Assembly: GCA_030147925.1 (NCBI GenBank) | Contig: JASBUK010000098.1 | Coordinates: 1-37,289, forward strand | Reading direction: 5' to 3' | From: Trueperaceae bacterium | GTDB taxonomy: Bacteria; Deinococcota; Deinococci; Deinococcales; Trueperaceae | Length of the DNA: 37,289 nt | In this document: positions 1 through 37,289 of the stretch, piece by piece | Layout of the letters: each line of letters begins with the position of its first letter | Position numbering within the stretch: position 1 is the first letter of the stretch | Notes under the pieces: model-generated | The model's database searches: none | What the model saw: the letters and a program-made list of their open reading frames with translations, nothing else | What the model was told of the DNA's origin: nothing | Translations under genes and position numbers: made by a program

Positions 1-98
1 CTATCAACGCTAAATTGTCGGGCTACTTCTGCTTTTGACATCCCTGCCTTGACTGCTGCTACAATCCGTTCTCTTAAATCTAGTGAATACGCTCTCAT
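1..98 (-). mobile_element. IS630-type transposase, N-terminal fragment (runs off left edge)
   Basis: Reading leftwards from an ATG at 98-96, the translation begins MRAYSLDLRERIVAA and continues VKAGMSKAEVARQFSVD to the window edge. This is the typical N-terminal helix-turn-helix opening of IS630 (Tc1/mariner-like) transposases, which bind the element ends and move them into TA targets. Only 32 codons are visible, so the catalytic DDE domain and completeness cannot be judged. The left terminal repeat should lie between the ATG and the end of the kinase gene at 173, but I cannot place it. The fragment differs in family from the transposase fragment at the right edge. Confidence 0.72.
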
Positions 99-172
99 TC
101 CCTAGTATCGTCTGTAGTTATAAATCTTGCAAGTGCTAAAAAATCTTACTTTCAGGATAGGAAAATAAAAGC

Positions 173-1639
173 TCAAGCTGTGCTCGAGCGCAAACCCGGC
201 AACATCACCGTTTCGGTTTGTTTTGGGTTTAAGGCGGGCAACATCACGGTAAACACCGTACCTTCGCCCAGTTTGGATTCTACCGAAACCGTTCCTTCGT
301 GCTGTTGGACAATCCATTTGACGATGGCTAGGCCCAAACCGCTGCCGTTGCCACGTGTAGAGCGCGCCCCATCCACACGATAAAAGCGTTCAAAGATGTG
401 GGGAATGGCGTCTGCGGGAATACCCGGGCCGTCATCAAAGACTTCTAGGCGCACCTGCTGCTTTTCGCGAGCCACCGAAATAGCAACGTGGCTCGAGCTC
501 GCGTCAAGCGCATTGTGCACCAGGTTGAGCAAGACCTGTTTGAGTCTTGAGGCGTCACCCATAACCTCAATGAGTGGTTGCGGCGAGGAAACGGTGACCT
601 CGGCATTACCGGCTACAGGCGCTATTTCCATGTGCACCGCTTCAACAACTTCGACTAAGTTCATGGGATTCTTTTCCACGTTAAAACCGGCATCGGCCCG
701 GGCAAGCTCGAGCAAGTCGTTAACCAGCTTGGCCATGCGCTCGGCTTCGCGTCTTATCACCGTTAGGGAGTCAATTTGCTCGGCGCTTGGCTTGGTGCGC
801 CTCAGCAGGTAGCTGGCATGGCCGGAAATAGCGGTTACCGGGGTACGCAGCTCGTGACTGGCATCGGCGGTAAAGCGCCGCTGGGTTTCAAAAGACTCCT
901 GCAAGCGGTCAAGCATGCGGTTAATGGTCACTGCCAGTTCCCCTACTTCGTCACGGGTTTTAGGAACGGGCACCCGCTGCGATAAATCCTGACCACCAAT
1001 CTGCGCGGCTACCTGGGTAACCCGCTTGACCGGGAAAAGCGCCTGGCTGGAGAGCAGCCATACCCCAATAGCAAAGAGGCCGAAGGCAAAAACAACGGTG
1101 ATAATGAGCGTGCTGCGCAGTTGGTTCAAGGTGGAAGTCACACTATTGGCAGGCACGCCCACCAACAACAAACCCGGATACTCTCGACCGGCGTTGCTAA
1201 GAACGGCACGCGAGGCTATCACCAAGAGATTGCGACCATTTTCCAAACTAACGCGTGTTGACACTTCGTGGCTGGCGAATAACTGTTCGTAATCGCTATC
1301 GGCCAGAAGTTTATAGATATCCTCGTTGCTAGGATTGGGACGACCGGGTGTAGGCGGCTTATAACCGTTTTTTAAGTCGCTCGGTTCATCAAGGCTGACG
1401 ATAAAAGGAGGATAGATTACCGATTCGAAATAGGTGTCGCCGGGCAGACGCCTGAGCCCTTCACTAACCGCCCCTTCGCTCACATCTGCTAGCGCTTGCC
1501 GCGCCCGCTCTTCTAGCGAGCTAATCAGCGAGCGCTCAGTCATCGCGTAGACCGAAATGGCTACGATGCTTAAGATCAGCGCCACAAAGACGCTATAAAA
1601 AATCGTAAGCCTAAATCTTAATGACAAGGTTTCTCTCAT
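173..1639 (-). CDS. Two-component sensor histidine kinase
   Basis: Membrane histidine kinase of 488 residues that autophosphorylates and passes phosphate to the regulator encoded 24 bases upstream. Two membrane helices (about 12-32 and 177-196) flank an extracytoplasmic sensor region of roughly 145 residues without a recognised fold. A HAMP linker follows (about 197-250), then the dimerisation helix with SHELRTP (phospho-accepting His262), then the ATPase domain with HNALDAS (N box), DDGPGIP (G1), FERFYRVD (F box) and GSGLGLAI (G2). All catalytic boxes are intact. The last 18 residues go beyond the usual domain end and partly repeat it (TVMLPAL, then TVMLPGL). They lie next to the IS630 fragment. 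The signal sensed is unknown. The ATG start has only a weak ribosome site, so expression may depend on coupling to the regulator gene. Confidence 0.9.
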   Translation of the reverse strand: MRETLSLRFRLTIFYSVFVALILSIVAISVYAMTERSLISSLEERARQALADVSEGAVSEGLRRLPGDTYFESVIYPPFIVSLDEPSDLKNGYKPPTPGRPNPSNEDIYKLLADSDYEQLFASHEVSTRVSLENGRNLLVIASRAVLSNAGREYPGLLLVGVPANSVTSTLNQLRSTLIITVVFAFGLFAIGVWLLSSQALFPVKRVTQVAAQIGGQDLSQRVPVPKTRDEVGELAVTINRMLDRLQESFETQRRFTADASHELRTPVTAISGHASYLLRRTKPSAEQIDSLTVIRREAERMAKLVNDLLELARADAGFNVEKNPMNLVEVVEAVHMEIAPVAGNAEVTVSSPQPLIEVMGDASRLKQVLLNLVHNALDASSSHVAISVAREKQQVRLEVFDDGPGIPADAIPHIFERFYRVDGARSTRGNGSGLGLAIVKWIVQQHEGTVSVESKLGEGTVFTVMLPALNPKQTETVMLPGLRSSTA

Positions 1640-1663
1640 TCCCGACTACGCTAAGACCTACTC

Positions 1664-2341
<678 letters not shown>

Positions 2342-2348
2342 GGCTTGC

Positions 2349-2378
2349 ATTATAGCCGTGCCTTTATGAGAGAGTTAA
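2349..2378 (-). promoter_or_regulatory. Leaderless promoter of the response-regulator/kinase operon
   Basis: On the minus strand, TTAACT (2378-2373) and TATAAT (2354-2349) are 18 bases apart. The -10 box is followed by 7 bases and then ATG at 2341, so transcription would start at the start codon. No Shine-Dalgarno sequence fits between them. Confidence 0.65.
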
Positions 2379-2424
2379 TGAGAAGATGACAATATTCTAA
2401 GACCATTTCTCATATTATCCTCAT
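2366..2424. promoter_or_regulatory. Paired ATGAG direct repeats, candidate regulator binding site
   Basis: Two copies of ATGAGA(G/A) lie on the plus strand at 2366-2372 and 2378-2384 (12-base spacing). Two copies of ATGAG(A/G)A lie on the minus strand at 2413-2407 and 2424-2418 (11-base spacing). OmpR/PhoB-family regulators bind tandem repeats spaced about one helical turn. The set overlaps the -35 box of the regulator's own promoter and ends beside the luxS stop codon. Binding is inferred. Confidence 0.4.
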
Positions 2425-2425
2425 A

Positions 2426-2911
2426 TCAATTTAAATCCAAGGAAATCGTTGGCTGAATTATGATCTCCTGACTGAGGATATCGCGCGCCCAGGCCTGCGC
2501 GCCGAGCAAGGAATGGTCACGATAGTTGCCGCACTCCAACTCACTACAACCAGGAATTGGCCCGCTGTGCTCGGCAATAGCATTAAGCGTCTGCACAAGG
2601 GCTAAGCGTACATCGTCTTCACTGGGTTGACCCAGGGTGGTCAGATAAAAACCGGTGCGGCAACCCATCGGACTAGCGTCGATGACCTTGTCACCTAAAA
2701 CTCCTCGTAAATAGCCCGCCATTAGGTGTTCAATGGTGTGCAAAGCCGCGGTAGGAATTTCCGCTTGATTCGGCTGCACCAGACGCAGGTCAAACTTGCG
2801 AATCTCATCACCTTTCGACCCAACATAACGCCCTGCTAGACGCACATAAGGTGCCCGAACTTTACGGTGATCCAAATTAAATGATTCTGGCTTGGCAGCT
2901 TGATGTTCCAT
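2426..2911 (-). CDS. luxS: S-ribosylhomocysteine lyase LuxS
   Basis: Metalloenzyme of 161 residues that splits S-ribosylhomocysteine into homocysteine and DPD, the precursor of autoinducer AI-2, in the activated methyl cycle. The opening FNLDHRKVRAPYVRLAG is characteristic. The metal site HTIEH gives H58 and H62 as ligands, E61 as catalytic base and C127 in LECGNY as third ligand. C84 in PMGCRTGFYL is the second catalytic residue. Length and all active-site residues are normal for the family. It lies upstream of the regulator/kinase pair on the same strand but has its own promoter. Whether the pair responds to AI-2 cannot be told; the kinase sensor region does not resemble a known AI-2 receptor. 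Confidence 0.97.
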   Translation of the reverse strand: MEHQAAKPESFNLDHRKVRAPYVRLAGRYVGSKGDEIRKFDLRLVQPNQAEIPTAALHTIEHLMAGYLRGVLGDKVIDASPMGCRTGFYLTTLGQPSEDDVRLALVQTLNAIAEHSGPIPGCSELECGNYRDHSLLGAQAWARDILSQEIIIQPTISLDLN

Positions 2912-2923
2912 AAAGCAAGTATA
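2912..2923 (-). promoter_or_regulatory. Leaderless -10 box of luxS
   Basis: TATACT at 2923-2918 (minus strand) is followed by 6 bases and the luxS ATG at 2911. There is no ribosome binding site, so the transcript probably begins at or next to the start codon. No good -35 match is visible. Confidence 0.5.
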
Positions 2924-3018
2924 GTCGGATTTTGCGTGAGAATTTACTCGAATATCAAGGTTTTTGCTGCTGTTGTCCTAAGCAGTTTATTTACCCTTTT
3001 CAAGCGTCGCTAAGCGCG

Positions 3019-3048
3019 TTAGACTACTAGCGGCGTCAACGCTATATT
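3019..3048 (+). promoter_or_regulatory. Promoter of the NYN-domain gene
   Basis: TTAGAC (3019-3024) and TATATT (3043-3048) are separated by 18 bases. A start near 3055 would leave a short leader carrying the AGGAGGG ribosome site just before the TTG start codon. Confidence 0.45.
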
Positions 3049-3069
3049 TTATATTTTCAGGAGGGTATT

Positions 3070-3591
3070 TTGCGTAGTCGTATTGCGATATTTATTGATG
3101 GCAGCAATCTTTATAACGGTATGAGAGACAATCTCTCAAACACCCGCGTCAACTTACAAGAGTTAGTCCAGCAACTGATCACCGACCGGGAGCTGGTGCG
3201 TATTTATTATTACAACGCACCCTTAACCGACGATTACGAATCGGACCTGCGCGAGGGTCAGCAGCGCTTTTTTGAGTCTTTGAGGCGCATTCCTTATGTC
3301 ACCGTTCGCTTGGGTCGCTTACATAGGCGCAACGATGGCTCTTTAGTGGAAAAAGGGATTGATGTGGCTCTGGCCGTAGAGTCTTTGTCTTTAGCCTACG
3401 AAAACGCTTTTGACACGGCTTTATTGGTCAGTGGTGACGGGGATTATGTCGAATTGGTCGAGGCGTTAAAACGCAAGGGGAAATTTGTAGAATGCGCCAT
3501 GTTTAAAAACCAGTCAGCAGGAATCTTAGTGGAATATGTCGACGTTTTTCACCCATTAGACGATTTAAGCTGGTCAAAGATTCTTTTTTGA
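3070..3591 (+). CDS. NYN-domain (PIN-like) putative ribonuclease, LabA/DUF88 type
   Basis: Soluble protein of 173 residues covering a whole NYN domain, a PIN-like nuclease fold that binds metal through acidic residues. Visible landmarks are FIDGSNLYNGM (D10, N13), GIDVALAVESL (D98) and LVSGDGDYVELVEAL (D123, D125), the typical set of aspartates at the active-site edge. Members are thought to cut RNA; the substrate here is unknown. The start codon is TTG, supported by a strong AGGAGGG ribosome site 5-6 bases upstream and by the MRSRIAIFIDGSN opening. It converges on mscS with only 6 bases between the two stop codons and no room for a separate terminator. Confidence 0.88.
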   Translation: MRSRIAIFIDGSNLYNGMRDNLSNTRVNLQELVQQLITDRELVRIYYYNAPLTDDYESDLREGQQRFFESLRRIPYVTVRLGRLHRRNDGSLVEKGIDVALAVESLSLAYENAFDTALLVSGDGDYVELVEALKRKGKFVECAMFKNQSAGILVEYVDVFHPLDDLSWSKILF

Positions 3592-3597
3592 GGTGGG

Positions 3598-4737
3598 TCA
3601 GCTGCGTTGGGCGTAAAATGGCTCGAGCACCGGACTGAGCCCCTTAGCGCCATCAACAAAAAGTTGCAAATGCGGGAAGGGAATTTCAATACCGGCTGCA
3701 TCGAGGGCTTCTTTGCAGCGCTCGAGAATCTCCGCACTGATTTTGGGCTGAATATCTATGTGGTCAGGCTCAATCCAATAATAAAGATTAAGATTCACTG
3801 ATGAATCCGCCAGTTCGGCTAGATGAACGCTGGGCTGGCGGTTTTTCATCACTAGGTCATGCGCCTGCAAGATAGGTAAGATAATCTTGCGTGCCGCCTG
3901 AGCCGACTCTTTGTAGGCAATGCCAACGCCAATCCGAACCCGCAGTGGCCCTCCGGCGCTAAAATTGATGATTTCCGCCGAGGCCACGCTGGCATTGGGA
4001 ATGGCACTGAGTACATTATCCCGAGTAATCAAACGCGTGGTGCGCAAGCTGATAGCCTCTACCTTGCCAATCTGCCCATTTATCTCAACCCAGTCATTGA
4101 TGCGAAAGGGGCGTTCTATCAGCAAGGTCACCCCAGAAATAAAGTTAGAAAGCGTGTCCTGCGCAGCAAAACCAACCGCTATCCCTACCACCCCAAGCGC
4201 TGCAATCACGCTGAGCACATCGACGCCGAATTGCGACATCACCGTCACAAAACCAAAGCTAAGAATCAGGACCAAGAGCACGTTACGCAGCAGTTGCTCG
4301 AGCGTGTGATCCAGCGCATAGTGCCGCAAGGTACTGCTGAGTAGCTTAACTGCAATAACCCAAACGAGATAATAAAGAAAAGCCACCACAGCAGCTTTAG
4401 CAGCGGCGCCTAAAATTATAGCGGAAACGCCAAATTGTGCCATTACAGCCAGCGCGGCCAAAACCGTTACGGTGTATTTCAGCGCTAATACCAAAGGCTT
4501 AGTAATTTCCTGACTTAAGCGAAAGTGCTTTAGACCTTGGTTTAGCAACCAGCGCAATACCAGGTAAGCCAGCACAAAAATAAGCACAAGCAAAATGGAA
4601 ACGATAACTTTTTCCAGCACTCCGGCCAAACTGCTGGCAAAACTTTCCTGTGAGCCGCTAAATAGACCAAAGGTTCCACTTAAACTGTTTGATAGTTCAC
4701 GCCCAAGCCTGTTAAAAAAATTTCCGACGTTGTCCAT
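3598..4737 (-). CDS. Small-conductance mechanosensitive channel, MscS family
   Basis: Membrane channel of 379 residues that opens under membrane tension and releases solutes after osmotic downshock. Hydrophobic segments lie at about 44-65, 82-103, 107-132, 152-168 and 172-196. The last is the Gly/Ala-rich pore helix (GVVGIAVGFAAQDTLSNF) followed by ERPFRINDWVEI, the hallmark join to the beta domain. The C-terminal part forms the cytoplasmic vestibule. With about five helices rather than three it belongs to the longer MscS group. The ATG start has a GAGGAG ribosome site close upstream. It follows ligA by 56 bases on the same strand and may be read through from it. Confidence 0.92.
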   Translation of the reverse strand: MDNVGNFFNRLGRELSNSLSGTFGLFSGSQESFASSLAGVLEKVIVSILLVLIFVLAYLVLRWLLNQGLKHFRLSQEITKPLVLALKYTVTVLAALAVMAQFGVSAIILGAAAKAAVVAFLYYLVWVIAVKLLSSTLRHYALDHTLEQLLRNVLLVLILSFGFVTVMSQFGVDVLSVIAALGVVGIAVGFAAQDTLSNFISGVTLLIERPFRINDWVEINGQIGKVEAISLRTTRLITRDNVLSAIPNASVASAEIINFSAGGPLRVRIGVGIAYKESAQAARKIILPILQAHDLVMKNRQPSVHLAELADSSVNLNLYYWIEPDHIDIQPKISAEILERCKEALDAAGIEIPFPHLQLFVDGAKGLSPVLEPFYAQRS

Positions 4738-4793
4738 CTACTCCTCACCACCCTCTTGTCAAAAGATGTTTTGCACTATATTTCACGATACTT

Positions 4794-6827
<2,034 letters not shown>

Positions 6828-6856
6828 TTATGTTTTATTGATATTTTGAACTTTAT

Positions 6857-6893
6857 TTCACGATATTCTTGCATGTGTGATTTTTATCGTGAA
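6857..6893. promoter_or_regulatory. Inverted repeat between ligA and the BMP gene
   Basis: TTCACGATA (6857-6865) and TATCGTGAA (6885-6893) form a perfect 9-base inverted repeat with a 19-base spacer, in the 199-base gap between the divergent ligA and BMP genes. It could be an operator. A third copy of the left arm (TTTCACGATA) lies at 4781-4790, just past ligA and before mscS. Confidence 0.35.
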
Positions 6894-7002
6894 TTTTCAT
6901 CAATCGTTTAGAGGACGCGGTTTCGTGTTAAATTCAGCACAAATGCATGATATAGTTTTCACTGGGTAAAAAATCATCACCCGAAAGGTATAAGGAGGCA
7001 TT

Positions 7003-8112
7003 ATGCGTAAAGCGCTCACTCTAGTCTTAGCCCTCGTCTTTAGCATGGCCCTGGCCCAGGATTATGTGGTCGGCCTGGTCTACGATGCGGGCGGTAAGTT
7101 TGACGCGTCATTCAACCAGGGCACCTGGGAAGGTGTCGAACGGGCGGTAGACGAACTTAGCAACGAACTGGAAATCGAAGTGCTCGAATTCGAGGGTACT
7201 CCTGATACAGCTGCTGAAGGTCAGCGCCGCATTGCTTTGCAAGGTGCCGAACTGATTGTTGCCCCAGGCTTTTTGCAAGCTGACGCCATTCAATCGGTCT
7301 CTAGCGAATTCCCGGATACCAACTTCGTGCTGATTGATGCCGTTGCCGAAAACGACAACGTGCGCAGCGTGCTCTTTAAAGAGCAAGAAGGTAGCTTCTT
7401 GGTTGGTTATATTGCCGGTAAATTATCGCAAACTGGTGTCGTGGGCTTTGTCGGCGGCATGGACATTCCCCTGATTCGCGCCTTTGATTTAGGCTATCAG
7501 GAAGGTGTGCAAGCAGCCTGCCCCGACTGCACCGTCATCTCTAACTATGTCGGTAATACGCCGGCAGCCTGGAACGATCCGGCTCGAGCCAAAGAGCTTG
7601 CCACTACGCAGCAGGCACAAGGCGCCGACATCATCTACGCCGCCGCTGGTGGCTCGGGTCGCGGTGTTTACGACTTTGTGAACGAGAAGATGTGCTATAG
7701 CTCATCCGATCTGCGCGAAACCCCGCTGACCTCGCAGTTAGCCGACGTGCCAGTAAGCGCAGCTTATGCTGAAAAATGCGGGGCAGGCACTCAGCCGCTG
7801 TTCTTTATCGGGGTTGACTCCAACCAAAACTATCTTGGCGATACCGACAGCGATCCCGCAACTTTGAACCACGGCCTTACCAGCATGCTCAAGCGCGTGG
7901 ACATTGCTTCTTACAATGCCGTTTTCGATATCATCAACGATGAATTTGTTGGTGGCATCCAAAATCTCGGTTTGGCCGAAAATGGTGTTGGCTATGCTCT
8001 TGATGAGTATAACGAGGCTCTAATTCCCGCTTCCCTTATCGAAGAAGTCGAGGCTGTTAAGCAGCAAATTATCGATGGTGAAATTGTTGTAACCGATTAC
8101 CGTCAACAATAG
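7003..8112 (+). CDS. BMP-family exported substrate-binding protein (PnrA/Med type)
   Basis: Periplasmic binding protein of 369 residues in the BMP family, whose characterised members bind nucleosides for an ABC transporter. The signal peptide is clear: MRKALTLVLALVFSMALA with cleavage probably before QDY. There is no lipobox cysteine, so it is a soluble exported protein rather than a lipoprotein. Family landmarks include LVYDAGGKFDASFNQ at the mature N-terminus, and GFVGGMDIPLIRAFDLGYQEG in two overlapping pieces around residues 147-168. A strong AAGGAGG site precedes the ATG. No permease or ATPase gene adjoins, and a strong terminator follows, so the gene is monocistronic. Nucleoside binding is family inference. 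Confidence 0.9.
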   Translation: MRKALTLVLALVFSMALAQDYVVGLVYDAGGKFDASFNQGTWEGVERAVDELSNELEIEVLEFEGTPDTAAEGQRRIALQGAELIVAPGFLQADAIQSVSSEFPDTNFVLIDAVAENDNVRSVLFKEQEGSFLVGYIAGKLSQTGVVGFVGGMDIPLIRAFDLGYQEGVQAACPDCTVISNYVGNTPAAWNDPARAKELATTQQAQGADIIYAAAGGSGRGVYDFVNEKMCYSSSDLRETPLTSQLADVPVSAAYAEKCGAGTQPLFFIGVDSNQNYLGDTDSDPATLNHGLTSMLKRVDIASYNAVFDIINDEFVGGIQNLGLAENGVGYALDEYNEALIPASLIEEVEAVKQQIIDGEIVVTDYRQQ

Positions 8113-8133
8113 CAGCGACTCAGTACCATCTTA

Positions 8134-8165
8134 CAAAGGCGCCCCTAAGGCGCCTTTGTTTTTTG
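8134..8165 (+). terminator. Rho-independent terminator after the BMP gene
   Basis: CAAAGGCGCC (8134-8143) pairs perfectly with GGCGCCTTTG (8149-8158) around a 5-base loop, followed by a T run. Confidence 0.93.
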
Positions 8166-8186
8166 CTGTTCTGTTAGCGCTGCTAG

Positions 8187-8195
8187 TGCTAAAAT
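8187..8195 (+). promoter_or_regulatory. Promoter of rnpB (extended -10)
   Basis: TGCTAAAAT is an extended -10 element whose hexamer TAAAAT lies at 8190-8195. It is 7-8 bases before the predicted 5' end of RNase P RNA. The -35 region is weak. Confidence 0.5.
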
Positions 8196-8202
8196 AGTAA
8201 GT

Positions 8203-8573
8203 TGCGGTGAGAGGCGTCTGATCGCGGCCAGCAGTGCTGAGGAAAGTCCGAGCTCCGCAGGGCAGGGTGCCAGGTAACGCCTGGGCGTATTAGGCGACGG
8301 CAAGTGCAACAGAAAGTAAACCGCCAAAAGTGCTTGATATTTCAACTGCTTTGGTAAGGGTGAAACGGTGCGGCAAGAGCGCACCAGTGCCTGTGGAAAC
8401 ACGGGTAGCTGGGTAAACCCCACCCGGTGCAAGGTCCGATAGGGAGAAAGAGCTTGCCCGGCTCGTTATCATCTCCGGGTTGACCGCTTGAGGCGTCTGG
8501 CGACAGGCGTCCCAGATAGATGATCAGAGCTCTTTTGAGAGCACAGAACTCGGCTTATAGCCTCTCCCGCCTT
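8203..8573 (+). ncRNA. rnpB: RNase P RNA (type A)
   Basis: Catalytic RNA of RNase P, which matures tRNA 5' ends. The conserved core block GAGGAAAGTCC begins at 8239 and the matching 3' block ACAGAA at 8543. In between are the GGTGAAACGGTGCGGCAAGAG and GCGCACC elements typical of the P10-P12 region (8359-8385). The ends pair to form helix P1: GAGAGGC near 8209-8215 with GCCTCTC at 8560-8566, and flanking GCGG with CCGC. The length of about 370 bases fits type A. Exact ends are estimated from P1. It stands alone with its own promoter and terminator. Confidence 0.96.
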
Positions 8574-8582
8574 TCGCAGTAA

Positions 8583-8615
8583 AAGCACGCAGCGTCAAAG
8601 ACTGCGTGCTTTTTT
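8583..8615 (+). terminator. Terminator of rnpB
   Basis: AAGCACGCAG (8583-8592) pairs with CTGCGTGCTT (8602-8611), and the T run continues to 8615. Confidence 0.9.
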
Positions 8616-8732
8616 GCATTGTAAAAAGCAAAGTTTGTGCTAGAGTTGACGTCAGAGACGTAATCAGATACGTAAAAGGCTCGAGCCCTATCACAAATTC
8701 TTCAATCACAATCTCAAGTTCAAAAATCCCAA

Positions 8733-8749
8733 GTGGGGCTAAAGTGGGA
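8733..8749 (+). promoter_or_regulatory. MraZ box pair 1
   Basis: GTGGGG (8733-8738) and GTGGGA (8744-8749) are repeated at 11-base spacing, 72 or more bases upstream of the -10 box. Confidence 0.45.
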
Positions 8750-8785
8750 GAAATTACTCACATTTTGGTGATTTTAGGTAAATAA

Positions 8786-8811
8786 GTGGGAGATTGTGGG
8801 AAATGGTGGTA
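8786..8811 (+). promoter_or_regulatory. MraZ box array 2
   Basis: GTGGGA (8786), GTGGGA (8796) and GTGGTA (8806) recur every 10 bases. MraZ is known to bind GTGGG-type direct repeats one helical turn apart in its own promoter. This array covers the -35 region of the promoter at 8818-8826, the position expected for autorepression. Confidence 0.7.
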
Positions 8812-8817
8812 AAAGTG

Positions 8818-8826
8818 TGCTAAACT
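8818..8826 (+). promoter_or_regulatory. dcw cluster promoter (extended -10)
   Basis: TGCTAAACT contains an extended -10 with hexamer TAAACT at 8821-8826. The start site would be near 8833. It lacks a clear -35 box; the MraZ repeats occupy that position. Confidence 0.5.
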
Positions 8827-8909
8827 GATTCTCGTTAGAGAAAGCTGGTCCTGATGGCGTTTTTCTAAGCATTTTTGCAACCGTTGTCTTGATCGGACTT
8901 AGAAATTAA

Positions 8910-8926
8910 GTGGGAGGTTAGTGGGG
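8910..8926 (+). promoter_or_regulatory. GTGGG pair 3 overlapping the mraZ ribosome site
   Basis: GTGGGA (8910-8915) and GTGGGG (8921-8926) lie 11 bases apart directly before the mraZ ATG. The Shine-Dalgarno stretch GGGAGG (8912-8917) is part of the first copy, so this pair may be only the ribosome site or may also be a binding site. Confidence 0.4.
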
Positions 8927-8927
8927 A

Positions 8928-9356
8928 ATGCCCTTTGGCGAATTTCAGTATTCGGTGGACGACAAAGGACGTGTTATCGTCCCGCCCACCTTTCGCGAAT
9001 TCGTCGAAGACGGCATGGTCGTCACCAGAGGGATGGAGGGTTGCCTTTATATTTTCCCGCTGGCAACCTGGCGGCGTATCGAAGAGCGTTTGACCGAACT
9101 TCCCTTAACAGACCACGAGGCCCGCAACTTCGTGCGGTTTTTTTACTCCGGGGCCGCCAAATCAAAAATCGACTCAGCCGGACGCATCACCCTGCCCGCC
9201 ACATTAAGGTTATTTGCCGATATAAACGGCAATGTCGTGGTGGCGGGAGCGCCCAATCGCTTGGAAATCTGGAACGAGGCGCGTTGGCTCAGCAATCTCG
9301 GCGAGGTGCAGAGCAAACCACCCGCCCCCGAATTATTAAGTGAGTTGGTCGGATGA
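8928..9356 (+). CDS. mraZ: Transcriptional regulator MraZ
   Basis: DNA-binding protein of 142 residues that heads most dcw clusters and controls them by binding GTGGG repeats. It contains two swapped-hairpin AbrB-like domains, each with the DxxxGR signature: DDKGR at 11-15 and DSAGR at 82-86. RGMEGCLYIFP (34-44) is also typical. Length is normal. The ATG at 8928 has GGGAGG 10 bases upstream. The stop overlaps the rsmH start as ATGA. Repeats suited to its own binding precede it, so autoregulation is likely. In characterised species it may repress or activate, and the direction here is unknown. Confidence 0.97.
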   Translation: MPFGEFQYSVDDKGRVIVPPTFREFVEDGMVVTRGMEGCLYIFPLATWRRIEERLTELPLTDHEARNFVRFFYSGAAKSKIDSAGRITLPATLRLFADINGNVVVAGAPNRLEIWNEARWLSNLGEVQSKPPAPELLSELVG

Positions 9357-10246
9357 GCGGTGCAGCAGCCAAAGAGCCGCATGTTCCGGTGATGCTCGCC
9401 GAATGTCTGGCCGCTCTAGAAGTGCAGCAGGGTCGCTGGTATATCGACGGCACTTTTGGCGCTGGTGGGCACAGCCAGGCAATTCTAGAGGCTGGTGGCT
9501 CGGTGCTGGCCATTGACCAGGACCCTGGGGCTCGAGCCTTTGCCGAGCGACTAAATATCTCCAAGGGCAGTGAATTTATTTTTCTGCAGCAAAATTTTCG
9601 TTTTTTAGATAGCCTTGCCAAGCAGTCGCGGCTAGCTGGCGTGGCCGGGGTCCTGCTCGATCTTGGCGTATCCTCTATGCAGTTAGATATGGCCGAACGT
9701 GGCTTTGCCTTTCGGCAAGACGGGCCGCTGGACATGCGAATGAACCCGGAGGGGCCGTCCGCTGCGGAGGTTGTCAACAGCTATACACAAGATGAACTGG
9801 CCGCAATCATTTACAAGTATGGCGAAGAACGCTATAGCCGCCGCATCGCCAGAAAGATTGTCGAGCAGCGCGAAAAAACCCCCTTTGAGACTACCGGACA
9901 ACTGGCCGAGGCCATTGCGCAAGCCTATCCACCCGGTTATCGCCGTGAGCATCCGGCCCGCCGCAGCTTTCAGGCCTTGCGCATTTATGTCAACGATGAA
10001 TTAGGGGCACTCGAAGATGCCCTTGTAGCTGCAGAAAACATCCTGGCAGACTCCGGAAAGCTCGTAGTCTTGAGTTATCACTCACTAGAAGACAGGATTG
10101 TCAAACACTTTATTCGCAACAGCAGTTATTTAAAGGCCGAAAGCAAAAAGCCGCTCTTGGCCAGCGACAGCGAAATCACTGAGAATCCCCGGGCACGTAG
10201 CGCCAAACTGCGTGTCGCCCGAAAATTGTCTGAGGCCAAAACATGA
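9353..10246 (+). CDS. rsmH: 16S rRNA m4C1402 methyltransferase RsmH (MraW)
   Basis: SAM-dependent methyltransferase of 297 residues that N4-methylates C1402 in the ribosomal P site. The opening HVPVMLAECLAALE and the SAM motif GTFGAGGHSQAIL (about 34-46) are family hallmarks, as are LLDLGVSSMQLD, RGFAFRQDGPLDMRM and the C-terminal YHSLEDRIVKHF. Length is complete. The start ATG overlaps the mraZ stop by 4 bases and the stop overlaps the ftsL start by 4 bases, so translation is coupled. Confidence 0.97.
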   Translation: MSGAAAKEPHVPVMLAECLAALEVQQGRWYIDGTFGAGGHSQAILEAGGSVLAIDQDPGARAFAERLNISKGSEFIFLQQNFRFLDSLAKQSRLAGVAGVLLDLGVSSMQLDMAERGFAFRQDGPLDMRMNPEGPSAAEVVNSYTQDELAAIIYKYGEERYSRRIARKIVEQREKTPFETTGQLAEAIAQAYPPGYRREHPARRSFQALRIYVNDELGALEDALVAAENILADSGKLVVLSYHSLEDRIVKHFIRNSSYLKAESKKPLLASDSEITENPRARSAKLRVARKLSEAKT

Positions 10247-10563
10247 GCAAATACAGCCAACGCTTTACCCTTATCTATCTGAGCCTGATTATCGTGCTGG
10301 CTTTTTTGGGCACACAAAACCAAGGGTTTTATCGGCAGCAATGGCAACTCATGCAAGACAAGCGCGAATTGCAAAACCAATTGGCCGATTTGCGCAGCAA
10401 GGCCGCCGAAGTCAGCGGCGCTCCGGCGGTGAGAAGCTGGGCTTTAGACAGCGGCATGGTGGCAACCCCCGATGGTCGCGAGGCGCTCGAGCTTGCTTAT
10501 TTAGCTCCTCCTGAGTATGCACCTTGGGAAGAACGATTGGAGATTCGCACGATATGGCGGTAA
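10243..10563 (+). CDS. ftsL: FtsL-like divisome protein
   Basis: Small bitopic membrane protein of 106 residues in the ftsL position between rsmH and ftsI. It has one membrane helix at about 8-25 (FTLIYLSLIIVLAFLG). A charged heptad stretch follows (QQWQLMQDKRELQNQLADLR, about 34-53), as expected for the coiled coil by which FtsL pairs with FtsB/DivIC. Sequence conservation in this family is very low, so the call rests on topology and position. It overlaps ftsI by 10 bases. Confidence 0.78.
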   Translation: MSKYSQRFTLIYLSLIIVLAFLGTQNQGFYRQQWQLMQDKRELQNQLADLRSKAAEVSGAPAVRSWALDSGMVATPDGREALELAYLAPPEYAPWEERLEIRTIWR

Positions 10564-11948
10564 GGCAGCTCAAAAACAAAACCAGCGATCTTAAACTCGC
10601 TCACCGCCATCTTCTGCTCTTGCTGCTGGTACTGCCGCTACTGCTGGCGCTACTGGGCTTTGGCCTCTTACAGAGCAAGATTCCGGATTGGCCCACGGCC
10701 TTAGCCGAAAAACCCCGGCGTGGCCTGATTATAGCTGCCGATGGCACCATCTTTGCCGAGGGGAACATTGATACAAGGAGATATCCCCAAGGCAATCTGG
10801 GCGCACACCTAATTGGCTTTAGCGGTGCTAAGCAGCCCGACGGGCGCTTTGGCCTCGAAGGAGTAGAGTATGCACTCGACGCACAACTGCAAGCCGGTGA
10901 AACCGTAACCATCACCATCAATCCAACCCTGCAGGCCGTAGCCCAGGCCGAATTACGCCGGAGTGTTGAGCGCAACGAGGCTGAAAATGGCGCCGTAGTG
11001 ATGATCGAAGCGGGCACGGGGCGCATCTTAGCCGCGGCCAGTTATCCCGAATATGACCCCAACAAGCAGGGCTCGGTACAAAACCGCAGCGATATCATCA
11101 ATCGGGCATTTTTGCAGCAGGTAGAGCCGGGTTCTACCTTTAAGCCGCTGGTAGTTGCCGCGGCGCTGGAAAGTGGCCGAATTTTACCGGATGAGATCTT
11201 TGAAGTAGAGCAAACCATAACCGTCGGCGAGCAAACATTTAGGGATGTCATGGCCCACGAACCGCTGTTGAGCATCGCCGATATCTTAAAGTACTCGAGC
11301 AATGTCGGCATGATCAAAATCAGCGAGCGTTTTAGCCCGGTGGAACTCAATGACTGGCTCGGGGCTTTTGGTATCGGTCAGGACATGAACTTACGCGGCA
11401 GCTTTACCCGCAGCGGACAGCTCAATTCCTGGCAAAACTGGGTGATGCAAGACCAGGCTTCGATCAGCATTGGACAAAGCGTGTCCACCACTGCTCTGCA
11501 ATTGGCCGCGGCCTACAGCATCTTCGCCAATGACGGCGTATATATCCCGCCCCGCCTTCTAGAAGACGCCCCCTGGGAAGGTGTGCGCCGCATCATCTCG
11601 CCGGAGGTGGCCAGGGCGGTGCGCAGCATGCTTGTCGGTGTGGTGAACTATGGCGGCGCCCGCAACGCTCTTATTCCCGGAGTCCTGGTTGCCGGTAAAA
11701 CCGGCACGGCAGACATCTTTGACACTACTCAGGGTCGTTATATCGATGGCGACTATACCGGCAGTTTTGCCGGCATCTTCCCGGCTGACAACCCCAGGGT
11801 CACCATGGTGGTCTATGTGCAAAAATCCAGGGGGAAATATTATTACGGCTCGGCGGTAGCTGCCCCGGTCTTTCGCGCGGTCGGCAGCGAGGCGGTAGCG
11901 CTTTGGGGGTTGGCACCCCAAGCTGGACAGTTCGCCAAAACACCATAG
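10554..11948 (+). CDS. ftsI: Septal peptidoglycan transpeptidase FtsI (PBP3-type)
   Basis: Penicillin-binding protein of 464 residues that cross-links septal peptidoglycan as partner of FtsW. A membrane anchor lies at about 17-39. The transpeptidase motifs are all present: STFK with catalytic Ser194 and Lys197, SSN at 248-250, and KTG at 382-384. It is shorter than proteobacterial FtsI (about 580 residues); the region between anchor and catalytic domain is reduced. I chose the ATG at 10554, which has GGAG 11 bases upstream. An in-frame TTG at 10524 would add 10 residues but has no support. A further 89 bases separate it from murF, the only sizeable gap up to ftsA. Confidence 0.93.
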   Translation: MAVRQLKNKTSDLKLAHRHLLLLLLVLPLLLALLGFGLLQSKIPDWPTALAEKPRRGLIIAADGTIFAEGNIDTRRYPQGNLGAHLIGFSGAKQPDGRFGLEGVEYALDAQLQAGETVTITINPTLQAVAQAELRRSVERNEAENGAVVMIEAGTGRILAAASYPEYDPNKQGSVQNRSDIINRAFLQQVEPGSTFKPLVVAAALESGRILPDEIFEVEQTITVGEQTFRDVMAHEPLLSIADILKYSSNVGMIKISERFSPVELNDWLGAFGIGQDMNLRGSFTRSGQLNSWQNWVMQDQASISIGQSVSTTALQLAAAYSIFANDGVYIPPRLLEDAPWEGVRRIISPEVARAVRSMLVGVVNYGGARNALIPGVLVAGKTGTADIFDTTQGRYIDGDYTGSFAGIFPADNPRVTMVVYVQKSRGKYYYGSAVAAPVFRAVGSEAVALWGLAPQAGQFAKTP

Positions 11949-11951
11949 GTG

Positions 11952-11957
11952 TATAAT
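11952..11957 (+). promoter_or_regulatory. Internal promoter before murF (TATAAT)
   Basis: A perfect TATAAT lies 4 bases after the ftsI stop codon. An ATG follows exactly 7 bases later at 11965, the leaderless geometry seen elsewhere in this window. No convincing -35 box is found at 16-19 bases. Confidence 0.5.
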
Positions 11958-11964
11958 GCGCATC

Positions 11965-12033
11965 ATGTGTAAGTTGTTCATCATTTTATTTCTGCCCAAA
12001 GCGGCCGTCCGGCAGTTGCCGGAAGCGAACTAG
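11965..12033 (+). CDS. Predicted 22-codon leaderless leader ORF before murF
   Basis: An ORF of 22 codons begins MCKLFIILFLPKAA and ends with TAG at 12031-12033, 4 bases before the murF ATG. The ATG is 7 bases after a TATAAT box, so it would be translated from a leaderless transcript, and its stop is placed well for translational coupling to murF, whose own ribosome site is weak. The start is hydrophobic and the end polar. I recognise no homologue, and the ORF could be chance. Reading through the 89-base gap is the only support. Confidence 0.35.
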   Translation: MCKLFIILFLPKAAVRQLPEAN

Positions 12034-12037
12034 GTCA

Positions 12038-13348
12038 ATGCTAAACCCGCAATTTATTCGCCGATTTTGCCCGGAAGCCCGCTGGCATAGCAATCTGCCG
12101 GCTGGCCGAGGGGTGAGTTTTCACTCTGGACGGGTAAATCCCGGTGACGTATTTTTTGCCTTATCGGGAGCTAACGCTCACGGTCTGGACTATGCCGAGG
12201 TGGCTCTAGACGCTGGTGCGGCTTTTATCGTTTCTGACAAGGAACATCCTCAGGGGGTTTTGGTTGCCGACCCGCTTAAACTGCTGCTCGACTTAGGACG
12301 TTGGGCTCGGCAGCAACTCAGTGGGCCGGTTATCGCCATCACCGGTTCGGCGGGTAAAACCAGCACCAAGGCCATGGTGAGTGCGGCTCTAGCCGCCGGC
12401 TCGAGCCCGGGGAATTTCAACACGCCTTTAGCGCTGGCACAGGTTCTTGTCAACAGGTGGCTTGGCGGCAAGACGGCGACAAGCGACATGCTGGTGCTCG
12501 AGCTCGGTATCGACCATGTTGGCGAAATGGACGTTTTGCTTAAGCTGGTTAGACCCAGTCACGCGGTGCTGACTCTCGTGGCCGCCAGTCACCTTAGCGG
12601 TCTTGGCGATATTGACAGTGTGGCAAGGGAAAAAAGCAAGCTCCTTAAAGCAGCAAATAACAAGTATGTTTCGCTTCAGGCAACGGCTTATCTACCGGAA
12701 ACACTCCGCAGACAGTGTATTGTCTACGGCCTTGGCAGTCCAGACGTTACAAACACCCAGCTTTGTGGAGAAATAATTAAAGAGTACGACGACTCACAGC
12801 AACTCATGATTCTTGGTCAGAGCTTCACACTGCCCTACCCCGGTAAGGCCATGGCGGCAAATGCCGTGGTTGCCCTCGGTTTGGCCCAAAGTTTGGGGCT
12901 TGAGCTAAGTGCAGCCGCGAAGAGGCTAGCAAAATTAGAGCCCGAGCCTGGCCGTTTGCAGATTCACAAACGCGGTAATTTAACCATTATTGACGACAGT
13001 TACAACAGCAATCCGGCGTCGCTGCGCTCTGCGCTTGAGGTCTTGCGGCGCAGCCCTAAACCCCACAGTGCCATTTTAGGCGACATGCTCGAGCTTGGCA
13101 CCAAAAGCGAAGCCCTGCACAGGCAAGTAGGGGCAGAGACACTAGGGCTTAAGCAGCTGATAACCATCGGCAATCAGGCCCGTTTTTTCGCCAGCGGTCA
13201 TCCTGCCGCCCTGCATTTTGAGACGAGAGAAGCTTTGCTTGCTGTCCCCCAACACTTGCCCCAGTCGGGTACGGTTTTGGTAAAAGCCTCGCGCGGTATA
13301 GGGCTCGAGCATATTGTCAGCGCACTCTTAAACGAGGAAGCAGCATGA
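12038..13348 (+). CDS. murF: UDP-MurNAc-tripeptide:D-Ala-D-Ala ligase MurF
   Basis: Cytoplasmic Mur ligase of 436 residues that adds D-Ala-D-Ala to the UDP-MurNAc-tripeptide using ATP. The N-terminal substrate domain contains GRVNPGDVFFALSG. The ATP loop GSAGKTS is at 103-109, and the C-terminal domain carries IIDDSYNSNPASLRSALE and ILGDMLELG, which distinguish MurF from the other Mur ligases. Length is normal. It directly follows ftsI, without the murE that usually sits here. Its stop overlaps the mraY start as ATGA. Confidence 0.96.
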   Translation: MLNPQFIRRFCPEARWHSNLPAGRGVSFHSGRVNPGDVFFALSGANAHGLDYAEVALDAGAAFIVSDKEHPQGVLVADPLKLLLDLGRWARQQLSGPVIAITGSAGKTSTKAMVSAALAAGSSPGNFNTPLALAQVLVNRWLGGKTATSDMLVLELGIDHVGEMDVLLKLVRPSHAVLTLVAASHLSGLGDIDSVAREKSKLLKAANNKYVSLQATAYLPETLRRQCIVYGLGSPDVTNTQLCGEIIKEYDDSQQLMILGQSFTLPYPGKAMAANAVVALGLAQSLGLELSAAAKRLAKLEPEPGRLQIHKRGNLTIIDDSYNSNPASLRSALEVLRRSPKPHSAILGDMLELGTKSEALHRQVGAETLGLKQLITIGNQARFFASGHPAALHFETREALLAVPQHLPQSGTVLVKASRGIGLEHIVSALLNEEAA

Positions 13349-14259
13349 ATATTCTCTGGACTGCACTCTTGTCCTTGCTGCTGGCAGGTTTGTTCATTCA
13401 GCTAGCCAAAGGCTTTGGCTGGGGCAAAAGCGTGCGCCAGGACGGCCCCGGCTCGCATTTAGTCAAAGCCGGCACACCGACGATGGGCGGGGCAGCCTTT
13501 TTGCTTGCTGCCGTACTCGCCTGGTTACTATTTGGCGAGACCAGCACCGATGGCTGGGCTATCGTTGGCCTCACGGTAACTGCAGGTCTGCTCGGTCTTT
13601 ACGACGATCTGGTGTCACTGCGACGCAAACGCCAAACCAGTGCGAATGATATCGACGTTTCTACCGGGCTGTTGGCTCGTTATCGCTTAGCCTTGCAATT
13701 TCTAATTGCTTTTGGCTTTGCATTCTATGCAGTAAGAACAGATCATCCACTTTTTGGCGACCCCCTGCTGGATGTGCTGGCCTATGGCTTTATAATCGCT
13801 GGTTCTATCAATGCCCTTAATTTTAGTGACGGCCTAGACGGCCTGGCCGGTGGCATGATGGTTATCATGTTACTGCCGTTTTTATCGGCAAGTTTTGCGC
13901 CCTATCTCATCGGGGCCTTGCTGGGATTTTTGTGGTATAACGCCCAGCCCGCTCGCGTCTTTATGGGTGGAGTGGGTTCGGAGTCCTTAGGGGCGGCGCT
14001 GGCTGGCATAGTCATCTTGCAAGGCTGGACCTGGTGGTTGCCACTAATCGCACTCGTGCCGGTACTGGAAGTGCTCACCGTCATTTTGCAAGTCGCTTAC
14101 TTTAAACTGAGTGGCGGCAAACGCCTCTTTAAGATGAGCCCACTGCACCACCACTTTGAACTCAGCGGCTGGACGGAAAACCAGGTAGTCATACGCTTTT
14201 GGTTGGCTACCGCAGTTGTGGTTGCCATTACCTGGACGCTAAACGGGGGCCTAGTGTGA
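13345..14259 (+). CDS. mraY: Phospho-MurNAc-pentapeptide translocase MraY
   Basis: Integral membrane enzyme of 304 residues that transfers phospho-MurNAc-pentapeptide to undecaprenyl phosphate, making lipid I. It has about ten hydrophobic helices. Catalytic motifs are intact: GTPTMGG near 48, YDD at 86-88, NFSDGLDG at 159-166 and the HHH at 268-270 followed by FELSGW. It is somewhat shorter than E. coli MraY (360 residues), as in other MraY proteins with short loops. It shares 4 bases with both murF and murD. Confidence 0.96.
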   Translation: MNILWTALLSLLLAGLFIQLAKGFGWGKSVRQDGPGSHLVKAGTPTMGGAAFLLAAVLAWLLFGETSTDGWAIVGLTVTAGLLGLYDDLVSLRRKRQTSANDIDVSTGLLARYRLALQFLIAFGFAFYAVRTDHPLFGDPLLDVLAYGFIIAGSINALNFSDGLDGLAGGMMVIMLLPFLSASFAPYLIGALLGFLWYNAQPARVFMGGVGSESLGAALAGIVILQGWTWWLPLIALVPVLEVLTVILQVAYFKLSGGKRLFKMSPLHHHFELSGWTENQVVIRFWLATAVVVAITWTLNGGLV

Positions 14260-15602
14260 AGGTACTGGTTTATGGCTTAGGACGCAGCGGCATGGGCGTA
14301 GCACGCTTGTTACACCGGCAAGGTCATGAGATCGTGTACTTTGACCAGCAGCCAAAAACTGAGGAGATTAGGGAGCTTAGCAGTCTGGGCTACAGCGCTC
14401 AGAAACCGGCTCAAACCGATGCAGAAATTTGCATTGCAGCGCCAGGTGTGCCCTATCAGCACCCGGACTTAGTAGCGCTGCGGGCACGTGGCATTAAAAC
14501 CATTGGCGAGGTGGAATGGGTCTATCGCACAGTTAAGGCGGAAATTATCGGTATCACCGGCACTGCCGGTAAAACCACCGTGACGCGTTGGCTTAGCGAG
14601 ACCCTGCAAGCTGCGGGGCTTAACGCGCCCGCCGGGGGCAATATCGACCCGCCACTTGCCGCTGTTGCGGTAGCCGGGGCAACCCTGGTCACCGAGTTGT
14701 CATCTTTTCAGCTCGAGCGCTGCCCCAGCTTAAAACCCAAAATTGCCGTTTTGCTTAACCTGGCCACCGACCACCTTGACCGTCACGGCAGCGTTGGGGC
14801 CTATCATGACGCCAAACGCAAACTCATAGCCAATCTGGATGAAAACGACACGCTAATCTACAACGCCGACGACGCCATTTTGCAGCGCTGGGCAAGTGAC
14901 AGCCGCGCAAAAACCTGGGGCTTTTCTCTTAAAAACAAAGCCGAGGCCTATTTAGAGCTTCAGCCCAGTGGTCGCAGTCATCTGATTATGCATGGTGAAA
15001 AGCTGCTCGACAGCAAGGCTCTAAAGCTTTCCGGAGCGCACCATCAGGCCAATGCCTTAGCAGTAGCGCTGGCTTGTGCGGCCAAAAGCCTCTCGCTAGA
15101 TCAGATAAGGCAGGGTCTCCAAGCTTTTAACGGTGTGGCAGGTCGCTATAGTCTGGTTGCCAATCTGGACAAGGTTAAATTTATCGAAGACTCCATTGCT
15201 ACGCGCAGCTTAGCCGTTAAAGCCTCTTTAGAAGCCACCCCGGCTCCGATAGTCTGGATTGCCGGCGGCGCAGATAAAGGCGCTGATTTATCAGAGCTAA
15301 AACCGCTGATAAAAGAAAAGGTCGCGCTGTTTATTGGGATAGGCGAGGCGGGGCCTAGCTTTGCCAAAGCCGTAGAAAGCTTAACCAAAACCGTGATAAG
15401 CCAGGAAGCTGCTGGTGAAGCCGCACTGCGCTTTGCTTGCAACTATGGTCTTAGCTTTTTGCGACAACACTACCTCCAGGGGGGCACCGTACTATTGGCT
15501 CCTTTAGCGGCCTCTTTCGATCAATTTGAAAACTATCAGCAGCGTGCAAGAGTTTTTCGCAAAGTCGTTGCCGAGCTGGAGGCGACGTGGATCGCCAGTT
15601 AG
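14256..15602 (+). CDS. murD: UDP-MurNAc-L-alanine:D-glutamate ligase MurD
   Basis: Cytoplasmic ligase of 448 residues that adds D-Glu to UDP-MurNAc-Ala. It opens with the Rossmann-like KVLVYGLGRSG and has the ATP loop GTAGKTT at 102-108. NLATDHLDRHG and the C-terminal DSIATRSLA and GGADKGADL are MurD signatures. I start at the GTG at 14256, which gives this conserved N-terminus and a 4-base GTGA overlap with mraY. A longer in-frame reading from 14199 would lie inside mraY and adds unconserved residues. It overlaps ftsW by 16 bases. Confidence 0.95.
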   Translation: MKVLVYGLGRSGMGVARLLHRQGHEIVYFDQQPKTEEIRELSSLGYSAQKPAQTDAEICIAAPGVPYQHPDLVALRARGIKTIGEVEWVYRTVKAEIIGITGTAGKTTVTRWLSETLQAAGLNAPAGGNIDPPLAAVAVAGATLVTELSSFQLERCPSLKPKIAVLLNLATDHLDRHGSVGAYHDAKRKLIANLDENDTLIYNADDAILQRWASDSRAKTWGFSLKNKAEAYLELQPSGRSHLIMHGEKLLDSKALKLSGAHHQANALAVALACAAKSLSLDQIRQGLQAFNGVAGRYSLVANLDKVKFIEDSIATRSLAVKASLEATPAPIVWIAGGADKGADLSELKPLIKEKVALFIGIGEAGPSFAKAVESLTKTVISQEAAGEAALRFACNYGLSFLRQHYLQGGTVLLAPLAASFDQFENYQQRARVFRKVVAELEATWIAS

Positions 15603-16639
15603 TTTTTGCGCAGCTTGCTCTGGGCGTCTTTGGCGTGCTCGGCGTGGCTACCAGTGCGCCGGGTCAATGGCTCGAGCAAGCCCTGCGGGTAGCCATCGGC
15701 CTGTTAATCACCGCCCTTGTTTCGCGGATATCGCCACGTACAGCCGTACGCTTTAGCCCCTATGCCTACGGCTTTATGCTGCTGTTACTAGCAGCCGTAC
15801 TCGTTATCGGCATTTCGCCAGCAGGTAGCGACAGCAAACGCTGGATATATTTAAGTGGTTTCACCCTGCAACCTTCTGAGCTGATGAAGGTGACAGTTAT
15901 TGCTTACTTAGCGGCATTTTTTTATAACCACTTGGGCAATTGGCAAATCTGGCGGCCCATGGTGGTCATAGGTTTTGCCGCCGGGCTCATCGTCGCCGAA
16001 CCGGACGTCAGCACGGCTGCCTTTATTTTTGTTTTGGCCTTCGCCATCATGCTGGCCGCAGGCACCACGATCACCCGTTTGCTGAGCATCAGCACTGCAG
16101 CAGCACTCATTGCCATTCTCATTGCCGGGCCTTATTTGAGTCAGTTTAGTTATATCGGTGAGCGCATCACTGGTTTTCGCGATATCTTAGGTGCTCAGGA
16201 GCAGACTCAGACCCTCAGCTATCAAGCGTCGCAGGCCCGGCGCACCCTAGTAAAAGCCGGGCTCTTTGGCATTGGCCCGGGTCGGCCCATCAGCGTTCCA
16301 GAAGCCGATACCGACATGGTGGCTGTGGCCATTGCCCAGGCTTTGGGCTTTATCGGCATCATCGTGCTGTTTTTACTGTATTTTCTTATCGGCAGCAGGG
16401 GGATGAAAATTGCCGGCAGCATCACCGGGCCGGGTACTTTACTGGCAGCGGGCGCCACAGCCTATATCTGTGGTCAGGCGGCGCTTAATCTACTGGTTGC
16501 TTCCGGACTTTTTCCCGTCACGGGCATTCCGCTGCCTTTTGTGAGCTATGGGCTAAACAGTTTAGTTTCCGTATCCATCGCTACGGGTTTTATCCACAGC
16601 GCTTACCGGCAAGCCCGCCAGGAAGGAATTCTGGCATGA
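15587..16639 (+). CDS. ftsW: Septal SEDS glycosyltransferase FtsW
   Basis: Polytopic membrane protein of 350 residues with about ten helices, from the SEDS family, which polymerises lipid II into glycan. Family motifs: QPSELMKVTVIAYLAAFF (about 97-114), EADTDMVAVAIAQALGFIG and the C-terminal GIPLPFVSYGLNSLVS. SEDS proteins FtsW and RodA are hard to tell apart by sequence alone, but the position between murD and murG and beside ftsI makes FtsW the likely identity. GTG start with GGAGG 4 bases upstream. The start lies within the end of murD. Confidence 0.92.
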   Translation: MDRQLVFAQLALGVFGVLGVATSAPGQWLEQALRVAIGLLITALVSRISPRTAVRFSPYAYGFMLLLLAAVLVIGISPAGSDSKRWIYLSGFTLQPSELMKVTVIAYLAAFFYNHLGNWQIWRPMVVIGFAAGLIVAEPDVSTAAFIFVLAFAIMLAAGTTITRLLSISTAAALIAILIAGPYLSQFSYIGERITGFRDILGAQEQTQTLSYQASQARRTLVKAGLFGIGPGRPISVPEADTDMVAVAIAQALGFIGIIVLFLLYFLIGSRGMKIAGSITGPGTLLAAGATAYICGQAALNLLVASGLFPVTGIPLPFVSYGLNSLVSVSIATGFIHSAYRQARQEGILA

Positions 16640-17745
16640 GTTTTGATATGGGTAAGATTGTCATGGCCACGGGTGGCACGGGTGGTCATATTTATCCGGC
16701 GCTGGCCACGGCGCAGGAACTGAGCAAGCTCGGCTATGACCTCAGCTTTTTGGGTCAGGCCAGCGGTATGGAAGCAAGAATTGTGCCGGAAAACGGCTAT
16801 CCATTTAACGGTGTTCGCGCCGGCAAATGGAATCGCGGTCGGCCCGATCCACGTCAGGCAATTCAGGCGTTTTTGGGCTTAACAGATGCTATAGGCACTC
16901 TTAGACGTTTAAAACCCCGGCTGGTAATTGGCTTTGGTGGTTTTGCCAGTTTCCCCGGCTTAGCGGCAGCCACGCTCTTAGGGATACCCATCATCTTGCA
17001 CGAGGGCAATGCCTTCCCGGGTCGGGTGACACGCTGGTTTGCCAGCAGAGCCTTACTGCTTGCAGCCAGCACCGCCGAGGTTGGCAAGCGCTTAAAAAAT
17101 ACTCGCAGTTTTGTCGAACTGGCTTTGCCTATACGCGAGAATAAAATTGCTCGAGCCCAAGCAAGGCAGCAGTTAGGGTTTGACGAAGACGATTTGATTA
17201 CCTTGGTCATGGGCGGCTCTCAGGGTTCGCTATTTTTAAATACACATCTACCCCCAGCCTACAGCGCTTTACCCAAAGACTTAAGACAGCGCCTTAAGGT
17301 ACTGCATAGCAGTGGCACACGCTGGTATGAGCAGCTTAGCCCCGAGATGTCATCTTATTCTCACTACCATGTGAAACCGTATGTCGAGGCTGACTTAGCC
17401 TGGTCGGCCGCAGACTTAGCCATTACCCGGGCGGGAATAAGTACGCTGTCCGAGGCGGCCTTTCATGGCGTACCCCTAATAATGGTGCCTTTGCCTTCAG
17501 CTGCCGAAAATCATCAGCTGCACAACGCCAGAATGTTTGCAAATGCCGGGGCCGGACATGTAGTGAGCGAAAACGATATAGCGAGTTTGCCCCAGGTCTG
17601 GCAAGAGCTGTTAGCAGAGCGTGACCGCGCCGCCACAGCCGCACTGAAGCTTTCCCCGGAAGGTTCGGCGCGCGCTTTTGCAAAGCTGATAGACAAGACT
17701 CTGCGCATAAACGCCCCGGGCCAAGCACTACAGGAGTCAACATGA
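16636..17745 (+). CDS. murG: Lipid II synthase MurG (GlcNAc transferase)
   Basis: Peripheral membrane glycosyltransferase of 369 residues (GT28) that adds GlcNAc to lipid I to give lipid II. The N-terminal GGTGGHIYPALA (13-24) binds the lipid-linked substrate, and VIGFGGFASFPGLAA follows. The C-terminal half has GGSQGSLFLN and AITRAGISTLSEAAFHGVPL, which bind UDP-GlcNAc. Complete length. It overlaps ftsW by 4 bases (ATGA) and murC by 4 bases. Confidence 0.96.
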   Translation: MSFDMGKIVMATGGTGGHIYPALATAQELSKLGYDLSFLGQASGMEARIVPENGYPFNGVRAGKWNRGRPDPRQAIQAFLGLTDAIGTLRRLKPRLVIGFGGFASFPGLAAATLLGIPIILHEGNAFPGRVTRWFASRALLLAASTAEVGKRLKNTRSFVELALPIRENKIARAQARQQLGFDEDDLITLVMGGSQGSLFLNTHLPPAYSALPKDLRQRLKVLHSSGTRWYEQLSPEMSSYSHYHVKPYVEADLAWSAADLAITRAGISTLSEAAFHGVPLIMVPLPSAAENHQLHNARMFANAGAGHVVSENDIASLPQVWQELLAERDRAATAALKLSPEGSARAFAKLIDKTLRINAPGQALQEST

Positions 17746-19124
17746 AACCACATCTTCATTTTATGGGCATTGGCGGCGTCGGCATGAGCGGCCTGGCCCG
17801 CTGGTATGCTGCAGACGGCTACCGGGTTTCGGGCTGTGACGCTGCGGACAGTCAGGAGCTAAGCGCCCTTAGAGATCAGGGAATCGAGGTATACAGCGCT
17901 CACGATGCTAAGCACTTAGCAAATGACGTAGACGTATTGGTAAGCAGCATGGCCGTGCCAAGTTCAGCTCCAGAGATCCGCGCGGCTAAAGACAAAGGGC
18001 TTAGCACCCTGCGGCGTATCGAACTGCTGGCCCAACTCCTGCAAAAACGCCGCAGCATCACAGTTACCGGCACGCACGGCAAGAGCACCACTACCGGCAT
18101 GATCGCCAGCCTTCTGCTGGCTGGTGAACAGGACCCTTCGGTCTTAGTCGGGGGCCTGCTGCCCTGCTTAAACAGCAATGTTCGTTATGGACAAGGCGAA
18201 TTGTTAATAGCCGAAGTCGACGAATCCGACCCGGGCTTTGCCTTACTCAGTTCTGATATTGCGGTGATAACCAATCTTGAGGACGATCACATTGCCGGCG
18301 ACTTTGCCGAGCGGCGCAACTATCACGCCAGTTTTGCCGAGCTCGAGCAAGCGACTCTAGCTTTTGCACAAAAAGCCCGACAACTACTTTATTGTGCCGA
18401 TTGGTCGGGGCTTAAGCCGCTGTTACAAAAGATGCCCCAGGCGCTGACCTATGGTCTATCTGCAAAGGCGGCTTACCGAGCTGAGATTCTGGCATTAGGC
18501 GCTTCAAGCAGCCGCTTTTTGTTTCACAGCCCATCGGGAAAACACTACCCCGTTAGCTTAGCAGTGCCAGGAAAACACAATATTCAAAATGCCGTGGCCG
18601 CTTTAGCGGCGGCAGACCTTGCCGGTATCGAGCCAGCGGAAGCCGCTAAGAATTTGGCTAAGTTTAACGGCGTGGGCCGACGCTGGCAACGCTGGGGCAG
18701 TATCAACAACGCCCTTATAATTGATGACTACGCGCATCATCCCACTGAAATAGAGGTGACGCTGGAGGCGGCTAAAAACACCGGCAGACGTGTTCGCGCC
18801 GTCTTGCAGCCACATCGTTGGGTGCGCACCGCCCGTCATTGGCCCGCCATTGCCGATGCCGCCAGCCTCGCCGATGAGGTTGTCGTGCTCGATGTTTACA
18901 GCGCCGGTGAGCAAGCCATCCCCGGTGTCTCGGCGAATCTTATCGTCGAGCGGATAAAGTCAGCGGGCAAACCCGCCAGCCATCACGACATCGCTTCGGC
19001 TCAGGAATATCTGAGCAGTTCCCTTAAGGCCAATGATCTGGTCATCACGTTAGGAGCCGGCGACGTATGGAAGGTAGCCCGGGGCATCGTCGCGGCTCAC
19101 GGAGGTGACGATGGTTCAGCCTAA
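17742..19124 (+). CDS. murC: UDP-MurNAc:L-alanine ligase MurC
   Basis: Cytoplasmic Mur ligase of 460 residues that adds the first amino acid to UDP-MurNAc. HFMGIGGVGMSGLA at the N-terminus is the MurC nucleotide-binding signature. The ATP loop TGTHGKSTT is at 109-117. EVDESDPGF, NLEDDH and IIDDYAHHPTEIE are all present, so the active site is intact. Start and stop overlap murG (4 bases) and murB (14 bases). Confidence 0.97.
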   Translation: MKPHLHFMGIGGVGMSGLARWYAADGYRVSGCDAADSQELSALRDQGIEVYSAHDAKHLANDVDVLVSSMAVPSSAPEIRAAKDKGLSTLRRIELLAQLLQKRRSITVTGTHGKSTTTGMIASLLLAGEQDPSVLVGGLLPCLNSNVRYGQGELLIAEVDESDPGFALLSSDIAVITNLEDDHIAGDFAERRNYHASFAELEQATLAFAQKARQLLYCADWSGLKPLLQKMPQALTYGLSAKAAYRAEILALGASSSRFLFHSPSGKHYPVSLAVPGKHNIQNAVAALAAADLAGIEPAEAAKNLAKFNGVGRRWQRWGSINNALIIDDYAHHPTEIEVTLEAAKNTGRRVRAVLQPHRWVRTARHWPAIADAASLADEVVVLDVYSAGEQAIPGVSANLIVERIKSAGKPASHHDIASAQEYLSSSLKANDLVITLGAGDVWKVARGIVAAHGGDDGSA

Positions 19125-19962
19125 ACCACTGGTTAAGACAATCAGCCTGGCCACACTGACGACCCTGGGGGTCGGTGGACCGGCAGAATTATGGGAGGTG
19201 AACACTGAACAAGATTTGCGTTTAGCGACACGTGAGCCGTTTCGTGTCATTGGTGCAGGCTCCAACCTGCTGGTAGCAGACGCAGGCATAAGCGAGCGTG
19301 TCATCAAACTAGGCCCGGCCTTTAATGACCTGCGTGTTTATCAGGGTGAAACTGATGTCTGGCTGGGGGCCGCTACTCCCCTACCTGGTCTGCTTCGGCG
19401 CGCTGCCAACGCCGGTCTGTCCGGGCTCGAGGGGCTACTGGGAATTCCAGCGGTTTTGGGTGGGGCTATTACCATGAACGCCGGTACCAGATTTGGTTCT
19501 ATGGCGGACAGTTTGTTAGGGCTCGAGCTCTTTGTAAATGGTCGGCTTGAGCGCGTCAGCGCCGATAGCCTGCATTTTGGCTACCGACATAGCGACTTGC
19601 CCACCGGGGCCATCGTCACTCGGGCCAGACTCAAACTCAGCCGCTCGAGCCCGGAGCGGGTCACAGAACTCATGCGGCAAGTAGACGCCGCCCGCAAAAC
19701 TCAGCCCAAAGTCAAGTCTGCCGGTTGCGCCTTTAAAAACCCACCGGGTGAGAGTGCCGGTCGCCTTATCGACCTCAGCGGTCTAAAGGGTTTGAGGGTT
19801 GGTCAGGCCATGATTTCATTAGAACACGGTAATTTCATCGTCAATTTAGGTGGTGCTAAAGCCGCGGACGTTGTAGAGCTCATCAAGCAGGTCAAGCAGA
19901 GGGTCGAGGTGCCGCTTGAGCTGGAGTGGCGGCTCTGGGGTTTTGAGCAGGAAGTTTTGTAA
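19111..19962 (+). CDS. murB: UDP-N-acetylenolpyruvoylglucosamine reductase MurB
   Basis: FAD enzyme of 283 residues that reduces the enolpyruvyl group to give UDP-MurNAc. The FAD-binding half includes VIGAGSNLLVAD and GLLGIPAVLGGAITMNAG. The C-terminal catalytic loop reads SAGCAFKNPPGESAGRLID. Here Cys206 stands where E. coli MurB has the proton donor Ser229, a substitution also found in other MurB proteins as far as I recall. The ATG at 19111 has GGAGG 5 bases upstream and is preferred over the in-frame GTG at 19105, which lies inside that ribosome site. The stop overlaps ftsQ by one base (TAATG). No ddl gene intervenes before ftsQ. Confidence 0.95.
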   Translation: MVQPKPLVKTISLATLTTLGVGGPAELWEVNTEQDLRLATREPFRVIGAGSNLLVADAGISERVIKLGPAFNDLRVYQGETDVWLGAATPLPGLLRRAANAGLSGLEGLLGIPAVLGGAITMNAGTRFGSMADSLLGLELFVNGRLERVSADSLHFGYRHSDLPTGAIVTRARLKLSRSSPERVTELMRQVDAARKTQPKVKSAGCAFKNPPGESAGRLIDLSGLKGLRVGQAMISLEHGNFIVNLGGAKAADVVELIKQVKQRVEVPLELEWRLWGFEQEVL

Positions 19963-20561
19963 TGCGCCGAACCTTAATGCTGCTGCTACTTATCATTTTG
20001 AGTGCTCTACTTATCGCCTCGCGTTTTTATCCAAAGGTTGAACGCATTGAAGTTTCCGGAATGACGCACTTTAGTAAAGAAGAACTCCTAGCCTTAGCCA
20101 ATCTTGCCCCCCAAGACCCCTTAGTGTGGGTCAATCGCTGGCGTCTGCGTAATCTTATGGCCAACCCCTGGATTTATAAGGCGCGAATTATCCGTCACTG
20201 GCCCGACACAGTATCGCTCACGGTCTGGGAACGCCAGGCGGTGGCAACAGACGGTGTTCAAACCTATGCTCTGGATGGTACAGTTTTACCCAATGTGGCA
20301 GAGGAAGTAAAAGAGGGTCTGGTCCGCATAGAAGGCTGGGGAAATGATCGTTCGCGTGAAGCGCTCGAGCTTGTGCAATTACTGGCTGAGTACGATCTCA
20401 AGGTGATAAGCTACTCGCCAGACGGCTTCGATTTGCGCTTGGCCGAGACCACCGTTTTCACGCCAAGCCTAGCGGCCCTAAAGGAACATTGGGCTGGTTT
20501 TGTAAGCCAGCAAGGCTCCAAAATTTCCGTCTACCCTTGGGGAGTGAGCGTAAAGCCATGA
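19962..20561 (+). CDS. ftsQ: Divisome protein FtsQ/DivIB
   Basis: Bitopic protein of 199 residues that links the FtsL/FtsB pair to the divisome. One membrane helix at about 4-20 is followed by the POTRA region: YPKVERIEVSGMTHFSKEEL, then NPWIYKARIIRHWPDTVSLTVWERQAVA, a typical end to POTRA. The C-terminal beta domain is shorter than in E. coli FtsQ (276 residues). The call rests on the POTRA pattern and on the position between murB and ftsA. It overlaps ftsA by 4 bases. Confidence 0.9.
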   Translation: MRRTLMLLLLIILSALLIASRFYPKVERIEVSGMTHFSKEELLALANLAPQDPLVWVNRWRLRNLMANPWIYKARIIRHWPDTVSLTVWERQAVATDGVQTYALDGTVLPNVAEEVKEGLVRIEGWGNDRSREALELVQLLAEYDLKVISYSPDGFDLRLAETTVFTPSLAALKEHWAGFVSQQGSKISVYPWGVSVKP

Positions 20562-21787
20562 CAGATGGACAAATCATCGTCGGCCTGGATATAGGCACAA
20601 CAAAAATATGTACGGTTATTGGTGAACTGGCCAGTGACGGCGTTCTTGACATAATCGGCGAAGGCACCGTCCCGAGTGACGGGCTGCGCAAGGGCGTGGT
20701 GGTAAATCTTGAGCGCACCATCGCCTCGGTGCGGCAGTCGATTGCCGCCGCCGAGCGCGTTGCCGGTGTCGACGTCGGTGACGCCTGGGTCGGTATTGCC
20801 GGTAGCCATCTCAAGGCCATGACCAGTCACGGCATGGCCGCGATTCGCCGTGGCCAGCAAGTAACCGATGCCGATGTGGAGAGAACCATCGAGAATGCTC
20901 GAGCCATCCCCTTAGAGGCCAATATGGAGGTCATCCACGTTATCCCCCAGGAATATGTGGTGGATGGCAACGACGGCATCAAAGACCCGGTGGGCATGTC
21001 CGGCATCAGGTTAGAGGTGGATGTTCATATCGTAGCCGGTGCCCAAGGCCCCTTGCAAAACCTAAAACGCTGCGCTACCGATGCCGGTGCCAGTGTAAAC
21101 GGCGTGGTCGTGCAGGCGCTGGCCTCCGGCTTAGCAGTGCTTGATGACAGCGAACAGGAATTGACCACCGTCTTAATTGATATTGGTGGCGGCACCACCG
21201 ACGTTGGCGTATTTCGGCGTGGCACATTAGCGCATTCTGCAGTGATTCCCTTAGGCGGCGATCACATCACCCAGGACATCAGTCAACTGCTACGTATTCC
21301 CCCAGACGAAGCCGAACGGGTCAAGAAAAAGTACGGCGTGGCTCTCCCCGAACTTGCCGATCGCGAGGTCGCCCTGGAAGTGGCACATCCTAATTACACC
21401 GCCTCGCTGTCCACCTTTGAACTTTCCCAGGTCATAAAACCCCGCGTGGCGGAAATTCTCGATCTGGTCAAACGTAATATCGAGCAGCGCATGGGAGCGC
21501 TCGAGCTCTTAGCCGGCAACGTGGTTATTACCGGCGGCGCTTCACTCATGCCTGGTCTTGATCAAATTGCCACCGAGCACTTTAGGTTACCGGTGCGTAT
21601 CGGTAAACCCCATGGCGTTTCCGGCTTAGTCGATGTAGTAGCCAGCCCGGCGCATGCTACCGCCGTGGGTTTGGTCCGTTACGGAGTTTCACATCAAAAG
21701 GTCCGCAACAGCACTCAGACGCGCAGCGAAGATCGTCTGCCTAACTGGGTTACAAGTATTCGTAATGTTTTAAAGGATTTCTTTTAA
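20558..21787 (+). CDS. ftsA: Cell division protein FtsA
   Basis: Actin-like ATPase of 409 residues that tethers FtsZ to the membrane and recruits the later divisome. The phosphate loops read VGLDIGTTKICTVIGE (8-23) and LIDIGGGTTDVGVF (about 206-219), and VITGGASLMPGL is the adenosine motif. The C-terminus LPNWVTSIRNVLKDFF is an amphipathic helix of the kind that binds the membrane. I start at the ATG at 20558, which overlaps the ftsQ stop as ATGA. A longer in-frame reading from 20489 gives an unconserved tail inside ftsQ. Confidence 0.97.
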   Translation: MTDGQIIVGLDIGTTKICTVIGELASDGVLDIIGEGTVPSDGLRKGVVVNLERTIASVRQSIAAAERVAGVDVGDAWVGIAGSHLKAMTSHGMAAIRRGQQVTDADVERTIENARAIPLEANMEVIHVIPQEYVVDGNDGIKDPVGMSGIRLEVDVHIVAGAQGPLQNLKRCATDAGASVNGVVVQALASGLAVLDDSEQELTTVLIDIGGGTTDVGVFRRGTLAHSAVIPLGGDHITQDISQLLRIPPDEAERVKKKYGVALPELADREVALEVAHPNYTASLSTFELSQVIKPRVAEILDLVKRNIEQRMGALELLAGNVVITGGASLMPGLDQIATEHFRLPVRIGKPHGVSGLVDVVASPAHATAVGLVRYGVSHQKVRNSTQTRSEDRLPNWVTSIRNVLKDFF

Positions 21788-21810
21788 GGGTCTGCTGAGG
21801 AGTGGAAATT

Positions 21811-22878
21811 ATGACAAATATGGACAACGCGGTCATTCGGGTCATCGGTCTCGGAGGCGGCGGCAACAACGCCGTTAACCGTATGATCGAGGCGGGCTTG
21901 CAAGGTGTGCAATTCGTAGCAGCCAATACCGATGCGCAAGTTCTGGCGACGAGCTTAGCAGATACTCGCATCCAAATGGGCGATCATCTGACCAAAGGCT
22001 TAGGCGCCGGTGCCAACCCGGAAATTGGCGAAAAGGCCGCCATGGAAGACCGCGATCGCATCTCCGAAAACCTGCGCGGCTCGGACCTGGTTTTTATCAC
22101 CGCCGGTATGGGTGGTGGCACCGGTACGGGTAGCGCTCCTATCGTGGCCGAGGTCGCTCGTGAACTGGGCGCGCTGACCGTGGCCGTCGTCACCACGCCG
22201 TTTCAATTCGAAGGCCCCCGGCGGATGCGTCAGGCCGAAGAAGGCTTGCGTAAACTCGAAGACAAAGTGGACGCGCTCATTGTCGTTGAAAACAACCGGC
22301 TTCTCTCGGCATTGGATCGCAAGGTCAAACTCACCGACGCCTTCCGCGTCGCCGACCGGGTGCTTTATCACGGCGTCAAAGGCATCAGCGATGTAATCAA
22401 CGTACCGGGCCTTATCAATGTGGACTTCGCCGATGTTCGTACTCTCTTAGCGGGTGCGGGCACCGTATTGATGGGCATTGGCGCCGGACGCGGGGAAAAA
22501 TTGGCCGAGGAGGCCTCCAACAGCGCTACCCAAAGTCCTCTGCTGGCGCGTGGAGTCGAGGGTGCGCAACAACTGCTTATCAATATTACCGGCTCTGAAG
22601 AGCTAACCTTATTTGATGCACACGAAATTGTCGAAAAAATCAGCGAAGCCACCGAGGTCGATGATGTCAATGTACTCTTTGGCGTCACCTACGACGAGGC
22701 CGCCGCAGACGAGGTACGTGTCACAGTGATTGCCGCCGGTTTTGATCACGCTCCGCAAATGAAGGTGCTCAGACCCACACAACTGAGAGCTGTGGCCGGT
22801 GGACGCAGTTATGATCCTAGCAATTACGATATTCCAGCCTTTTTACGCTTTAACCCGGAGAATGCTGATAACAACTGA
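21811..22878 (+). CDS. ftsZ: Cell division GTPase FtsZ
   Basis: Tubulin-like GTPase of 355 residues that forms the Z ring. The GTP loop [12 protein letters not shown] begins at 99, preceded by [14 protein letters not shown] at the N-terminus. The T7 loop [14 protein letters not shown] is intact. The C-terminal linker is very short (about 20 residues) and ends in DIPAFLRF (340-347), the conserved peptide bound by FtsA and other partners. I start at the ATG at 21811, 8 bases after TGAGGAG; an upstream in-frame GTG at 21802 sits in that ribosome site. Separated from ftsA by 23 bases. It ends the dcw cluster. Confidence 0.98.
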
Positions 22879-22935
22879 TATCGGTCTCAGGCGGTGAATC
22901 GGCACTGGCTGAGTAAGTTATTCGCTTTGGATTTT

Positions 22936-22961
22936 TAACAAGGGGTTGCAACCCCTTGTTA
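22936..22961. terminator. Perfect palindrome after ftsZ, probable terminator
   Basis: AACAAGGGGTT and AACCCCTTGTT form a perfect stem around the central GC, flanked by T and A. The following ATCTTCTTGTTT is T-rich but not a clean T run, so termination may be partial. Confidence 0.6.
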
Positions 22962-23063
22962 TCTTCTTGTTTGCAGTAGGATTTGTTGAGTATTCATACT
23001 GAATCCGATCAATTCCTTAAGCGTCATGAAAGGCACTCGGTTCGATTCTTCTCGTTACACTCG

Positions 23064-23097
23064 CCTAAAAAAGCCTAAATTAATTCGGCTTTTTAGG
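23064..23097. terminator. Bidirectional terminator-like hairpin before the Nudix gene
   Basis: CCTAAAAAAGCC (23064-23075) pairs with GGCTTTTTAGG (23087-23097) with one bulged A. The A and T runs lie within the stem. It lies 25 bases before the Nudix ATG. It may finish off dcw transcripts or act as an attenuator for the next operon. Confidence 0.55.
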
Positions 23098-23121
23098 GAA
23101 TCGGTATCACCCGGACCTATT

Positions 23122-23616
23122 ATGAAACGTGATGTCCTATACCAGGGGAAAATTCTCAATTTGGTCAAGCTGGATGACCGCTGGGAAATCGTCGAGCATG
23201 TTCCGGCGGTGTGCATCCTGGCCTTGCGTGGCACCGAGGTGCTGGGCGTAAGTCAGTTTCGTCCTGCTCTTAGCGCGGACACCTGGGAATTGCCTGCCGG
23301 TCTCATCGATGTGGAGGAAACTCCCGAACAGGCAGCAGCTCGGGAACTTGCCGAGGAAACTCAGCTCGGCGGCGAACTAAGGTTAATTACCCAACTACAC
23401 TCGAGCCCGGGTTTTTGCACCGAAAAAGTCTATATTTTTGAGGCCAGCAAACTACGGCCCGCCTATGCCCCACCCGACGACGGTGAGAAATTAACCATTG
23501 TCTGGCGTGATTTGGCGCAAACCTGGCAAGACATCAAAGAGGGCAAATTGTTTAGCAGTTCGCATACTACCCTGGCCCTTTGCTACGCACTGGGCAGAAT
23601 GGGCAAATTGACGTGA
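23122..23616 (+). CDS. Nudix hydrolase, ADP-ribose pyrophosphatase type
   Basis: Soluble Nudix enzyme of 164 residues. The Nudix box starts at G60: GLIDVEE, then RELAEETQ at 74-81, with the metal-binding glutamates present. The body (MKRDVLYQGKILNLVKLDDR, EHVPAV, SQFRPAL, LPAGLID) resembles ADP-ribose pyrophosphatases, which cleave ADP-ribose to AMP and ribose-5-phosphate; other NDP-sugars are possible. I prefer the ATG at 23122 because this is the family's usual N-terminus. An in-frame ATG at 23026 would put the hairpin at 23064-23097 inside the coding region. No good ribosome site precedes either. The stop overlaps the ribF GTG. Confidence 0.88.
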   Translation: MKRDVLYQGKILNLVKLDDRWEIVEHVPAVCILALRGTEVLGVSQFRPALSADTWELPAGLIDVEETPEQAAARELAEETQLGGELRLITQLHSSPGFCTEKVYIFEASKLRPAYAPPDDGEKLTIVWRDLAQTWQDIKEGKLFSSSHTTLALCYALGRMGKLT

Positions 23617-24506
23617 AGCTTCTCAGCAGCCCAGAAGAGCTGTCCTTACGTAACAGCATCATCTGTATCGGCGCTTTTGACGGCATTCACCTTGGCCACA
23701 AAATGCTGCTTAAGCACATGCATGACCTTATGGTTGAGCATGATCGCCCCGGAGTCATCATCACCTTTGATCCACCGCCTAAAACAGTCTTTTTGGGCAA
23801 TACCATCCTCACCAGTCTAGAAGAAAAGCTACAATTGCTAAAGAGTTTTTCACCGGATTACGTAATTGCTATCCACTTTGATAGAAACTATGCCAAAACC
23901 GACAAGAGCACTTTTGTAAAACAATTGCGGCAACTAAAACCACACACGTTGATAGTCGGCGAAGATTTTCGTTTTGGGCATAAGCGCAGTGGTGGCTTAG
24001 ACGATTTGAGTCATATAACCCCAAAACTCGAAGTTTTGGGCATAATGAATTTAGATTCCGTCCCCATCAAGTCATCACATATTCGTGGCCTGTTGCAAGT
24101 AGGCAAGATAGCCGAAGCCCGCAAATTTCTGGGGCACAGTTATTTTGCCATTGGCAACGTCATTGCGGGCCAGCGGCGTGGCCGCAGCATCGGCTTTCCC
24201 ACCGCCAACCTTGAGCTACTGCCGCAAAAAGCCCTACCTGTGGGTGTCTTTGCGGTCAGGGTAGGTACAGAGCAGGGGCAATATCTAGGGGTAGCCAATG
24301 TGGGGCCGCGTCCAAGCTTTCCCGAGACTCCTCCATCGCTGGAAGTACACTTGCTTGATTTTTCAGGTGATCTTTACGGTCAGAAAATTCGCGTGTCGTT
24401 CGAGCATTATCTGCGCTCGCAAAGACGTTTTTCCGGGCTGGATGACCTGAAAACTCAGCTGAGTTCTGACGCGCAAGCCGCCCGGGAAAAGCTCAAAGGT
24501 CAATAA
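23613..24506 (+). CDS. ribF: Bifunctional riboflavin kinase/FAD synthetase RibF
   Basis: Enzyme of 297 residues that phosphorylates riboflavin to FMN and adenylates FMN to FAD. The N-terminal nucleotidyltransferase domain has GAFDGIHLGHK (20-30) and VGEDFRFGHKRSG. SSHIRGLLQVGKIAEA joins to the C-terminal kinase domain with GRSIGFPTANLEL, PVGVFAVRV, GVANVGPRPSF and EVHLLDFSGDLYG. Both domains are complete. The GTG at 23613 overlaps the Nudix stop (GTGA). An in-frame earlier start at 23580 lies inside the Nudix gene. The coupled Nudix-ribF pair may reflect dinucleotide turnover. Confidence 0.95.
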   Translation: MKLLSSPEELSLRNSIICIGAFDGIHLGHKMLLKHMHDLMVEHDRPGVIITFDPPPKTVFLGNTILTSLEEKLQLLKSFSPDYVIAIHFDRNYAKTDKSTFVKQLRQLKPHTLIVGEDFRFGHKRSGGLDDLSHITPKLEVLGIMNLDSVPIKSSHIRGLLQVGKIAEARKFLGHSYFAIGNVIAGQRRGRSIGFPTANLELLPQKALPVGVFAVRVGTEQGQYLGVANVGPRPSFPETPPSLEVHLLDFSGDLYGQKIRVSFEHYLRSQRRFSGLDDLKTQLSSDAQAAREKLKGQ

Positions 24507-24547
24507 AGCCAAGGTTTCCTTTAGCAAACGCTGTACAAAAATTTCAA

Positions 24548-24569
24548 GAGAGGGCTGGTCAACCCTCTC
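24548..24569. terminator. Hairpin between ribF and the DUF4342 gene
   Basis: GAGAGGG (24548-24554) pairs with CCCTCTC (24563-24569) around 8 bases, in the 95-base gap between these convergent genes. Neither side has a clean T run; the minus-strand side has TTGAAATTTTT. A shared weak terminator is the likely reading. Confidence 0.4.
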
Positions 24570-24601
24570 ACGGTCAAAGCAATTAGACTTTCTGCGCCAA
24601 T

Positions 24602-25162
24602 CTAGGCCGAAATCTCCGCCACCCGGTCTAAACCCGCCTCGGTAAATTCGGCGACTCTGCTTACACTATCCTTAGTCACTTTAGCGGCGCGATCTACTCC
24701 TCGCTTTGTGGTTTTAGCAACGCGATCAACACTCTTTTTAGTAGTCCTGGCTGCCTGGTCAACATTTTTCTTAGTTACTCTGGCTGAACTCGCCACACCC
24801 TTTTTAGCCGAACCGGCAGTCTTGGCGACATTTTCTCGTGCTGTTTCGATGACGCTAACGGGTTCTGCCTTTTTTTCATCCTTTTTGCGCTCGACGACAA
24901 TGGTTAAATTGGCAGCCAGGGCAGCAACCGAGCCAATTGCCGCCCACACAGGCAGCAGTGCGGCACCTACCACGCCAACCGTCAGTGGGATTTCAAGAAG
25001 GGTTTTGCCTTCCTCGTTCCTAAGGGCAATGCGGCGTACATTACCGGCCCGCACCAGTTCTTTTACCTTGTCAACGACTTCTTGAGCGTTCACGTGAAAG
25101 TCTTCAGTGACGACTTCTTCTTTTTTTGTTTTTGTTGTATGTTTTGTTCCCGTGGTAGTCAT
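24602..25162 (-). CDS. DUF4342 protein with C-terminal 11-residue repeats
   Basis: Protein of 186 residues with two parts. Residues about 18-92 match the DUF4342 pattern: EDFHVNAQEVVDKVKELVRA, NVRRIALRNEEGKTLLEIPL, TVGVVGAALLPVWAAIGSVA, then LTIVVER. The middle 61-86 is hydrophobic and could touch or span a membrane. Residues 107-183 are seven exact 11-residue units (for example TTKKSVDRVAK, TTKRGVDRAAK, VTKDSVSRVAE), Lys/Ala-rich and amphipathic, like the repeats of LEA-type or lipid-droplet-binding helices. Function is unknown. A desiccation, envelope or DNA-related stress role is speculation. The ATG has AAAGGAG upstream. The promoter region contains an inverted repeat. Confidence 0.8.
   Translation of the reverse strand: MTTTGTKHTTKTKKEEVVTEDFHVNAQEVVDKVKELVRAGNVRRIALRNEEGKTLLEIPLTVGVVGAALLPVWAAIGSVAALAANLTIVVERKKDEKKAEPVSVIETARENVAKTAGSAKKGVASSARVTKKNVDQAARTTKKSVDRVAKTTKRGVDRAAKVTKDSVSRVAEFTEAGLDRVAEISA
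24614..24844 (-). repeat. Seven tandem 33-base units (11-residue hendecads) in the DUF4342 gene
   Basis: Units run from residues 107, 118, 129, 140, 151, 162 and 173, each with the pattern xTKxxVxxxAx. Units 3 to 6 are the most alike. The exact 11-residue register with no insertions suggests expansion by duplication and selection for a continuous amphipathic helix. Confidence 0.85.
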
Positions 25163-25193
25163 AGCATCTCTCCTTTAGACATTTTGCGGCCCA

Positions 25194-25236
25194 GCTATAC
25201 CGGACCCTGGCATTTTCAGTCTAGGTTTTGCCAGGG
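25194..25236 (-). promoter_or_regulatory. Promoter and candidate operator of the DUF4342 gene
   Basis: On the minus strand, TAGACT (25223-25218) and TATAGC (25199-25194) lie 18 bases apart. A perfect inverted repeat, CCCTGGCA (25205-25212) and TGCCAGGG (25229-25236), brackets the -35 box. This arrangement suggests a repressor or activator site. Confidence 0.45.
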
Positions 25237-25245
25237 TGAGCCGTC

Positions 25246-25275
25246 ATCACCCCTTGGGGTGAGTCAAGGGGTGAT
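25246..25275. repeat. Strong inverted repeat upstream of the DUF4342 promoter
   Basis: ATCACCCCTTG (25246-25256) pairs perfectly with CAAGGGGTGAT (25265-25275) around 8 bases. The arms contain further CACCCCTTGG/GGGGTGA echoes. There is no T run on the plus strand beyond TAAAGC, so it is a poor terminator. An operator or RNA structure is possible. Confidence 0.5.
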
Positions 25276-25361
25276 AAAGCAGTCTCTTAAAGGTAAAAGT
25301 GCTTTTGAGGCAAAAAGCAGGTAGTAAAGATAAGCGCTAAGCTGAAGTTTTTTACTATCGA

Positions 25362-25658
25362 TCAGGCTTTTATGCGCTGACTCGGTGGCAACGACGGCTG
25401 ATGGGAGAAATAAAAAGCAACCTTTTTCTCCTGAAAATCAGAACTCCAGCTAACCACATCCGCATAGGAATTAAGTAGTTTGTGCAAACCGCCGGAGCAT
25501 ATCCAGGCTAGGTCCCTATCAGAGACTTCAAATTCCAGCTGGTATTCATGTCTGTTAAAGCGGACGCAGCAATCAAATGACTTTAGCTCTCCAACAAGCA
25601 ATTGCACACGGTTTAAGGGCGCATTTTTCTTGACTGTTAACTGGCTGAGATAATTCAC
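25362..25658 (-). CDS. Small protein of unknown function
   Basis: Product of 98 residues, start GTG at 25658 (VNYLSQLTVKKNAPL) chosen because GGAGG lies 5 bases upstream. A longer GTG start at 25685 would add nine residues without a ribosome site. The sequence alternates hydrophobic and polar residues (VQLLVGEL, CCVRFN, YQLEFEVSDRDLAWIC, KKVAFYFSH), suggesting a small mixed alpha/beta cytosolic domain. There is no signal peptide or membrane segment. I recognise no family. It lies between DUF4342 and the peroxiredoxin on the same strand, with about 170 bases to the latter. Confidence 0.6.
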   Translation of the reverse strand: MNYLSQLTVKKNAPLNRVQLLVGELKSFDCCVRFNRHEYQLEFEVSDRDLAWICSGGLHKLLNSYADVVSWSSDFQEKKVAFYFSHQPSLPPSQRIKA

Positions 25659-25712
25659 GCCGACCTCCAGGCTGGAAAACCCCACAAGCTTCTAAAACCA
25701 TTGAGCTAACCG

Positions 25713-25775
25713 ATGAAAGAGATCGAAAAGGTAGTTAAGGAAATAGCCGACACTGAAATTATGACAGACCATTAG
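25713..25775 (+). CDS. Possible 20-codon ORF
   Basis: ATG at 25713 opens MKEIEKVVKEIADTEIMTDH and stops at TAG 25773-25775. It is strongly helical and charged but has no ribosome site or promoter I can see. It lies in the 171-base gap between the small unknown gene and the peroxiredoxin gene, opposite in strand. Probably chance; recorded for completeness. Confidence 0.15.
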   Translation: MKEIEKVVKEIADTEIMTDH

Positions 25776-25829
25776 ATGAGTTTTGTGTTTTTTTCTTATA
25801 AAAATACAGTCAAAAACTCAATCAGCAGT
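25776..25829 (-). terminator. A/T-rich stem after the peroxiredoxin gene
   Basis: TGAGTTTT (about 25775-25783) and AAAAACTCA (about 25812-25820) form an AT-rich stem with T and A runs between. It is positioned as a weak terminator for the leftward peroxiredoxin transcript. Confidence 0.3.
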
Positions 25830-26303
25830 TTATTCAAGCTCTTGCAGTATCCGCAGGGCTTCGGTCACGTGGCGCAGGGGCATGGCTTGGGAAGAAAAAA
25901 CATGTTGTACTACCCCTTGCTTGTCAATCACAAAGCTGACGCGCCCAGGAATAAGCCCTAGAGTCTTGCCGACACCAAAAGTCCGGCTGGCTTCAGCTTC
26001 GGGATCGGCTAGGAGCACAAAAGGCAAGTGGTTTCTAGTGGCAAAGCGCTGATGCGAAGCAGATGAGTCCGGGCTAATGCCAATTACCTCGGCATCTGCA
26101 TCCTTAAATACTTCGTACTGGTCACGAAAGGCGCAGGCCTCACGGGTACAGCCCATACTTTCGTCTTTAGGATAAAAAAAGAGCACTACGTTTTTGCCCC
26201 GAAAATCACTTAAACGAACCAGCTTCTCGTTCTGATCCAGCAAGGCGATGTCTGGAGCGACATCGCCCTTCTTAAGCGAGCTAGCAATTTTCCCGAAGAT
26301 CAC
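25830..26303 (-). CDS. bcp: Thioredoxin-dependent peroxiredoxin, Bcp/PrxQ type
   Basis: Cytosolic thiol peroxidase of 157 residues that reduces hydrogen peroxide and organic hydroperoxides with thioredoxin. KKGDVAPDIALLD is the usual opening. The active-site loop FFYPKDESMGCTREACAFRD holds peroxidatic Cys52 and, five residues on, resolving Cys57, as in the PrxQ class. GISPDSSASHQRFA and the C-terminal GRVSFVIDKQGVVQHVF are typical. GTG start with GAGAGG upstream. Monocistronic as far as can be seen. An oxidative-stress regulator site is not recognised. Confidence 0.93.
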   Translation of the reverse strand: MIFGKIASSLKKGDVAPDIALLDQNEKLVRLSDFRGKNVVLFFYPKDESMGCTREACAFRDQYEVFKDADAEVIGISPDSSASHQRFATRNHLPFVLLADPEAEASRTFGVGKTLGLIPGRVSFVIDKQGVVQHVFSSQAMPLRHVTEALRILQELE

Positions 26304-26666
26304 TTTCGCCCTCTCTAACGGTTCTGCTCATAGTGCCATAAACGTAGTTGGCATCTGCTATCAGCATGACCCAAAACCACCAGCCATTCCGTAAGCCTGG
26401 CAACGCTTTATGTAAGCAGAAAACCCCCTAGCCTGGTGCTGACCTCGTGGTCAGCATCCTGGGGGTTTCATCCTAAAAAATGGACTTAAAGCCATCTCCC
26501 GAATCACCTTAATTATAGTATAATCAGCTTAAGGTAGCAAGAGTCAAAAGTCCTGTCTAGTACGGCAATTAGAGGCTTTCTATCCAGCGTGATGCCAACA
26601 AATCGGCGACAGTTTAAAAACAATTAGATAGCCGTCCCCACTCGTAATCAGGGAGGAAAGCAACTC
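26304..26666. other. Intergenic region with hairpin and AT-rich promoter-like box
   Basis: No gene is seen in these 363 bases between divergent genes. They hold the long hairpin at 26421-26468, a small inverted repeat TGCCA/TGGCA at about 26324-26344 in the peroxiredoxin leader, and TATAGTATAAT at 26514-26524, which could be the -10 of the rightward small gene. That would give a leader of about 135 bases before the AGGGAGG ribosome site. Confidence 0.5.
26421..26468. repeat. Long hairpin with UCGU loop
   Basis: AAACCCCC (26421-26428) pairs with GGGGGTTT (26461-26468), and TGCTGACC (26437-26444) with GGTCAGCA (26449-26456). The two stems are separated by an 8/4-base internal loop and closed by TCGT. 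On the minus strand the stem is followed by TTTTCTGCTT, so it could terminate leftward transcripts coming from the cyd operon. On the plus strand there is no T run. It does not match SRP RNA. Confidence 0.55.
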
Positions 26667-26945
26667 ATGAAAAGCCACTCCGAGCAACTGCGTGAACGAT
26701 TAATGGAGGTCTTGCAGGATTTGGCGCCTGGAGTTGACGTACTTTATATCAAAAGTGCAGACGATCAATTGCAGGAGCTTTTTGCCGAAATCGGCTACAA
26801 GGACGACGAAACTCGTGACCGGGTGATTTTACGGATGCGTGAGCTCTTAGACGCTTATCAGCAAACCGTCAATCTGGCGCAGCACCACCTTAGTGAGGAT
26901 ATGTTTAAGTTAATGGCTCAGCTGGAGTACCCCTCGCGAAAATAA
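26667..26945 (+). CDS. Small helical protein of unknown function
   Basis: Product of 92 residues with a good ribosome site (AGGGAGG, about 10 bases before the ATG). The sequence is strongly charged and almost entirely helix-forming (SEQLRERLMEVLQDL, DDETRDRVILRMRELLDAY, NLAQHHLSEDMFKLMAQL). It has no membrane segment, signal peptide or cysteine. I do not recognise it. It stands alone between the divergent peroxiredoxin gene and the convergent cyd operon. Confidence 0.65.
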   Translation: MKSHSEQLRERLMEVLQDLAPGVDVLYIKSADDQLQELFAEIGYKDDETRDRVILRMRELLDAYQQTVNLAQHHLSEDMFKLMAQLEYPSRK

Positions 26946-27195
26946 TTTAGCGCTTTTAGAAAATACTCCCCCACTGAGTTCTTTTCGAGCGTCGATAGTT
27001 AAAAGTGAGGGATTATGACAACTCTGAAAGCCATATTTGATAAAAAGACTGTTGGTAGAAAAGTCTCTCCGTTCCCCACAAAAGCAGGATTGGGGAGCGA
27101 GAAATCTCTATCCCCTTATCCTCGTTCCTCAACCCCCTTTACACTTTTTACTTCCCCCTCAACACACAATTTGGGACAGCTTCTAGAAAGCGGCC
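26946..27195. other. Gap between the small gene and cydC
   Basis: These 250 bases carry no convincing gene. An ATG at 27015 with GAGGGA upstream opens a plus-strand frame (MTTLKAIFDKKTVGRK) that runs 107 bases into cydC on the opposite strand. It is low-complexity after 20 codons and probably not real. An imperfect hairpin (GGAT/GGGGA with TCCCC/ATCC, about 27089-27121) and pyrimidine-rich tracts may end the converging transcripts. Confidence 0.4.
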
Positions 27196-28902
27196 TCAGA
27201 GTTGTAGGATGCTTTGTTGTAGCTCGAGCATCCGCTGGTAATAGCCGTTTTGCCTGCTCAGTTCATGATGGCGGCCTCGTTCGACAATGCAGCCTTCTTT
27301 AAGCACCAGAATTTCATCAAACATATCCATTTGCTTTAGGCGATGTGTCAGCACCAAGGCGCTACGTCCTGACAGCAGGGTCTTTAGCGAAGACATCACC
27401 TCCGCTTCGGTAATCGCGTCCAGATTTGCCGTCACTTCATCAAGCAGGACTACAGGAGCATCTTTAAGGAAGGCTCGAGCCAGCATCAGACGTCTGCGTT
27501 CACCACCTGAAAGGCGGCTCCCCTGTTCTCCTAAGAGCGTGTCAAGGCCCTGGGGGAGCTCAGGCAACAAATCAGCCAACCTAGCCTGCTCGAGCGCCCT
27601 TAACAGCTCGGCATCGTTGGCACCGGGCTTGGCAATCAACAAATTCTTACGTAGCGTACTGTGAAAAATCTGCTCGTCTTGCGAGACAACCGCTATGTGA
27701 CGGCGCAGAGCCTCAGGCTCATACACAGCCAAATCCTGACCAGCCAGCAAAATATGACCTTGCGTCGGCTCGTAAAAGCGCACCAGTAGCTTGATAAGAC
27801 TTGACTTACCGGAGCCGCTCAGCCCCACCACTGCCTTGCGCTCGCCGGGTCTAAGTGAAAAACTTATATCCTGTAAAACCCGTTTGCTTTCATAGGCAAA
27901 ACTCAGGGCTTCAAAGCGAATTTCACCGACGTCTGGGGTCTGCTCACCCTGGGTAGTAAGCTCGGGGGCAGCGGTAATTTCTTGTAGACGCGTCATGGAC
28001 TCTTTAGCGACAGGATAGGTCTGCAAAGCCTGAGCCAGGGGTTGTACGGCTTCAAAACTAGTCAATACCGCCAGGACAAGCAGCGCTAAATATATGCCGT
28101 TTAGCTCACCGCCAATCACCAACAGCAGAGCAAGCAGTAAAGCGGCCAGCATCCCCAGATGACTAAGCAGGAGGTTAAAGCTGTTTTCCATACCGCTAAT
28201 CAGAGCCTGTCGCAGTTGCAAACGGGCAAGCTGTTGATTTATGCGGTCTATGTTGGCCTCAAAACGGCGCTGTTGTCCAAAAATCAATACGTCGGGCAAG
28301 CCAGCTATGCCATCGACATAATGCCGCTGCAATGCCGCGTTTAGCCTTAGTTGCCGCACTCCGGTTGAGCGAGCCAGCGCAGCTATCCAGAGCGGCAGCA
28401 CCAGCCCGGCGGACAGCAAAAAAAGCAGTGTGATTAAGGCGATTTGAGCACTGACAAACCACAGCGCCACAGTTGTCAGGCTAATGATGATAGCCGCAAC
28501 GATAGCAGGAGCCATCACCCGCAGATAAAATGTTTGTAGCTGATCCACGTCGGCAACGATGCGGCTGAGCAAGTCGCCGGAGTGCTCTTTCATCCTCGCT
28601 GGCGCCAAGGGCTCGAGCTTGCCAAAAAACCACAGCCTAATCTGCATGAGCAGCTTAAAGGTAAGGTCATGTGAAACCAGCCGCTCAAAATAGCGCAACA
28701 CCGCCCGCGACAATCCAAAAAAGCGAACGCCGGTAATAGCCAGCATCAGCTCTAAGATGGGCGGGCGCAAGGCCGCACGGGAAAGTAAATAGCCCGAGAG
28801 CGACATCAGACCCATGGCCGCAATGATAGTGCCGACACCCAAAATAAGCGAAAGCATGACCTGAGCGCGATAGGGTTTGAGCAGAGTGATAAAAGACCTC
28901 AC
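27196..28902 (-). CDS. cydC: Cytochrome bd assembly ABC exporter subunit CydC
   Basis: ABC half-transporter of 568 residues. Together with CydD it exports cysteine and glutathione to the periplasm, which is needed to assemble cytochrome bd. The N-terminal membrane domain (about 1-310) has six helices and ends before the ATPase domain. The ATPase has Walker A VGLSGSGKSS, signature RLSGGERRRL, Walker B VVLLDEVTANLD and the switch histidine in LVLTHR. All ATPase motifs are intact. GTG start overlapping the cydD stop (GTGA). Last gene of the cydABDC operon. Confidence 0.92.
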   Translation of the reverse strand: MRSFITLLKPYRAQVMLSLILGVGTIIAAMGLMSLSGYLLSRAALRPPILELMLAITGVRFFGLSRAVLRYFERLVSHDLTFKLLMQIRLWFFGKLEPLAPARMKEHSGDLLSRIVADVDQLQTFYLRVMAPAIVAAIIISLTTVALWFVSAQIALITLLFLLSAGLVLPLWIAALARSTGVRQLRLNAALQRHYVDGIAGLPDVLIFGQQRRFEANIDRINQQLARLQLRQALISGMENSFNLLLSHLGMLAALLLALLLVIGGELNGIYLALLVLAVLTSFEAVQPLAQALQTYPVAKESMTRLQEITAAPELTTQGEQTPDVGEIRFEALSFAYESKRVLQDISFSLRPGERKAVVGLSGSGKSSLIKLLVRFYEPTQGHILLAGQDLAVYEPEALRRHIAVVSQDEQIFHSTLRKNLLIAKPGANDAELLRALEQARLADLLPELPQGLDTLLGEQGSRLSGGERRRLMLARAFLKDAPVVLLDEVTANLDAITEAEVMSSLKTLLSGRSALVLTHRLKQMDMFDEILVLKEGCIVERGRHHELSRQNGYYQRMLELQQSILQL

Positions 28903-30650
28903 GCCGCCACCTCGGCAAAGGCGGCAACTAACTCAGCGTAACGACCAGCGGCAGCCAGCAAACCCTGATGCGAACCCCGCTCAACAATCCGGCCCTCGTC
29001 CATAAGCAGTATCTGATCTGCGGCCTTAATGGTAGTAAGGCGATGGGCGATAACCAGGACGGTGCGACCTCGTTTTAGCTTTTGTAAGGCTCGGGAAATA
29101 GTCGCTTCGGTTTCGGGGTCGAGCGCAGAGCTCGCCTCGTCAAAGATAAGGAGCGGGGCGTCTTTGAGAAAAGCTCGAGCAATAGCCAAGCGCTGACGCT
29201 CACAGCCGCTAAGACGCAAACCCCGTTCACCCAAGGGTGTGTCATAGCCCAGGGGCAAGTCATTTATAAAGTCGTGCGCTTCGGCCAGCTTGGTGGCCTC
29301 CTCTATTTCCGCTAGATTAGCTGTGGGCCGGGCCAAACGCAAATTTTCAAGCACTGTATCGTCAAAAATATAGGGAGACTGAGACACCAGCGCTACTAAA
29401 GAGCGCCAGCTTTCAGCCTGAAATTGACTAAGGGGCAAACCGTTGACGCGAAGCTCGCCTTCTTGCCATTGCAAAAAGCGCAGCAACAGCTTGACTAAAG
29501 TGGTCTTACCGGCACCACTCGCCCCTACCAGAGCCGTGACGGTGCCCGGTGTTAATAAGGCCGTTAGATTCTGTACAGCGGCCCGTGACGCATCCGGGTA
29601 TTGATAGCTCAGATTGGCCAGCTCGAGCTCTACTGTGGCAACCTGGGGTAATTCAGTATTGGTAGCAACGGGAACATCCTTATCCAAAATTGCGTAGATA
29701 TCCTCGGCAGCAGCCAAACCCTCCATGCCGGCGTGGTGATGCACACCCAGTTGTCTAAAAGGCAAGTAATATTCGGGCGTCAGCAGCAAGACCAGCAGTG
29801 CTGCCTCAAAGTCCATATTGCCCTGAACCAAACGAATGCCTACGGTCACTGCTACCAGGGCGGTACTGAGCATGGCCGCCAGCTCGAGCACCAGACCAGA
29901 CAAAAAAGCCACCTTGAGCACGTTCATGGTGCTGCGGCGGTAATTATCACTCACCTGCGCAATGGTCTTTAGCTGAGTCTTACTGCGGTTAAATAGTTTT
30001 AACGTAGTCAGGCCTTGTAGTACTTCGAGAAAATGGCCACTCAAACGGCTCAGCGTTCGCCACTGCTTGTCGCTCTGTCGCTGCGCTAAGCTGCCCAAAA
30101 GCCACATAAACAGCGGGATGAGCGGTCCGGTGACAAGCAAAATGATCCCGCTTAATCTGTCAAGGTAAAAAACATAGACAGCAATGAGCGGCGGTACTAT
30201 GCCCATAAGCAGCACTTGAGGTGTAAAACGTGCTACAAAGGGCTCGAGCTTATCGACTCCAGCCAGCAAGGTAGCAACCAGTGAGCCGCCGCGCCGACGC
30301 TGGCTAAAAGCGGGGCCGAGTCTTAGCAAATGCTCAAAGAGCTTGTGGCGAAACTCCAGCTTTATGCGTGTTGCACCCCGTTGAACAATAAACTCATGGA
30401 GCCACAGCAGCGCGACCCGCACAAAAATAACTGTTAGCAGCCAGGCAAGCGGCCCCTGCAATGCAGGCCAAGTCGAAGCTTGTAAAAACGCACCGTCAAT
30501 CACGCGGCTGAGCAAGCTCATTTGCCAGATAATGAGTATAGTGCCTAAAGCGCCAAGCGTAACAGTGGTTAAGATCACCGAGCGCTCGGCAAGCGCACGC
30601 TTAAACAAGCGGCGGCGAGCGTCAGCTTTAGTCGTGGTCGGCTCCGTCAT
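28899..30650 (-). CDS. cydD: Cytochrome bd assembly ABC exporter subunit CydD
   Basis: ABC half-transporter of 583 residues, partner of CydC in the thiol exporter required for cytochrome bd. The membrane domain spans about 25-325, with LVTGPLIPLFMWLLG in a conserved position. The ATPase domain has GASGAGKTT (376-384, Lys382), Walker B PLLIFDEASSALD and the switch histidine in LVIAHR. The signature motif reads LSGCE (480-484) instead of LSGGE/Q. The middle Gly-to-Cys change (C483) is unusual and may alter ATP hydrolysis at one site of the heterodimer. It starts 9 bases after the cydB stop. Confidence 0.92.
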   Translation of the reverse strand: MTEPTTTKADARRRLFKRALAERSVILTTVTLGALGTILIIWQMSLLSRVIDGAFLQASTWPALQGPLAWLLTVIFVRVALLWLHEFIVQRGATRIKLEFRHKLFEHLLRLGPAFSQRRRGGSLVATLLAGVDKLEPFVARFTPQVLLMGIVPPLIAVYVFYLDRLSGIILLVTGPLIPLFMWLLGSLAQRQSDKQWRTLSRLSGHFLEVLQGLTTLKLFNRSKTQLKTIAQVSDNYRRSTMNVLKVAFLSGLVLELAAMLSTALVAVTVGIRLVQGNMDFEAALLVLLLTPEYYLPFRQLGVHHHAGMEGLAAAEDIYAILDKDVPVATNTELPQVATVELELANLSYQYPDASRAAVQNLTALLTPGTVTALVGASGAGKTTLVKLLLRFLQWQEGELRVNGLPLSQFQAESWRSLVALVSQSPYIFDDTVLENLRLARPTANLAEIEEATKLAEAHDFINDLPLGYDTPLGERGLRLSGCERQRLAIARAFLKDAPLLIFDEASSALDPETEATISRALQKLKRGRTVLVIAHRLTTIKAADQILLMDEGRIVERGSHQGLLAAAGRYAELVAAFAEVAA

Positions 30651-30659
30651 CTAGGCCAT

Positions 30660-31670
30660 CTAGTCAGGGATTGAGTCTAAGCTTATACGCTGGCGAAAAA
30701 CCCAGTAGCTATAAGCCTGATAAGCCACTATTATCGGGACGAAAATCAGCGCTACGACCAGCATCACTTTTAGGGTCAGCGGGCTAGAAGCGGCATTGTA
30801 AATGGTCAGATCATAAGCCGGGTTAAGGCTCGAGGGCATCACTCTTGGGAACAAGCCTTGAAACGCTACAACAGTAGCCAAAATAATGGTCGCCCCGGTA
30901 GTGAGAAAGGCCCAAAGTTCCGTTTTTAAGCTGATAAAAACAAAAGAAGCGATAAAACTCAGCACTGCCAGCATCGGCAGTGTGCCCGGGACTAAGCCGG
31001 TGCCGTGAAAAAGGTCGGTCTGCGAGTAGCCAAAAATGGCGAAAACCAGCAAAAATGCCGCCGTGGGCCACCAAAGACGTTTTGCCAGGGTCAAAACCCG
31101 CGCATATAAGCCACCTTCAAGCCGCAGGCTTAAAAAGAGCGCACCGTGCAAACTAAATACCAGCACGGCGATAAGCCCTCCGAGTAACGAGTAAGGATTG
31201 AGCAGGTTAAGCAAATTACCGCTAAAATTCATGTCCGGACCGATAGGCAGGCCACGCACCACGTTGGTTAGCGCCACGCCCCACAATAAGGCAGGCAAGA
31301 GGCTGCCAAAAAAGATAAAGCCATCGGCGGTACGCCGCCACCACAGCGCCTTAACCTTGCTGCGAAACTCAAAGCCCACCGCACGCAAAATAAGCGCAAT
31401 CAGGATAAAAAACAGCGGCAAATAAAAACCGCTAAAGAGCGTGGCGTACCAGTTAGGAAAAGCAGCGAACATCGCGCCACCGGCGGTGATCAACCAGACC
31501 TCGTTGGCATCCCAAAAGGGGCCGATGCTGTTTATCAGCACGCGCCGTTCTTTATCACTTCGCCCCAGCAGAGGCATGAGGATGCCCACTCCAAAATCAA
31601 AGCCTTCTAAAAAGAAGTAGCCTGTAAACAGTAAGGCGATGAGGATAAACCAGATGGTGTTTAAGTCCAT
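30660..31670 (-). CDS. cydB: Cytochrome bd ubiquinol oxidase subunit II CydB
   Basis: Membrane protein of 336 residues, structural partner of CydA in the quinol oxidase. It has about eight helices and the N-terminal FFLEGFDFGVGILMPLLG motif of CydB, then IGPFWDANEVWLITAGGAMFAAFPNWYA in overlapping stretches from 49. It is shorter than E. coli CydB (379 residues) but typical of the family outside proteobacteria. GGAG lies upstream of the ATG. It follows cydA by 26 bases. Confidence 0.95.
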   Translation of the reverse strand: MDLNTIWFILIALLFTGYFFLEGFDFGVGILMPLLGRSDKERRVLINSIGPFWDANEVWLITAGGAMFAAFPNWYATLFSGFYLPLFFILIALILRAVGFEFRSKVKALWWRRTADGFIFFGSLLPALLWGVALTNVVRGLPIGPDMNFSGNLLNLLNPYSLLGGLIAVLVFSLHGALFLSLRLEGGLYARVLTLAKRLWWPTAAFLLVFAIFGYSQTDLFHGTGLVPGTLPMLAVLSFIASFVFISLKTELWAFLTTGATIILATVVAFQGLFPRVMPSSLNPAYDLTIYNAASSPLTLKVMLVVALIFVPIIVAYQAYSYWVFRQRISLDSIPD

Positions 31671-31696
31671 ATTTAGTGCTCCTGAAGGTCAGAACT

Positions 31697-33076
31697 TTAG
31701 TAGGCGTAAGTTTCTAAGGTTTCGCTCGAGCCCTCGGTATCTGCTTTTTGAGGCAAGAGCTCGGCATATTTTGCCAGTAGATAAAAATCCACTACCGCCA
31801 AGACTCCGTAAACCAAGCCAAAGCCAATCAGCGAAAAAAGCACAGTACCGGCGCCAACGTTTGGCGAAACGGCATCGGCGGTCTTGAGCAGGCCATAAAC
31901 CACCCAGGGCTGCCGCCCCATTTCAGTGACAATCCAGCCGCTGGCATTGGCAATATAGGGCATGAAGAGCAAGACAACGCTAAGACGCAAAAAGAACTTG
32001 TTGTTCTCCAAATTATTGCGCCACCAAGCGACAAGACCTAAAAAACTACCCAAAATAAACAGTAGGCCCAACCCCACCATGATGCGAAAACTCCAGTAGG
32101 TAACAGCCACCGGGGGAATGTAATTTCCAGGGCCAAACTCTGCTTCAGCCTGAGCTTGCAATTCCTTGATACCCTTAACTTCCTCGGTCATATTGTTATA
32201 GGCCAAGACGCTAAGCAAGAAAGGTAGCCTTATTTCACGACGGCTGCTGCGATTCTCCTGGTCAATCAAGGCAAAGAGCGAAAAGCTGGCGGGAGCTTCG
32301 CTTTCCCAGAGCGCTTCCATGGCCGCCATCTTCATAGGTTGATATTTAGCGGTAACTTGGGCGTTGCTGTGACCACTGGTTGCCACCAAAATACTGGTGA
32401 CGGCGGTAAAGACCAGGGCAATTTTAGCTGAACGCGAGAACATATCCACTTTGTGACGGCGCAACAACTGCCAGGCACTAATCCCTAACACGAATAAACC
32501 GCCGGTCACAAAACCGGCTAAGATAGTGTGCTGTGCCTGCACCAGCATACGCTCGTTGAGAAATACCGCCACGATGTCGGCAAGTTCGGCGCGGCCATTA
32601 TTTATCACATAGCCAACCGGGCGTTGCATCCAGGCATTGGCCGAAAGAATCCACAGCGAAGATAAATTAGCGCCAATTGCCACCAACCAAATACTCAAAA
32701 GGTGGATGGACTTTGGCAATTTGTTCCAACCAAAGAGCCACAAGCCCAAAAAGGTTGATTCCAAAAAGAAGGCCATCAGCGCTTCTATAGCTAAAGGAAT
32801 ACCAAAGATATCGCCGACAAAGCGCGAATACTCTGACCAGTTCATGCCAAACTGGAATTCCTGCACGATGCCTGTGACCAAACCAAGCGTAAAGTTGATG
32901 ACAAACAGCTTGCCCCAAAACAGCGCCATTTGTTTGTAGACATCATTGTTGGTGCGGTAGTAAAAGGTTTGCATGACAGCTACCAAAACCGACAAACCCA
33001 GGGTGAGTGGGACAAAAAGAAAGTGGTAAATCGTAGTGATTCCGAATTGCCATCTAGCCAGGGTAAGAATGTCCAT
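31697..33076 (-). CDS. cydA: Cytochrome bd ubiquinol oxidase subunit I CydA
   Basis: Catalytic subunit of 459 residues that oxidises quinol and reduces oxygen to water with hemes b558, b595 and d, generating proton motive force. Heme ligands expected from the family are present: His18, His183 and Met386, with Glu98 and Glu106 near heme b595/d. The quinol-site GRQPW motif is at 387-391, and the KYQPMKMAAMEALWES loop is conserved. The Q loop is short, as in the compact bd class. Bd oxidases have high oxygen affinity and resist nitric oxide and peroxide. First gene of cydABDC. Confidence 0.97.
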   Translation of the reverse strand: MDILTLARWQFGITTIYHFLFVPLTLGLSVLVAVMQTFYYRTNNDVYKQMALFWGKLFVINFTLGLVTGIVQEFQFGMNWSEYSRFVGDIFGIPLAIEALMAFFLESTFLGLWLFGWNKLPKSIHLLSIWLVAIGANLSSLWILSANAWMQRPVGYVINNGRAELADIVAVFLNERMLVQAQHTILAGFVTGGLFVLGISAWQLLRRHKVDMFSRSAKIALVFTAVTSILVATSGHSNAQVTAKYQPMKMAAMEALWESEAPASFSLFALIDQENRSSRREIRLPFLLSVLAYNNMTEEVKGIKELQAQAEAEFGPGNYIPPVAVTYWSFRIMVGLGLLFILGSFLGLVAWWRNNLENNKFFLRLSVVLLFMPYIANASGWIVTEMGRQPWVVYGLLKTADAVSPNVGAGTVLFSLIGFGLVYGVLAVVDFYLLAKYAELLPQKADTEGSSETLETYAY

Positions 33077-33110
33077 GAGAACATTGTTTTATTGCAAGTT
33101 TTTACAAAAC

Positions 33111-33126
33111 AGGGATAAATGTCCCT
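33111..33126. promoter_or_regulatory. Inverted repeat upstream of cydA
   Basis: AGGGATAAATGTCCCT is a 16-base interrupted palindrome with 5-base arms, 35 bases upstream of the cydA ATG and 140 before rlmB. It could be an operator for the cyd operon. It does not match the Fnr or Rex consensus. Confidence 0.3.
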
Positions 33127-33225
33127 AATGCAAGCTGGCTCTCAATTGTCTTAAGAGTAAAAGGTAAGTGGTTGGTAGTTTGTAGGAAAACCTTTACTTT
33201 CTACTCACTACTTCCTACTTTTTCA

Positions 33226-33255
33226 ACAGAACACAAGCTAACAGAACACAAGCTA
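33226..33255 (+). repeat. Perfect 15-base tandem duplication
   Basis: ACAGAACACAAGCTA occurs at 33226-33240 and again at 33241-33255 with no gap. It lies in the rlmB promoter, and its end supplies the first two bases of the -10 box. It looks like a recent slippage or small duplication. Confidence 0.9.
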
Positions 33256-33259
33256 TAGT
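33254..33259 (+). promoter_or_regulatory. Leaderless -10 box of rlmB
   Basis: TATAGT is followed by 6 bases and the rlmB ATG at 33266. There is no ribosome binding site. The duplicated 15-mer occupies the spacer and -35 positions. Confidence 0.5.
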
Positions 33260-33265
33260 AAGCCC

Positions 33266-33991
33266 ATGATTATTTATGGCAAACAAGCTGTCATCGAAGC
33301 CTTGCAAGAAGGCGGAGTCCTGCGTATCTTAGTCGCCAAAGGCATACAGCCCGGCACCGCCCAACAGCTCGAGCGCTTAGCCCGCAAGCACCGGGTGCCA
33401 CTGGATTATGTCCCGCGCATCGAACTCGATCAGGCACTAAAAACCACTCGGCATCAGGGCATTGCCGCCGAATTGCCCGAGTTAAGTTTTGCCGACCCCG
33501 AAGCACCTTTTAATTTAGCCGCCAAACGGGGCGAAATGCTGCTTTTGGTTCTGCTGGACCAGATTAGTGACCCACGTAATTACGGGGCGATTATTCGCAG
33601 TGCGGAAGTACTCGGGGCACACGGTGTAGTGACCGAAGAGCGCCGTAGCGCTCCCCTTTCCGCCGTGGTAGCCAAGACCTCCGCTGGAGCCAGCAGTCAC
33701 TTGCCGCTGGTGCAGGTCAAGAATCTGCCCAGATATATCGACGAGCTAAAAAAACGTAATGTCTGGATTTATGGCGCTTCCGGTGATGCCGCCAACACTC
33801 CGGCTGATCTCGATTGGAAACGGCCTACCGCGCTGGTCATAGGCTCCGAAGGCAGCGGCATGCGCCGCTTGGTTCGTGATAAATGCGACGACACCGTACG
33901 CATCCCCATGAAAGGCAAAATTGACTCACTTAACGCCTCAGTAGCTGCCGGAATCCTGCTTTATGCCATTGCTGCCGGGCGTGAACGTTAG
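33266..33991 (+). CDS. rlmB: 23S rRNA Gm2251 2'-O-methyltransferase RlmB (SpoU family)
   Basis: SpoU/TrmH-class methyltransferase of 241 residues, expected to 2'-O-methylate G2251 in the 23S rRNA P loop using SAM. The N-terminal substrate-binding domain begins MIIYGKQAVIEAL, the usual RlmB opening. The knotted C-terminal domain holds motif 1 SDPRNYGAIIRSAEVLGA, motif 2 ALVIGSEGSGM and motif 3 IPMKGKIDSLNASVAAGILL. All are intact. RlmB is favoured over TrmH by length and the N-terminal domain. Its TAG stop is also the start of a TAGAAT box 5 bases before the next gene. Confidence 0.92.
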   Translation: MIIYGKQAVIEALQEGGVLRILVAKGIQPGTAQQLERLARKHRVPLDYVPRIELDQALKTTRHQGIAAELPELSFADPEAPFNLAAKRGEMLLLVLLDQISDPRNYGAIIRSAEVLGAHGVVTEERRSAPLSAVVAKTSAGASSHLPLVQVKNLPRYIDELKKRNVWIYGASGDAANTPADLDWKRPTALVIGSEGSGMRRLVRDKCDDTVRIPMKGKIDSLNASVAAGILLYAIAAGRER

Positions 33992-33994
33992 AAT
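33989..33994 (+). promoter_or_regulatory. Possible leaderless -10 box of the S9 peptidase gene
   Basis: TAGAAT overlaps the rlmB stop codon and ends 5 bases before the ATG at 34000. No ribosome site lies between. It could alternatively be chance in a two-gene operon. Confidence 0.3.
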
Positions 33995-33999
33995 GGTGC

Positions 34000-35964
34000 A
34001 TGGCTAAAAAACTAAAAGCGGAAAGTTTGCTCGAGCTCGAGTTTATTTCCGACCCACAACTAAGCCCGGACGGTAAACGTATCGCCGCCGTCCATACCGC
34101 TATCACGTCACCTGAAGACTCCCCTGAAAATAAAGAAAAAGCCCCGGGCTATCGCAGCCGGATATATCTTTATGATCAAAAGGGCGAGGCTCTAGCCTTT
34201 ACTCAGGGCCACAAGACCGACAGCAGCCCACGCTTTAGCCCCGATGGTAAGTTTTTAGCGTTTTTGTCCCAGCGTGAAGACGACAAGACTCAGCTTTTCG
34301 TCATGCCGCTAGCAGGTGGCGAGGCAAAAAAACTCACCGATTTCAAGTCTGGGGTGTCGGAGTTTTGCTGGCACCCTGAGAGCCAAAGCCTTGCTTTTGT
34401 CTCGCGTGGCGACTGGCAGGACGAAGCAGGCGAAAAGGGACAGGGCCGCATCATTGAGCGGATGTTTTACAAAATCAACGGCACGGGTTTCAAGCCCAGC
34501 GAAGTAGCCCAGATTTATCTGTTTGACTTAAACAAAAACAAGAGCAAAAAGCTCAGCAAGTTAAAAAGCGACCCTAGCGAATTGGTCTTTAGCCCGGATG
34601 GGACGGTGCTTTACTTTAGCGCTGCTAAAAACAGCAAAGATGAAGATGTCTGGAAAAGCAATTTGTGGCGGCTCCCGCTAAAAGGCGGCAAAGCCCAGGC
34701 GCTGGTTGAGAATTTAGAACAGGCCTTTACCCCCAGTCCCAGCCCTGATGGCAAACAACTGGCTTTTTTTGCGCATAAAGAACAGGATAATTTTGCCAGC
34801 CCGGTGGGTCTGTGGCTGGTTGCGAGTGAGGGCGGTGAAGCGCAACTGTTAAGCGGCGATTTAGATGCCGTTCACAGCGCCGGTGGTGACAGCCAGTACG
34901 GAGCATTGCCCAATACCGCGCAGTGGTCACCCGACAGCCGTTATGTCTATGTCGCAATCAATCGTCAGGGCCGCGGTCAGCTCAGTCGCTTAGAACCCAG
35001 TACGGGACGCATCCGGGCTTTATACAAGGGCGACCATGTCGTAAGCAGCTTTCATCATCAGAGTGGTTTCTTTGCTTTTATCTTAGAAACACCGGCCCAA
35101 CCCGGTGAGCTTTATCTGCGGGATCGCCGCGGACGGGTCAGCCAGCTCAGTAAAGTCAATGAGGATTTTGTCAAGAAATACGCCCTGGCAGAACCAGGCC
35201 AGGCGCAATATGCTCGAGCCAAACGTGGTCCCAGACTCAACTACTGGCAGCTCGAGCCCAGCAAAGCACGCAAAGACAAGGCCATGGTCTTGCAGGTTCA
35301 TGGTGGGCCACACACCAATTACGGCTATGGTTTTTATTTCGAGTTCCAGCTTTTAGCCGCAGCCGGTTATACGGTGGTCTACGGCAATCCCCGAGGTAGC
35401 TCGAGCTATGGGCAGAATTTTGCCACCGCCATACTGGGTGGCTACGGTACTGTCGATGCCGACGATATCCTGAGCATTGCACACAGCGCCCGTCAAAACC
35501 ACGTCAAAACCGATGCGCCCATGCACCTAACCGGCGGCAGCTACGGTGGCTTTATGACCAACTGGCTGCTGGGGCAAACCGACGAGTTTAAGTCCGCGGT
35601 GACTCAGCGCGGCATTTCCAACTGGCTTAGTTTTTACGGTAGTTCCGATATTGGCTACCGTTTTAGTGATCTGGAGGTAGCCGGCAATCCCTGGGAGCAA
35701 ACCGAATTGCTCTGGCAGCAAAGCCCCCTTAAATACGTGGCCAACATTAGCACGCCACTGCTTATCATCCATGCCGAAGAAGATCATCGCTGCCCCATAG
35801 AGCAGGCCGAACAACTTTATATCGCCCTAAAAAGCCTGGGCAAGGCCCCAACTAAATTTTTGCGTTTTCCCGCTGAGAACCACGAACTTTCGCGTTCGGG
35901 TCGGCCTGATCGCCGCATTCAGCGCTTGCAGGCAATTTTAGACTGGTTTGAGGACTACGCCTAG
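34000..35964 (+). CDS. Prolyl oligopeptidase-family (S9) peptidase, acylaminoacyl-peptidase-like
   Basis: Serine peptidase of 654 residues with no signal peptide, so probably cytoplasmic. Residues about 1-390 form a beta-propeller with repeated SPDGK/LAF motifs (LSPDGKRIAAV, FSPDGKFLAFLS, PSPDGKQLAFF, WSPDSRYVYV), which gates access to the active site. The alpha/beta hydrolase domain has HGGPHTNYG (oxyanion region), GGSYGGF with nucleophile Ser514, Asp595 in HAEEDHRCP and His628 in ENHELSRSG, the triad expected for S9C enzymes. They remove short peptides or acylated N-terminal residues. It follows rlmB by 8 bases and shares a CTAG stop with the convergent yjbQ gene. Confidence 0.92.
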   Translation: MAKKLKAESLLELEFISDPQLSPDGKRIAAVHTAITSPEDSPENKEKAPGYRSRIYLYDQKGEALAFTQGHKTDSSPRFSPDGKFLAFLSQREDDKTQLFVMPLAGGEAKKLTDFKSGVSEFCWHPESQSLAFVSRGDWQDEAGEKGQGRIIERMFYKINGTGFKPSEVAQIYLFDLNKNKSKKLSKLKSDPSELVFSPDGTVLYFSAAKNSKDEDVWKSNLWRLPLKGGKAQALVENLEQAFTPSPSPDGKQLAFFAHKEQDNFASPVGLWLVASEGGEAQLLSGDLDAVHSAGGDSQYGALPNTAQWSPDSRYVYVAINRQGRGQLSRLEPSTGRIRALYKGDHVVSSFHHQSGFFAFILETPAQPGELYLRDRRGRVSQLSKVNEDFVKKYALAEPGQAQYARAKRGPRLNYWQLEPSKARKDKAMVLQVHGGPHTNYGYGFYFEFQLLAAAGYTVVYGNPRGSSSYGQNFATAILGGYGTVDADDILSIAHSARQNHVKTDAPMHLTGGSYGGFMTNWLLGQTDEFKSAVTQRGISNWLSFYGSSDIGYRFSDLEVAGNPWEQTELLWQQSPLKYVANISTPLLIIHAEEDHRCPIEQAEQLYIALKSLGKAPTKFLRFPAENHELSRSGRPDRRIQRLQAILDWFEDYA

Positions 35965-36395
35965 TTCTGGGCAATTTCACCGTGAACCGTCAAGGTCAAG
36001 CTGCGGCTGCTCCCACGGTTGCGGTGCTCGCATAAATAAATCCCCTGCCAGACGCCCAAAACCAGTCGTCCGTGCCGAATCGGAATAGTCAGCGAATTGC
36101 CGAGCAGCGAAGCCTTGATGTGTGCGGGCATGTCGTCCGGGCCTTCAAGGGTATGACGGTAATAAGGCGCATTCTCCGGCACCATCTAATTTAAGTGTCG
36201 TTCGAGGTCTCCCCTGACCTCGGCTGAGGCATTTTCATTCAGGGTCAGGCTGGCCGAACTGTGCTTAATAAAGACATGTAGCAGTCCAATATCGATGTGT
36301 TTTAGCTCGGGAAGCTGGGCTATTACCTGTTTAGTGATGAGATGACAACCACGCTGTAGCGGCGCTAAAACTAAATCCTTTTGATACCAGGGCAT
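35961..36395 (-). pseudogene. YjbQ/UPF0047 gene split by an in-frame TAG
   Basis: The frame from ATG 36395 matches YjbQ (UPF0047), a small protein with thiamine-phosphate synthase side activity: MPWYQKDLVLAPLQRG, LLHVFIKHSSASLTLNENA and so on to RHLN. A TAG at 36188-36186 then interrupts the frame. The same frame continues at once with ATGGTGCCGGAG (MVPENAPYYRHT), GPDDMPAHIKASLLG and GVWQGIYLCEHRNRG to a TAG at 35963-35961. In homologues a single residue sits where the TAG is, with nothing else lost (144 residues in all). Either it is a recent nonsense mutation, or two halves are made by restart at the adjacent ATG. It lies 22 bases after the truncated kinase gene. Confidence 0.85.
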
Positions 36396-36417
36396 AGTTC
36401 AAGCTTAGCAAAGTTGG

Positions 36418-37161
36418 CTAGGAGTCTTGGGCCAAGCGGCTTAGCAAAACCCTGGCCTGCCGTTCAAATTCAGCGTCGTTGTGTTCATACGCCCAGGCAA
36501 CGGTAATCAGGGCATCAATTGCCGCACAAGTTGCCAGCAGTTCTTCTTCATCCGCACTTAAATCCTGGCCACAGCCGTCAAAAAAGGCCTCGTGTAAATC
36601 GGGGCGTTGGGACCAAACCTCCGACCACAGCCTGACAAAATCATTAAGGCACAGATCCGGACGCGAATGTTCAAAGTCAATCACCCACAGCTTTATCCCT
36701 TTTCTAAGGTCAAGCAACCAGTTGCGGCTGCTGTAATCACGATGCGTAGGTACGCGCTGCAACTGTCGTAAAAGCGGCATGGCCTCTGTAAGCTTGCCTT
36801 TTACCCAGTCCACCTTAGCAGGCTTAAGCAATGGCGCAAAGCGAGGTTTCCAGGCTTCAAAACGCATAGCAAACGCCTCGTCTAAGGTTAATTTATCATC
36901 ATCTTTTAAAGGCAATTCGTGGAATGCTCGCAAGAAATTACCCGCCTGACGGTAGAGCTCGAGCTCTTGCGCTACCGTTAAAACCAGCTCCTGTGCCAAA
37001 ACGCCCGGCACTGCCGAGACAATCAGGGCATAGCTTGCCTTGTCATAGGCGGTTAAACGTGGCGTGAGCGGCGTTAGTTGTGGCAACCACTCAAGATAAG
37101 CTCTAAGTTCCTGTAAAAATTTGCGGGGTTGCCGGTATTGCTTTAAATAATACCGTAATTG
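36418..37161 (-). pseudogene. Aminoglycoside-phosphotransferase-fold kinase, N-terminus lost at an IS junction
   Basis: The open frame runs from 37161 to the TAG at 36420-36418 (247 residues). It begins QLRYYLKQYRQPRKFLQELR, where the Lys and Glu have the spacing of the ATP-binding Lys and helix-C Glu of the APH/choline kinase fold. Downstream, PTHRDYSSRNWLL (catalytic Asp, metal Asn) and VIDFEHSRPD complete the active site. The first beta strands and glycine loop (roughly 40 residues) and a start codon are missing. Directly upstream, in the same frame, is the TAG of a transposase fragment, so the gene was cut by insertion. A TTG at 37086 is the first possible start, but it would drop the Lys. 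Substrate unknown. Confidence 0.75.
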
Positions 37162-37289
37162 CTAGTCCAGTTCATGCAAGTTCGTGCAAATGAGAGCAAG
37201 TAAAGAAGCGCGGACTTTGATGAAGAAACCTTCGTTAGTACGCGCCCGCAAGCGCTGAACACCCATGCTTTCAAGCTGAGAGTTCACCG
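37162..37289 (-). mobile_element. Transposase C-terminal fragment (runs off right edge)
   Basis: Reading leftwards from the edge, the last 41 codons give VNSQLESMGVQRLRARTNEG, then FFIKVRASLLALICTNLHELD and TAG at 37164-37162. The pattern of Gln-Leu, Arg-Leu-Arg-Ala-Arg-Thr and a hydrophobic end helix is typical of C-termini of DDE transposases in the IS4/IS5/IS982 range; the exact family is not certain. That it abuts a kinase gene stripped of its N-terminus supports a mobile origin. It is not an IS630-type C-terminus, so it is not the other end of the element at the left edge. Confidence 0.55.

Follow-up and report, generated by a model that had tools for sequence, protein, structure and literature searches.

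The gene described here lies in a window of 37,289 nucleotides (the whole stretch of DNA analysed) from a Trueperaceae bacterium of the phylum Deinococcota, related to radiation-resistant bacteria, whose genome (G000; 2.98 Mb in 151 contigs) is the single representative of its genus in the sample. It encodes a DUF4342 domain followed by a tail of 11-residue repeats (Table 1). The gene looks real because a Shine-Dalgarno-like sequence precedes it, the domain is conserved and a terminator-like hairpin follows the stop codon. This hairpin, which a simple pattern scan missed and folding energy found, sits between ribF and the convergent DUF4342 gene. Upstream on the same strand, beyond a gap of about 200 bp, are a 107-aa ORF and a peroxiredoxin gene. 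The 107-aa ORF (25362-25685, minus strand), placed between the peroxiredoxin and DUF4342 genes, has no Pfam and no significant NCBIfam match. A perfect inverted repeat between this ORF and the DUF4342 gene has no match in Rfam and is a candidate terminator lacking a U-run, or a candidate operator. A phage or plasmid origin was rejected, with no plasmid match and no PHROG match below E 0.018.

Table 1. Features of the DUF4342 gene and of the acyltransferase gene of the same genome (positions are those of the window, except in the last row)
Feature	Position	Strand	Remarks
CDS, DUF4342 + 11-residue-repeat tail	24602..25162	-	186 aa; ORF translation
AAAGGAG, Shine-Dalgarno-like	25170..25176	-	ends 7 nt before ATG
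DUF4342 domain (PF14242)	24887..25111	-	residues 18-92; profile E 1.3e-24, 86.5 bits vs 25-bit cut-off
Second helix of core, entirely hydrophobic	24917..24973	-	residues 64-82; bears family signature LLPVWAAIG
Seven 11-residue units	24623..24853	-	residues 104-180; residues 181-186 form a partial eighth unit in the same register
Continuous predicted helix	24608..24796	-	residues 123-185; AlphaFold pLDDT about 75-89, blocks from residue 131
Terminator-like hairpin + U-run	24537..24572	-	after stop; -15.2 kcal/mol, z -3.0
Perfect 11-bp inverted repeat ATCACCCCTTG-N8-CAAGGGGTGAT	25246..25275	-	z -4.65; one copy in genome
Wax-ester synthase/diacylglycerol acyltransferase (WS/DGAT) gene	L214 11535-13034 (G000:C19)		both Pfam domains

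The DUF4342 domain recognised in an earlier note on this DNA was confirmed: the match passes the curated cut-off of PF14242, of which the protein is a full member, and the conserved core residues of the family (R43, P59, G63, P71, W73 and G77, from alignments of 48 and 57 sequences) are present. The core is predicted by AlphaFold to adopt a beta-alpha-beta-beta-alpha-beta topology. Its second helix has a 19-residue Kyte-Doolittle mean of 2.07, and each of the 129 distinct DUF4342 proteins collected has a value above 1.6. This helix probably associates with the cytoplasmic membrane, by lying on it, inserting into it or binding a partner at it. A PDB search with either model of the core gave no match at E 0.001, so docking is proposed from hydrophobicity.

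The tail consists of the units VIETARENVAK, TAGSAKKGVAS, SARVTKKNVDQ, AARTTKKSVDR, VAKTTKRGVDR, AAKVTKDSVSR and VAEFTEAGLDR, followed by VAEISA. The earlier note had described seven exact repeats, rich in Lys, Thr and Val-x-x-x-Ala, at residues 107-183. A composition rich in Lys, Thr, Val and Ala and the number of units hold, and the best register is shifted (Table 1). Exactness applies to the spacing, which is free of indels, and not to the units themselves, whose mean pairwise identity is 36% in protein and 48% in DNA. Similarity at lag 11 reaches z 10.3 (identity) and 10.9 (BLOSUM62) relative to shuffles, none of 2000 being as high, and similarity at lag 22 is likewise high. Tandem Repeats Finder reports no DNA array at the tail, and identical residues in the same register use the same codon in 26 of 83 cases (28.5 expected), so synonymous codons coincide no more often than codon usage would give. 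Recent tandem duplication of the units was rejected on these grounds. The low DNA identity, the lack of an array and the random codons together indicate that the pattern is maintained in the protein sequence and did not arise by recent slippage.

The hydrophobic moment of the tail peaks at 98.5 degrees per residue, vs 98.2 for an 11/3 helix, and its value at the peak is 0.38, vs 0.30 for the best of 2000 shuffles. The tail has the 11-residue period and the moment near 98 degrees expected of exchangeable 11/3 amphipathic lipid-binding helices, which share a mode of action and are no single family. On the helical wheel, Val/Ala, Thr, Val and Ala form a wide, weak apolar face (about 160 degrees), and Lys, Asp, Lys/Arg and Arg form the polar face; the net charge is +9. 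A disordered tail without amphipathic character, the outcome set beforehand in the earlier note as counting against its reading, was not seen, since AlphaFold gives a helix with a pLDDT of about 75-89. The bulk values of the tail (moment 0.38, hydrophobic fraction 0.37, aromatic fraction 0.01, charged fraction 0.35) lie in the range published for 11-mer helices that bind lipid, for which the same four quantities are 0.35/0.37/0.01/0.23 in Plin3, 0.30/0.47/0.02/0.24 in alpha-synuclein and 0.39/0.40/0.065/0.35 in ApoA-I (PMC5889406 Table 1). This comparison is approximate, because the tail was treated as a whole and the published values are Heliquest means. The charged fraction of the tail exceeds those of Plin3 and alpha-synuclein.

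The same regularity could instead reflect a hendecad coiled coil, that is, a right-handed stalk whose core positions hold Val, Val/Ala, Ala and Thr and that would make the DUF4342 protein oligomeric. The strict period without indels, the single long straight helix of the AlphaFold model and the existence of one register that sets V, V/A, A and T at a/d/e/h are all in favour of such a stalk. However, the core positions hold just one Leu and one Ile, located at the array ends, profile searches matched no coiled-coil family, and the wide, weak apolar face is better suited to adsorption on a surface. A coiled coil is considered unlikely.

Profile searches point in the direction of lipid surfaces. 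The tail alone scores 24.5 bits against Pfam Synuclein (PF01387; cut-off 23.3, E 3.5e-5) and matches Apolipoprotein (E 0.0087) and Phasin_2 (E 0.01) more weakly, all E-values that tend to be too optimistic for a repetitive sequence such as this one. None of the three matches appears in seven composition shuffles of the tail. Two permutations that preserve the register both retain a weak Synuclein match (E 0.0046 and 0.019), so the likeness depends mainly on the 11-residue register, a sign of convergence. The Synuclein cut-off is passed in one of 111 Deinococcota genomes, by the tail protein itself, and in none of 14 control genomes. From the sequences compared, the resemblance to synucleins appears to be convergence of a repeat pattern rather than proven descent. 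Together with the 11/3 moment peak and the bulk values, these register-dependent matches favour the amphipathic lipid-surface helix that had been proposed from the sequence. A phasin of polyhydroxyalkanoate (PHA) granules was rejected: the score against PF09361 is 16.4 bits (cut-off 24.9), and a search of the genome for PHA synthase gave no match, PhaC_N being absent.

The LEA-like character also suggested in the earlier note was weakened. Under this alternative, the tail would be of the group-3 LEA type and would shield proteins or membranes during drying, as may be envisaged from Deinococcus radiodurans DosH/DR_1172, which carries eight 11-mers (PMC6559209). The tail shares with DosH the 11-residue repeat, the hydrophobic positions and the phylum. 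The group-3 motif has hydrophobic residues at positions 1, 2, 5 and 9, acidic or amide residues at 3, 7 and 11 and basic residues at 6 and 8 (PMC10295645); the tail agrees with it at 27 of 28 hydrophobic positions, if Thr is counted as hydrophobic, but at only 11 of 35 charged positions. Most of the acidic/amide positions are occupied by Lys or Arg, and position 8 by Asn, Gly or Ser. Group-3 LEA identity was rejected on this charge pattern, and the less hydrophilic face and the fusion to DUF4342 likewise set the protein apart from DosH. LEA_4 (PF02987) matches neither the protein nor anything else in the genome at E 1, which is weak evidence because none of the 111 Deinococcota genomes yields a hit above the cut-off of this model. 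The presence of the host in Deinococcota is circumstantial as a sign of a link to stress, and a protectant role is rated distinctly improbable.

Of the genomes searched, 33 of 39 in Trueperaceae and 47 of 111 in Deinococcota encode DUF4342. A wider collection, judged by its 80 best loci, adds Chloroflexota, Caldisericota, Patescibacteria and others. The survey of DUF4342 proteins for such tails, proposed in the earlier note, returned none beyond the present one: among 129 distinct proteins, a sample in which Bacillota and distant lineages are under-represented, the 11-residue-periodic tail occurs once and is absent from the other 128. Other tails are nearly all short, acidic or Pro-rich, and some members are tailless. 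A search with the tail only across 39 family genomes gave nothing convincing besides the window gene (best other E 0.035). A tail inherited or common within the family was rejected on the strength of both results. DUF4342 has no recurrent gene neighbour: among the 138 proteins encoded nearby in about 37 loci, the commonest family appears in 4. The domain is not mentioned by name in the literature searched. Tandem pairs of DUF4342 genes are frequent in Deinococcota (L005 5249-5638, L043 5197-5589, L045/L046, L052, L161 4078-4482). In several Trueperaceae, the second gene directly follows the first and encodes a divergent paralogue with a longer and more hydrophobic segment, which suggests that this second copy may be a membrane-embedded partner.

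The host genome holds two further DUF4342 genes. One (C135, L002 1480-2466) is tailless and precedes a gene for a LiaI/LiaF-like membrane protein, a hint of an envelope-stress context. The other (C22, around 13184, L001 1480-2238) encodes 252 aa; its tail is basic and amphipathic but irregular, and includes a His/Arg-rich stretch (HRHHRHRHHRRH). The protein also has a helix-hairpin-helix region, which scores 24.0 bits, below the 27-bit cut-off. This second gene comes shortly after a pstB-like gene that is read in the same direction.

A nucleic-acid bridge, with the basic tail on DNA or RNA and the core at the membrane or a droplet, has a precedent in Rhodococcus MLDS, which links lipid droplets to DNA via a basic tail (PMC5504291), and would draw on the net charge of the tail, with nothing specific beyond charge, and on the region that follows the basic tail of the C22 relative; yet the tail has no recognised DNA-binding motif, lacks the PAKKA motifs of MLDS and places its charges on a single side of the regular 11/3 helix, and this is the least probable of the alternatives.

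The genome that carries the tail also encodes an apparently intact WS/DGAT (PF03007, E 1.2e-43; PF06974, E 9.7e-41), in which the HHxxxDG sequence reads HHCIADG. Its gene directly follows clpC-, radA- and PIN/TRAM-type genes, which are ordinary chromosomal genes. The contig on which it lies agrees with the window in GC content (0.528 vs 0.523) and in tetranucleotides (r 0.75); the WS/DGAT gene and the tail gene are on different contigs and are not adjacent. WS/DGAT occurs in only two of the 111 Deinococcota genomes searched, and the other one (G023) has DUF4342 without such a tail. If the two traits were unrelated, the chance that the one tail genome falls among these two would be about 2/111, or about 0.04 for two storage enzymes tried, for a co-occurrence that concerns one genome, was looked for post hoc and is confounded with lineage. 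The co-occurrence is at most suggestive.

With slightly better than even confidence, the protein is read here as having two parts, a membrane-linked DUF4342 core and a convergent lipid-surface helix of the synuclein/perilipin type, possibly located on neutral-lipid droplets. Lipid binding, membrane docking and droplet location are what we infer from the computed features. The C-terminal 80 residues or so would make up one long amphipathic 11/3 helix, chemically of the kind found in synucleins, perilipins and apolipoproteins, with a wide and weakly apolar face of Val/Ala/Thr, almost no aromatics and a polar face of Lys/Arg. Such a helix may adsorb flat on an anionic lipid surface, attracted by the head groups, and its adsorption would be stable through length and repetition rather than through bulky side chains. 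The surface in question could be the inner membrane, droplets of wax ester or triacylglycerol, or the membrane where droplets bud. Droplets may be the target because the host possesses an acyltransferase for neutral-lipid synthesis, an enzyme seldom seen in its phylum. The further step, that the protein is a DUF4342-anchored droplet coat with an independently evolved perilipin/synuclein chemistry, in a Deinococcota bacterium that would store neutral lipid by means of WS/DGAT, is tentative and on balance doubtful.

Both the DUF4342 family and, from animals, the chemistry of the helix are already known, and we found no earlier description of their combination in the literature searched. A DUF4342 member with a recognisable lipid-surface helix offers a handle on the role of the domain, and work at lipid surfaces is directly testable. 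If the protein does coat droplets, lipid surfaces would be the first functional context for DUF4342. If the tail binds lipid, bacteria would offer a clear instance in which the synuclein/perilipin repeat evolved convergently, and the protein would be a lead towards a droplet coat beyond the known bacterial droplet proteins.

Among known systems, the tail resembles synucleins in its 11-residue repeat, in the core T-K-x-(G/N/S)-V of its central units and in its weak Val/Ala/Thr apolar face. The whole protein scores 20.2 bits against the Synuclein profile, below the 23.3-bit cut-off that the tail alone passes. The protein is not filed as a synuclein, because both the KTKEGV hexamers and the acidic tail are absent: no unit holds a full hexamer, and the protein ends inside the repeat at residue 186, the acidic C-terminal region being missing. 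The net positive charge, the fusion to DUF4342 and the bacterial host are further differences from synucleins. Perilipins are approached in bulk values (near Plin3), in a positive net charge as in Plin4, in the scarcity of aromatics and in the placement of Thr and Val on the apolar face. In contrast to Plin3 and Plin4, the tail spans only about 83 residues, has more charged residues, matches no perilipin profile and is not accompanied by a four-helix bundle. In actinobacteria, droplet proteins have been described (PMC5504291, PMC6176652). MLDS, TadA and HBHA belong to another phylum and have no detected sequence relation to the present protein, and the lysines lie within the amphipathic repeat in the tail vs in PAKKA motifs in the bacterial droplet proteins. 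Like MLDS, TadA and HBHA, the DUF4342 protein is small and combines a hydrophobic or amphipathic part with a Lys-rich part; the Apolipoprotein profile is matched by both HBHA and the tail, and the bacterial hosts would be alike in storing neutral lipid, as judged here by analogy from the WS/DGAT gene.
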